Source of the DNA: Lampris incognitus
Taxonomy: Eukaryota; Chordata; Actinopteri; Lampriformes; Lampridae
DNA length: 64,000 nt
Assembly (NCBI RefSeq): GCF_029633865.1
Contig: NC_079214.1
Span: 30,884,457 to 30,948,456 of the forward strand
Reading direction: 5' to 3'
Shown here: positions 1 through 64,000 of the stretch, in pieces
Layout of the letters: every line of letters begins with the position of its first letter
Position numbering within the stretch: position 1 is the first letter of the stretch
The notes under the pieces: generated by a model
Databases searched by the model: none
What the model saw: the letters and a program-made list of their open reading frames with translations, nothing else
Told to the model about the DNA's origin: nothing
Program-made: the position numbers and the translations under genes

Positions 1-100
1 TGCAGCCCTCCCCGGATCGGCAGAGGGGGTGGAGCAGCAATGGGGACGGCTTGGAAGAGTGGAGTAATTGGCCAAATTCAATTGGGGTGAAAAAAAAAAG
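1..100 (+). repeat. 3' tail of tRNA-derived SINE family A
   Basis: This stretch matches the last part of the complete copies at 16478-16906 and 43059-43626 (TGCAGCCCTCC, then GCAGAGGGGGTGGAGCAGC, ending in an A-rich tail). The head lies off the window. Confidence 0.8.
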
Positions 101-509
101 AAGCCCCCATGAAACGGCACACATACGCATGTGTAAACACAAACTCATATACACCTTCCTGTCATAGTCAAATCAGCCACACATCTTGACTCAAGCTTGA
201 CCCTATTCAGCATACCTCCTACTGACCATTCTCCCCAATTATATGGATATATGCTTTTCCGCATGTATGGTGCCTACACACCTTTTCAAAATGCTATTGA
301 AATGTGTTAGCCAGTGGTTATATCCTCCTCCTAAGTAAGCACTACAATGATCTACCTCTCCTTTCTTGCATCCTCCCTCCCTGTCTTCCTATATCCCTTG
401 CTCCCACTGGCTACATTTTCCTCTCCCCTATTCTCTACATCGTTACCATAATCAGATAGGACACCTACCAAGGGAGCACCAGCTTCCCCGTAGCACCTTG
501 CTTCTGGCA

Positions 510-511
<2 letters not shown>

Positions 512-579
<68 letters not shown>

Positions 580-595
580 GTGTGTGTGTGTGTGT
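512..595 (+). repeat. (TG)n microsatellite
   Basis: About 41 TG units with one CG interruption. Confidence 0.98.
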
Positions 596-770
596 TGTTC
601 CTGGCATTTGGTAGCCTGTATTCCTTTTGACCGTCTTTTTTTCTGTTTTCATCTTTTCAAACTGACAGATAACTGGTGTGCAGGGTGCGCGCCTGTGTGT
701 GCTCAGTTACCCAGCTTCTTCGTAGGGTAATATCTCTATTGTGGCTGACCGATTGCTACAAAGTATCATT

Positions 771-771
<1 letters not shown>

Positions 772-853
<82 letters not shown>
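772..853 (+). repeat. (TG)n microsatellite
   Basis: About 41 uninterrupted TG units. Confidence 0.98.
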
Positions 854-855
<2 letters not shown>

Positions 856-1080
856 TCGTCTGTGAAAAAAATTTGCACATGCATGTGTGCATGAAACTGT
901 GTATAGGTGTATGAGAATGTCTGACCACATGAGCATGTGAGAGCTTGCAAACGTATGAGCACATGCTGGACAATAACACCTTTCTTTGTGGTCAAAGCAG
1001 ATCACATCTGTGCACTGTTTGGCAGGAGGCAGATGAAACACACATGCGTGGATGTGTGGATGCATGTATGTGCGCACATG

Positions 1081-1086
<6 letters not shown>

Positions 1087-1147
<61 letters not shown>
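1087..1147 (+). repeat. (CA)n microsatellite
   Basis: About 30 CA units, preceded by a short CG alternation. Confidence 0.98.
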
Positions 1148-1149
<2 letters not shown>

Positions 1150-1322
1150 AACAAAACAAATTTTTTTAGGCTTACACCTACAAGTTGCACACTTATGTAG
1201 ACCTTAAAATATATGTACACAAATATAACCATATACTGTGCTTTCACCCCAGTGAAAGGTAAGTAGTAAGGTAAGTAAGGTACCCCACCCATTATATCAG
1301 GTTCACGGAGCACAACACCCCC

Positions 1323-1325
<3 letters not shown>

Positions 1326-1397
<72 letters not shown>
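1326..1397 (+). repeat. (CA)n microsatellite
   Basis: About 36 CA units. Confidence 0.98.
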
Positions 1398-1399
<2 letters not shown>

Positions 1400-2298
1400 T
1401 AGCTTTTGAGCTATCAGCTGTACTACACTAAGCCTTCTAGACGGTGAACTGCCAAATCTCTACAGCCAACATCAACACCAATCAGCCAGGCGGTCTACAA
1501 AACTGTCAACACAGGTTTTCTAGCAAGATGTAATACCCAGCATTTCATTGCTGGACAACATGTAAAACTGACTCCCGACCACTCAATCCCAGCACTGATT
1601 CAATTCTCTATAAATGCATTGCTTGGAACTTGTCAACTTAAATGTGACACTTGGTACATGCATTCTAATTTTTAAAACTAAACTGTTTATTTTAAAGTGG
1701 GAAAAAAGCAAGATGTGTAAAAAAAACTGGGTTAAGGGATAAGGATTAAATAGGGGGAAAAGGAAAATAGATAGTACTTCTTTAGCAGTATGACTTGTCA
1801 TAACAAAGCCAAATGGAAAAACAGAAGGAATGACAATGTGTCATAGCTGGTCACTTGAAAAAAGTCAGAGGAAGTCAGAGGAGAGGTAAAAATAAGTGAT
1901 AGTGCAGATTTAAAAGAGAACAAAGACAAAAAACATAGTGCTTTTGATATATTCTGCATTTTAGACTTAAACTGGAAGGCATTAAGAGATGAATCCCCCC
2001 CACACACACACACATGCACAAAGTTAATAAAAATGTCAAAGATTAAGAGCAACTATGTGGCTAGAATTTTATACGGTGATGTAATGTACAGTACATCAAT
2101 ACATAAAATATGTACAGCAACGTACAGTAAACTATGTAAACTCATAGAAATTTGAGTGTCCTCATATTTTTTTAAATAAGGCTTTTCACTGTGATTGTAT
2201 ACTGTCCTTTAGAAGCCTAAATACAATTCAAAGAGCCTGAGAGAGATTACCAAGTGAAGTAACCTGTAATATGATACTCTTCAATTGGCCAGCCAGCC

Positions 2299-2299
<1 letters not shown>

Positions 2300-2361
<62 letters not shown>
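2300..2361 (+). repeat. (CA)n microsatellite
   Basis: About 31 CA units, 400 bp from the ush2a exon at 2764. Confidence 0.98.
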
Positions 2362-2363
<2 letters not shown>

Positions 2364-2763
2364 GTTCTTCTATGGCCTCAATAATCTCTTGCACTACTGT
2401 AGCTGCCAGTTTAGAATGATCACAGCCTATGAAAGTGGTTTGTTGGAAATCAAACTGTTGCTCCAAACCACCAGTAACTCTGCTACCTGGTCAACCTGCT
2501 TTGAGATCCTCTGGACTGTCTATGAATCTTAAAGGATGAGGAAAGTAATTTGCACGATGCATTTTATCTTTACAACTATTAATATCCACCCACTCATAAA
2601 CTGATGTATGAATTTTTTTCTTTTTACTCAGCTAACTTACAGATCTTTAGCTACTGCTGGAACTTTAATCTATTAATCACAACCCTGATTAATATCAAGC
2701 AATTCATTCAGACACAGCCATATGCTGCAATTGGAAGGACTTTAAAACCTTCATATGCCTCAC

Positions 2764-2932
2764 CTGCAATACCAGATGTGTCCATCTTTCCAGTGTGACC
2801 TTGCCCTCTGTATTGAAGCTGGTAGTCAGGGGTAGTTGACCACTAGACTGGCCATACTGCAGCGTAACCGCCTGCTCAGACACCAACAGGACCAACACTA
2901 AACGTTCCCCTGAACGCTTCTCCACTACCACC
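2764..2932 (-). CDS. ush2a: ush2a coding exon, LamG-like domain continued
   Basis: This 169-bp exon has acceptor TGTCTGTTAG| and donor TTGCAG|GTGAGG. Its first base completes the split Met codon. It encodes VVVEKRSGERLVL, then SEQAVTLQYGQ, then KVTLERWTHLVLQ. Human usherin from memory reads VIEKTVDGQIVFKL ... LVKKWIHLSVQ, ending at the same residue, so the donor position is conserved. The intron before it is long (2933-8769) and contains a SINE, microsatellites and unclassified repeats. Confidence 0.9.
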
Positions 2933-3347
2933 CTAACAGACACAAGGGAAAAAAACACTGTTAGTGAGAAATAAAACAAGCGGGTTTTCTTTCAGAGTAG
3001 CAACTCCTCATCATAATTAATAACTGAGTCCAACAGAACGTGTTTACAGAGTCCATTCTGTTCAACTGCAGCAACAGGATAAGAGTGAAGCTGAGAAATT
3101 CTCAGGTAAAGCACTACTACACAGGCTCTTCCCGACTGGCATTTACAAATGGAATATCAATATTTTACATGACTACAATACAAGGTTTCAGCTGCTGGAC
3201 TGAGTGCACGCATATGCGCACACACACGCACACACAGACAGCAGACACACTGTCATATTAACCACCATCACTGACATTTTATGGGAAATCATGGCTTTTA
3301 TGAACCCAGGCCAACACACCCCATAAATCACAAAAAGGCAAGTCTGA

Positions 3348-3400
<53 letters not shown>

Positions 3401-3403
3401 GGC

Positions 3404-3497
<94 letters not shown>

Positions 3498-6400
3498 GAG
3501 ACAGAGAGAGAGACAGAGAGAGAATCAAAGACATTTCTTAGAACTGTTAATAATTCTTAGTAATGTGTGAGTGAAGTTAAAAAAATTAATAACTGTTTAT
3601 AGCACTGATTGCTGTTGAGCAAACTACAAACATGATTACCCTTCTGCCTAAAACGAGACATGATAAAATAGATGGCAATTATTTATGTGATGGATAAGAA
3701 TCACAAAAGCTTTGAGATCATAATATATTTTGTTTACATTAGCAATGTTGGTAGACACCACTGTAAATCAGACCTTTATTATGGGCTGTAATAGACATGA
3801 AACAATTTAAACTTTACATAATTTAGTTAAATTCTAAGAGAATAAGTAGATTTGTGCCAGATATAGATTACCACAAAAACAAAATCCATATTTTAGCTTT
3901 AAGAACAAGTCTCACAGACAGTGGACATATCTGTGCTGGTGTAGTGCATTTACTTTGTAATCTTTCAAGACAAGTTTCTTTTTTTTTTAAGATGTTTTTG
4001 GTATTTTTACCTTTATTAGACAGTGGCAGTGAAGAGTTAGACAGGAAATGAGGGAGAGGGGTATGACATGCAGCATAGGTCGCCAGCTGGAATCAAATCG
4101 GCGACATTGCAATCGTGTGGCCATGTGGTATGTGCTGTAACCATTCTGCTACAGAGACGCCTCAAGGCCAGTTTCTAACTCACATAGTTTGGTATCATGT
4201 ATTCTGGAGACTGGCATATTTAGCATTTTGGCATTTGCATGAGTAAAGGAAAAATGATCCTTCTTTGTATCAAAGTTTTTCCCAGAGAAAATCTTAAATC
4301 TTTATGTGTCAGGGTCTTGGTGATCAGCTAAGGTAGAGAGGGATTGTCTCTCTCCAGCTGTTTAATATTTTCGAAAGCTGGATAAAGGCTTTGGTTATAA
4401 ACAGAAAGCAGTAACGGTAAAGTCAAGCTGATCATAGGATATCTTGATGTAGACTATATTATCACTTTAATTAGGTTTTAAATGCAATAAGCAGGATCAC
4501 TAATTGCCTTGTAACTTAGAACATTAATCCAGTGTCAGACAGTGTGAGCAGACAGTTAAGGTAAATTCGAGAGGCCTGGAATAGGCAGGAGGACAGACAT
4601 CTGAACAAAAATTTATTTTAATCACTCAACTGCTCTAGATCCTTTACCTTTTGTATTGTTTTTAGGTATAATGGATGCATAAAAGTCATTGGACTAAAAA
4701 TTGTCCGATAAACTAAACAATCCCGGGATACTATAAAAATAATTATTTAAATGAGTGCAGGGCAGTGTGCATTTTCCCTTTCAGACTCTAGAATCACTTT
4801 GTACTGGCACTAAGTGGAGCAATGGTATGATGATAACTCGGGTTTGTAACAACAGGTGGTGGGCTCTGTTCATTGTTCAGATGGGGGGAGTCAGAGTGGT
4901 GGGGCAATGAAAGATGGACAGAGGTAAAGATAGAGACCTCCTTTCATCTATTTTCTTTCATGGCTGCTTGATGGTTGCTATGATCATCCCTATAACAAAA
5001 AACTGATGGCCAATGAGAAACAGAGCAACAGAGTTCTGGGACGAGACAGAGAGAGAGCGAGAGAGAGCTTCCTTTCAGATGCATTCAGCCATACAGGTGT
5101 CATGTTCGGTAGACCCAAACAACAAGACCCTGTCTGTCATCTGAATCCCCAGACAGGTAGCTCAACATACAAGAATCACAGTACAAATCTGAGAAGGAGA
5201 GATTAGACCCCCCCCCTGAATAATGCAGTCAAAAATGTCCTCTTTCTGGCCAGGGTTGTCATAAATTTGTGTTGACCTGTTGGTTTTGTTCATCTTAAAC
5301 ATTTTGCCACTTTAATCATGTCTTTATGATGTCATGTAGGCCTACACTAACATGACTTATAAACATGACCATGTCAAAAGGTTGAAAGATTAAAACTTAC
5401 TAAACTGGTTTCTTAGCAATCTACAAGTGTGTGGTTTGGATGGTAAACCAAAGTACCCCCATAATACCCCAACTAGTATCTTATTCTCACTTTTATCCCC
5501 CTTACAAAGTTGACAGTTTCACTTCTGGACAGCAGACACTTCAGACTACAACAGCAGCACTTGCAGATAAATTATTCTGCAGTGTCTATGAATATTACAT
5601 CAAACACTTGTCCAAAATAAACTGAATAGCGGCATGCATAGAACCTATTTTCGGTGTTAAAACATAGATGGAGAAAGCATCCTATGTAGTAATCTCCTTT
5701 AAGTATTTGTATGTGTTGAAAGGGCGATACAGTTGTCAAGCAGGGCCAACTGATCTGTATCGGTTTACGTGTGTGTGTGTGTGTGTGTGTGTGTCTGTGT
5801 GTTGCCAATGCCAACTGATCTGACTGTTTGCAACTCTGCACCATCTCAACTCTGCCTGAGACACCAGGTCATACAAATACACGCACACACACATGCTAAG
5901 TAGGACATGACAGTAATTCCTGTGCTAACATTTCCCACCTGTGATACTGAGATTGTTAATCCAGGCCTGGTTTCTCCTTGTTGTGACATCAACATTTTAC
6001 ACCTTTCAATATGTCATCGGTTACAATCTCAAAAATACTCTAGATCTCCTGTCTTAGCTTATTTCCTACCTTATTCTAAATCTCCACGGCTAATAAATAG
6101 CAAGCATATTTTGTCAATATTACACCTTAATGTAGATAATAGTCACTGATTTTTTTTTCCGCCAATCAACAATTTTGTATAATGCCAATGACACTGAAGC
6201 TTCTATGCTAGTTTTTAACAGAAGTATCTGCATGCAAATTATTAGGGGTCCAAGCAGTAAATCTGCTGGAACACTATTGTATCTGTTGGGATTATTATTA
6301 TCCTTCTGCTCTAAAAGTATCTGGGTCTCAGAAACCCTAACAGCTACAGTTCCCAAATTTGGCAGATACTCAAGACAAAAAAATTATACCGACTGGCCAG

Positions 6401-9400
6401 ATGGTGGCATTATAACAACTAACTTTACGTTTTGGCCTATAACTTTTGAACCGTATGTCTCCGAAACAAAATGATTTTTTTTCCTGGATTCTGCGGGTCC
6501 AGACGAATCTCAAGATTAAAGCCTTGCCTATTTAAGTATAGAAAGATTTTCCGCCATTTTACATTTTGTCCAAATCAGTTTTTTTGTTTTTTTGCCACCC
6601 CCTTACAAATTTTGAGCAATCATCATCAAATTTGGTACAGAGCATGTATGTACCACGCCGGTTTCAGATTTTTGATATGCCACACGGTTTCATTATACAA
6701 GCACATCACGTTTTATCAAAATAGCAAATTTAAAGAAAATGCAGTAACTCATGAATGTGTTGAGATATCAACCTGAAACTTGAGACAATTTTCAGGAGTT
6801 TTCACTAAGCTTACGTATTAAAGTGCATTGCACTTAACCTCTAGGGGTTTGACACAGAGATTTTGCAGATGCTCGATAACATGTTTCATAGACTGTTCAG
6901 ATATGTCAAATGACGAGTCTGCAGTCTTACAGTATCTTACTGTAATTAGTACTGTATGCACAACATTTCCTATTTAGCCAAATGTTTGATCAAACTTCAT
7001 CAAAGTATTTGGCAATACACCCAAAACCAGCAGAATGGTGTGTGATTTTTTTTTTTTTCTTTCAAAATTTTACCACCAACACCTTAAATTTTGTGAATTT
7101 ATTAGGTTTAAACAGATAAAAAATTCACCAGTCTGGCAACTGTGATGTCATTGCATCAACTTGTAAGAATGTGTGTGGAACGCCATGTCTCCCCATTGGA
7201 ACAATCAGTAAGGCACCTCACTATTTTCTGTCTCATCCATCTATGTTTTAATTATTTGTTTTCTTTAATTTAGTTGGAGCCTGTAGGCTGGAAGCTATGC
7301 TAAAAGCCTGCAGATTACCTCACTATTTTCTGTCTCATCTATCTGTGTTTTAATAATTTGTTTCCTTTGATTTAGTGGGGGGGGGGTCGGTGTGTTGGAG
7401 GAATTTCCAAAAGCACGCTGGCTACATTGCTGTTATTTGTCTTATTGGTTTAAGATGTTTGTGTTGTATTGTGCTTGTTCTCTCTATGTTCTATGTTAAT
7501 GGGTTATGTATATATTGGTCTAAATATGTTTATATAAAAGATGAGTGGTATGACCTGTATTTTTGATACTTAAAGATAAAATAAAGTGAGTCGCTTTCTC
7601 TGGGCCTTCTACAAAGGTTGCTGGTTCAAGTCCCAAGGTGTCCAATTCAAACTTGCCAATCTTGTGGCAATTTATGCATGTGGCATGTTTTCAAATTCTT
7701 CTCAATGTCATATTAATGTCTAGTCCATACATACATGGGTATTTTTGAAAACGTAGCCTTTTCTTTGCAATTTGGCCTTTCAGCCACACACAATCTGCGT
7801 TTTAGGTCACTGAAAATGGACCTTCTGGAAAACTCCTTCCAAGGTGAAGATTTTCAGAAACTCCATTTTCAGTGTTGACATTTAGACAGGGAAAAGAGTT
7901 TTTGGCTTTCTTTTTTTCAGGCTTCTGATTGGCCAACATGGCTTTAGAGTTAGAGTTATATTGCTGCCTGTTGGTTTGGCATGCTCTCGACAGCGCATAG
8001 TGTTGAGTAGCATATGTTTTTGTGTTTTCCTTTGGATGGAGATTTTTTTTAAACAGTGCTTGTGTGGACGAGATTTTTTAATAACGAAGGAGGAAAAATC
8101 TCATTTTCAAAAATACCCATCTACGTGTGTACTGGACATAAGTTGAAGACTCGCTTTTGATAGAGTTTAGACTTTCCTCCAGTTTGAATTCTCCAGTTTG
8201 AATTTTGTCCAAATCTGTTTTTTCGCTACTCCTCCTACAATTTTTAAGCAATTGTCACCAATTTTGGTACAGAACATCTCTGGACTGAGCCAGAAAAAGT
8301 TACTTTTTCAGGGGCCAATAAATTTTTATCAAAATAGCTAATTTTTCAAAATTTGCAATAACTCAAGAATGCGTTGAGATATCAGCCTGAAATATTTAAT
8401 TTTGTTGTTTCCCATCCTCCCTTGCCACTATCTATGTCAATGACTGTTTTGGGAAAATAATGAAAGCCCTACAATTCACAAGCATTCAGCAAACCATGGC
8501 AAACCAGCTGCTGCTTCACGACAACATTCAAACTGCTCCTGAGGAAAAAACGAAGAATGCAGATTCTGAAAGTACTGAGAATATGCACTGCTAGTGCAAG
8601 TCTTTTTAGGGGCGGTATGAAACAACAACACAAATTGAGTCAGCCCAGCTCCTGAATTTGACATGTAGAAATCTGGGGAGTGGGAGGACGTGAATAGTTT
8701 ACCTTGGTTCAATCAGTAGCATTTATTAGCATAAATGATACATATAGCACATATAAAATTCACACTCACATATCTCCCAGAGCTGTTGGTTTGATCCAAA
8801 CTGCCAGGGTAAGGGATCCCAATGGTCCCAGGTTCTGTGATGGGGGAGATATAAAGCATCCTTCCTGGGATGACCAGAATACCACACTGCTGGACCCAGA
8901 TGGAAGCATCTCAGAACTGAAACTGGGTCTAGTGCCAGGCTCTGTCTGTGTCCCAAGATGAGTATCATTGCTATCCTCTGTTACACACATACCCCTGGAT
9001 ACAGAGGAAAATGGTTATTGGTTGGCTTTCATCAGCAGGTTTAATTTCTCCGCAAAGTGTTTCTTATTGGAAAAGACAGACACCTGTAGAAGTTGTTGCA
9101 TTGTTAGGATTCTGAGCTATTGTCAAAAAATGAAAAGCTTTAGTTGACAATAACCAAACAACTTAAACTTAAAGGAAATGCTGGAGTAACTCTTGGGAGC
9201 TGAAAAAAAAATTCTATGTGAAAATTATGTTGTGAAACAAAAATGTAGTAGGAGTGTCACTGCAATTTTTTTAGCAATTTTACCACCTATCAACTATCAT
9301 ATTACAATACTTAAGTTCTACCAAACACTCTCATGCAAGTACTTTTTAGTTTCGTCAAAAAGTCTGGCATGCTGGTGAACAAGTCAGTCTACTTACCTGT

Positions 9401-10177
9401 GAGCAGGCAATAGCAGTGGGGCATATGGGGGTGTGGAGGATCTATATGGACAGTCCTGGACACAGAAAGCCTGAGAGCACCTAAAAAGCTCCTCGTGGGT
9501 AGAAGGGGACTGGCAGTAGCTGCTCCTCTCTGGCACCCCACAGGAAGAACGAGGTGGGGTGGTGGAGATGGGTTTGAAGGCAGCAATGTTCTCTAGTTTT
9601 GGGAAATGACCCTGAGGATGGATGTGGCTGGAATGAGTCTGAAGGTTCCTGCAAATCTGCATCATATACTAGTGCTTCACAAAAGTTCAAATGATGGCAA
9701 TGGGAAAATTCATAGAAAACTGCATGTCTGATGCTGTGGCCTGATGTCGCTAATATTGTATGTATGGTAAAAAATGTTATAGAAATTGATCAAATGTGAC
9801 ACAACCTGAATAATATTCTTGTTGAAACAGCCCTCTGCAAGAGCATGTCTATTCATTTACAATGACTCAACAAGTGACCCAACCAAAACAGAAACATCAA
9901 CAAAAAAAAGTCAATAACTTGGTTAAAGACATCCTCCTGCTTGCATTTCTAACCACACCATGATATGAAGAAAGAACAAAATTATTCTGTGGGTTATGGA
10001 CTCTTTTGACAGCGATACATTTTTGCAAATTCTAATTACACTACTTGATTATCATTATGTGAATTTCATAGCCCTACCTACCTGAGAGAACGCAGGTTCT
10101 GGACACAGAATGAGGAACAGAAAAGGCAACCAGAGGAAGACCGGACAATGCTGTGTCCTTTTCATCACACCTCTCAT
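2764..10177 (-). CDS. ush2a: ush2a (usherin), 5' coding exons, gene-level entry
   Basis: Usherin is a very large secreted or transmembrane basement-membrane and stereocilia/photoreceptor ankle-link protein; loss causes Usher syndrome type 2A in humans. Four coding exons can be joined on the minus strand: 10082-10165 (or from 10177), 9397-9611, 8770-8994 and 2764-2932. All have AG acceptors and GT donors, and the phases (0, 2, 2, 0) keep one frame of about 231 residues. The peptide matches the usherin N-terminus as I remember it: signal peptide, a Cys-rich block with the signature FCVQDCPYRSS, and the start of a LamG-like domain (SLTLAVWIKP; later ERWTHLVLQ). Later exons must lie left of the window; I found none in 1-2763. 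The last two exon ends fall where I recall the human exon 2/3 (split ATG) and 3/4 junctions. Human exon 2 is, as I recall, one piece, whereas here the matching region is split into three. Expression and paralogue status cannot be judged. Confidence 0.93.
3351..3523 (+). repeat. Compound (TG)n-(GA)n microsatellite
   Basis: A (TG)24 tract (3351-3399) is followed after seven bases by a (GA) tract of more than 40 units, ending in AGAC-interrupted repeats. Confidence 0.97.
3990..4161 (-). repeat. tRNA-derived SINE family B in ush2a intron
   Basis: On the minus strand the head reads GGCGTCTCTGTAGCAGAATGG, with a B-box-like GATTTGATTCC around 4090-4100. The body GCTGCATGTCATACCCCTC and tail CTAATAAAGG follow. 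This is a common teleost tRNA-SINE layout, unrelated to family A. It lies antisense to the window but in the same orientation as ush2a transcription. Confidence 0.65.
6240..6790 (+). repeat. Unclassified dispersed repeat, copy 1
   Basis: This AT-rich segment shares several blocks in the same order with 8190-8400: TTTTGTCCAAATC, then AATTTGGTACAGA, then TTTTATCAAAATAGC, then TTGAGATATCA-CCTGAAA. I recognise it as similar to a sequence found many times in teleost genomes but cannot classify it. Confidence 0.6.
7216..7378 (+). repeat. Local direct duplication of about 60 bp
   Basis: CCTCACTATTTTCTGTCTCAT and the next ~40 bases occur at about 7216 and again at about 7317, with several substitutions. 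Confidence 0.8.
8190..8400 (+). repeat. Unclassified dispersed repeat, copy 2 (shorter)
   Basis: This is a diverged partial copy of the repeat at 6240-6790, with shared blocks in the same order and strand. Confidence 0.6.
8770..8994 (-). CDS. ush2a: ush2a coding exon, start of LamG-like domain
   Basis: This 225-bp exon has acceptor TCTGTATCCAG| and donor GATAT|GTGAGT. It enters and leaves in phase 2. The peptide begins GMCVTEDSNDTH and ends with GPLGSLTLAVWIKPTALGD followed by a split Met codon. It aligns with human usherin around FSSPPSPKLMASFTLAVWLKP (from memory), the first strand of the N-terminal laminin-G-like (concanavalin-type) domain. The split ATG at the exon end is the same interruption that I recall between human coding exons 2 and 3. 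Confidence 0.9.
9397..9611 (-). CDS. ush2a: ush2a coding exon, Cys-rich N-terminal segment
   Basis: This 215-bp exon has acceptor ...CATCCTCAG| at 9612-9613 and donor CAG|GTAAGT at 9396-9395. It enters in phase 0 and leaves in phase 2. It encodes GHFPKLENIAAFKP at the start and CSQAFCVQDCPYRSS in the middle. Human usherin, from memory, has GLFPRLENVGAFK and CTQRFCIQDCPYRSS at the same place. The cysteine spacing (CGVPERSSYC, then C-x4-C-x3-C) is conserved. This strong identity is the basis for naming the gene. No frameshift or stop is present. Confidence 0.93.
10082..10177 (-). CDS. ush2a: ush2a signal-peptide exon (start codon exon)
   Basis: Two in-frame ATGs are available, at 10175-10177 and 10163-10165. 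The second gives a classical signal peptide: basic start MKRTQ, a hydrophobic core FLWLPFLFLIL, then CPEPAFSQ. The exon ends after a complete Gln codon at the donor CAG|GTAGGT (GT at 10081-10080). The next exon continues with GHFPKLEN, matching human usherin just after its signal sequence. I prefer the 10165 start because it puts the charged residues immediately before the hydrophobic core, but the four-residue-longer start is equally open. The frame stays open a further 200 codons upstream; a polypyrimidine-AG acceptor candidate near 10281-10283 would remove most of that. Confidence 0.85.
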
Positions 10178-10913
10178 CTCCTTTGCTTTAGTGATGTGTT
10201 GTGAGGGGAACAGCCATACGACAACAGGAGAATTTTGCCTTTGCATCTTCATCATCTCCTGTTTAATTTCATTATTTTCTAAGACTGTGAGAGTCAGAGG
10301 GAAGTCTGCCTCTGCCAGGCAATCTCCATCTCTTTCTTCTGTCAACCCTGTCCGCTCACTTCCTTTTAATACTTCCCTCATTCCAGTTTTACACACATCA
10401 CCTAGGTCCCATTGCCCCACTTTTCCCCCTCTCTCCATCTTCAGTCCGCTGACTCCTCTGCCCCGTGTTTCTGTCTTTACCCCTAATTTCCCGCCAGTTG
10501 CTCGTCCTTTCTTCCATATCTCTCCTTTTTGTTCAGTCAGGTTTGGACCTTTGCACCCAAAAGATTCAGGAAATTGATTCTCCCAGGGCCATGGAATGTT
10601 CTGGGGTTCTAAAATCGCAGAAAGGGATTCTAGAACATTTCCTGAGGCTTCTCGATTCTCAATTTCTTCCGGAGACCTTCCCGGAGTGCTTGAATAAGTA
10701 ATGACTGTCATGGCTTCATGGTTCCGGGGACAGGGACTTTTTTTTAACACACCAGTGCCCCGGGATAAGGCCACTGAGCTTAGCTGTCTGTAACACTGTC
10801 GCGCACACAGACCACAACCAAAGCCATCACAGGATAGCTAGGATTTCACAACCTAGGGAGAGGGAGAGAGGGTGAAAAAGGGTGAGAGATGGAAAAGAGA
10901 TGGACAGAGCTGG

Positions 10914-10963
<50 letters not shown>

Positions 10964-11821
10964 TGAGTGAGTGAGTGTGTGAGTGAGTGGGTGGGTGGGC
11001 GGGGGGGGGGGGGGTCCATACTAAAATCCAACATGAGACAAATCTGAGAAGAGTGAAATGCCATGCAGGCTATTCCCTTGCCAAAGCCTGCACTATCATG
11101 TCCAGCTTGATAGAGGTACAGCTCAGCTGATACCGCTACATAGCTTTCCCCCTCTCCTTCATTTTCAATTGAATTAAACATGGCTTTTTTTTCTGTGGCA
11201 TCTACGCTCCGGGGTTTTTTTTTTTCGCCCGTGGATCAGTTTTTTCCACATACGTTTGGGGGGAAATTGAGGCTTAGACTAAAGCTCTCTTCATTAGAAT
11301 ACCGCTCAGCTTCAATTCCCTATTTTATCTGACACACAGAAAGAGGCCTAGAGTGCAAACATGTATAGTGTTGAATTACTTGGACCGACTTCTCCATAAT
11401 GTCCGCTGGAAAACGGCTGAAAAGCTTACAGGTTTTAGTAATAATAGGCGTTGCATTCAGGGATATCGGCTGAACAAATATGTAAATGTAGGCACTTTTT
11501 TTTTCTTGTTGAGTCGGTTCTATAAAAAAAACACGGTATATTAGTGGCCCTGATGGGTTTAACTTTAGCTGTGAGCACCCAGTCATGGGTTTTGTCATCC
11601 ATCGGCCAGTCAAACGTTAGCTAGACAAACATCCTACCTGCATTTCTCAAAAACGTGTCGGTCAACAGCCGCCAACACTTCAAGGCGAAAAACACTCCTT
11701 CTCATACATGGTTCGAGTGAAATGATGTTCGCAGGCTTTAAAGACAACGTTTGGTTCGATTAATAAACGTTGAATGACAGTGTACCTGAACTTGGCCGAA
11801 GTCTTCTTCCGACGCTCTTAC
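10178..11821. other. ush2a first intron / 5' UTR region
   Basis: This stretch lies between the candidate non-coding exon and the signal-peptide exon. It contains a long open frame continuous with the ush2a start (10166-10774, minus) and a compound TG/GAGT/GGGT/G-run tract at 10918-11014. No second gene is visible. Confidence 0.5.
10918..11014 (+). repeat. Compound TG / GAGT / GGGT tract ending in a G-run
   Basis: (TG)22, then GAGT and GGGT repeats, then GGGC and fourteen G. The G-rich side has several G3-or-longer runs and could form quadruplex DNA (inference). Confidence 0.9.
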
Positions 11822-12260
11822 CTCACTCGCGGAGCACACGGCGCGCGCTGCTGCTGCTGCTGGTAAACGGATTACCGCGGGTTGCCATCTGGCCGGCGGT
11901 GCTCGAGACAGGAAGACGCTGGAAACGCCGTGCACGACATCGCGGAAACTTGAAAGCGCGGGAGTCGCGGTGAGGACGGAAACAAACCAAACCAAAACAA
12001 ACCAGCGTGTCACTTTGCGAAGAAAACCCTGCGACGTCCCCGTGTTTAGCATTTATGACGGACCCCCGGAAAGATTGTGACAGCAAGGCATTAAATATGC
12101 GCTCTACATAATTACACCCCCCCCCCAGTTTATCCACCTTGCGGGGATGAGCGGTGTTCCTTTGCCCCCCCCGCCGGGCTGCGTCTGGGTTTCAAACAAG
12201 TGGCTCTCAAATCCCAGAGAGGAACGCTTTCGCCGTCGCTAGGCAACGGTGATCCGGTCT
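11780..12260 (-). promoter_or_regulatory. ush2a: CpG-rich 5' region of ush2a with candidate non-coding first exon
   Basis: This is the only strongly GC- and CpG-rich block near the ush2a 5' end, including a CGCGCG run and CTG repeats near 11837-11858. On the minus strand a perfect splice donor, GTGAG|GTAAGAGC, occurs with the exon edge at 11822, so a non-coding first exon from roughly 12000 down to 11822 is plausible. It would splice to the signal-peptide exon about 1.6 kb away. The human gene also has an untranslated first exon (from memory). No TATA box is obvious. The transcription start is inferred and not visible in the sequence. Confidence 0.55.
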
Positions 12261-15099
12261 GGACAAGGGGGCAGATCAGTGTGGTTAGGAAACAATACCA
12301 CAAAAAACGGTCGATTAAAATCAGGTTTGTTTACACAAGTCTTCATTGTGCTTGCCTTTTCTAATTCACAGAATTAACAGTGTTAAAAAGTCTTGATAAT
12401 TTAAAATTACATTTGAAAAGAGATGGATGGATGGATGGATGGATTCGTCAATGCTTCCTCTGAGGAAAGGATTTTTCAATCCATCAATACAACAGTTGTA
12501 GCCAAAATTCTATATGTGGTGGGTTTGTGCAGTTTTTGGCTCAGGTAGCCTTTGCTTGCACTGTTCTAGCCAGGAACTAAAATTACTCATTTCTTCATTT
12601 TGTCAAACACATTGACAGCATATTAAAGATATGATAATGGATCGAATTAAATTAACTAAATTAATTGAATTAAAAATTAAAAAACCAAAACGAATTTGCA
12701 TGTACTTTAAAACAATTTACAAATATTTTCTACGGTACCTCAGGCCTCTATATATGCAAAAGGCCTCCAGTATTAAAACTTACACAACCAATCAGAGTAC
12801 ACACACACCCACACACCCACACACACAACACAGATAACACACAGACACAAACACATGCACATCAGCAGGAAGAGTATAGATTAGTTTCCACTGTGTACTT
12901 TAGTACTCTGCATTCAAATTGTGTAAACATTTCCACAGGAAAAAAAAGACTCTCTCTTATATTTTTCCCTACCGACAAGTTTTTTACGTTATCACACTAA
13001 TCGCATTTGAACAGCTGCAATTTGCTTTGGTTGAACAAAGGCATTCTAACTAGGTTTTAATTAAGTGTTCCTAATGACCTTAAGGAGATTAGAGGTTCGC
13101 CTTCTAATCAATACTAGGCAGAGAGAAGCAGGGGGAGGGGAGTGGAGAAGAGGGGGAGGTGGCTAGGGGCTAGGATGAAGGCAGGGGCGAGAGGAGAGGG
13201 GAGGGGAGGAAAAGGGGCGAACGCAAAGGATAGAGAAGAAGAGAAGGGCATGGGGAAGGTAGCTGGGGTCTAGAAACAGGACTAAAGGTGAAAGGAAGGA
13301 AGGAAGGTATATGAAGGAGAGATGGTAGATTGCAGGCAGAAGCAATGTAGAGTAGGAAGGTAGGAAAGAGGAGAGAGGATATATCAGGGGAGAGAACCAA
13401 AGGGCTGATAGAGGGAAGGATTCGATGATATACGCAAGGAGGGAGGGTTAGTGGGGGAGAGAATGAAAGGATAAAGGAAGGAAAGGAGGTGGAGAAGGCC
13501 AGAGAGATTGAGGAGGTGGGATGGGGTAAAGAAGGGAGAGATGACATAGAATTAAGAAGAAGAGGGGGAGGGAGTAAGGAAGGATGGGACACTTTATGGA
13601 ATATTGGAATATCAGAAAGGAAAGAAAGAGTCAAAAGAGGATGAGAAGGAAAGATAAATGCGAAGTGTGAAGGAAGTTGAGGAGGGACTGAACAGATAGT
13701 GTCGTAAATGCACGTTCTGATGGCATTTACAGATCTAAACCACAGTTATACAGCGAAAAACATTATTCCTAATATAAGCAGGAACTAACATGAAACTAGA
13801 ATTCCCACTTGTAGATTTCCATCCAGCACAAACAAATTTAGATGTGTGGTTTAGTTGTTAAGCCAAATTACGTTTAGCATGCTACGTCAGGTTTTACGCT
13901 TTTTATTTCCAAAGATCAACAGACACACTCAATTTTGTATTACTAACAGGCATTAGCAAGACTGCAATTGAGTGGTACCCGGCAAGTTTCTAGATGGGGA
14001 TAAAAAAAAAGATGTTTGCTTTTGTGTATCTATTAGAAGCAACAATATTTTGCTGACTAGAACAATCCCCTGCAACCGAGCTCCATGGAGCCAATAACCT
14101 GCTACTCCTTTGCAAGCTCATAATCTTTTTTTTTTTTATTATTTTCTTTCTTTTGAAAGAGTGCTAATGACACCAAGCCACAGTGTCAGGTAAACCTCAG
14201 TCATCAAAAGCTTTGTGAGCCAAGCTGAGTTTCACTTTCTTATCCTCTCTTCCAAAGACATTTGTATAGATTTGCAGACGTGTGTCCACATGACAAAGAA
14301 TCTAGTCATACATTGATTACACTAATTTATTCAGCCGGGCACATCCAATTTCAGAGATTGAAGCGCTATCACACAAACGGGATTAAAAACTGGATGGCAA
14401 TCACACAATTAATATTGTCTCATTTTCTAAATTACTTATGTATGACTTATATTTCACTAAATTGTGTTTGCTGGTCTAATAACATTAGGGGTAATATGGT
14501 AAATGTAGGCTGTAAATGTATTCTCTCTCTGGGTCTCAAGCGTAGCATGAATATGTATAGGGACATCCTTGGCCCTGTTGCTGATTAACAAAAGTGAAAA
14601 AATTGATAGCGTGTGTGTGTGTTTTGGGAAAAATATTATTTTAGGCTGCCTATATGAAAACCATACACACAAAATACAGTGCATAAACACTGCATAAACT
14701 ACAGTGCATGCACACACAAACATAAAATATGAGGCTTGTGAAAGTTAACACCCTCATCTACCTCTCCCCCCTTTCTTACACACATAAGAGAACTTGTGTG
14801 TATGCACAAACACATACACACATACGTGCATATAAACACAGACATCTTTTTTACGCTTATGGAGAAGTCGTGCATTACAGAGTTTTTTTGTTTTGTTTTT
14901 TATCTCTTCAATGATAACATTGTGGTGAATCAGATGTCAGCTTTTGATTTGGCTACTACTGATTTTCTAATGCCCCCCCTCTCTGTCTCCCTCTCTTCTG
15001 TATCCACAGATTTCTGCCTCTCTAAGTTGTGTCTTTGTGGGTAAGAGGATCACTGTTTCACCATATTAGTATCACCAAGTCAATTTAATTTCTTATCAG
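12261..15099. other. Upstream intergenic DNA without genes
   Basis: AT-rich unique DNA with a short (ATGG)n at about 12423-12444, CA-rich patches near 12790-12850, and a polypurine tract. The open frames on the minus strand are by-products of the polypurine composition. Confidence 0.6.
13115..13700 (+). repeat. Polypurine tract (GGGA/GGAA-rich)
   Basis: About 580 bp of strongly purine-biased plus strand, mostly GGGA, GGAA and GAGA words without a fixed period. Confidence 0.85.
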
Positions 15100-15310
15100 G
15101 TAAACATCTGGGTAGAGTCTCCATGTTCTCCCAGCATTGGTTTGAGTTTCCTCTCATAGTCCAAAGACCTGCATTGGGCTCTTGGTAGGAATGGGACTGT
15201 GTGAGGGGGCCTTGTGATGGAATGGTGACTTGTCAGGCTTGCCTTACACTCAGTGCTTGCTGGGATAGGCTCCAGTGCCCTGTGACCCTCAACTGGATTT
15301 AGCATGTATA
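15100..15310 (+). repeat. Dispersed teleost repeat fragment
   Basis: Contains the familiar word order TCTCCCAGCATTGG, CATAGTCCAAAGACCTGCA, GCTGGGATAGGCTCCAGTG and CCTGTGACCCTCAACTGG, common in fish genomes and related to LINE2/SINE 3' ends. No coding content. Confidence 0.6.
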
Positions 15311-15339
15311 TACATAATGACCAAAAACGTTGTTAAGGA

Positions 15340-16440
15340 TTTCGTTGCAAAGATTGTCATTTTGTTAACTGACTTGAAAAAGTCAGTTAACAAAATGTCC
15401 TGACCAAGAAAGCAGCAGAACACAGACATTTAGGTCGCACAAAATACAAGGAACATGAATTAACATAAATGAATAAACAAGTCAGTGCAGTTAGAACAAT
15501 ATTAAAGGCTAGAGTGTGTATGTGCAAGTGTTAGTGGCGACCATCACCAGTAAATCAATGAGTTTCTTAAAGTCCTCCAGTGGAATCACATTAGGGAACT
15601 TCCGGTCTTTATGTAACGAGTTCCAGGCAGAAGGTGCAGAGTAAGAAAATGCCTTTTTGCCAAGTTCAGTTCAGACTGGGGGCCGACAATGTCAAATAGT
15701 TCTCAGATCATAGCCGATAGCTGCCAAGATTATGGGAGATGTAAAAACATCAATAAGAAGGCAGCAAACTGAGGGTGGACTTTAAAAATAAATGTAAGCT
15801 AGTAAGTAAGAGTTTATTTACATAGCACCTTTTAAAAACAAAGTGACAAAGTACTGCACAAGATACCGATACAGGAAAAAATAAACTACATGCACATGCA
15901 ATTATATACAGAAAAGTAAAAATCCCAGTCCCATTACAGGGAAGGCAAGTCGGTGGAGATGGGTGTTGAGACGTTTTTTAAAGCCGTTTACAGACTTAGC
16001 TGATCTAACAGGGGCTGTTTCAGAGGGACAAGACCCTTACGGCAAAAGCACGGTCATCCTTGGATTTGACTTGCAGAGGAAGCCGGGTATTAAATAAGAG
16101 ACCCTGGTCAGAAGATCTTAGTGGCCTAGAGGTTGTGTAAGGATGCAAAAGTTCAGAAATGCATAAAGGGGCAAGGCCATGTGGGGCCTTAATTGTGATC
16201 AGTATCTGGATTGGTGTGATTTGGGATCTAAGATTGGTATTGGTTACCAGCCTGACAGCAGCGTTTTGCACAAATTGCAGGCGGGACAGGGCTGCTTGGC
16301 TGAGACGGGGGGAAAGCGCATTGCAGTAGTCAAAGCGTGAAAAAATTAAGGTATGGATTAATAATTGAAGATCTCTGGTTGATAGCATTGATTTGATTTT
16401 TGTGACGTTCTGGAGATGGACAAAGCAGGTTTGCACAGCT
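15340..16440 (-). mobile_element. L2-like LINE fragment (3' part)
   Basis: The minus strand at 16020-16436 encodes a peptide with LLIHTLIFSRFDYCNAL and LSRLQFVQNAAVRLVTNT, typical of the C-terminal region of L2-clade reverse transcriptase proteins in fish. The remainder to 15340 resembles the 3' UTR. There is no complete RT core, so it is 5'-truncated and dead. A perfect 18-bp hairpin marks its left edge. Confidence 0.75.
15358..15397. repeat. Perfect hairpin, 18-bp stem, 4-nt loop
   Basis: Left arm CATTTTGTTAACTGACTT (15358-15375), loop GAAA, right arm its exact complement (15380-15397). Confidence 0.97.
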
Positions 16441-16477
16441 TGTTTATGTGTAGGCTGCGGAAGTTGGGAGAAAATTG

Positions 16478-16906
16478 GGGGATGTCCGGTTGGTGTGGTG
16501 GTCTATTCCATAGCCTACCAACATGGGGATCAGCGGTTTGAATCCTCATATTACTTCCACTTGGTCGGGCGTCCCTACAGACACAATTGGCTGTGTCTGT
16601 CGGTGGGAAGCCGGATGTGGGTATGAGTCCTGGTCGCTGCGCTAGCGCCTCCTCTGGTCGGTTGGGGTGCCTGTTCAGGGGGGGAGGGAGAACTGGGGGA
16701 ATAGCGCAATCCTCCCACATGCTACGTCCCCCTGGCGAAGCTCCTCATTGTCAGGTGAAAAGAAGCGGCTGGTAACTCCACATGTATCGGGGAGGCATGT
16801 GGTAGTCTGCAGCCCTCCCTGGATTGGCAGAGGGTGTGGAGCAGCGACTGGGATGGCTCGAAAGAGTGGGATAATTGGCCAGATACAATTGGCGAGAAAA
16901 AGGGGG
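16478..16906 (+). repeat. tRNA-derived SINE family A, full-length copy
   Basis: A 429-bp short interspersed element begins with a tRNA-like head. An A-box-like GTGTGGTGGTCTATTCC is followed by a B box GGTTTGAATCC at 16535-16545. The body, shared with the other copies, contains GACACAATTGGC and TAGCGCCTCCTCTGGTCGG, and the tail is AAAAAGGGGG. I recognise the family as widespread in teleosts but will not assert a Repbase name. It sits beside an L2-like LINE fragment. Confidence 0.85.
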
Positions 16907-17159
16907 ATCTAAAAAAAAGTATAATAACAGTAATGCACATAGTCAAGACAAAACAACAAAATACAATAAAAATATAGGACATAATGCCAGATCCGCTCCA
17001 CAGAACAATGTGAAACGCAGACAGGATAAAGTCACAACAGCGTAGTTAAAAAAAAAAAAGAATTAGAGCCAATAAAACAAGGATTATGATAAAAACAATT
17101 AAAATAAGGCGATGAAAGAAAAATACAAGAATTAAAATTGTAAAATTATAACTGACTCG

Positions 17160-20100
17160 AAGATACTTCCTAGGATGCACTGGGACACATCATCAGTGAT
17201 GTTTCCTCAGGTCCTCGGGTGTTTCGGGTCTTTCAACATCATACACTCTCGCTCAGGCGACCCAGCCAGGGTTGATAAGGACCTGACTTGTGTCCCAGCA
17301 GCATTGGCCCACCGATCAGTCCTTCTGATCCAAAGCCATCTGGAGGCCCTCTCTGCAGCCTGCACGGAAGACTTGATGGCTTTCTTTTTAGTAGCCCCAG
17401 TGATGCCAAGTAGAGTGTAGACCTTGCACAGTGAGTGGCCAACAAAGCCTCTACACCCCACTACAATGGGCTCACAATGTGCCTTCCAGCCTCTCTTCTG
17501 GCACTGATCCACCAGCTCCTGGTACTTGGACCGCTTCCGCTCATATGCCTCATCCAGCCAGTCCTCCCAGGGAAATGTGAGCTCTATAAGGAGCACCTGT
17601 TTTGAAGAGGCTGATGATAGCACTATGTCTGGCCTCAATGAAGTTGTCATAATGTAGTCTGGGAAACTGAGCTGCCCCCCCTCCAAGTCAACTTGCAGTT
17701 CCCATTCTGATGCAGAGGTGAGGAGACCGGCTGCTGACCTGGGCTGTGACTGAGGCTGCTCACCAGCCCTGACAAAAGCAATGTTACTCTGTCCCTGGGC
17801 TTGCTTGTTGTTGGCCACAGCTTTGGAGATGGCCTCTGCAACTGTCTTCAGCACCTGGTCATCTTGCCAGGGGTAATGGCCCTCCCCCAGGGCTGATGGG
17901 CAGCTGCTGAGGATGTGCTTGAGTAAACCTTTTCCAGGGCACAGAGGACATGATGCCCCAGAGATGGAGATTTGCTGGGCTAGGCAGAACATCATACACA
18001 GCTTGTACCATGAACTTGATCTGCTGCGGTTCTGCCTGCCAGATATCTGCCCAGGATATCTTCCTCTCCAGCACACCCTCCTACCTTGTCCATGCTCCCT
18101 GCTGCCACATACCCACCATTCTGCTGGTCCTTTCCTCCTCAATGCCTACCCGTACCTCCTCCAGGACTAGACAACGTTTGTCCTTGCCATGGGTCTTACC
18201 GCAGAGAGGTTGAGGGATGGCTCCCAGCCCGGCCCGTCCAGTTGCCACTGTGCCCACCAAAGCCCTGTGTCTCAGCCGAGACTCTGCTATCTGTAAGCCT
18301 TCTTGGGCTCTCCACTTCCTGCCTGTCTGCACCATAATGGTTACTGATGTCACTCTAGAGTCCTTGGAGTCCCTATAGAGCAGTGCCTCTCGTGCGAGAA
18401 ACCCTGAACTCATCGTCGAGGCTGCTGATAGGGAGCTGGAGTTTGTTGCTCCTCCCATACAGTGCTGCACTACTAAGGCTCTGTGGCAGACCCAGCCATC
18501 TCAAGAGGTAGCTACTGAGCGTCCTCTCCGAGGTCTCCACTGTTGACAGGGTTACGTCATAAACCAGCATAGGCCAGAGGACCAGGGGGTAAGATGCAAT
18601 GTTTGTAAATCCAAGCTTTGAACTTACCAGGTAGGCCAGACTTGTCTACTGTGGTGAGACAATTAGCAAGCTCCTTGATGGTTGCTTGGATTGCCGCTTT
18701 ATCTCTAAGGCTACAGTTAAAGACCTTGCCTAGACTCTTGACTAGTTTCTCAGTTATTGATGGGATTGCAACGTCATCCAGAAAGAAGCGAAACCAGTCC
18801 ACCCCTTTTCCCCTCTTCAACACCATGGCTCTGGACTTGGCTGGTTTAAAACTCATCCTTGGCCAGGAGATGAGCTTCTCCAGGCCCTGGAGGATCCATC
18901 TACCACCAGGCAACAATGATGTGGTGACAGTGAGGTTGTCCATAAAAGCTCTGATTGGGGGCTGCCAAATGACAGACTTGGACAGAGGGCCTCTGCACTC
19001 AGGTTCAGCTGCCTTGACCACCATATTCATGGCAAGGGTGAAGAGTGTAACGTAGATGGTACACCCAGTTATGATCCCCTTCTCAAGCTGGTGCCAGTCA
19101 GATGTTGTGTTCCCAGAGGTGACTCTGAGCCTTAAGTTCCCGTAGCAGTTCAGGATGAGGTCCTTGATCTTACTGGGTACATGGTGTTGGTCGAGAGTAG
19201 TCTCAATCAGCGTGTGGGGTATTGAGCCGTATGCGTTGGCAAGGTCAAGCCAAAGCACAACTAGGTCATCCTTTACTTCATGAGCCTCCCAGATCAGCTG
19301 GGTGACAACTCCAGTATGTTCTAGACACCCTGTAACTCCAAGAATGCCACCTTTCTGTACTGAAGTATCAATGTAGGCAATCTTATGGAGGAAGTCTGTG
19401 ATCCCGCTAAATAGGACACTAAAGATCATCTTCCCCTCCACACTGAGGAGCGAGATGGCTCTCTTCCTTTGGTATCCTGACTCCATCTGCCTGCCTCCGC
19501 TGGTCTGCTACAGTTCCCCTGCGCCAAATCCTCCGCAGAATCTTCCAGAGGATGCTAAGGAGCTCTGTACAGTGCTTGTACACCTTATAGGGTACTCCAC
19601 TGGGTCCCGGAGCAGAGCTGGCTCTGGCTGCAGTAACTACATCCTGGACTTTCTTCCAGGTGGGCTCTCTGGTGTTGAAATTCACCATGGGTGATGGTAC
19701 GTCCAAAAGGGCTCTGTGGGGCTCTAACTCTTGCTCTTATCAGGGTCAATCAGAGTGTTGTGCAGGAGGTGGTCTACCTCTTCTTTAGAACAGGCAAGAC
19801 GACTGGTGCGCTTCTGCCCTAACAGCTGCCTTGTGAATCCAAATGGATCAGTTACAAACACAGTATGCTTCCTGGCTCTTTCTCTCCTCCATCTCCTATG
19901 CCATTCTGCTCTGCGCAGGGTCATGAGGTTTTTCCTGATGATGTAACGGAGCTCAGTTGTGGTGGTTTATCTTCCTGAGTTGTTACCTTGAACTGCCTTG
20001 CTAGAGTCCAAAGCTCTTGCCACACGTGGTGGATCTTGTCTGCCCTTTGGTTCATGGTGTAGTTGGGTCTGATGGTCTTGCCCTCTTCTACACCAAACCT

Positions 20101-20735
20101 CTCTGCTGCAAAACTGACAATGATGGTTACCATCGTCAGAAGTCATCTGCATCTGCCTTTGCTGTTGATATGATAATTCTGGCTGCGTCCTTGTCAAACT
20201 GGAGCCACTCTCTAATGGCTTGCTGGAGGCCACTTGATACAATTCTGCTGAACTACTCTGTAGGGAGCCAGGGAGCTTAGCACATGGAGGTTGCGGAATC
20301 TGTGAGGTGTCTCCGGGCCGGGCTCCTCCTGCATCTCACCAGGAGTGGATCCTGTGTGCTGCACTGCTCCCCTCCACGCTAAGCATTTCATTCAGGCTTG
20401 ATGGATTTTAAGGCCATGGTCGTTCTTGCGGATCTTGCCACGAATGCATCTTCAAGTTGTCGTTGTTGATAATCCATTTGCCAAGGACATCATCGTTAGG
20501 TCCATCCTATTAGGGTGCTCACCGCCCCCCCCCCCGCCCAGACTACCCTGGGGTTATATCCCTGTGTTCTGTAGCTTTTTTGGGGTTCTTCCTCATGAAA
20601 GATGCAGGTTGGGCTGCTACCCCTTCCTGCCCCAGTTGCCGTCTTTCCGAGCTGTCAACTGTCTCCCCAGTCGTCTCCAATCTGTTCTTGGTGGTCACCC
20701 AGCCTATTCCTGGGCATCACTGGCTGAACCAGTTT
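17160..20735 (-). mobile_element. RLE-type non-LTR retrotransposon (R2/R4/Hero-like group), degenerate copy 1
   Basis: Reading leftward I see four parts in order. First is a decayed N-terminal zinc-finger-like segment (NDHGLKIHQ, about 20395-20455). Next comes a linker with ERFGVEEGKTIRPNYTMNQR. Then the reverse transcriptase (19706-18557) has the words ISLLSVEGKMIF, DLANAYGSIPH and RAFMDN. Last is a C-terminal endonuclease (18142-17207). The endonuclease shows CPLCPGKG-LLKHILSSC, then RPDIVLSSASSKQVLLIELT and KRSKYQELV, fitting a PD-(D/E)xK restriction-like nuclease. The RT catalytic pair is MDN in place of MDD, and there are several frame breaks and stops. I am sure of the RT and RLE, less so of the clade. 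Confidence 0.75.
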
Positions 20736-20737
20736 GA

Positions 20738-21634
20738 ATGACTCGAAGATACGTACATCCTAGGATGTACTGGGACACATCATTAGTGATGTTTCCTCAG
20801 GTCCTCGGGTGTTTTGGGTCTTTCAACATCATACACCCTTGCTCAGGCGACCCAGCCAGGGTTGATCAGGCTCTGACTTGTGTCCCAGCAGCATGGCCCA
20901 CAGATCAGTCCTTCTGATCCAAAGCCATCTGGAGGCCCTCTCTGCAGCCTGCATGGAAGACTTGATGGCTTTCCCTTCAGCAGCCCCAGTGATGCCAAGT
21001 AGAGTGTAGACCTTGCACAGTGAGCGGCCAACAAAGCCTTTACACCCCACTTCAATGGGCTCATAATGTGCCTTCCAGCCTCGCCTCTGGCACTGATCCA
21101 CCAGCTCCTGGTACTTGGACCACTTTCGCTCATTTGTCTCCTCCATCCAGTTCTCCCAGGGAACCATCAGCTCTATAAGGAGCACCTGTTTTGAAGAGGC
21201 TGATGATAGCCTAAGTCTGACCTCAACGAAGTTGTCATAATGTAGCCCAAAAAACTGAGCTGCCCCCCCAAGTGGACTCACAGCTCCCAGTCTGATGTAG
21301 AGGTGAGGCGACTGACTGCTGATTTGGGCTGTGACTGAGGCTGCTCACCAGCCCTGACAAAGACAATGTTCCTCTGTCCCTGGGCTTGCTTGTTGTTGGC
21401 CACAGCTTTGGAGATGGCCTCTGCAACTGTCTTCAGTACCTGATCATGTTGCCAGCGGTAATGGCCCTCCCCCAGGGCTGATGGGCAGCTGCTGAGGATG
21501 TGCTTGAGTGAACCTTTTCCAGGGTACAGAGGAAATGATGGAGAATCAATCTTGCCCCAGTGATGGAGATTTGCTGGGCTAGGCAGAACATCATACACAG
21601 ATTGTGCATGAATAAAAGTATAAGATATAAACAA
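20738..21634 (-). mobile_element. RLE-type non-LTR retrotransposon, copy 2 (3' end only)
   Basis: This repeats the endonuclease and 3' end of copy 1 (SSASSKQVLLIEL, KYQELVDQCQRRGWKAH, RSLCKVYTLLGIT) at roughly 85-90 percent nucleotide identity by eye. The RPD motif region is damaged. Its 3' end lies two or three bases from the 5' limit of copy 1, in the same orientation. Confidence 0.75.
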
Positions 21635-21639
21635 TATAA

Positions 21640-22390
21640 AAGTGGAAATAAATAAACATTATAAATAAATTATAACTAAAGAAACATTGGTGGCTAGAGG
21701 GCTGATACAAGGTTTCATTTATGAGACAAACTTATTAGGACCAATAAGGAGAACCCCAGTTTTGTCTGAATTGAGCTGAAGGAAATTGAGTGACATCCAT
21801 TCCTTAATAGCAGCCAGGCAGTCATAAAGGGTAGCAATATTACCCATATCATTTGGCTTAACTGACAAATACAGCTGCATGTCATGAGCATAGCAGTGGT
21901 GAGAGATGCAATTGAACTGGCTAACTAGATTGCCTAGAGGTAACATGAGGATTGAGAAAAGGATGGGACCAAGGATTGAACCCTGCGGAACTCCATAGAG
22001 TATAGGTGCAGCCGAGGACACAAAGTTGTCTATGGCAACTTTAAATGTCCTGTTAGACAGACAGGATGAGAGCCAATGGAGAGCATTGACTGAGATACCA
22101 ACCCACTTATTTAGGCATTCAACCAAGATGGAATGGTCAATAGTATAAAAAGCAGCAGTTAAGTCAAGCAGGACCAGGACAGAATGTTCGCTGTTCCCAT
22201 TTGTTGCTCTTAGTAGTGCTGTTTCTGTACTATGTTGGTAGTGAAAACCGGATTGGAATTTACTGAAAATATTGTGTCCTCTAATGACCTCAAGAGGCTG
22301 CTGTGTAATGATTTTTTCAAGAACTTTGGAGGTGAATGGTAGTTTTAAAATAGGTCTTTAATTATTTGGTAGGGTTGGATCAAGGACAGG
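21640..22390 (-). mobile_element. L2-like LINE fragment, RT core
   Basis: The minus ORF 22126-21719 has the RT words YGVPQGSILGPILFSI, CYAHDMQLYL and WMSLNFLQLNSDKT. The catalytic YADD box reads YAHD. It is truncated at both ends and joins copy 2 of the RLE-type LINE at its left edge. Confidence 0.8.
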
Positions 22391-22394
22391 GTTT

Positions 22395-22960
22395 TTTTTA
22401 AATAGGTTGAACATTTGCCATTTTAAAAATAAATGTAAGCCAATGAATGGATCTATGCATGGTGAGTGAAGACCGGTTGGCTAAGAAATACAGAGTACAG
22501 TGATGTTTGAGGGGCTTACATCCAGCGATGAACCTCAGAGCAATGTGGCAAGCAGCATTCAACATATGAGGAGAATGAGCAGGAGCATTCATATAGAGCA
22601 CATCACCATAATCAAGCGGGCAGGAAGGTTGCTGCAACTAGTATTTTTCTAAATTTAAAATAGAAACAAAGTATTTTTTCTAAAGTAGAAGCTCAGCTTT
22701 AGCTTCAACCTTCTTATAAGCTGTTCAATATGACATTTAAAAGTCAAGTGGTCATTGATGATGATACCGAGGTAGTTGTAACTAGACACAAGAACAACTG
22801 CAGTGCCTTGAGCAGAGGTCACACTAGGAAGCACGGGCAGCAACTTCTTGGCATTAGTAAACACCATCATTTTGGTTTTGTCAACATTCAACACTAGTTT
22901 GAATTGATACAGGTGAGACTGGATGATGTTAAAAGCAGTCTGCAATGACTCTAGGGCTTG
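22395..22960 (-). mobile_element. LINE fragment (L2/CR1-group-like), C-terminal RT region
   Basis: Two minus-strand frames carry LVLNVDKTKMMVFTN and SSYNYLGIIINDHLTFKCHI (22945-22655), then LDYGDVLYMNAPAHSPHML (22637-22398). These are the thumb and C-terminal parts of a LINE RT. It is a separate copy from 21640-22390 because the sequences overlap in function, not in order. Confidence 0.7.
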
Positions 22961-22983
22961 AGTTAATGTATTGGCTAGGTGGG

Positions 22984-23019
22984 GTCCCTGGATAGGACAT
23001 TACTGTCCTATCCAGGGAC
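22984..23019. repeat. Perfect hairpin, 15-bp stem, 6-nt loop
   Basis: Left arm GTCCCTGGATAGGAC (22984-22998), loop ATTACT, right arm its exact complement (23005-23019). It lies exactly between a LINE fragment and the Penelope-like element. Confidence 0.97.
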
Positions 23020-24155
23020 ACCACATAGCCATTGGTTCAGACTTGTGGACAACACCTGGGTTAAAATCAAATCTCAGGATGTATCACGTTTCACCGACCA
23101 CATTAACTCTGTGGACAACCACATCAAGTTCACAAGGGAGGATAGGGGAAATTATAGGTAAGCCTTCTTAGACTGTGAAATTGCAATTGGTGATGGGCGA
23201 TACTTCATGGTTGATGTTTACTGCAAACCAACACATACTGATCAGTACTTAAGGTTTGACTCTCCTCATCCACTGGAGCACAAACTAGGAGTCATCAGGA
23301 CACTGTACCACCAAGCTGACAATGTCCCCACTGACATAGCTGTTTAATGTGGGAGAAATCCTGTTTAATGTGGGATTTCTCCCACATTAAACAGGCCCGG
23401 TTAAATGTGGTTATCCTAACTAGGCGTTTGTCAAAGACAGGAAGACGCCCAAACAGTGCACCAGCCAATCGAAGAGAGGAGAAGGACAACAGCTGCTTAA
23501 GCGTAAACCAGTGGTGATTCCATATGTGTCGGAAAAGCTGACATGCGTATTTTCAAGTCTAAGTTGCTTTCAAACCCCAAAACATGCTGCGCCAGAAGTT
23601 GGTCCACCCCAAGGATTATGTCCTCTGGCACAAACAGAGCAATATAGTAGTGTAAGCTATTAAGTGCCAGGAGGATTGCCATGACCTCTGTACATTGGGG
23701 GAACTAAACAGACACTGGCCAAAATCGCACAACACAGTAGAGCTAACGCCAGGCCAGGACTCCTCGGTCGAGACCCATCTACAGGCCAGTGGCCACTTTT
23801 CCAGGGATGAGGATGTGCATATCCTTGATAGGGAGGAACGATGGTTTGAGCGGGGAGTCAAATAAACTATCTATGTTAAGAGGGAATGACCATCCCTGAA
23901 CCGGAGGGAGGGGGGGGGGGGCTAAGAGTACATCTGTTGTCATTTTACAATGCTGTGATTGCAACAATCCTTAAACCTCTGTGAATACTACATATGGCCT
24001 TTGAAACTCTAGTTAAAGGTCACACCCATATTTGCATATGAAACTGGTCATTAGTTTCGGTTGTTAGGCACTGTATTGTTTATAAAGGTGGGGATACCTG
24101 CAGACAGCTTAGACTGAAGATGTCATTTAGTTGAGTGATGAAACGTGTCTGTCAA
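23020..24155 (+). mobile_element. Penelope-like retroelement, 3' part with GIY-YIG remnant
   Basis: The plus strand encodes DNTWVKIKSQDVSRFTDHIN, then FLDCEIAIGDGRYFMVDVYC and KPTHTDQYLRFDSPHPLEHK, followed by NMLRQKLVHPKD and HILDREERWFERGVK. That is the order of the RT end and GIY-YIG endonuclease region of fish Penelope-like elements. The RT catalytic VDD box reads VDN. Stops and shifts interrupt the frame near 23157 and 23346, and in the GIY-YIG region. The 3' end contains TGAGTGATGAAACG, usual for these elements. An inverted repeat is inserted at 23341-23393. Confidence 0.8.
23341..23393. repeat. Perfect inverted repeat, 21-bp arms, 11-nt loop
   Basis: Arms 23341-23361 and 23373-23393 are exact complements. 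The 11-nt loop TGTTTAATGTG repeats the first 11 bases of the left arm. It interrupts the Penelope-like element. Confidence 0.97.
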
Positions 24156-24309
24156 TAAACATATACAAATGAACTGATTAAACGTTCTTTGATTCTTATC
24201 TTATTGTTTCCACTTCTCTTTGTTGCAGTTTCCAAAATTTGCCAAAAATAATTTCACTGTTCATTGTATTTGTACATAAAGTATGTGATAAATAAACCTT
24301 TGAATTTTG

Positions 24310-25210
24310 ACTCTTGAATCTGTAATGTTGGTGGAAAGAACTTGAGATGATGTCTACTTTGTAACATGGCACATTATCCTGCTGGAAGCAGCCACTAGTG
24401 AATGGGTAGACTGTGGCCATAATGGGATGCACATGGTCAGCAAGAATGCTCAGGTACACTGCGTTATTCAAATGATGCTCAACTGGTACTAAAGGGTCAA
24501 GTATCAATTCCAAATGGTATTAACATGTGCCAAGAACATATTTCCAACATCAATACACCACCATCACAAGCCTGTGTCATTGACATGCAGGTTGATTCAT
24601 GAGTTCCTGCTGTGTATGCCAATTTCTGCCCCTACCATCTGCATGTCACAGCAGAACTCGAAATTCATCAGACCAGACAATGTTTTTCCAAAATGGCCAC
24701 ATTGCCTCATCTTCCTGTTCTTAGCTGACAGCTTAACTGTAGCCCATCCACTTAAAAGTTTGGCAAGTTGTAAATTCAGATATGCTCCTCTACACACCAC
24801 TGTTGTAAAGAGTGGTTATTTGAGTATTTCTGACTTACCTGTCAGCTTGATTAAGTCTGGCCATTCTCCTCTGACCGCTATCATTAAAAAGGTTTTTATA
24901 CTCACAGAAGTGCCATTCACTGGATGTTCTTTGACGTTCTCATTTTTAAAAAAATCTAGTGTAGTGCATGAAAATCCCAGGTGGTCAGCAACTTCTGAGA
25001 TGCTGGAACCACCACGTCTGGCACCAACAATCATTCCACGGTCAAGTGCCTTTAGATCATACATCTTCGTCATTCTGATGTTTGGTTGAACAGCAACTGA
25101 ACCTTTTGACCATGTCTGCATGCTTTATAAATTGAGTTGCAGCCGCATGAGCCATTGTTTGGCTATTAGTGTTGAGGAGCAGGTATATCTAATAAAGTGG
25201 CCACTGAGTG
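24310..25210 (-). mobile_element. Decayed Tc1-like transposon
   Basis: The right end reads (minus) ACACTCAGTGGCCACTTTAT, a common teleost Tc1 terminus, next to TA. Minus-strand frames carry YDLKALDRGMIVGARRGGSS (paired-like DNA-binding start), LSAKNRKMRQCGHF in the middle and VYPFTSGCFQQDNVPCYKV (second catalytic Asp region of the DDE nuclease) at the left. Stops and shifts separate these pieces. I could not find the left terminal repeat, so it is truncated or diverged there. Confidence 0.8.
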
Positions 25211-25213
25211 TAT

Positions 25214-26178
25214 ATTTGGCTGTTTCCTTTGCCACCCCCACCCCCTCGAGCCTTGTATGTCATCCTGCCTGTTGTCTTGATCCTTTTCTTCCTACAAGCC
25301 TTCAGTCCACCCAATCTCCTCTTTCCCTCACTTAAATGTTCAATTTCTTCCTCCTTTGATCCCTCTATCTCTATTGCCATGTCTTCCTTTCATCCCCAGA
25401 ACCATCAACCTCCTCCTTCAATTGTCCTTGTGTTATCCAACATTTTCTTTATATATGAGTACACAGTTTTAATCCATGCTCATCACTTACCCTTCTTGGC
25501 TCAAAACTAAAAACACCAGAAATTAGATATGAAAACAATTTGGCTTTTACTATACAGACTTCATACCCCCAAGTCATAATATCCAGATTGTGTGTGTGTG
25601 TGTGTGTAGGTGGTAAAAATGTTCCCTGCCTCCCATTGGGTTGAGGCCAGTGAGGCCCTCGGGGCTGTGCTGTCCAATCCCCTCCATGCTGCGTTTCTAT
25701 AGGATTGAATTAACCTCCTGCCTCTCTACACAGTACGCCTATACGCAACGACACAGCCATCCAAACACATAACCACACAAACACTTTCTCCATGCCAATC
25801 ACCTCTTCCCCGTTTCAGATTTTATTCACTTTTCTGGGTCCGTATTAACCTGAGGTCTTTCCAGCTGCTATCTCCAGGTCAGCTCACAATCCCAAATGCA
25901 AAAGATTTGTTGAATTCCCTGTTTCTTTAACTGTAGATCGAGACACAAACTGAGTCACAGGTGAAGACCGTCATAGTGTGGTGGCATGCCTATATACGTT
26001 GTGATTCAGCGGGTGGACGATAGCATACTCTCTTAAATAGTTTTTGTCCCGGCTTTAACAAGCGATAGGATGACCCAGCTAACACTTACCTCGTGTATTG
26101 TGACACAGCAAATGATAGATTACATTTGTAATTTGTTTGCAGAAACACAACGTTAATTCTTGAAGTTACGCTCCTCAG
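25214..26178. other. Intergenic stretch without recognisable genes
   Basis: Unique DNA with a short TG tract at 25591-25608. No open frame with recognisable homology. Confidence 0.5.
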
Positions 26179-26755
26179 TAGTGCTGCGGGATTCATCTAA
26201 TCGCAATCGTGATGTCAGCCTGTGTAATTATATAACCGCAAAAGGCTGCGTCTGTTTGTGTGCTGTCTGCATATCTACTACTACTACTTTCGGCTGCTCC
26301 CGTTAGCAAATATTTTTTTCTCCCGCTAGGGGTCGCAACAGCAGCTCGTCCGTTTACATCTCTTCCTGACTGCATATCTGCGCCCATAATTAAGAGATGA
26401 CCAATCAGTCTCTGTTGAGGCAGTGTAGCGTGCGCAGTCTACGGTCACATGACCATCTGGTGTGCTGTGTGCAGACCACAAAGGGGGAAAATGGATACAG
26501 ATGACAACGAGCAGGTTGACTCTGATGAACTGGGGGGGGCGACCTCTGTTATATGGCGATATTTTGGATTCAAGCTTAGCGTTATTGAGCAAAAAGAGGT
26601 ACTCTATAAAACATGCAAAATGAAAGTCGCTACATGTCGCTTCAAAATTGTATTACTTGTATATGAATAAATTTGTTTATTATATTGCAATCGTAAATCA
26701 CGATATTGTCCACAATAATCGCAATATGACTTTTTCACCAAATCGTGCGGCACTA
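26179..26755 (+). mobile_element. Internally deleted hAT transposon with a BED-finger exon remnant
   Basis: The left end TAGTGCTGCGGGATT and right end (reverse complement) TAGTGCCGCACGATT form short inverted repeats. Imperfect flanks TCCTCAG and TCTCAG may be the remains of a target duplication. Inside, the plus frame from 26491 reads MDTDDNEQVDSDELGG, then SVIWRYFGF and VLYKTCKMKVAT. This looks like the start of an Ac-like/ZBED-type transposase with the BED finger, and the rest is missing. A non-autonomous derivative is most likely. Confidence 0.65.
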
Positions 26756-27090
26756 TCTCAGGCATAAATGCTGTATAAGCATGATTCTTCAATTTAGGGC
26801 ACCTTTGGCTTTTGAAATTTTGAAAAAATAAGAAATACATTTCTTTAAAAAAAAAATTTTCTTCAAAGACTCTATTAAGTGGTCTGGGACAAATAGCATA
26901 GCTTTGATCGTCCTACAAAATCAGTCTGATGATACTTTTTTTCAAAGTTGTAACCGCAAAATGTGATGGTAATGGTTTTGGAGAAAAAGTTTGCTGAGTC
27001 TTAGATTTGCTAACCTAACTTGTTCGCTAGCATACAATGCACGATGATTACGTGAATAAAGTGATATTTCTTATTTCTGAACTAAAATAC
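26756..27090. other. Short unique spacer
   Basis: Nothing recognisable apart from a poly-A/T patch near 26848-26861. Confidence 0.5.
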
Positions 27091-28048
27091 TGTAACGTAC
27101 ACGAATAAGTAGACACGTTAGCTAATGGGTCAGACCCTTTAGTTGGCTAATGGGTCGGACCCTTTAGTCGACTGTTAACGTTGTCGCCCGCGGTGCGGGA
27201 GATAAGGGTTCGCGTGGCGGTTCCCGGGCTGCCCCCCCCCCCAAATTCGCTGCATTGGTGTCAGAAGTGGGATGGTGAGACCGTGAGGTCATCGGAAGCA
27301 CGTGCGCCCAGAGGCGTGAGGGAGCTGATATGCTGAAGCGCTTCCCGAAGGAGTGGGGTAGTGTAACGTGCATGGAAAGTTGACACGTTAGCCCTGGCTA
27401 ATGGCTTGGACCCTTTGGTCGACTGGTTAACGTTGTTGCCCGCGATGCGGGAGATATGGGTTCGCGTCCCGGCTGCGGCGGTTCCCACACTGCCCCCGCG
27501 ATGCGGGAGATAAATGCAGCGAATCAGGGGGGCAGCCCAGGAACCGTCACCACACGTGTCTACTTATCCATGCACGTTACACTACCCTCCTCCTTCGGGA
27601 AGCGCATCCGCGGGCATCCCAGTTCTGACACCAACGTAGCGAACTCAGGGGGGCAACCGAGAACCGCCACCACAGCCGGGACGCCAACCCGTATCTCCCG
27701 CACCGCAAGCGACAACGTTAACCAGCCGACTAAAGGGTCCGACCCGTAACGTGTCTACTTACCCGTGCACGTTACACTACCCCCCTCCTTCGGGAAGCGC
27801 GTCCCCGGGCTTCAGCATATCAGCTCCCTCACGCCTCTGGGCGCACGCGCTTCCGATGACCTCACGGTCTCACCATCCCACTTCTGACACCAATGCAGCG
27901 AATCAGGGGAACAAGCGCAGGAACCGTCGCCACAGCCGGGACGCGAACCTGTATCTGCCGCACCCCGGGCGACAACGTTAACCAGTCGACTAAAGGGTCC
28001 GACCCATTAGCCATGGGCTAACGTGTCTACTTATCCATGCACGTTACA
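27091..28048. mobile_element. TRIM-like LTR element, inverted compound array of five LTRs
   Basis: Reading left to right: LTR A (+) 27091-27254; internal 1 (+) 27255-27361; LTR B (+) from 27362, broken near 27504; LTR C (-) 27515-27581, lacking its tRNA-like part; internal 2 (-) 27582-27634, shortened; LTR D (-) 27635-27776; internal 3 (-) 27777-27893; LTR E (-) 27894-28048. Full LTRs start TGTAACGT and end CTACA or CTGCA. The primer binding site TGGTGTCAGAAGTGGGAT follows LTR A at 27256-27273 and is seen inverted at 27875-27892 and, with changes, at 27616-27633. A GGAG-GGGTAG polypurine tract precedes LTR B. The whole block is bracketed by ATAC at 27087-27090 and 28049-28052. There is no protein-coding capacity. 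Confidence 0.85.
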
Positions 28049-28052
28049 ATAC

Positions 28053-28671
28053 TCAATTAGTAACTTGTTTGGTAATGACGCCTAATAAACATACTATCAG
28101 ATCAGGACATATAAATCTTCAAATTACTTACATTTGTGGACATGAAAAAGTCATGCTTCTGCCATGACTGGTCATGCGCCTCTGGCACTTCTTATTTCCA
28201 TGGCAACCACATTGTCGTTGTTTGAAAAAACGTTATTGCTCTCTAAAATGTTCGGTGTGATGGTAATGATGAGGGACAGCGATATTTAACTATGAAAATG
28301 TGCAAATTGCACATATATAAGCCATACGAATTTTAAATGGGTCTTTTTAAACTATTACGACAAAATGCAAAGTAAAGCTTAGATGAATTTAACCATTTTT
28401 ATTACTTTATTATAGAGGGGAAGTTAAAAATCTGGGTTGGGGACAAGCCCAAAAACAGTGAAATTCTGGCACATTTGACTTTTCAGCATACTGAAAAAGT
28501 ATTAAAATGAGACACAAATGTTTTTTCATTGCTAACACAGCCTAACTGTAACAAACACAGTAATATATTTTTCAAAAAACATGTTTTTTTTTAAAATTCA
28601 CCCTGGGGACAGAAAAACTCCCTTAATTGGAGAATTACCCATTAAACTTGCACTGAAAATTATATGGCCAT
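28053..28671. other. Spacer with an 84-bp copy of BEL integrase sequence
   Basis: Mostly unique AT-rich DNA. Segment 28132-28215 is nearly identical to 30235-30318 inside the BEL integrase frame, same orientation, although this spacer is outside the BEL element. Confidence 0.8.
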
Positions 28672-29118
28672 TATTCTGTCCTCGGCACATGAGTTCTGTG
28701 CAGTGCCTAGACAGATAGCTAACACGAACGAGGAACAAAGCTTTCCACTGGAGTAGTTTAATCACTCGTTGCAATTTTGTAAAACTGAAACACACAAAGC
28801 ACAATGTGAACACATTAAAATAAGAATATTAAACAATTGTGACCTCAATTAACATGTTTCTTTTACAGGTACCCTCACCAGGATCAGCATTCACAAGGGT
28901 AAGTACAATCCAAATTTCAACATAACAAACTTTTCCTATGTAACAATAAACTATAGCTCTATTAATAGAGAACTTCCTTCCAGTTTCAAATAATGATGGG
29001 TAAGTATATGGTAGGTAAACTACAGAGCACACTAAACAGAACAATGAATGTGATGCACAGCTATCAGCAAGTAACGTCAGGCTACCATGCACGAGGCTAG
29101 GCTAACGGTATATAGCTA

Positions 29119-29198
<80 letters not shown>

Positions 29199-29514
29199 CA
29201 ACCGACGTAACGTTAAACACTCATAGAAACCCATGACTTAACTTTTCCCATACCACACATTCATTTCTAACTTAAACACGAAATAGCGCCATACTTACTG
29301 ATAGATCTACTCTACGGGACACAAAAAACAACTGTAGAGCACATCCATTAACGTTAGTTTTCTGTTTTCAGGCGAACTCATACTGAAAGGAGATGCCGTT
29401 ATGACAACATGGGCTGGCACCGCATCACTTCCTTGCAGGAGCAATAACCCTTCCGCCAGCAGGTGGCACTATAGTATCAAAACACTAATAACAGAAATGA
29501 CAGGAGTCAGCACA
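28672..29514 (-). repeat. BEL/Pao 3' LTR
   Basis: 843 bp, matching 41972-42918 apart from the solo LTR, CA-repeat length and scattered substitutions. It contains a (CA) tract of about 36 units (29123-29195), where the other LTR has only about 11. Confidence 0.92.
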
Positions 29515-29542
29515 CTCCCCACTTGGTATCTAAATACCACTT

Positions 29543-30472
29543 TTACACCTTTTCTTTTCGTATGAGTAAAACCACATCACTGATCGGCCTAAGGTACTCC
29601 TTTACTATCCCTTGGCTAACAGTCTTCACTGAGACCTTACGGACCTTACTGTCAGAGCTGGGAAAGGACTTAACTATAAGTCCAAGGGGCCACTTGTTAT
29701 GTTTGGAGTGAATGTCCTTCATCAGAATAACATCACCCTCTTGTAGGATAGGCATTTCCTTGGTCCACTTTCTGCGCAATTGAAGAGTTGCCAAGTACTC
29801 CTGTTTCCACCTTTTCCAGAAGGAGTCTGCTAAACTCTGGACCTGGCGCCACTGTACTTTGCACAAGTGATCCAATTCAAAGTCGCCTGGAGGAGTGGGC
29901 GTTCCTTTCACCTTCTGTGTTAGAAGAGCGGCAGGAGAGAGCATTTCGGGTATCTCTGCATCATATGAGATCGGAACCAGAGGTCTGGAGTTCATGATGG
30001 CCATAACTTCGGCCATTAAGGTAGTTAGGCCTTCATGGGTGAGTCTAATAGCTCCATCCTTCACCAGCAGAGCATCCAGGATGCGTCTGGCCACACCTAT
30101 CAATCTTTCCCATGCACCTCCCATGTGCGAGGAATGGGGAGCATTAAATGTCCATGTGCACCCCTGGTCTTGCAAGTAGCTTTTGATCTCTGGATCATCT
30201 GTGTTGATCTGCAGCTCTCTGCATGCACCGATGAAATTTGTGGACATGAAAAAGTCATGCTTCTGCCATGACTGGTCATGCGCCTCTGGCACTTCGTATT
30301 TCCATGGCAACCACATTGGGGGTCTAAATCTGAGATGTTTCACAGGTCCACGTATAGATAGGAAGCGCCTCAATGCGTTGATAAAACTCGAAGTTGATAT
30401 AGATTCGATAACTTCCAAGTGGACGGCTCTCGTACTTAGACAAGCAAATATGACGGCCCACCTTTTGCTCTC
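29543..30472 (-). CDS. BEL/Pao integrase, C-terminal part, with an internal 84-bp insertion
   Basis: The frame resumes immediately left of the Gypsy 3' LTR (the first words are AVIFACLSTRAVHLEVIES) and ends at a stop at 29543. It includes INALRRFLSIRGPVKHLR, TNFIGACREL, SSHMGGAWERLIGVARRI (catalytic Glu region), and a C-terminal domain with GDVILMKD and WPLGLIVKSFPS. Between HLR and TNF lies about 29 residues that do not belong to a BEL integrase. They replace the usual (S/C)DxG, so the second catalytic Asp is missing. The inserted DNA matches 28132-28215. Confidence 0.88.
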   Translation of the reverse strand, partial: ESKRWAVIFACLSTRAVHLEVIESISTSSFINALRRFLSIRGPVKHLRFRPPMWLPWKYEVPEAHDQSWQKHDFFMSTNFIGACRELQINTDDPEIKSYLQDQGCTWTFNAPHSSHMGGAWERLIGVARRILDALLVKDGAIRLTHEGLTTLMAEVMAIMNSRPLVPISYDAEIPEMLSPAALLTQKVKGTPTPPGDFELDHLCKVQWRQVQSLADSFWKRWKQEYLATLQLRRKWTKEMPILQEGDVILMKDIHSKHNKWPLGLIVKSFPSSDSKVRKVSVKTVSQGIVKEYLRPISDVVLLIRKEKV

Positions 30473-30663
30473 TGAAGTAATACTTGGGGTAGTATTGGTC
30501 GAGGATCAATGACCACACCGGGTTATAGAACTCAGGTTTAATCGCGGCTTGGTAGGCAGACGTAATAACCATACATGGTAGTGGTGTAACCATAATAACA
30601 GTCCGGGTAGTACATAACACCTAGTGTAGTTCCAGTGTATATACATGGCGTTATATCACTACA
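30473..30663 (-). repeat. Gypsy 3' LTR
   Basis: 191 bp, near-identical to 34975-35165. Confidence 0.95.
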
Positions 30664-30742
30664 TCCCCCCTGTTTAGTTTTAAATTTTTACAGTATCAAA
30701 ATACAAACATATTCAGAGCCCTCCTTTTGTGTGTGATTGTCT

Positions 30743-32851
30743 CTACTCATAGTCCTTGTAGTGAGCTGGTTTGGAAACAGCTCTTCCATATCTTGTGCGT
30801 ACTGTCTTGTGTGTTTCACAGGTTTGGCTGGAAGAAGTTCCAGCTACATGAGTGTCCCGTTGAGGTTCTGTGAAGCGGGTTCTTGTGCTCCTCAGTGCAT
30901 GGGGGTGGTGAATTTCCCGCAGGTGGCTCCTGCCACGTCTGAGTTTGTTCCCATTTGATGTTTGCACAATGTAGCTCCTTGGCTCATCGCACTTTTGTAC
31001 GATGGTGGCTGGATACCAAGTCCCTTTTTCCTTGTTTAGGACAGATATGTGCTGTCCGGGACCGAGTGGAGGTAGTTCTCTGCTGCTGCTGCGGTCATGA
31101 TGTTCCTTCATGTTTGCTGTTCTCTGCTCCAGGTGGAGTCGGTTTTCCTCCTTGCCTGGGTCCCCTCGACTCGGCAGCAGGGTGGTGACTGGCCTTCCGA
31201 AGATCAGTTCTGCTGGTGATGGTAGTTTACTGTTGATGGGTGTTGCTCTGACCTGTAGTAAGGCAACTTGTATGTTACCTCCTTGTCTCATGGTTTTCTT
31301 CACAATGGATTTGATGTGTCGCACATGCCTCTCAATGAATCCATTGCTTTTTGGATAGTGGGGTGAGCTTGTCACGTGCCTGATTCCCCAGTCAGCCGTG
31401 AATTTCTGGAACGCGTGCCCTGTGTACTGGGGTCCATTATCTGTAAGTATCTCGTCAGGCCTTCCAAAAAGAGACATGTACATTTCCATTTTTTGTGCAA
31501 CTGCCCGGCTGGACACAGGCATGGGCATTTCATCCACTAGAGGGAACTTAGAATATCTGTCCACAATCAGTAAATACTGATGTCCATCGATCTCGAATAG
31601 ATCAGAAGCTAGGGATTGCCATGGTTTTGACGGTGTGTTGTGTGGGTTGAGAGGTTGCTTTGGATTTGCATCCTGATGTTCCACGCATACGCTACATGAC
31701 CTGCAGACTCTTTCGATGTCATCGTTCATTCTGATCCAGTAGACACTTTCTCTCGCCAGTCGCCGTGTCTTTTCGATGCCCTGTTGTCCTACATGCAGCT
31801 GTTCGAGTATAGAATCAGTCATGGAGTCTGGGATGAGCACCTGTCTGCCTTTGAATATGACTCCTGCTTCAACTGCGAGCTCATCTCTGAATGACCAGTA
31901 CTCACGTAGTTGTCTTGGTAGAGCTTTGATGTTGTCTGGCCATCCCTGGTGGATCAGCTCTTTCAGTGCATTGAGTCTGGGGTCGCTGGTGGTTTCCGTG
32001 CGGAGTGTGTCCTGTTTCTCGGGAGAGAAGTTTATCATTGCAACAGTGAGCATCTCTGGATCCTCGACTTCTGCCTCTATTCCGTCAATGCGCTCGTCCA
32101 GCTCGATGTTGCTGTTGTTCTCAGGGTTGGGTAGTCGGCTGAGTGTGTCTGCCAGGACCATCTGGTTTCCTGGTCGATATGTGACCTCGTAGTTGTATCC
32201 TTGTGTTTTTATCAGCATTCGCTGAAGCCGTGGCAGGGCGGCATGCAGTGGCTTTGTGCATATGGTAACGAGGGGTTTGTGGTCTGTAACTACAATGAAT
32301 GACTTCCCATACAGGTAGGTATGGTATCGCTGCATTCCATAGACTATGGCCAGCATTTCTCGCTCTATGTTGCTGTACCTGGATTGGCAGTCATCCAGTG
32401 TCTTTGAGCCAAAAGCTATGGGTCTTTTGTTCTGCACTAATGCCACGCCCAGTCCTTTTTGTGATGCATCGACCTCAAGTGTCAGAGGTGTGCTTGGATC
32501 GTAGTACTTCAGGCAGTCATGTTCGTGGATAACTGATTTCAGGTCCTCAAAGCTCTTTTGGTGGTCAGTGTCCCATGTCCAAGGCACGTCACTTTTCAGC
32601 AGCACCCTCAGTGTGTGTGCTTTGTCTGCGAACTTTGGGATGTAGGATGACAGGTAGGTCAGCATCCCCAAGAATCTGCTCAGTTCATCTTTGTTCTGGG
32701 GTGTCGGCATTTTCTGGATGTCCCTGATTTTGGCTGGGTCAGGTTTGATACCTTTGTCTGTGTACAGGTTGCCAAAGAATGAGATGCTTGGCTGTTTGAT
32801 TGTGCACTTGTCACTGTTGAACACAATACCTGTCTTGGCTGCTCTCTCCAT
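30743..32851 (-). CDS. Gypsy RT end, RNase H and integrase
   Basis: A 702-codon frame to a stop at 30743. It has the RT thumb and connection (LSRFLGMLTYLSSYIPKF) and RNase H with LTLEVDASQKGLG, SNIEREMLAIVYGMQRYHTY and VVTDHKPL. The integrase has an HHCC zinc site (LHVGQQGIEKTRRLA, then CRSCSVCVEH) and catalytic ASDLFEIDG, LTDNGPQYTG and NGFIERHVR. The integrase catalytic triad is intact. The tail is basic and Ser/Thr-rich (HPHALRSTRTRFTEPQ) with no chromodomain that I can see. Confidence 0.93.
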   Translation of the reverse strand: MERAAKTGIVFNSDKCTIKQPSISFFGNLYTDKGIKPDPAKIRDIQKMPTPQNKDELSRFLGMLTYLSSYIPKFADKAHTLRVLLKSDVPWTWDTDHQKSFEDLKSVIHEHDCLKYYDPSTPLTLEVDASQKGLGVALVQNKRPIAFGSKTLDDCQSRYSNIEREMLAIVYGMQRYHTYLYGKSFIVVTDHKPLVTICTKPLHAALPRLQRMLIKTQGYNYEVTYRPGNQMVLADTLSRLPNPENNSNIELDERIDGIEAEVEDPEMLTVAMINFSPEKQDTLRTETTSDPRLNALKELIHQGWPDNIKALPRQLREYWSFRDELAVEAGVIFKGRQVLIPDSMTDSILEQLHVGQQGIEKTRRLARESVYWIRMNDDIERVCRSCSVCVEHQDANPKQPLNPHNTPSKPWQSLASDLFEIDGHQYLLIVDRYSKFPLVDEMPMPVSSRAVAQKMEMYMSLFGRPDEILTDNGPQYTGHAFQKFTADWGIRHVTSSPHYPKSNGFIERHVRHIKSIVKKTMRQGGNIQVALLQVRATPINSKLPSPAELIFGRPVTTLLPSRGDPGKEENRLHLEQRTANMKEHHDRSSSRELPPLGPGQHISVLNKEKGTWYPATIVQKCDEPRSYIVQTSNGNKLRRGRSHLREIHHPHALRSTRTRFTEPQRDTHVAGTSSSQTCETHKTVRTRYGRAVSKPAHYKDYE

Positions 32852-32859
32852 CAGGTTGG

Positions 32860-34550
32860 TCAGGTTCCTGTCATGCTCCTCTTCGCTTCTCCGTAGACTG
32901 TGATATCATCGGCTATGCTGACGACACCGTCGAGCCCTTCCAGGATTTGGTCCATCTTTGCCTGGAAGAGATCTCGAGAGACACAGAGACCAAATGGCAA
33001 ACGTTTCCAGCAGTATCTACCAAATGGAGTTCGGAATGTGGTTAGCAGTTGTGACTCTTCCTCTAGGTGTATTGACCAATATCCAGCTTTTGCGTCAAGT
33101 TTGCTGAATATTTTTGCATTTGCAAACTTTGGGTTCAGTTCCTCCACAGTAGGAATCTTGTGTGGGCATCTCCTAAGGCTGGCATTAAGCTTTTGGGGGT
33201 CTAAGCATATGCGAAGGGAACCGTCTTTCTTTGTGCTGTATGCCAGACTCGAGCACCAGTCTGTGTGCTGTTCTACTTTTCTTAACACATCTTGTTCGAC
33301 TAGGTTATTCAGTTCATCTTTCAGTTTGTCTTTGATGTGAATGCTGCACTTACGTGGTGGGTCTATGAATGGTTCAGCATCCTTTTTCAGGAAGAGCTTG
33401 GCCTTTCCACTGAAGTTGCCAATTTTGTCAAACTGGTCTGGGTATGCTCTCTTTAGGTCTGCACTGTTAGATATGGTCATTTTGGGTTTTGTCTGTCTTG
33501 TGTTGACTTTTTTCTGGTTTGCATGTCCTTTCTCAGTCACTTCATCTACATTGACAGTCACTAGGTTTAACAGTTCACATGTTGGCAGCCCCACTATAGC
33601 TGGCTGTGGTACGTCTACAACATAGAACTTTGCATTGATCCATTTGGATTCTTTGTACTGGCATGGAATGTCAATTGTGCCTAGGCAGGGGATGGCGTGA
33701 CCACTGTATGCAGATAGCCTCCTGTTGGTTTTTTTCAGTCGTTTCTGGGTGCATGCATTTTCACCGTACATCTGCTTGAAGGTACGCAATGGGAGTGTGT
33801 TGCCTGACGCACCTGTGTCTATCTTCAGACGTAGTGTGTATCCACGACCAGGTAGGTCAGGTGGTGTCACCTTCAGGACTGTGTACGCCTCCTCTCTGGC
33901 CGGCTTGCTGTCTATGCTATGCATGCACTTTTCACTGATAGTTATGGAGTGGAACTGTTTCTGGTAAGTACTTTCGTTCTCACTGTCTGTTTCACTGCTA
34001 CTCTCTACAGCATGTATGCGAGTCTTGCTCTGTTGCTTTTTGTCTATATAGGTTTTGCGCTTGTGCTGTTTGTCTTGTGGTGTGTGGGACTTACTTCCTC
34101 CGCTCCTACTCTGGCTGGAGTGTTCCTGGCGCTCTCGTTTGGCCTTCCTGCAGCACCGCTCCCAGTGACCTTTTGCACCACACGCATTGCATTCATCATC
34201 ATATGCAGGACATCGACGTGGTTTGTGGCTTCTCCCACAGTTACGACATATGCGGTCCCTGTCCACAGCGTGGATTCTCTCATTGTGTGACAGGCTAAGT
34301 TTGTCTAACTGTTCATTGCCTGCTGTCAGGGCTTCATATTTTCGTCCCTCGGCCAGAACCTCTGCTAAGGAATATCCTTTTGGTTTGCTGTATAGATCAT
34401 TCCTCAGGGCATCATGGGGAGTGCTCACAATAATAAGCTCAATCATACGCTCGTTAAGCTCTTCGTCTGAAAACTGACATTTCTGTGCTAGTGTTCTGGC
34501 TCTGGTCACAAAATCATCAATATTCTCATCTGGTTTCTGTGTTGCATCAG
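32860..34550 (-). CDS. Gypsy gag C-terminus, protease and first half of RT
   Basis: The frame covers the capsid end, two zinc knuckles (CRNCGRSHKPRRC and CNACGAKGHWERC), an aspartic protease with LKIDTGASGNTLPL, then RT with CLDPQKLNASLRRC, FSKLDAKAGYWSI (first catalytic Asp), RLPFGLCVSRDLFQ and VSIADDITVYG (catalytic ADD). The first ATG in the frame is at 34509, but homology begins upstream of it, as expected for a shifted gag-pol. The frame is lost just after the ADD box, near 32875. Confidence 0.92.
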
Positions 34551-34829
34551 TTGCAGTCTATGGATTCTGAAATTTACGTTCAACTTTAGCTGTTTTTCAA
34601 AGAAGTCCCATAGTTTGGCAGGCTTTTTCTTTTCATCATCAGTGAGACCACTGGCGTTCAGTCTTTTTAATCCTTCATCTCCGATTCCACGACATATTTC
34701 CCTAGCTTGTTTAGCTGCGCCATTTATTTCTTCATCTTCTAAATACAGAGTCATTTTCTGTTTATACAGTGAAATTGCCTCACCCAGGTCCGGGTCTGAC
34801 CAATTCATCGTCGGTAGATGCGATGCCAT
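34506..34829 (-). CDS. Gypsy gag, N-terminal part
   Basis: A 107-codon frame starts MASHLPTMNWSDPDLGEA and includes FKQ/YKQKMTLYLEDEE-type capsid sequence and KPAKLWDFFEKQLKLNVNF. The frame is lost in the last ~15 residues; the following frame picks up with QKPDENIDDFVTRA-like sequence. The break is an indel near 34540 and not a programmed site that I can recognise. Confidence 0.85.
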   Translation of the reverse strand: MASHLPTMNWSDPDLGEAISLYKQKMTLYLEDEEINGAAKQAREICRGIGDEGLKRLNASGLTDDEKKKPAKLWDFFEKQLKLNVNFRIHRLQLMQHRNQMRILMIL

Positions 34830-34974
34830 GACGTCTCCTGTTGCTAGCTAGCTAGTTAGCTTTGCGGCTAGCTCAGCTCCGGCACTCTTGCTTGAATGAT
34901 GACATAAATTATCCACGGACAATTTTATCAGTCTATCTTCATTCTTCATAGAGAGTACTTTACCGCTGCCACCA

Positions 34975-35165
34975 TGAAGTAATACTTGGAGTAGTATTGG
35001 TCGAGGATCAATGACCACACCGGGTTATAGAACTCAGGTTTAATCGTGGCTCAGTAGGCAGACGTAATAACCATATATGGTAGTGGTGTAACCATAATAA
35101 CAGTCCGGGTAGTACATAACACCTAGTGTAGTTCCAGTGTATATACATGGCGTTATATCACTACA
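34975..35165 (-). repeat. Gypsy 5' LTR
   Basis: 191 bp, near-identical to 30473-30663, followed directly by the primer-site candidate. Confidence 0.95.
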
Positions 35166-35788
35166 CTCTCTGCTGCTCCGCCTCGCGTCCGACGGGTCAT
35201 GATACTCCATGGACCAAAAACATCGATCCCCACATGAGTGAAAGGAGGGTCCACAGCCAATCTGTCAGCTGGCAGACCTGACATCTTTTGAACTTCAGAT
35301 TTCCCTCTTAACTTCTTACAGACGACACATTTGAAGATGATGCTTGAGACGAGTCGTTTCCCTACTACAATCCATACACCAGCAGAGCGCAGGGCGCCTT
35401 CGGTAAAGTGGCATCCCTGGTGATCTACTTTCCCGTGATAGTGCCGGACTAGGAGAGTGCTTACATGATGACCGGCAGGTAAGATGAGTGGATGTTTCTC
35501 TTCGTCTTCCAGATCGGCCTTGTGCATCCGACCTCCCACTCTGAGCAACCCATCCTTGTCAAGGAAGGGGTCCAGTTGCACGAGAGGACTTTGACACCGA
35601 ATGCTGATGCCCTCATTTATGCATTTGAGCTCTTCTTTATACATCTCTTCCTGCACTGCCTTGATGATGGTTGACTTGGCTTGACAGCACTCCGAGTTGA
35701 GTGGCTGACTACATTTATGCCATCCTTTACACATATCAGTTTGAGTCTTGTTGGAGAATGAGCGGGCCACATGAATGAGACTTGCCAT
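35166..35788 (-). CDS. BEL/Pao integrase, N-terminal part, cut by the Gypsy insertion
   Basis: Contains the zinc-binding H-H-C-C set (RHYHGKVDHQGCHFT, then KCVVCKKLRGK) and the first catalytic Asp in FTHVGIDVFGPW. The frame reaches TRRTRGGAAE at 35166, where the Gypsy element is inserted. The remainder continues at 30472. Confidence 0.9.
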
Positions 35789-35796
35789 GCCTCTTA

Positions 35797-36474
35797 CTAG
35801 ACTCTTCCAAGTAGAGAACCGTTCGAATCTTTGAGGACTAAGAGGCTGTTCTGGACCTTGGTTGCGTGAGAAGAGACTTGGGGTAGGATCTGCTTATCCA
35901 TATCCAGCTGCACAAGGTCAAAGGACTCTGGCTCCTCAAATTGAACCTTGTTTGGCTGACTGAGAAATGCGGGGCCAGAAAACCAACTGGATGAGGGGAG
36001 GCAAGAAGCAGGGATTGGCCTGGTTCCATAGTCTGCTGGGTTCTCGCTAGTTGCGACATACTGCCACTGATTAGGTTTGGTGGAGCTCCGTATGCAAGCC
36101 ACTCTATTAGCTACATAGGTGTAGAACCTCCTGGAGCTGTTGAGGATGTAGCCAAGAACAATGCGACTGTCTGTAAAGAACCTGACTGCTTGCAGCTCTA
36201 AGTCTATTTCAGATTGAATCAAGTCTGCCAATTCAACTGCCAAAACAGCTGCACACAGTTCCAAATGCGGCACAGTGTGCATGGGTTGAGGGGCCAGCTT
36301 TGATTTTGCCATGACAAAACCTACGTGCCATTTTTCTTCAGAGTCCAAGACACGCAGGTATGCTACAGCAGCTATAGCCACAGTAGATGCATCAGAAAAA
36401 ACACACAGCTCTATCCATTTGCATCCTGACATAGAGACTGGTGTGTATGCTCTCTGCATGTGGATCTCTCCCAA
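35797..36474 (-). CDS. BEL/Pao RNase H domain
   Basis: Motifs VFSDASTVAIAAVAYL (Asp), PHLELCAAVLAVELA (Glu) and VRFFTDSRIVLGYI (Asp) mark the RNase H catalytic set, followed by NRVACIRSSTKPNQWQYV and NPADYGTRP. It is in frame with the RT apart from one stop. The end is shifted near 35845 before the integrase. Confidence 0.9.
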   Translation of the reverse strand: MGEIHMQRAYTPVSMSGCKWIELCVFSDASTVAIAAVAYLRVLDSEEKWHVGFVMAKSKLAPQPMHTVPHLELCAAVLAVELADLIQSEIDLELQAVRFFTDSRIVLGYILNSSRRFYTYVANRVACIRSSTKPNQWQYVATSENPADYGTRPIPASCLPSSSWFSGPAFLSQPNKVQFEEPESFDLVQLDMDKQILPQVSSHATKVQNSLLVLKDSNGSLLGRV

Positions 36475-36492
36475 GTCAGTTAAAGAGGCAGT

Positions 36493-37866
36493 TCATGCCT
36501 TCCACTGGGACTCTTTCTCTGGTGGGAGTGGAGCATCCCACTCATACTGCTCTGAGGAAAGGTCTCTTACTAAGGCCTTGCCTTGCACTGTTATGGGTGA
36601 GGCAAACCCAAGGGGATCATACAGACTATTTACGGTGGACAGTGTGCCTCTACGAGTGAATGGTTTAACATCTTGTGACATTCTGAAGGTGAAACTGTCT
36701 CTCTGGAGTTCCCAGCTTAAACCCAGACTCTGTTGGAGGGGCAAGGGGTCTGCTCCCAAGTCAAGATCCTTAAAGTCATTTGCTCGTTCTTCCTCAGGAA
36801 AGGCTTCCATGACCTTTGTGCTATTTGAAGCGATCTTATGAAGTCTCAAGTTGGATTCAGCCAGGAGCGCCTTAGTGCGCTGCAAGAGATCAATAGCTTC
36901 ATTTTCCCTTGACACAGAGATCAATCCATCATCAACATAAAAATTCCTGAAGACGAACTCCTTTGCATCTGTTCCATGTTCCTCTTGGCCATGTTCTGCC
37001 GACCTCCTCAGGCCATACGTTGCTACAGTTGGTGATGGGCTATTCCCAAAGACGTGCACGGTCATCCAATAGTCAATGATTTCTTTCTCTGGATCATTGT
37101 CTCGGTGCCACAGGAAACGGAGGAAATTGCGATGGTCCTCCCTGACTTTAAAGCCATAGAACATCTGTTCTACATCGGCGGTGACGGCAATCTGTTCTCT
37201 TCTGAACCTCAGTAGGACTCCCACAAGAGTGTTGTTGAGGTTGGGTCCACTGAGAAGCATGTTGTTCAAGGACGTTCCCTTATATTCAGCGCTGGAATCG
37301 AAAACCACTCTTATTTTACCTGGTTTCTGGGGGTGGTAAACACCAAAGGTAGGTAAGTACCAACACTCTTGCTCTGGCTGCAGGGAAGGAGCTGGCTGTG
37401 CCTGGTGTTTGTCAATGACCTTCTGCATAAAGTCAAAGAAATGGCCTTTCATTTCAGGTCTCCTTCTACACGAGCGTTGGAGAGAGGTAAGCCGCTGGGA
37501 TGCCTGTTGTCTATTATTCGGAAGAGGCTTGCGAGGTGAATGAAAAGGCAGCAGTGCTACCCAATGGTTTTCATTGTCCAGGTACACTTCGTTTTCCATG
37601 ATTCTGAGAAAGTTGTTATCATCTATTGACAGGGCTGGTTTGTCATCATCAGGCGTTTTCTGGAATGCATGTTCACCCAGATCATCCAGTCTTGGCCCTG
37701 GAAAAACCTCCTGAGTGTGAGGATGAGTTAGAAAGCTTTGCTTGGCTGGAGTATCAAGTCTGTCCTTGACGTGGATAATGTTGGTGCACGGCTTAAGAAA
37801 GGAAGAGCGTCCATTTTGAAGAACGTGTTTTGTAGACGTTGACTCTCTCAGTCTTGTGTGCACCAT
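36493..37866 (-). CDS. BEL/Pao reverse transcriptase
   Basis: A 457-codon frame covers a pre-RT linker and the RT. Motifs in order are WYLPTFGVYHPQKPGKIRVV (fingers), FDSSAEYKGTSLNNMLLSGP, ADVEQMFYGFKV (first catalytic Asp), GNSPSPTVATYGLR, and FYVDDGLISV (catalytic YVDD). The active-site aspartates are intact. A single in-frame TGA at about 36490 separates it from RNase H. Confidence 0.92.
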   Translation of the reverse strand: MVHTRLRESTSTKHVLQNGRSSFLKPCTNIIHVKDRLDTPAKQSFLTHPHTQEVFPGPRLDDLGEHAFQKTPDDDKPALSIDDNNFLRIMENEVYLDNENHWVALLPFHSPRKPLPNNRQQASQRLTSLQRSCRRRPEMKGHFFDFMQKVIDKHQAQPAPSLQPEQECWYLPTFGVYHPQKPGKIRVVFDSSAEYKGTSLNNMLLSGPNLNNTLVGVLLRFRREQIAVTADVEQMFYGFKVREDHRNFLRFLWHRDNDPEKEIIDYWMTVHVFGNSPSPTVATYGLRRSAEHGQEEHGTDAKEFVFRNFYVDDGLISVSRENEAIDLLQRTKALLAESNLRLHKIASNSTKVMEAFPEEERANDFKDLDLGADPLPLQQSLGLSWELQRDSFTFRMSQDVKPFTRRGTLSTVNSLYDPLGFASPITVQGKALVRDLSSEQYEWDAPLPPEKESQWKA

Positions 37867-39319
37867 CTAAACACAGCTCCCCAACTATGACCCAGCCAAG
37901 GTCAAGGCGTTGGGTAAAGGGAGCGTTGTGCGGCCCATTTAGCTGTTCACGTACCTTATGCAAGCTCAAAATGTCTCTACCTAGCAGGAGGACGATAGGA
38001 GCGCTGGTGTCAAGAGGAGGGATCTTATCAGCTACAGGGCCGAGGTGAGGGAAATAGTGAGCAAACTCAGGTGTTGGTATCTCTGATCTGTCATCAGGTA
38101 AGTTGTTGCATTCTAACAGTGTAGGGAGGGTAACCTTGGTTTCCCCGTCGAGTGATTGTATAACAACATTGCTAGCCTTCCTCCCTGCTGTCTCAACTGT
38201 ACCTGAGCACGTTTTCAGGGTGTAAGGGGATGCATTACCTTTAATGTCTAGGAGATCAAAGAATTCCGATTTCACCAGGGACCGGTTGCTTTGGTCATCA
38301 ATCACTGCATAAACTCTGCGGGATTTGTTCGGACGATCGGCATGGTATACTTTGACTAAGCCGATTTTAGAACAAGATCTGGGTTTAGTGTCTCCACCAC
38401 ATATTTCAGTGCAAATGGAAGTGACTACAGGGGATGCAGCTTCTTCACCCTCCCCACTATGTTCATCCTCAGATGTCTGTTCGGTCTGCTTACTAACTGA
38501 CCAAGGGGCCGGACCAGGATGCATTGCTGAAATGTGTCTGTCGCTTTCACATTCTTTACATTGAAGCGTTGCCTGGCAATCTTTTGCTATGTGTTTGGTG
38601 CTGTCACAACAGCGAAAGCAGGTAGAGTTCTCTTTTAGGTATGTTTTCCTTTCATCGATGTGTTTCCATCGGAAACCACGGCATTTTGACAGCGGATGTG
38701 GTTTTTTATGTAACGGGCATTGCTTGTTTGGCTCATCCCTGACTGAAGCCTTGCTATTTTGTGAGCCTGTAGCAGAGGCTGTGACCTCTGTTTTCCCAAC
38801 TGACACAGCTGTTTTGCTGGCCCATTTCGATGCTCTTTCTCTCTGAGCATAGTTTGCAGTAGTAGAAAGACTTAATGCAAAACTGGGGTAATTTCTAGCT
38901 TTAGCCTGAGAGCATACGAAGTCCACAAAAAAGCTAAATGGTGGGAAGGGAACATGATTGTCATCCTTATACTTAGATCCCTGACTGATCCAGCGTTCCC
39001 TCAAAAAGACAGGGAGCTTTTCGATTATTGGGATGACACCCCTTGCTGTGTCGAGATAGGCGAGCCCTGGTAGAAGTCCCCCTGATTTGGCTGCATCTAG
39101 CTCTCTTAACAAGTCTCCTAGTTCTCTGAGCTGGAGAGTGTCTTTGTTAGAGATGGCTGGGAAAGACTCTAATCTCTTTAGTAGAGCATCTTCTATTACC
39201 TCTGGGCTCCCATAAGCCTCTTTTATCGCCCCCATATCATTAAAACTCCTGCTCTTGGGTTTGTTACATGCACTGACCTTATTCTCTTGGCTTGAGCTGA
39301 TGACTCGGGCCCGAGCCAC
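37793..39319 (-). CDS. BEL/Pao gag C-terminus, zinc knuckle and aspartic protease
   Basis: The frame overlaps the previous one and continues it after a shift near 39230. It includes the rest of the capsid (EAYGSPEVIEDALLKRLESF), zinc-binding segments CPLHKKPHPLSKC and CFRCCDSTKHIAKDC (CCHC-like) and CKECESDRH. A retropepsin-like domain follows with AVIDDQSNRSLVK as the catalytic region and VLLLGRDILSLH downstream. The DDQS site is the usual BEL form. It is shifted out of frame near 37830, before the RT. Confidence 0.88.
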   Translation of the reverse strand: MARARVISSSQENKVSACNKPKSRSFNDMGAIKEAYGSPEVIEDALLKRLESFPAISNKDTLQLRELGDLLRELDAAKSGGLLPGLAYLDTARGVIPIIEKLPVFLRERWISQGSKYKDDNHVPFPPFSFFVDFVCSQAKARNYPSFALSLSTTANYAQRERASKWASKTAVSVGKTEVTASATGSQNSKASVRDEPNKQCPLHKKPHPLSKCRGFRWKHIDERKTYLKENSTCFRCCDSTKHIAKDCQATLQCKECESDRHISAMHPGPAPWSVSKQTEQTSEDEHSGEGEEAASPVVTSICTEICGGDTKPRSCSKIGLVKVYHADRPNKSRRVYAVIDDQSNRSLVKSEFFDLLDIKGNASPYTLKTCSGTVETAGRKASNVVIQSLDGETKVTLPTLLECNNLPDDRSEIPTPEFAHYFPHLGPVADKIPPLDTSAPIVLLLGRDILSLHKVREQLNGPHNAPFTQRLDLGWVIVGELCLDGAHKTERVNVYKTRSSKWTLFLS

Positions 39320-39836
39320 TTGACGAGGAGATTGAGCTCTTCCTGGTCATTCAGATTCAGGTGCCTTGTGGCTGACAGGAAAGATGATTTCCATGCCCAG
39401 AAATTCTCTGGACGATCATCAAAGGTGAGGAGCCCAGAGCTCACCATCTCTTCCCTTATAAAATACTGGGCAAGGTCAGGAGTTTGGGGCACAGGTGAGT
39501 ATTTATCCAGGGCCTGAACAGACCTATGCTGAGCTGCAGGTGAGTGTTCACCATAGTGGGCCTGGACAGGAGGGTACTGAGATGTGAGTAAGAACTTGCT
39601 ATGCTGGCCCTGATCAGGAGGAAGCTGAGAGGCAGGCAGGTGCTCGCCACATTGGATCTGAACAGGGGTGCGCTGAACCGCAGCTAAGTATTTTAGATGC
39701 TGCGCCTGTACAGAGGTAATCTCGGGCTGAGCTGAGGGTACATACTTATTGTACTGGCTTCTATCAGGAAGAGGCTGAGCTGCAGGTAAGTATTGTTTAT
39801 ACTAAACCTGTACAAAGGTGGGCTGAGCTGAATCTA
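39223..39836 (-). pseudogene. BEL/Pao gag, central part with tandem repeats
   Basis: This resumes the gag frame left of the Tc1 insertion. Codons from about 39836 to 39480 form imperfect 18-20 residue repeats rich in Tyr, Pro, Ala and Gln (words such as KYLAAVQRTPVQ and EHLPASQLPPDQGQHSKF). Then comes capsid-like sequence REEMVSSGLLTFDDRP and ENFWAWKSSFLSA, with ELNLLVKWLGPESS. A stop (TAG near 39800) interrupts the repeat part, and the frame is lost by an indel near 39230. Confidence 0.8.
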
Positions 39837-41033
39837 CACTACCGTTCAAAAGTTTGGGATCACCCAAACAATTTTGTGTTTTCCATGAAAAGTCACACTT
39901 ATTCACCACCATATGTTGTGAAATGAATAGAAAATAGAGTCAAGACATTGACAAGGCTAGAAATAATGATTTGTATTTGAAATAAGATTTTTTTTACATC
40001 AAACTTTGCTTTCGTCAAAGAATCCTCCATTTGCAGCAATTACAGCATTGCAGACCTTTGGCATTCTAGCTGTTAATTTGTTGAGGTAATCTGGAGAAAT
40101 TGCACCCCACGCTTCCAGAAGCAGCTCCCACAAGTTGGATTGGTTGGATGGGCACTTCTTTGAGCAGATTGAGTTTCTGGAGCATCACATTTGTGGGGTC
40201 AATTAAACGCTCAAAATGGCCAGAAAAAGAGAACTTTCATCTGAAACTCGACAGTCTATTCTTGTTCTTAGAAATGAAGGCTATTCCATGCGAGAAATTG
40301 CTAAGAAATTGAAGATTTCCTACACCGGTGTGTACTACTCCCTTCAGAGGACAGCACAAACAGGCTCTAACCAGAGTAGAAAAAGAAGTGGGAGGCCACG
40401 TTGCACAACTGAGCAAGAAGATAAGTACATTAGAGTCTCTAGTTTGAGAAACAGATGCCTCACAGGCCCCCAACTGGCATCTTCATTAAATAGTACCTGT
40501 TAGAGCCTGTTTGTGCTGTCCTCTGAAGGGAGTAGTACACACCGGTGTAGGAAATCTTCAATTTCTTAGCAATTTCTCGCATGGAATAGCCTTCATTTCT
40601 AAGAACAAGAATAGACTGTCGAGTTTCAGATGAAAGTTCTCTTTTTCTGGCCATTTTGAGCGTTTAATTGACCCCACAAATGTGATGCTCCAGAAACTCA
40701 ATCTGCTCAAAGAAGTGCCCATCCAACCAATCCAACTTGTGGGAGCTGCTTCTGGAAGCGTGGGGTGCAATTTCGCCAGATTACCTCAACAAATTAACAG
40801 CTAGAATGCCAAAGGTCTGCAATGCTGTAATTGCTGCAAATGGAGGATTCTTTGACGAAAGCAAAGTTTGATGTAAAAAAAATCTTATTTCAAATACAAA
40901 TCATTATTTCTAACCTTGTCAATGTCTTGACTCTATTTTCTATTCATTTCACAACATATGGTGGTGAATAAGTGTGACTTTTCATGGAAAACACGAAATT
41001 GTTTGGGTGATCCCAAACTTTTGAATGGTAGTG
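39837..41033 (+). mobile_element. Palindromic (fold-back) Tc1-derived element, copy 1
   Basis: 1197 bp flanked by TA. Arms 39837-40371 and 40499-41033 are inverted repeats of 535 bp each around a 127-bp spacer (40372-40498). Both ends read CACTACCGTTCAAAAG or, at the right end, its near-complement. Each arm holds the 5' UTR and the start of a Tc1 transposase (MARKRELSSETRQSILVL, then MREIAKKLKISYTGVYY, a helix-turn-helix). The spacer continues it to SLRNRCLTGPQLASSLN. The DDE nuclease half is absent, so it is non-autonomous. It sits in the BEL gag region. Confidence 0.93.
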
Positions 41034-41894
41034 TATATATTCCTGCTTTGTGACAAGTACATTTGAGGCAGCAAGAGCTAGGTTGCGCTCCTCTTCTCTG
41101 GGTTTATGATCGACTATGCCTTCACAAATGTTTTGCATTGTATTAACAACACTGTCAATAAGTGGTGGGGGCAGGGCTTTTAATATTTTACCCTGCACGA
41201 CTGGCTGCAACGACATAACATTGTAAAGCTCCTGTCGAGCATTTTGTTCAAACGACTGAGTGTTTATATAGTCTCTGGTGCGTTGGAATGGGTCATCTTG
41301 TGTTAAGTCTTGTAACTCACCATGAGAGTCTTTTACCCAAAACTCAGCTGCGGCTGCCTCCTCATAAACAGCTGCCTCTTTTAAAGCTGCTGTGGCTTCC
41401 TTCTGCTGCCTTAAAACATGAAGATCTGCTTCGATCTTTGCCTTTTGCATCATCATTGCTGCCTCCTTCTCTGCATAGGATACCTTTATCTTAGCTGCCT
41501 CTGCTTTGGCTTTAGCCTTTGTGGCAGCAGCACTGTGGTATGACCGTGATGTTGAAGAGGATTTGCGAGAGCTGGAGACTGACGCTCGAGACCTTGTATG
41601 CAGGCTCATCTGAGATGGACGTTCATCAGTAGTTGAGGCTTGAGTTGACCTACGAGTTGCTTCTGAGGGAGGAAACCCCGCCTGCAGGTCTGGTGGAAGT
41701 TCACTAGCGTTGCCGGGAACCTGAGACGCCAGCTGTGGTTGAGAGAGGCGTTCCTTGTTGTTGCTGCGGGCCCCAGATTCCGTGTGCGGGTGAGACAGGA
41801 CGTCGTCGTTGTTAGGGTTCAGGGGCTCCGTCTGCAGTTGAGACTGGCGTTCACCGTTGCTGCACCGTTGCTGCTCAAGGTGGCTCCTCTTCAC
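41034..41894 (-). CDS. BEL/Pao gag, N-terminal part, cut by a Tc1 insertion
   Basis: The open frame starts at ATG 41892-41894 and runs 287 codons to the insertion at 41033. The first third is Ser/Gln/Asn-rich. The middle (about 41560-41340) is a long Ala/Lys/Glu-rich coiled coil (AAATKAKAKAEAAKIKVSYA, then EKEAAMMMQKAKIEADLHVL). This precedes a globular part with DPFQRTRDYINTQSFEQ. Coiled-coil-plus-capsid layout fits the structural protein of fish BEL elements. The frame runs a further 30 codons into the inserted Tc1 before a stop. Confidence 0.85.
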
Positions 41895-41971
41895 AGCATT
41901 ACGTGATGGAATGCAGAGTGCTGATTACAGTTATTTTGCAGTCTTCTCCCGCTGGGTGGTTATCATTTTAC

Positions 41972-42918
41972 TATTCTGTCCTCGGCGCATGAGTTCTGTG
42001 CAGTGCCTAGACAGATAGCTAACACGAACGAGGGACAAAGCTTTCCACTGGAGTAGTTTAATCACTCGTTGCAATTTTTGTAAAACTGAAACACACAAAG
42101 CACAATGTGAACACATTAAAATAAGAATATTAAACAATTGTGACCTCAATTAACATGTTTCTTTTACAGGTACCCTCACCAGGATCAACATTCACAAAGG
42201 TAAGTACAATCCAAATTTCAACATAACAAACTTTTCCTATGTAACAATAAACTATAGCTCTATTAATAGAGAACTTCCTTCCAGTTTCAAATAATGATGG
42301 GTAAGTATATGGTAGGTAAACTACAGAGCACACTAAACAGAACAATGAATGTGATGCACAGCTATCAGCAAGTAACGTCAGGCTACCATGCACGAGGCTA
42401 GGCTAACGGTATAGAGCTAACACACACACACACACACACAACAACCGACGTAACGTTAAACACTCATAGAAACCCATGACTTAACTTTTCCCATAACACA
42501 CATTCATTTCTAACTTAAACACGAAATAACACCATTCTTACTGATAGATCTACTCTACGGGACACAAAAACAACTGTAGAGCACATCCCTTAACGTTAGT
42601 TTTCTGTTTTCAGGCGAACTCATACTGAAAGGAGATGCCGTTATGACAACATGGGCTGGCACCGCATCACTTCCTTGCAGGAGCAATAACCCTTCCGCCA
42701 GTAGGTGGGACTATAGTTTCAAAATACTGTAGCGAATTCGGGGGACAACGCAACCACAGGAATTGCCGCGGCCGGGAAGCGAACCCGTATCGCCCGCACA
42801 GCAGGCGACATCGCTAATCGCTAGACTAAAGGGTCAGACCCGCCAGCCAGCGGCCAGCGTGTCTTCTTATCCATGCACGTTACAAATACTAATAACAGAA
42901 ATGACAGGAGTCAGCACA
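41972..42918 (-). repeat. BEL/Pao 5' LTR with solo LTR insertion
   Basis: Same sequence as 28672-29514, interrupted at 42728-42884. The gag start codon lies 78 bp inside the element at 41894. Confidence 0.92.
42728..42884 (-). repeat. TRIM-like solo LTR inside the BEL 5' LTR
   Basis: A 157-bp LTR runs (minus) from TGTAACGTGCATGG to GAATTCGCTACA and includes the tRNA-like part with GGGTTCGCTTCCCGG. It is flanked by AATAC at 42723-42727 and 42885-42889. The sister BEL LTR at 29480-29495 has the uninterrupted site, so insertion with a 5-bp duplication is direct. Confidence 0.9.
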
Positions 42919-42923
42919 GCCAT

Positions 42924-43058
42924 CTTTGCTCGACGACATGAGAAAGTGTTGCTGTTTCAGGTCTCAGTTAAAGATTTATAGTGTTAGTTTTAATTACACA
43001 ATCAATCTTAATTACGCAATCACCAGAGGAAAACTGTATGAATGAGAATAAATAGTTT
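42924..43058. other. Short unique spacer between BEL element and SINE
   Basis: No feature recognised. Confidence 0.5.
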
Positions 43059-43626
43059 GGGCGTCCGGGTAGCGTAGCGGTCTATTCCGTTGCCTACCAA
43101 CACGGGGTTCGCCGGTTCGAATCACCGTGCTATCTCCGGCTTGGTCGGGCGTCTCCACAGACACAATTGGCAGTGTCTGCGGGTGGGAAGCCGGATGTGG
43201 GTATGTGTCCTGGTCGCTGCACTAGCGCCTCCTCTGGTCGGTCGGGGCGCCTGTGGGAGTGGGAACGCGTGATCCTCCCACGCGCTACTGTAACGACCAC
43301 GGATAACTAGACTCGCTGGCCCTTGGCTAACGGGTCGGTCCCTTTAGTCGACTGGTTAACGTTGTCGCCCGTGGTGCGGGAGATCCGGGTTCGCGTTCTA
43401 GCTGCGGCCGTTCCCGGGCTGCCCCCGAATTCGCGACACTACGTCACTGACACTACGTCCTCCCCAGCGAAACTACTCACTGTTAGGTGAAAAGAAGCAG
43501 CTGACGACTCCTCATACATCGGAGGAGACATGTGGTAGTCCGGATTGGCAGAGGGGGTGGAGCAGCAATCGAGACAGCCCAGAAGAATGGTAATTGCCCG
43601 GATACAATTGGGGAGAAAAAGGGGGA
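43059..43626 (+). repeat. tRNA-derived SINE family A, interrupted by a TRIM solo LTR
   Basis: The head has B box GGTTCGAATCA at 43114-43124. The body matches the other copies up to 43288 and resumes after 43442. The interruption is a 150-bp solo LTR (43289-43438) flanked by CTAC on both sides, a 4-bp target duplication. A few extra bases (a partial second CACTACGTC) follow the insertion. Confidence 0.85.
43289..43438 (+). repeat. TRIM-like solo LTR inside SINE family A
   Basis: A 150-bp LTR starts TGTAACGACC, contains TTTAGTCGACTGGTTAACG and GGGTTCGCGTT, and ends TTCGCGACA. CTAC flanks it on both sides (43285-43288 and 43439-43442). Confidence 0.88.
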
Positions 43627-43760
43627 CGGAGGAAAGTTTTTCTGAATTTGTCAATTTGCGAGAGTTAAATTGATTTAAGAAATTACAAACTACAATTTTT
43701 TTTCACATTTGATGTCATACCACATGCATTTGATGTCATACCAAAACAACAAACACCCGG

Positions 43761-44912
43761 ATGCTGTTTATAGATTACAGCTCTGCCTTCAACACTGTCA
43801 TCCCCGCCAAACAAACCACCAAACTCCTCTCCCTTGGCCTCAACCCCTCCCTCTGTAACTGGATCCTGGACTTCCTGACCAACAGACCTCAGTCTGTTAG
43901 GTTAGATGACCACTCCTCCTCCACCCTGACCCTCAGCACAGGTGCCCCTCAAGGCTGTGTTCTGAGCCCCCTCCTTTTCTCCCTCTTTACCCACGACTGC
44001 CTGCCAGCTCACCCTTCAAATGTTATAGTTAAGTTTGCAGATGACACCACAGTCATTGGCCGTATCACCAACAATGACGAAATGACCTACAGAGACGAGA
44101 TTGAGCACCTCACATCATGGTGTACTACCAACAATCTTGTCCTTAATGTGCAGAAGACAAATGAGCTGATTGTAGACTTCAGGAGGTCTAGAAGCTGCAG
44201 CCACTCCCCCATTCATATCAATGGGGTGGAAGTGGAGCATGTTTCCAGCTTTAAATTCCTTGGAGTCCACATCAGCAAGGACCTTTCGTGGACATTAAAC
44301 ACCCAGGCCCTTGTGAAAAAGGCCCAACAACGCCTGCATTTCCTGAGGAGGCTGAGGAGCGCCCGTCTACCCCCCAAAATTCTCACCAACTTTTACCACT
44401 GCACCATAGAGAGCATCCTGACCATCTGCATCTCAGTGTGGTACGGCAACTGCACCTCAGTAGACCAGAAAGCTCTGCAGCGGATTGTCAAGGCAACCCA
44501 GCATATCACCGGTACCCAGCTCCCAGCCATAAAAGACATTTATCACAAACAGAGATCCCACCCACCCCAACCATGGACTGTTCTCCCTCCTGCACTCTGG
44601 GAGGTGCTACAGGAGCCTCAGAGCCCGCACTACCAGGCTCAAAAACAGCTTCTTTCCACAAGCTGTTGACCACCTGTACCTGGCTACCCACTGAATGTCT
44701 GTAGATATTTTTAAATATTTTGTACTCCAGCTCTCTTTTAACTTATTTTTAGCTTTTGGTCTTCATTTGTGTATATCTTATACTGTGTTTGCTGTGTTTG
44801 TCTGTGTCTGTCTTGCACTGTTTGGTGAAGCCACAGCCCTCATTTCATTTTTAACATGTGCCTGCACATTGTTTTTAATGACAATAAATTGAATTGAATT
44901 GAATTGAATTGA
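43761..44912 (+). mobile_element. 5'-truncated LINE with RT core and TTGAA-type 3' tail
   Basis: The plus frame 43761-44669 carries [45 protein letters not shown] (intact FADD), [17 protein letters not shown] and [14 protein letters not shown]. It reads as the second half of a fish LINE ORF2 protein; the clade (Rex1/I-like) is uncertain. A frameshift near 44545 precedes the C-terminus. The 3' UTR ends with ACAATAAATTGAATTGAATT, a short pentamer array usual for these insertions. The endonuclease half is missing. Confidence 0.85.
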
Positions 44913-45294
44913 AAACACTACATAAAAGTAAATGTCACTTTAGTGTAGAATGTTAATAAAAGGTCAGTATTTTGTGAGTAAGGCCCACAGAACTGATAGT
45001 CATTTGTGAGTTAGTGCCATGTTCATATGAGCAAGTCATTTGTAAAATCAAAATCATTTTTCGGGTAGTAGATATTCTGCATTAGACTGAATCTATTCAC
45101 CTTGAATAAAGTACGTAAAATTTTTATTAGACTTGTGTATTGATACATATATTATACATATGTATAATAAATATGACAGGTAGTTTGATCACATGGCAAA
45201 CTGCCCACATTCCAGTACCCCCCCCCCCACTCATACCACAACAGTAGTAGTTCATTCTGTCAAATAGTTTAAATGTGCGTTCAAATGTTGTATA

Positions 45295-45331
<37 letters not shown>

Positions 45332-45410
45332 TGCATGTGAGTAGCAGAGGGAGAATATGTTTAGGTATAATTTTGCTCAGTGTAAATACCATTCTTTTTT
45401 TTTTAGTTTT
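44913..45410. other. Unique spacer with (TG)n at 45296-45330
   Basis: No gene. The TG tract has about 17 units. Confidence 0.6.
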
Positions 45411-45816
45411 CCCCCGTTTTTCTCCCTAATTGTACTCGGCCAATTACTTCACTCTTCCGAGGCTTCCCGGTCACTTCTCCACCCCCTCTGCTGTTCCGGG
45501 AGGGCTGCAGACTACCACATGCCTCCTCTGATTAATGTGGAGTCGCCAGCCGCTTCATTTCACCTGACAGTGAGCAGTTTCACCAGGGGGACGTAGTGTG
45601 TGGGAGAATCACGCTATCCCCCCCCCCCGAACAGGCGCCCCGACCGACCAGAGGAGGCGCTAGTGCAGCCACCAGGACACACACCCACATTCAGCTTCCC
45701 ACCCGCAGACACGGCCAATTGGGTCTGTAGAGACGCCCAATGTAACACGGGGATTCGAACCAGTGATCCTCGTGTTGGTAGACAAGGGAATAGACTGCTA
45801 CGCCACCCGAATGCCC
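45411..45816 (-). repeat. tRNA-derived SINE family A, minus-strand copy
   Basis: This is the reverse complement of the family: tail TTTTTCTCCCTAATTG at the left and tRNA-like head at the right. The B box on the minus strand is GGTTCGAATCC, near 45746-45756. Confidence 0.85.
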
Positions 45817-46189
45817 CTGGCAAACACCATTCTTACATATTGATCTGGTGGTGTGTATAAACTAATAAGTGTTGTGGCATTCGTCAGTTGTCTGCATGTG
45901 TTTGTTGGTAAGATGATAATTCAAGAGCGATGCAGACTGGTCATGAGCAAAACAGTTCAGCTTGCTCAAATACAATCATGAAAGAGTGAAAGAAATTACA
46001 ATTTGACTTAGTACTCAGACCGGTTTTAATACTAATACTAAAGAGCATAAAAAAATTAAGGCCCAGTATCATATGCAGTAGGCCCACACATGAATACTGC
46101 ATAGTAATCATGTTTAGATGATTTTAATATATATTTTAATTTGGCAGATAAAGGCTATTGGTGGCTCAGATTGATTCAAACCAGTAAGA
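45817..46189. other. Unique AT-rich spacer
   Basis: I see nothing recognisable in it. Confidence 0.5.
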
Positions 46190-46930
46190 ACCTGTTCCTG
46201 TTAGGGCTCGGTCTGTTGACCAACCTGGCAACCAGCAATGAGAGCGGGGGAAGGGCGCGTCTGAAACACCTGCAGCCTATCTACTCGTTAACCACTCTAG
46301 TATAAGTTTGTTTGCTTTCCAGAACTCGTCGCGAGTTCGTCCTGAACAGTCCCGTGAGTAAATTCTTCGTCTCGAGTTTTGTGACATTTCTGTGTCTCCC
46401 GGTGGAGTACAGATTGTAGTATTCTCCGTGTTTTTGCTTGTTTGACTATTCCCTTGTGTCAGTTCTCCTTGAGAGCTTGTTCGGAGAAGAACTCTCTTTG
46501 TGTTTTCCCCATTGGATTTTCCCATCGTGATTTTCTAGTTGAGATCAAGTTTTTGATATTCTAATTTCTCCTCTCTCACTGTGGATCTTATTACTCGGTT
46601 GGACTTCTACCTTAAAGGAGCAGTTTGTGTTTTTTCCCCTTTCGGACTTTAAAGGAGCAGTTTGTGTTTTTTCCCTTTCGGACTTTAAAGGAGCAGTTTA
46701 CGTTTTTTTCCCTTTCGGACTTTAAAGGAGCAGTTTACGTTTTTTCCCTTTCGGACTTTAAAGGAGCAGTTTACGTTTTTTCCTTTTCGGATTAAGGGGG
46801 CAGTTTACGTTTTCCCATTTTTAAGAAGCTATTCTCAAGTTCCGCCTGAAGCGCCTTCCCCTTCTGTCCAGGCCCGGCCGGCTCTCCTCTACGAGTCCTG
46901 CCAGGTTGGTGCTTTACTTTGTCTTGTGTT
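46190..46930 (+). repeat. Unclassified retroelement-like segment with minisatellite
   Basis: A moderately GC-rich 740-bp block starting near TGTTAGGGCTCGG and carrying a 36-37 bp tandem array (46614-46815). The composition and internal tandem repeats recall an LTR or a LINE 5' UTR, but no paired LTR or coding sequence is present. Confidence 0.4.
46614..46815 (+). repeat. Minisatellite, 36-37 bp unit, about 5.5 copies
   Basis: Units begin AAAGGAGCAGTTTRYG at 46614, 46651, 46687, 46724 and 46760, with a partial unit near 46794. The middle is a T-run, then CCTTTCGGACTTT. Confidence 0.95.
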
Positions 46931-47865
46931 GTCGCTATTGGGTTCGTTCTACAAACCATAACAGTTCCTTTTTTAATTCCTTTACTTTTTGTCAGGTCTT
47001 ACAAATTCCTTTGTACATCTTTCAAATATTAGTGCGTGTGCACATAGGACATGCACCTTTCCAAATAAGTTTTTGTCAGTTCCAACATTTTCTTTTTTAC
47101 GATTGTCTTTTTTTTTTCGATATACGTACAGGTAGCGCACGATCAACGATTAGGGCTAACTACTCCAACTGGAGGTTTGATAGCATGTGCAACCGATTTA
47201 TAAGCAAGAGGATTCAACTTTCACGGTACACATAAGAGCACATTTCAAGCATTAAGATTATTTTGTGAATTCGAAATTCTGTTGTCCAGGTCCTGATTCA
47301 CTGCCATTCATTTCAGGGCCTCGCCCAAAATAAACATTAAGAAGTCTAAACCCACTGTAATGGCTAGGAAATCAATGGATTTTTTTTCTTCTGGCTTTGA
47401 GTGATCCGTTTTAATGAGCTAAACTGTTAGGGCTTTCTATGACAATTAATGTGGAGAATAACTTGCTGATACATTTACATGAAGTCAAAGGAACTGAAAA
47501 CTAACCATGTCATACCAAAGTGAAATGTGCCTTTAATCACTGCTTGCAGTTATATGTACTTGGCAGAGTTGTTTTGAATCTTCATGTCAAACAAATGGGC
47601 TATCAGATGGGCTTCTGGTTCAAATACATGCAGAATGCTTTGGATCCTGTTGTGAATTATGAACATGTGTATTGGCCGTGGTAAGCCCTAATTGGCTTTA
47701 CAAGAGAAAAGTGGCCACTGCACATCCAACTCTCCAGCTCTCCATAGGCCTCTAGTGGGGGGTTTAAAGTGCCAGTAATTCACTGGCCACTGACACATAA
47801 GCCTATTTATAAAAGTACACTAACTTAATGAATGGCCCATAGAATGGAGAGTTAAAACATTTACT
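46931..47865. other. Unique AT-rich intergenic DNA
   Basis: No feature recognised. Confidence 0.5.
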
Positions 47866-48620
47866 GTCCTTAGAGACAGATAGAGAGAGACTGAGACAGA
47901 GAGAAAAATGGAGGCAGGGATATGGAGAGAGAGGGAGCGAGAGGAGAGAGCGGGTGAGAATGAATGGCCCATCGTATAAAGAGTTAAAACGTTTAAAGTG
48001 CAAATAGACAGCTGACCCTCTTATAGCTCGCACACACGCAGCCCTGACCCACACGGCCATCTAAACCACTTTACACCCAAATGATGGAGGGATGGAGAGA
48101 ATGAAAGAGGGGTGGGAGAGCAAGGGATGTAGAACAGGATGGAAAGAGATGGAAGGGATGTTGGGGAGAGGGTGGGGGGGATGGAGGGTGGAGGAATGGG
48201 GGTCAATGGGGAGGAGTGGAAGGGGAAGGTGGGGGTATAGGAGAGTGAAATGTGACTGAGGTACATGGGGGGGGTTAGAGAGGGGGAGACCATGAGGGAG
48301 ATTGAAGGAGTGGTGTTATAACAAGATGCATAATTATTAGGAGTAATGAGGGAAGCAATAGAAAGAAACAGAGGAGAAATGAGAATAGAGGGAAAAAATA
48401 TGAGGGTTAAGTGGAAAGAGAGTGATAGAGAGAGGAGAGATTGCAGGACGCTTGTACAGACTGAGGTCCATAAATTACGAGAAGAGTGGTCATCTAGTTA
48501 ACATCTAAGCGAAGTAGCATATGCCATTTGGTGAAGAGAGGGTCAGTAGAGAGAGGGGGCAAGGATCGAGGGGCAAAAGTGAGAGAAGCAAAGACAAGAG
48601 AAAAAGGGTATATGGGGGAA
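47866..48620 (+). repeat. Purine-rich region (GAGA/GGGA)
   Basis: A plus-strand purine bias spans most of 750 bp with short pyrimidine breaks. A block (AATGGCCCAT...GAGTTAAAAC) occurs twice, near 47833 and 47962. Confidence 0.75.
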
Positions 48621-49172
48621 AGGAAAGCTATTCCTTCGTTCATTCCCTCCTGCCACTCCTCACTTGTCCTTTGTCCATCTCTTCCCCATAGTTTCGTCTC
48701 ATGCTATGTTCTGCTTTACTCTGCAGTCTGCAGAGAATGAGGAGAGAGTGGCTGACTTATGACAAAAGCCTTCAAGTGTATTCAAACCCGCAACATCCTG
48801 AGTTCACGTTTGATGACTGGCCCAGCGCACCGACAAGGGGACCCTGTTCTGATACTACTTGTTTCAAATTGTTACATGCTTTCAAAAGAGTGGAAAGACA
48901 TTTAAGGTAACATCAAAACATTTGTATAATTCAGAAAAGATTTAAAAAGAGAGGCAGTTTATTTTGTATCGTTTGTTTTTGTGTCTCATGCCACTGACGT
49001 AACATGTACTGTAATTTGCAAGAAATGTCTCACAATGTCAAACACTGTATTGTCATGTACCAAAGTTAAAAGCCATAAAAATATGAATTACAAAAAAGGA
49101 AGAGAGAGGCAGTTGTGTGTTCGTGTGTGTCTGTGTAGATCCATGTATGATTCCATGACTGTGTTATTACTT

Positions 49173-49223
<51 letters not shown>

Positions 49224-49477
49224 TCAGGGGAATTGACTGCTGTGAAAGGCCATTACCACCGTGTGTCTGTGTCACAAGGCCTGCGAAACCCATGGGAACC
49301 CCACTACTGATACAAGCAGATAACACACACACACACACACACACAAATACTCTGCACAAACAATCCAAACATATGAGCACATTTGGACTCCACAAGAAAA
49401 TATAAGTAAAACCATAGATCACATATGCAGCTGAAAACAGAGGATGCACACGCACACGCGCACACACACGCGCACAC

Positions 49478-49549
<72 letters not shown>

Positions 49550-50651
49550 TGGACAAAACAGTCCCCAAACACAGGCCCTTGAAACACCACCAGTGTGAAG
49601 CTGCCACACATTAGCACTTTACAGGTCACGGCACCCAAAACAGATACAGTATGGCCCCCATAGGAGATTGAACCTGTTTGGGACCAGAAAATCTCATCCA
49701 TGGTTTCTCCAAAATCCAATAACAACCCCTTTGAAATCACATCATGGACATTATTGTTTGTAAGAAAACGCCTATTTGTACAAGTGTTTTATGTTGTGAG
49801 TTTTTCTCAGTACCACTGTGTTAAACCTTATCAACTAGAATGTCCCTTTGTCTAGGCTCCCTGTGTCTACCTTGCTGCATGTTTTGAAATAATCTCCAGT
49901 AATGAAGTTTTTCCAATTTATTTTCTAAAATGTATATTGTATGTGCTTGTTCTTTTGGCATGCATAACCAATTAACAATTTTTACTGATGCCTGCTTTCA
50001 GCACACGTTAGTTCATGCACTCTATCAGGATATTTCTACGATTTTGCCACAATTTCTACGATTGTGTCAAAAATCACAACTTTCTACGAATGAACCCCTC
50101 CTGAAACTCATCTCTTAAACTTATGCAGGAAGAGGTGACACATCCAGACTGCTTAATTCAGGTACTTACTGCAAAAAAATACATGTAAAACACCCACAGA
50201 CTTCTAGATATTCAGTATTACATTAAAAAAAAAATCAAAAGCTTTAAAAAAAACTTTTTTTTTGTTTGCTCTCTGGCTGCGAGATTGCATAACCAAGAAG
50301 CAAGCTCAGATTCAGTCTCACTTTTGTGGACAACCCAACAGGAGCCTCAGAAGAGGGGAGGGAATAGGGACTGAGGGATGAATATGTGAAAGGAAAAGAT
50401 GGGGACGAAGGCTCGAGGTGGAGGAGGAGGTGAGAGAAGTTAAGTCATCCATTAGAGATGCGGCGTGCAGAGCCCACTCTTACTGGCGTTCCACAAGGTT
50501 AACGATAAGAGCCCCTCGGCAGCTGAAATGCTCAAGTAGCTTTTATCGTATCATAATAATGAATCAAAGATAAAATAAAATAAATGAACTCCTAAAGGCG
50601 AGCGAGTAAAATGAAGCGTATGTGCAAAAGTCTGGGCAACGGGAAGCCCAA

Positions 50652-50695
<44 letters not shown>

Positions 50696-51300
50696 GTGAA
50701 AAAGAAAGAAAGAAAAATAAAGGTATAAAGATCTCTCTCTCTCCACCATTGGCTCCCATTCCGTTAATATCTTCTTATGTCATCTGGTTGAAAAATATTT
50801 GCCTGCAGGTCAGGGCTCCCTCCTGTACGGAAAAGGCTTCTTGAAACGCTCCTCGGCTCTCTGCTACATTAAATATCTGGCCTCTGCATCCCATTTACTG
50901 CAGCTGGCTATTAGAGAGGAGAGCGACGAGCCGGCGAGTAGGCAGATAGAGGGAGAGGGGGGATGTGAGAGGAGGAGAGCATGAGGAACGGCGGATGAAA
51001 TGACAGCAGGTATGACAGGATTGAAGGATGAATAAATAAAGGAGGGCAGGAGAGGAAACGAGGGATTCACAAAACGAAACCTGACAAAAGAGAGAGATGG
51101 GGAGAAGTAGTGAAAGCAAGGGACGAAACTTTTCGTGCATGACTTGCCAGACGGAGCAGAGGCAAAGTTAAAGTGGGACGGAGACAGCGAAATAGAGGGA
51201 TTGAGAGATAGAGATTCTTTTTATTTTTCGCTACTCGTATTTGCTGGCGCTTTAAAAAAAAGGCCTGCACTGTTTACAAGAAAAATTCCCCGATGGCTTT
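48621..51300. other. Intergenic DNA with microsatellites
   Basis: Holds (TG)n 49176-49221, (CA)n 49325-49346, CG-interrupted (CA)n 49449-49545, (GA)n 50654-50691 and a purine-rich patch near 50340-50440. No gene recognised. Confidence 0.6.
49449..49545 (+). repeat. (CA)n microsatellite with CG interruptions
   Basis: About 97 bp of alternating CA and CG, purest at the right end. Confidence 0.95.
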
Positions 51301-51309
51301 GCGTCTATG

Positions 51310-51634
51310 CAGTCAGTACTGATGGGTAATGTAGTCGACTGAAGATATGAACTCCTCGCTATGTACTGTACTGATGGAGAAATGCGTTCTAATACCCGCA
51401 GGCTTTCCCAAAGTGCCTATACGTACCGGAATGCATTGCGCGCGAGCCTCCGTCGTCGCCCATAAATCCCTGCTAGTGTCGATGATTTGTTTTGGAATAG
51501 CGTCTTTAAACTACAACGGCCTGTAGTTTTTTCCGTCCGCCGACTGACGTCACGATTTGTCACCTGGTACAGAAAAGAACCGCCGCGCCAGAGATGTAGA
51601 AATGATCGGGAACAACAGCGGGTGTCTTTAATAT
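51310..51634. promoter_or_regulatory. CpG-rich patch with a consensus CRE
   Basis: Isolated CpG-rich DNA in an otherwise CpG-poor stretch, including GCGCGCGAGCC, TCCGTCGTCGCCC and a perfect TGACGTCA at 51545-51552. GGGTAATGTAGTCG near 51323 resembles, reversed, a ZNF143-type ACTACA-nnnCCCA element. It could be an orphan promoter (lncRNA or lost gene); no exon is identifiable. Confidence 0.35.
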
Positions 51635-53118
51635 TGTAACGTGCATGGATAAGTAGACACGTTCAGTGGTTAAATTGGGATTTCTGAGGTGGGGGATCCC
51701 TAGTTTGTGGAGGTTGGGACTAAGATGTGGCAGGAGCGGTGCCAATATAAATCAAAACACATATCACACTGATAGTAAAAAAAAAAAGGTGCTATTTCAC
51801 TGCTGTAACTGGAAGCTATTAAACTTCGGAAATAGCAGTCAAACAAATAATAAGCATACATTATATTCATTAATTTATTGTATGTCATTGTCATTGTCAT
51901 TACCATTACAATACAAAACACAATCTCATTTTCCCCCCCTGACATTGGTGGGGACACAAATTTTAGCACATACACAGCTGAGGTGTTTTGCGCGGGTAAA
52001 TTAGAGTGGTAATAAAAGAACGTGGTTTCAAACGAAAGCTAACTTTGCTTTCTGTGTAGCTAGCTAACTAGCTAGCTAGCTGTTTTCCTCTCCACACAAA
52101 TCCATTTTGCTCACTCAGACAAGTGCCCGCTAGCAACAATAGCTAATGTTAGCTGCCTGAACAGGGTTATATTTTTCTCTCCACACTGCCCACAAATCCC
52201 TTTATGTATTGCTCCCCAGCAGACAGCTATTTTTGCTTGCTATTAGTCTACAGACATATTTTTGCTATGGTATTGAACTGCCTGGATGCTAGATCTAGCT
52301 AGCAAGTTAAATAACCTATAATTTACCTCAGTCAATGCACGGTCATCTGCTCTACTTTGCTGTTCGCTTCTGAATTCTGAGCACGCTGTGGCACGCTTGT
52401 TGCATGACGTCTCCAGATCGCGCGCTGACACGAGACACAACAAACCAATGATGATGCAGCTTGAGTTTGCACTGCAGATGTCAGTGTGGCTCATTATTCA
52501 TCAACACCAGAGCACTCTATACGGCGCTGGGTATAGCCGAACCAACAACATTACTTTAGACTTATTATGAGGTGATCAATATTCTTTTTAATTTAACAAC
52601 TACAATATATTTCTATGACGATCTAATGTGCCGGAGCTGAGATCCGCTTGGTTCCAATTTTGATCCTAGGTGCCGGATCTCAGATACGGAAAGATCCGGC
52701 CCAATTTAACCCCTGGCACGTTTATCCTTAGCTAACGGGTCGGACCCTTTAGTCGACTGGTTAACGTTGTCGCTTGCGGAGCGGGAGACACGGGTTCGCG
52801 TCCCGGCTGTGGCGATGGTTCCCGGACTGCCCCCTGAATTCGCTACATTGGTGTCAGAAGTGGGATGATGAGACAGTGAGATCATCGGAAGCATATGCGC
52901 CCAGAGGCGTGAAGGAGCTGATATGCTTTAGCGCGGGGACGCGCTTCCCGAAGGAGGGGGGGTAGTGTAACGTGCATGGATAAGTAGACGCGTTGGTCTT
53001 TGACTGACGGGTCGGACCCTGTAGTTGACTGGTTAACGTTGTCGCTTGCGGAGGGAGACACGGGTTCGCGTCCCGGCTGTGGCGACGGTCTTCCGGACTG
53101 CCCCCGGAATTCGCTACA
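51635..53118 (+). mobile_element. TRIM-like LTR element with two LTRs, 5' LTR split by a hAT-like insertion
   Basis: The 5' LTR is in two parts, 51635-51663 and 52723-52847. The internal region is 52848-52965, and the 3' LTR is 52966-53118 (153 bp). The primer binding site TGGTGTCAGAAGTGGGAT is at 52849-52866. A polypurine stretch GAAGGAGGGGGGG lies just before TAG and the 3' LTR. Flanks are ATAT on both sides (51631-51634 and 53119-53122). Without the inserted hAT-like DNA the element is only about 425 bp. Each LTR carries an A-box-like TAGTCGACTGG (52750-52760; TAGTTGACTGG at 53022-53032) and a B-box-like GGTTCGCGTCC (52793-52803; 53063-53073). No ORF is present, so mobility would need enzymes from another element. 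Confidence 0.88.
51664..52715. mobile_element. Non-autonomous hAT-like element inside the TRIM LTR
   Basis: The left end CAGTGGTTAAATTGGG and the right end (reverse complement) CAGGGGTTAAATTGGG form terminal inverted repeats starting CAG, as hAT elements have. The flanks are GACACGTT on the left and GCACGTT on the right, an 8-bp target duplication with one base lost. The 1052-bp interior has no transposase frame, only short ORFs and a TAGC-rich patch near 52060-52081. Confidence 0.8.
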
Positions 53119-53178
53119 ATATTCTATCCCTGCTGCAGACATTTCGGCAATGTTGAACACAGCATAATTTACATCAGT

Positions 53179-53254
53179 GTGTGTGTGTGTGTGTGCGTGT
53201 GTGTGTGAGTGCGCACGTGCGCTCGCGTGCGTGTGTGTGTGTGTGTGTGTGTGT
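53179..53254 (+). repeat. (TG)n with CG-rich interruptions
   Basis: Alternating purine-pyrimidine tract including GTGCGCACGTGCGC. Confidence 0.9.
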
Positions 53255-56200
53255 GGGGCCCTTGGCAATATTCTGTTGTGTGTGCATTCAGAGTGGACGG
53301 TCGTTAAACCACCCACTGGAACAAGCTGTCACCATTTCCTCTTTTGTCCCCCTCCTTCCATCCATTCATCCTTCTATTTTCATTTTCTCAGCTAAGAAAA
53401 TTTACAAACATCGAGACAAACTTCATTACAAAATAAATTTGACCAAATTCTAGTATGGTAAACGCTCAAGCAAAATAACATTTTGTTCAATCCCTATCCA
53501 AAGGAATGTGTCAAATTGGTTACACTGAAACACGTGTGTGTCAGTTTCAGACAGTAATGAGACAGGGGTCAAAAGTGGAAGCCTCGTTTTAATTCATATT
53601 GCTCTACTGTAATAATCCTGAAAGGCATAGTCTGGAGTAACACGTAATGTTTCAACCCATAATAGTTTAAGTTACAGAATCATAGGTCTCTCTTTTTGCA
53701 TTGAACAATATATACAATGTCAAATAAATACATTTACACAAATGGACATTATTGTCGGAGCACACTTGTATGATACACGTCACAAAAATATACAGGTAAT
53801 TGTTTCATTTTTATTTATTTTTTTTCATTTACTGATGTGAAGCACATCTAAAATCTACGGACATGGTTTTATAATAACATTACAGGGTCTCCTGTCTTCA
53901 GCGACTCTCCTCTGCCAGGCAAGGGTCTTTTTTTGTGACTTAATATCCCTTTTTTAAATGCGTCTCTCTGAATATTTTTCTTCATATTCGCAGCTTAACA
54001 CTGCAGCCTATGTGGCAGTCACATTTGGGGATTCGATACAGCTAACAGACTAAACATGGTAAGAGCTGGCGATGGGACAGTTTGGCCATGGACGTGTTAA
54101 CTGGCTTCTCTCTCACATGGACAGTTTCTGTTTGTGTCCATTGCCAAGCAACGTGTCATAATATTCCAGCTAGAGGGCATTGTTACATATTTGCAGCAAA
54201 CAGTTCTTCTTTCTACAGATGGGACGGTAGCTGAGTATAATGCAACCAAGACAAAGTATTTCCATCAATGGCTGCACGAGAACCAGTGCAGTTCTCCCAT
54301 TGCTTCTGACAGAAATAGCGGTTTGCATCATCTTTTCATCGTTCACTTTGTTGATTCCTTGACTTTCATTGAAACTGCAGAATAAATCCAGCAAATACAT
54401 CAACATTTGAATCTATAATCCAGCACCAAAAAGTGCAATTTCTGTCTCGTTGCTGTACACTCTTTAATATTGCTTGTTAAATTGAATAAAACATAGGTCT
54501 GGGGGGGAAGAAAAGAAAAGAAAAACACCTTTTTCTACATCTAAACATGTAGAGAGCTAGTTCCATCAAACCTTCTGAAAGAGGAAGCAAACAACCTATC
54601 TCCTGATTTTAGCTGGCGGAATATTATTCTTTACTTTATTTTGAAATATTTTCAAAGAACACTGACTTTCACCATATGACAAGATGGGGCAGCATCCTTA
54701 AAGAAGCCTTATTTTCTGACAGTGACGTTGGTGAGAACTGGTATTTATCCAACTGCAAACACAAGACGGTCTCCAGTAAGTAACTGTTCCATGGCCGTGC
54801 TAATGTTAAGGCTTTTGCACTGTCGCTGAGATGATTTTGCCTTTAATTTGTAAGGATAACAATAATGTGATGAAAGCCATGTGTATAATCTTATTAGGAC
54901 CAGTTATAATCTTATATTAGGACCAGTGGCTGCTCTTGGGGTGGGGTGAGGGGTCGAAATTTCACACGATAAAAAAAAAAAAAACACCACGTCGTTTTAT
55001 CATGTTAACATTTCTTCTCAGCTCAGATCAACTCAGAGAGGCTTGTAACAACTTTCCCTTGCATGAATTATGCAGCGTTACACAGGAACGGTATGACAAC
55101 TGACAAGGAGAGAAAAACAAGAGGACAGAAGACAGACAACAAAACATTAAGAAAACAGCACCTTTCCTCCAGAAGTCATACCAGTGTGCCATAGATGATA
55201 TGAAATGCCAAAGTCATTCTGACACCAAGAAGGACTTGGGAGTATGTTCAGAGTGACACACTCGGAAAAGAAGTTCTTGTCATCGGGACAGGAACTACAA
55301 CACACTTGCACTTTCCTGCTATAAAGGTATATTTGTATATGTATGTGTGTTAAATATGTTGCTGACCTCTGATGGGTCTAAGGATGTGTAGATGAATGAT
55401 ATTTGCAGGTGGAATTGGCTTCTCTGTGAACACATGTAGGGCTCAGATATAGTCCTCATAAAACAATGTTGAATGTTAGTCTGGGTCTCTTGCTTTAACT
55501 TGAGCGGGAAGAAACCAAACAGGTTAAATTCTAATATGTTAGACTCAACATTCCCTTTTCTTTGACCAAGTCTTGCAGATGAATGGTCCTCATAAAAAAA
55601 GACACGGCCTGACACTTCACTTAAGTTCTACCACGAGAAACCAACTCACTCTCAGCTCTTCTGAAAGAAGACATTTTGCTAAGAGATGAACTGGAGGATA
55701 AACAGGAAACAAATATTTTAGGAAGTTTTACATCTCAGTAATCTCCATGTCTGCCAGTTGTAATATTAAAGATAATGATTGGGTGGAGTCTTACGGAAGG
55801 CAAGTTATGTACAGCGAGTTTATCAAAAAAAGAGTCACCTACGGTTCTGAAATACTCAAATATCCTTGTTCAATTCAACTTTATTTAAACCTAAAGATAT
55901 ACAGCGTATGGTTTATTTTACAAGAAAGAGTAGTTAGACAAATTATCCCTCTTTAAATATTTGTATGGTGTTTCTCCCTTTAGATAGTTGATATTTATTT
56001 ATGTATGTATAGCTTGGTAAGGATGGATACTGTAATTTGACCCTGTTGTTGCAGAACGTTTCTATAGGAGCCTTACGTTTGGTTTGGTTCACTGTGAGAG
56101 AATCCGGTGCACAGCCCCCCCCCCCCCCCCTGCAGAGTGATCCAACAGACAGAGAAGCATGGTCTCTACTCTACCCTGTGTTGTCTAAAGGAGAAGCACA

Positions 56201-57977
56201 CGGCACAATAACGGGAACCACCACAAGAAAAAAGTACACTGCAACGCCTTGGAAGACGTGACAGTGAGGGAGAGGAAAAACAAAAAAAGAGGAGGGTAAC
56301 AAAGAGAGAACAAAAGAAAGACTTTCTCCCCTTGTTAGAACAAAGCACAGCAAACATGAAACACACAGAGAGGCTGAACTACATTTTTTCTTTTTTTTGT
56401 CTTCTTCGGTTTTCTTTCCCATAAAATGTCTTAGGTTAGAATTATAATCTGTATAATTTACAATATACAATGCTTAAGAAGGCTGAGAAAATACCCCTTG
56501 CTAATAATACTGATGTTTGATACAGAGTGTGTGATGTTAGAGATTAACTGGACTTAACTGCAGCATTCCTCGGCTGGGACGAGTTGCCATTTTATATTAG
56601 ATTACATTATAATCTAGGTTACAAATTTTGGCATTCTTATTCTGCTTTAGAAATAACAGTAGTAATGATAATAACAAATAAATGCTAGATATTATTCCCC
56701 GTTTGTAGTCATTCACCTTTTAAAAGTTCGTCACCATCAGTCGGTTGCGTTATTGTAACAATGAGCACGATGCCTTTCGTGTTACTCTAAAAGCTATTGC
56801 TAGTTCCTGGCATTAAAAGAAATTGTGAACTGGCATCTGTGGATCAGCCTTTCCATTCTCTGACTTCAGATTGCAAACCACATTCAAATAACACTGACAC
56901 CATCTGAACGAAGGACAGTTTGCTTGTCAAAAGAAATTGCTTAGATTCAAATTTTCAACAATATTCAAATATGTCTTGTGTCGTCCACCATGAATGAGTC
57001 TACCATACATTTTTATGTTTCTGGTCATTCTGCTGGTTTAAATTACACTAACTGCAATACCAGCTGGCGGACAATTTGCTAGATAGCTAGCTAAGTAGTA
57101 AATTAATGAATATCAATGAAAATATGGATATATACAATTTTTGCTTAGCTATCTCTTAGCTAGTGTATCTACAACATTCAAACTGCATATGTGTGTACTG
57201 ATGTAAGTACTGATCATGATAATGCCCCCACAACACTAAGAAGTTTTGTTTTGACTTTCAGTGAAAGGTTTGTTTGGGGGGGTCTATTAAAGGGAAAAAT
57301 AGAGAAGCTAACACATACAAAGCTGTCAGTGCAGTGTCATTTGAACTGGACGATGGTTTGGAGGATTTTTTGCTAATAGCATTTCCCTCTGTTCGGCTCC
57401 AAATTTAACCAAGTAGTTCTCTTGGTTCCCACATTCATCTTATATGACTAAAGGTGGACAACAAAATTGATGTGCACTGGGTTAAGGAAGTCAGTCTGGG
57501 ATCTCTAGCACCCATACATGGATGTGGTGTTTTTGTTTAAAAAAGAAAACCCACAATGCCAATGTAAACCTTAATGGCTAGGTCAAGGTAAATACAAGTA
57601 TCAGAATTGTAATGCAAAACTTTGCTTCTCTTGATTTTAATCTCCATACTGGACACAATTTCTCTCATGCCATAATATGAATGCAACACTAGCATTTCAT
57701 CCTGATGTTCCTGGTCTGCACCTTAGTTTTCTTTCTGGTCTGCTGTCTCTATGGATTTATTAACATCTAATATCTTATGGCAATGGCAAATCACAGGGAG
57801 AAAGAGAAGCTACAATTCTCTTAGAACCACCTACATCCTCCCTCCACCCAATTTAAAGACTGGCACATAACGTTAATATTGCATACTTCATCCATACCTG
57901 TATGCATACCCTCCACTTTTAAAAAATCACTATTGCTCTTAGTTTCTAACATAATTGCTGATTTGTTAATATATTAT

Positions 57978-57979
<2 letters not shown>

Positions 57980-58012
<33 letters not shown>

Positions 58013-58030
58013 ACAAACACACACACATAA

Positions 58031-58081
<51 letters not shown>

Positions 58082-58086
58082 TATAT
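57980..58086 (+). repeat. Compound (TG)(CA)(TA)(CA) microsatellite
   Basis: About 15 TG, then CA blocks, about 12 AT, then CA again; TG and CA blocks are partly self-complementary. Confidence 0.95.
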
Positions 58087-59881
58087 AGTATAATAATTGC
58101 AGAAAGTCGTCAAGCTGATAGAAAAAAGGAAAGATGTGTTGTTTGATTTAGTTTTAAGACAATATCAATAACAAAAACCAAACCATGTGTCATATATAGG
58201 ATGACAATCATTATTATTTACAGCCTAAGCATTGTTAATATTATTTTCAAGTTAGAAATAAACAAAAAATGAGGATTTTCCAAACAATAACAGTTATTCA
58301 TTCTGTCAGTTTTATCGACACACTATTCCTTCTTGAAGTGTTGATTAAGTGGAGCCGTGGAGCTGTGGAGCTGTGGAGCCCCCCCCCCATCACTCCCTGA
58401 ATGAACTAGGAAAAAAAAAAGCTCCGAACTGACCCAAGAAATATTCTGGAAGACATGAACGTAAAAGAGCAAGAAGGAAAGTACGTCAGAGGAAATTTAC
58501 AGGTTTTAGGATCAAGAAGTACCACTGGGCAAGTAACAGGAAAGGGCCGGTGAGATTTTATTTGCTGGCATGTTGGCAGACCGAAAGCCTAGAAATCTAT
58601 ACTAAAGAGAATTAGTCCATGGGGAACTGTGAACCTCGGTCTATTAGTAGCTCTAGGTTTCAACTATATATATAAATACAAGTGGAACATTTGATTTATT
58701 GTGCGAGAGAGCATGTGAACTCAGTCATTCTAGTTTGGAAACGATTAGTTGACAGGGCATCCCTCTTTGACAAAGCAGATTAGGCTGACCCTTTAAGTGA
58801 CCCTAGTTTATAGTGATACTTCTACTTTGGAAACTAGTTAATCAATTGCACCTCAAGAAATTACAATATTTGGAACTGTTTGCATCCATATTAAGCCCAA
58901 GTGAGGTATGCAAACACTCTTGATCATTGTATGATAACACTGACAGGACGGGGAGACCACAGATTGGTCCTTAACATAAACACAAATACCTAATTTTTAG
59001 GTGGAGTAGAGGAGTTTGGGGGAACCAGGAAATGTATTTAGGAAAAACCAGGAAGTGTTTGAGAACCAGGAAGTATTTTGGGATAGAACAATAAAATTTG
59101 CTGGCATCCTCTGAACTGATGAGGTCCATCCTTTGGCAGGGCAAGTCTCCTCTTCTTTTCTCCTTTCTTGTCTTCTCTCATTTTCTCTCTGTCCATCTAT
59201 ACAAGTTTCATTATGCAAATGGACAACAAAGTATCATTAATACTTCTTTAATGTTCATAATGTCCCCTCTTTTTCTTCTTGAACACTTAAAAAATTGTTT
59301 TGGGGGAAATTGAAAAGGAAACCGAACAAAGAGTGCAGGTTTGCGGTCTCTCTCACAGCTAAAATGAAGATCTGTGAGTTTCCTTTAAATGTGTCTTCAT
59401 TTAAGCAACTTGTTGCCAGTCACATCTTTATCATTCTTTTACGCATAAGTGTCTTGTCATTGTCAATGATCAGTATCGCCAAGGTAACTGTTAATGTTAA
59501 TTGGTATTTGCTTATACACAAAATACCTCCCCTTGTTGGTGGTGGAATAGGGGTTCATATTGGTAAGTCTTTCTCTCCCCTTAAACACAGGGTCAGGTGA
59601 GTGCCCTTTCTTTGTCAAAGAAGGGGGAGATATGAGTATTTAGGTATGAGGATTGGGGTAATTGTCTGTTCATAGGGACTGCATTTGCAGACATATCTCA
59701 GAAACATATTTCTGTGTGTGTATAAGAATGTGCATAAGTGAGTGTGCACGTGTATTCACGTGCTAGCATGTGTGTATGTGTTTGTGTTGAGTGTGTAAAA
59801 GACCTTGAGGTCAGTCAAACTGGTTGAACTTGGACAGTTCGCACAGGCCTCTCTAGCTACCCTTCCACGCCCCATCCATCC

Positions 59882-60126
59882 TCAGACCTTAGCTTCCAGC
59901 AGCTCCAGGAAGAGTTTGTGCATTGGGACTTTCCCATCCTGTTTGATGCTGTAGAAATGCTGCACGGCCTTGGTGGACGTCTGGCGGAGCAGGGGAAGGG
60001 TCATGAGCAGCTTGCCTGCCCGGCGAGGGTCCTCCTGGTGCTGGGAAGCCTCGTAGTCCTGCAGGGCCTCATGGAGAACATCTTGTAGCTTTTGCACTGC
60101 ATCCACGTCCTCAATGTGCATGGAGT
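59882..60126 (-). CDS. esrrg: esrrg (estrogen-related receptor gamma), terminal coding exon
   Basis: ESRRG is an orphan nuclear receptor, a constitutively active transcription factor bound to ERRE sites. This exon encodes the last 80 residues of the ligand-binding domain. The acceptor CCTTGTCCAG| lies at 60127-60128. The first two bases complete an Asp codon, followed by [20 protein letters not shown], then [19 protein letters not shown] and the AF-2 helix 12 segment [11 protein letters not shown], then TGA at 59884-59882. The match to vertebrate ESRRG is nearly complete apart from a few substitutions (for example LELLE where I recall human LEMLE). ESRRA or ESRRB is less likely because of the [16 protein letters not shown] segment. 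Which teleost duplicate (esrrga or esrrgb) cannot be told from one exon. Earlier exons lie beyond 64000; the intron to the right contains two transposons. Confidence 0.93.
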
Positions 60127-60279
60127 CTGGACAAGGGTAAAGGAATATTTAAGTTGATTTATTATCATCAAAATACATGACACATATTTAGAAACAAGAT
60201 AACATTTGATCCATGAAGTTGTAAAAGAAGTATTCCAGCCTTCCACTGTGTTGTGTACCTTGTAAATGGCTAGAACGTA

Positions 60280-61476
60280 CACTACCGTTCAAAAGTTTGG
60301 GATCACCCAAACAATTTCGTGTTTTCCATGAAAAGTCACACTTATTCACCACCATATGTTGTGAAATGAATAGAAAATAGAGTCAAGACATTGACAAGGT
60401 TAGAAATAATGATTTGTATTTGAAATAAGATTTTTTTTACATCAAACTTTGCTTTCGTCAAAGAATCCTCCATTTGCAGCAATTACAGCATTGCAGACCT
60501 TTGGCATTCTAGCTGTTAATTTGTTGAGGTAATCTGGAGAAATTGCACCCCACGCTTCCAGAAGCAGCTCCCACAAGTTGGATTGGTTGGAAGGGCACTT
60601 CTTTGAGCAGATTGAGTTTCTGGAGCATCACATTTGTGGGGTCAATTAAACGCTCAAAATGGCCAGAAAAAGAGAACTTTCATCTGAAACTCGACAGTCT
60701 ATTCTTGTTCTTAGAAATGAAGGCTATTCCATGCGAGAAATTGCTAAGAAATTGAAGATTTCCTACACCGGTGTGTACTACTCCCTTCAGAGGACAGCAC
60801 AAACAGGCTCTAACAGGTACTATTTAATGAAGATGCCAGTTGGGGACCTGTGAGGCGTCTGTTTCTCAAACTAGAGACTCTAATGTACTTATCTTCTTGC
60901 TCAGTTGTGCAATGCGGCCTCCCACTTCTTTTTCTACTCTGGTTAGAGCCTGTTTGTGCTGTCCTCTGAAGGGAGTAGTACACACCGGTGTAGGAAATCT
61001 TCAATTTCTTAGCAATTTCTCGCATGGAATAGCCTTCATTTCTAAGAACAAGAATAGACTGTCGAGTTTCAGATGAAAGTTCTCTTTTTCTGGCCATTTT
61101 GAGCGTTTAATTGACCCCACAAATGTGATGCTCCAGAAACTCAATCTGCTCAAAGAAGTGCCCATCCAACCAATCCAACTTGTGGGAGCTGCTTCTGGAA
61201 GCGTGGGGTGCAATTTCTCCAGATTACCTCAACAAATTAACAGCTAGAATGCCAAAGGTCTGCAATGCTGTAATTGCTGCAAATGGAGGATTCTTTGACG
61301 AAAGCAAAGTTTGATGTAAAAAAAATCTTATTTCAAATACAAATCATTATTTCTAACCTTGTCAATGTCTTGACTCTATTTTCTATTCATTTCACAACAT
61401 ATGGTGGTGAATAAGTGTGACTTTTCATGGAAAACACAAAATTGTTTGGGTGATCCCAAACTTTTGAACGGTAGTG
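60280..61476 (-). mobile_element. Palindromic (fold-back) Tc1-derived element, copy 2, in the esrrg last intron
   Basis: Also exactly 1197 bp, flanked by TA (60278-60279 and 61477-61478). The arms are 60280-60814 and 60942-61476, the spacer 60815-60941. The spacer orientation shows it is inserted opposite to copy 1. The two copies differ at only a handful of positions. It begins about 153 bp from the splice acceptor of the esrrg terminal exon. Confidence 0.93.
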
Positions 61477-61799
61477 TATGTCTTCTCTTTTTACAGCAAT
61501 GAAGTGAGGTGCTTACCACTGGGTCCAGAGCACTCACATCTCTTCTTGATTAAGTTTACACCCGCATGTGTCTTTGTCAGCGTCTGTGCCCCATCCATCT
61601 CCTGTGTTATTGCTCAGTGCCAGAGAAGGGCCAAGGCCTCATTTATGCTCAACGTTAAATACTACATATACGGTTAAGGAAGGAGCTTTCTGTCCGTACT
61701 TTGCGTTCATTTTATCCATAATTGTACATGTTTTCTGAAAGCTTATGGATACGGATGAGACGGTGCGGTACCACTGGAATTCGTAGGGATAGTCTAGCC
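61477..61799. other. esrrg intron between two transposons
   Basis: Unique DNA of about 320 bp; nothing recognised. Confidence 0.5.
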
Positions 61800-64000
61800 C
61801 AGCGGTCGGGAACCTATGGCTCGCGAGCCATATATGGCTCTTCCGGTGACGGCATATGGCTCCCAGACAATTTTGAGTTGAAAATTATTTTTTTTTCAAA
61901 AAAATCAGTTTGTAACTGATTTTAAAATACTTGTGATATTTCTTAATAATACTGTGTCATTTTAAAGTAAACAGAAATTAGTTTTGAAGATAAATTTCAC
62001 GGGTCACGGGTCACCCGTGGGTCGGGTCGGGAACCAATGGCTCGCGAGCATGTCCGGGTCATTGTAAAGGTGAAGAAATCAATTTTATCAGATAGCCAAC
62101 TAGTTTATCCGCTTCAACCCTTGTAACGGAAAAGATGGCGAAAAGAAAAAAAGACGATGATTACCGTGCATTCCAGGCTGCGTGGACAGAGGAATTTGCA
62201 TTTGTGGAGAGAGCAGGATCTGCGATATGTCTAATATGCAATGATAAAATTGCATCGATGAAACGGTCAAATATAAAGCGGCACTTCGATACGCACCATG
62301 CTTCATTTGCATCGAAATATCCAGCGGGGGACAGCAGGAAAAGGGCATGCGAGGAGCTACAGCGGAGAGTGCAGACGAGTCAGCAGCAACTACGTGTGTG
62401 GACCAAGCAAGGTGACGGGAATTCCGCTAGCTTTGCGGGGGCTTTGGCAATAGTAAGGAATGGAAAGTCATTCACAGATGGCGAGTATGCCAAAACATTC
62501 ATGCTTGATGTGGCCAATGAACTGTTTGATGACTTCCCAAATAAAGACAAGATAATCAAACGAATAAAAGACATGCCCCTGTCAGCAAGAACTGTGCACG
62601 ATCGTAGCATCATGATGGCAAATCAAGTCGAGGAAACACAAATTAAGGACATAAACGCCGGGACATACTTTTCTCTCGCGTTAGATGAGTCAACAGACGT
62701 TAGCCATCTATCTCAGTGCAGTATCATTGCCAGGTATGCTGCAGGTGACACACTGCGTGAGGAAAGCTTGGCTGTTTTGCCAATGAAAGGGACAACAAGA
62801 GGAGAGGATTTATTCATGTCTTTCATGGAGTTTGCTAAAGAAAAAAAACTACCGATGGATAAACTTATTTCTGTCTGTACTGATGGTGCACCCTGTATGT
62901 TGGGGAAGAACAAAGGATTTGTAGCGCTTCTCCGTGAATATGAAAAGAGAGCCATCCTAAGTTTTCATTGCATCCTGCACCAGGAGGCGCTTTGCGCTCA
63001 GACGTGTGGCCAGGAGCTTGGCGAGGTGATGTCTCTGGTCATTCGAGTGGTCAACTTTATTGTTGCCCGAGCTTTAAATGATCGCCAGTTTAAAGCTCTG
63101 TTAGAAGAAGTTGGGAATCATTATCCCGGTCTGCTTTTACACAGCAACGTGCGTTGGTTGTCAAGGGGGAAGGTGCTCAGCCGTTTTGTAGCTTGCCTGA
63201 GTGAAATCCGGACTTTTCTTGAAATGAAAGGCGTCAAGCATCCTGAGCTAGACAACACTGACTGGCTCCTGCAGTTTCACTATCTCGTGGACATAACTGG
63301 CCATCTGAACCAGCTCAATGTGAAAATGCAAGGTATTGGAAATACAATCTCATCCCTTCAACAAGCAGTGTTTGCATTTGAAAGCAAGCTGGAAGTCTTT
63401 CTCAGGGACATTGAAACAGGTCGTCTTCTGCACTTTGAAAGACTGCAACAATTTAGAGATGCATGCTTAGCAAGTGACTCCACTCAACATCTGGATCTCC
63501 AGCAGCTAGCTGGCTTTACGTTCAATCTCCTGCAGTCATTCAAAGCACGTTTTGGAGAATTTTGTGCGCGCACTGGTCTTTTCAAGTTCATCACTCATCC
63601 ACATGAGTGTGCAGTGGACAAAATCGACCTGACATGCATCCCCGGGGTTTCTATCGGAGACTTTGAGCTGGAAGTTGCTGACCTGAAGGCATCAGACATG
63701 TGGATGAGTAAGTTCAAGTCACTTAATGGAGAGTTGGAAAGTCTTGCGCGACAGCGAGGAGAGCTGGCGAGGGAACACAAGTGGACAGAAATTAAAAATC
63801 TTCAACCTGAAGACCAGCTGATTCTTAAAACTTGGAACGAGCTTCCTGTGACATACCACACAATGCAGCGTGTGAGTATTGCCGTATTGACCATGTTTGG
63901 CTCTACATATGCATGTGAACAGTCTTTCTCGCATATGAGGAACATTAAGACCAACCTACGCTCACGTTTAACTGATGGAAGCCTCAACGCCTGCATGAAG
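61800..64000 (+). mobile_element. hAT transposon (5' part), in esrrg intron
   Basis: The left terminus CAGCGGTCGGGAACC is preceded by GTCTAGCC (61792-61799), the expected 8-bp duplication; the right end is outside the window. The first 25 bases recur with one change at 62025-62049 as a subterminal repeat, and TATGGCTC words recur between. The transposase frame starts at 62135. The termini resemble vertebrate Charlie-type hAT ends. Confidence 0.88.
62135..64000 (+). CDS. hAT transposase, open to window end (622 codons, partial)
   Basis: The frame is uninterrupted from ATG 62135-62137 to the last base. It starts MAKRKKDDDYRAFQAAW. A BED-like zinc finger follows at residues 27-56 (CLICNDKIASMKRSNIKRHF, C-x2-C...H-x4-H). 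The RNase H-fold catalytic parts come next: SLALDESTDVSHLSQC (first Asp, about residue 180), CTDGAPCMLGKNKG (second Asp, about 250), and the insertion-domain CxxH in FHCILHQEALC. RWLSRGKVLSRF follows. The C-terminal hAT dimerisation region FGSTYACEQSFSHMRNI lies near residue 590. It is very like the Charlie/GTF2IRD2-related family of transposases and their domesticated relatives. An intact frame of this length suggests recent activity. The stop lies beyond the window. Confidence 0.93.
   Translation, partial: MAKRKKDDDYRAFQAAWTEEFAFVERAGSAICLICNDKIASMKRSNIKRHFDTHHASFASKYPAGDSRKRACEELQRRVQTSQQQLRVWTKQGDGNSASFAGALAIVRNGKSFTDGEYAKTFMLDVANELFDDFPNKDKIIKRIKDMPLSARTVHDRSIMMANQVEETQIKDINAGTYFSLALDESTDVSHLSQCSIIARYAAGDTLREESLAVLPMKGTTRGEDLFMSFMEFAKEKKLPMDKLISVCTDGAPCMLGKNKGFVALLREYEKRAILSFHCILHQEALCAQTCGQELGEVMSLVIRVVNFIVARALNDRQFKALLEEVGNHYPGLLLHSNVRWLSRGKVLSRFVACLSEIRTFLEMKGVKHPELDNTDWLLQFHYLVDITGHLNQLNVKMQGIGNTISSLQQAVFAFESKLEVFLRDIETGRLLHFERLQQFRDACLASDSTQHLDLQQLAGFTFNLLQSFKARFGEFCARTGLFKFITHPHECAVDKIDLTCIPGVSIGDFELEVADLKASDMWMSKFKSLNGELESLARQRGELAREHKWTEIKNLQPEDQLILKTWNELPVTYHTMQRVSIAVLTMFGSTYACEQSFSHMRNIKTNLRSRLTDGSLNACMK

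Follow-up and report, generated by a model that had tools for sequence, protein, structure and literature searches.

How LTR elements without genes recruit an autonomous helper is an open question, and it is raised here by a short non-coding element at positions 51631–53122 of the window, the term used throughout for the whole 64,000-nucleotide stretch of DNA that was analysed. TRIMs with tRNA-like LTRs have been reported from fish, molluscs, wasps and fungi under the name Helenus, and zebrafish LTR-11_DR and its relatives in other fishes are listed among them (Kojima, 2024; PMC10886601). As described there, Helenus elements are non-coding, measure 311–1263 bp and possess two LTRs, in each of which boxes A and B (GGTTC) derive from a tRNA; tandem arrays and Gypsy-type primer-binding sites (PBSs) are reported, the animal families generate 4-bp target-site duplications (TSDs), and for these families the similarity of the PBS together with the TSD length led to the proposal that they are helped by Gypsy elements (PMC10886601). 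In this study, we describe the anatomy of the window element, its copies in the genome, hybrids in which its LTRs or body are joined to those of Gypsy elements, and the TSDs around them. We consider it probable, at roughly 80%, that the element belongs to a high-copy Helenus family that is helped in trans by Gypsy elements and that the hybrids are fossils of this dependence.

Structure of the window element

The stretch 51631–53122 reads ATAT, 5′ LTR, a 118-bp internal region, a 153-bp 3′ LTR and ATAT. The left TSD, read in the sequence (51631–51634), is followed by the first 29 bp of the 5′ LTR (TGTAACGTGC...; 51635–51663, plus strand), after which the LTR is broken by a hAT-like non-autonomous DNA transposon of 1,052 bp (51664–52715); the remainder of the LTR starts at the duplicated hAT target (approximately 52716–52847, plus strand). 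By eye, the transposon has 16-bp terminal inverted repeats (CAGTGGTTAAATTGGG) with one mismatch and a target duplication (GACACGTT) that has lost one base. Its first 137 bp found 18 other matches in the genome that cover most of the query, and four of the seven that were fetched are full length.

The remaining features all lie on the plus strand. The 5′ LTR contains an A-box-like motif (TAGTCGACTGG; 52750–52760), conserved in 152 LTRs, and a B-box-like motif (GGTTCGCGTCC; 52793–52803). The internal region (52848–52965), in which no coding capacity was found, holds an 18-nt PBS (TGGTGTCAGAAGTGGGAT; 52849–52866), which we take to be the complement of the 3′ end of tRNA-Leu, and a polypurine tract (PPT; 52950–52962). 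The 3′ LTR (52966–53118) again carries an A-box-like (TAGTTGACTGG; 53022–53032) and a B-box-like motif (GGTTCGCGTCC; 53063–53073) and is followed by the right TSD, ATAT (53119–53122). With the hAT-like insertion removed, the two LTRs are 92% identical (140/152) and the element measures about 430 bp. The PBS 18-mer, allowing up to three mismatches, was found four times in the window against 0.06 expected per window, so the element is not a chance assembly.

Much of this had been proposed in the initial annotation, and reading the sequence bears out its LTRs of about 153 bp with TG..CA ends, its PBS directly after the 5′ LTR and PPT before the 3′ LTR, its ATAT duplication and its tRNA-like A and B boxes in both LTRs. 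The element was also said to have no ORF, which agrees with the finding that the sole stop-free frame of at least 130 amino acids overlapping it (52885–53328, minus strand, 148 amino acids) extends into a microsatellite and has no match in a Pfam search. The span of 1,484 bp, by contrast, cannot be kept as the size of the element, the hAT-like insertion having been overlooked. The element placed at 51635–53118 is real, but that inventory of the window also missed further Helenus copies: a second insertion, a head-to-head inverted composite with ATAC on both sides (27091–28048), and two further LTRs (42728–42884, minus strand; 43289–43438, plus strand).

Separately, the window contains LTR-element coding remains on the minus strand (29546–34557) with reverse transcriptase, RNase H, integrase and DUF5641 domains. 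DUF5641 is usual in BEL/Pao elements.

Copies of the family in the genome

In the 1.48 Gb genome, the LTR query gave 2,561 first-look candidates, the best 40 of which were scored, all with E ≤ 3.4e-56, and the internal-region query gave 1,419, of which 40 were scored. RAG1 of this genome shares 85.1% identity (473/556) with PDB chain 3jbw_A, a zebrafish protein, and has a lower score against a chain labelled mouse, as would fit a ray-finned fish outside the cyprinids. The 29 loci fetched by LTR similarity (L010–L038) comprise 14 single LTRs and 15 loci with an internal region. Exact 4-bp TSDs are found at the LTR ends of eight of the 14 single LTRs, compared with a shuffled mean of 3.1 (none of 10,000 shuffles reached eight), and no A-rich tail was seen in their printed flanks; on both grounds they are solo LTRs. 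The initial annotation had allowed that most copies might prove to be single units with A-rich tails, that is, a SINE. The single units are the solo LTRs just described and the copies with an internal region have a PBS, a PPT and LTRs, and the SINE reading was rejected.

Canonical units consisting of an LTR, the internal region and a second LTR (n = 35) are 366–433 bp long, with a mean LTR–LTR identity of 88%. Exact 4-bp TSDs surround 13 of these 35, some of which are members of tandem arrays for which a TSD is impossible, as against 5.5 when the ends are paired by shuffling; in a further eight, three of the four bases match. There are 84 distinct internal regions with an adjoining 5′ LTR, 58 of them full length. 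Twelve of the 26 truncated 5′ LTRs, a set that includes the window copy split by the hAT-like insertion and one copy clipped by the edge of its locus, start at profile positions 24–39.

Some loci depart from this pattern. At 51–54 Mb of G000:C14 (L016, L017 and L031–L036), a Helenus internal region and LTR lie inside a larger repeat unit that matches at 97–98% over 2–3.1 kb of the fetched stretches. At two other loci (L071 and L072) the internal region has shrunk to little beyond the PBS and PPT, and GCGCGC or ACGCGC continuations after the PBS recur among the PBS matches listed.

Relationship to known elements

The family is short and non-coding, without a Pfam match, and has two LTRs; these LTRs contain tRNA-derived A and B boxes, the internal region a PBS for a tRNA 3′ end and a PPT, and the window element, canonical units and solo LTRs alike show 4-bp TSDs. 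The features of a SINE, a single unit with a 3′ tail and without LTRs, PBS or PPT, are not those of the family. Mobilization by Gypsy elements is favoured by an identical PBS and by LTR-swapped hybrids with two Gypsy families, a genomic line of reasoning developed below. By every anatomical criterion tested, the sequence of the window element is that of a Helenus-type TRIM.

The likeness in anatomy to the fish Helenus of the LTR-11_DR group, as described by Kojima (2024; PMC10886601), extends to TRIM size, A and B boxes in a tRNA-like LTR, PPT, 4-bp TSD, PBS types that include tRNA-Leu, copies in the thousands and tandem arrays. A figure legend of that article has fish Helenus aligned with tRNA-Val (PMC10886601). 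The view that this combination was undescribed in fish is therefore mistaken, since fish Helenus families are named there, whereas the proposal of a TRIM with a tRNA-derived LTR segment, analogous to Cassandra, is supported by the anatomy and by the A and B boxes. Cassandra likewise combines a Pol III-type promoter in TRIM LTRs with tandem arrays (PMC7215508). Its LTR segment derives from 5S rRNA and its hosts are plants, whereas the segment here is tRNA-like.

As a kind, the element is thus already known, and it is the fossil record of its replication that is unusual. LTR-swapped hybrids and inverted composites are not mentioned in the available parts of PMC10886601. A literature search, weak in that it was conducted largely at the level of titles and abstracts, returned no description of TRIM/Gypsy hybrids joined at the PBS or of palindromic TRIM insertions, and the occurrence of hybrid and mirror-image copies in one genome looks new.

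The tRNA-like segment

Across 152 distinct LTRs, conservation is among the highest in TTAGTCGANNGG and GGTTCGCNTCC, along with both termini. At a B-box position where A is nearly invariant, 142 of 150 copies have C. Colinear alignment with tRNAs was also observed: scored against eight tRNAs, all five LTRs tested exceeded each of their 200 shuffles, although in L073 the margin was one point (39, the best shuffle reaching 38), and they did so on the sense strand only, antisense scores remaining at background. A full tRNA fold was not detected, either in the window element by ARAGORN or the Rfam tRNA model, the latter to E ≤ 10, or in 20 further loci by the Rfam model at E ≤ 1, and a genuine tRNA gene is ruled out by the failure of either program to match. 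Because of this result and the C in the B box, the segment is best described, from its sequence, as a promoter-like remnant and not a tRNA gene. The initial annotation had foreseen that the region might score as background; for Rfam and ARAGORN it does, but for box conservation and colinear tRNA alignment it does not.

Transcription of the LTR by Pol III is plausible. The RNA would start near the tRNA-like segment, probably by the action of Pol III and possibly some 20–30 nt upstream of the A box, a position that we propose with less confidence. Alternatively, Pol II might transcribe the element from U3, the tRNA-like segment being left over from a SINE inserted into the LTR, an arrangement with which the unscored tRNA fold and the off-consensus B box would agree. 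A mere relic, however, does not readily account for A and B boxes that rank among the best conserved blocks of the LTRs or for the sense-strand alignment, in which every shuffle was surpassed in all five LTRs (in L073 by its one point). AATAAA, moreover, is absent from the window LTRs and occurs in one of the 152 LTRs overall, whereas the LTR of one Gypsy family considered below (Gypsy-B) has one. We regard the Pol II alternative as rather unlikely.

Two further candidate signals were discarded. TTTT is depleted in the LTRs (11/152 against 51.6 in shuffled sequences), but it does not count as evidence for Pol III because AAAA is equally depleted (3 against 14.2). The idea that the sequence preceding the A box forms an unusually stable hairpin was rejected after four sequences had been folded, their z-scores (−0.02 to −0.91) indicating no clear gain in stability over shuffles.

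Hybrids with Gypsy elements

The search for hybrids took PBS copies that do not continue into the Helenus internal region (311 matches in forward and 311 in reverse orientation), and the junction of the hybrids at the PBS is thus imposed by the search patterns. One PBS continuation belongs to a family designated Gypsy-B, with an LTR running from TGTAGCGAAG to TTCGCCACA, a PPT (CTGGAGGGGGTAA) and an 18-nt PBS identical to that of Helenus; the LTR starts with TGTAGCGAA, nine bases identical to the Helenus U5 end read outward. At least six of its 32 body junctions carry a complete Helenus 5′ LTR, the 13 that were fetched comprising six Helenus LTRs, one Helenus/Gypsy recombinant (L152) and six Gypsy-type LTRs, some of them broken; the remaining 19 read CGCCACAC.

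Both outer ends were seen in two of 12 Gypsy-bodied hybrids, the middle of these two having been fetched in part or not at all. The hybrid on C25, of which the ends and part of the body were seen, consists over about 5.0 kb of GTAT, a Helenus LTR, the PBS, a Gypsy body, a Gypsy LTR and GTAT; searched for protein domains, its body matches RVT_1 (E = 1.5e-33) in one frame and RNase H in another. The hybrid on C9, read from its ends with the middle not fetched, is a composite in which a Helenus LTR, a Gypsy body and a Gypsy LTR are followed by the PBS, the Helenus internal region and a Helenus LTR, with GTAT on both sides. In the hybrid on C12, a Gypsy LTR was not found in the fetched 3′ stretch.

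The reciprocal joint, a Gypsy-B LTR followed by the PBS and the Helenus internal region, accounts for 19 of 27 pattern matches, all of which were examined; of the other eight, seven are Helenus LTRs that differ by a base change and one is ambiguous. All 18 reciprocal hybrids read at length, as well as the 19th, run from the internal region into a Helenus LTR, several of these LTRs being broken, and in all 18 it is the 5′ LTR that is foreign. Of the 13 with both ends recognizable, nine have an exact TSD, compared with a shuffled mean of 3.08 (0 of 10,000 shuffles reached nine); three of the other four match at three of four bases and one, a tandem, has none. The upstream flanks of these 13 are mutually unrelated. 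Such hybrids are rare: set against the 657 junctions of the Helenus subfamily whose PBS is followed by GGAGCGACC, they amount very roughly to 2%, a figure that rests on 15 GGAG matches, 13 of them verified, with numerator and denominator patterns that are not identical.

Another Gypsy family, Gypsy-C (L069), shares this PBS, and of its 48 junctions at least six carry a Helenus LTR. Thirteen were fetched: of the seven ending in TACATT, six carry Helenus LTRs (palindromic in three cases) and one carries the Gypsy-C LTR, as do the remaining six, L069 included, one of which also has a fragment of a Helenus LTR next to it. The idea that Gypsy-B alone serves as helper is therefore refuted: Helenus swaps LTRs with at least two PBS-matched Gypsy families, and because both form hybrids the helper is not narrowed to one. 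Both families compared in this way are PBS-matched to Helenus. For another family, Gypsy-A (PPT TTAGAGGGGGAGA), no 3′ Helenus LTR was seen among the 100 of 750 junctions listed, all of which read TGTAATG. Three Gypsy-A PPT–LTR junctions at 75.78–75.80 Mb of G000:C1 have a spacing of 6,699 bp, suggesting a tandem Gypsy array, and a Pfam search of the first three Gypsy pieces yielded nothing beyond a single weak match, to a capsid domain, that fell below the cut-off.

The main competing explanation is that these structures are post-integration products of recombination or gene conversion involving Helenus and Gypsy copies at neighbouring or ectopic sites. Tandem composites do exist (L079 with its upstream sequence, L131 and L142), and recombination between neighbours is the usual explanation of complex or tandem elements (PMC6934838, PMC1950507). 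Such an origin is disfavoured by the exact TSDs, present in the nine reciprocal hybrids and in the two Gypsy-bodied hybrids with both outer ends seen; it also fits poorly with unrelated upstream flanks, with an identity at the joint that is essentially the 18-nt PBS alone and with the 5′ position of the foreign LTR in the 18 reciprocal hybrids read at length. We consider it decidedly improbable.

The hybrids suggest instead, together with the inverted composites described below, co-replication of Helenus with PBS-matched Gypsy elements. In such a scheme, Ty3/Gypsy elements would supply the proteins in trans, tRNA-Leu would prime reverse transcription at the PBS, and Gypsy integrase would join the ends and produce the 4-bp TSD. 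Second-strand (plus-strand) transfer from one molecule to another, mediated by the complementary PBS, could then swap LTRs in both directions, which would imply that Helenus and Gypsy cDNAs are made in one particle. We infer transfer at this stage because the whole LTR, including U3, is foreign and lies at the 5′ end, and because in the simple hybrids the body's own LTR is at the 3′ end wherever this was seen. Copy-choice on the RNA would be expected, by reasoning, to swap R–U5 only.

Composites with a single TSD are also known among the complex LTR elements of Triticeae, where they have been attributed to aberrant strand transfer involving RNAs packaged together (Sabot & Schulman, 2007; PMC1950507). 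The joints in that system pass through R and connect related elements, whereas those described here lie at the PBS, connect unrelated LTR families and are accompanied by inverted composites (PMC1950507). Joints at the PBS offer a view, from sequence alone, of the helpers with which a TRIM may share a particle, and the approach is applicable to other genomes. In soybean, autonomous elements and non-autonomous ones reportedly swap LTRs (Du et al., 2010), which, going by the title, is a further likeness in LTR exchange between partners.

Inverted composites

Opposite-strand Helenus pieces within 60 bp of one another occur at 17 of 57 distinct loci, the others being seven same-strand tandems and 33 simple loci; the 57 derive from two samples picked by internal region, with L053, present in both, counted once, and L087 is borderline. 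One exact TSD surrounds the whole composite at L040, L045, L054 and window 27091–28048, and three of four bases match at L057 and L059; in the other composites inspected, such as L028, L119 and L121, a TSD is absent or the ends are ambiguous. In a recurrent form, a back-to-back pair of U5–R pieces stands in place of the 5′ LTR, its outer end being the U5 terminus (TGTAGCGAATTC), the first nine bases of which equal the U3 terminus of Gypsy-B. Several composites have their outer left end at the U5 terminus and lack most of U3 in both arms. Palindromic Helenus pseudo-LTRs are also found on a Gypsy body (L156, L157 and L161).

Independent insertions of Helenus into Helenus, reflecting a nested target preference rather than aberrant reverse transcription, might produce inverted pairs, and the composites lacking a clear common TSD (L028, L119 and L121) and the many insertions in ATAT-like targets are what they would leave behind. 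They would not be expected to leave the single exact TSD around four composites, or the three-of-four match around two more, nor do they explain why several outer left ends coincide with the U5 terminus while U3 is mostly missing from both arms. This origin appears rather unlikely to us as an account of the class.

An origin during reverse transcription would draw on a self-complementary stretch of the LTR (positions 34–74, covering the A box and sequence upstream of it, detected as opposite-strand matches), in or near which the palindrome centres lie. Strong-stop DNA that primes itself, or is joined, at this palindrome might generate the inverted units, a step proposed with less assurance than those leading to the hybrids. 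The arms are 92–93% identical in L051 and L054 and 79% identical in L057, and arms that differ to this extent imply that the joining of two molecules would be needed at least sometimes. Taken jointly with the hybrids, these features permit a tentative reading, to which we would give slightly less than even odds: Helenus cDNA would be completed in Gypsy particles, plus-strand strong-stop DNA swapping bodies through the shared PBS, and minus-strand strong-stop DNAs would be joined, or prime themselves, at that self-complementary sequence to form palindromic U5–R/R–U5 pseudo-LTRs capable of integrating, even on a Gypsy body.

If this is true, the fossils name candidate helpers and hint at the start of the RNA without expression data; the inverted composites would give this hint if they were made from strong-stop DNA. 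As a map of the RNA start, the palindromes are only suggestive, because their inner arm ends scatter from LTR position 7 to 83 (18 ends in nine palindromes); 17 of the 18 lack at least the first 21 LTR bases. At two loci (L057, 2564–2662; L087, 510–607), palindromes of U3–R pieces occur on the 3′ side with the U3 end outward, the mirror of the 5′ palindromes.
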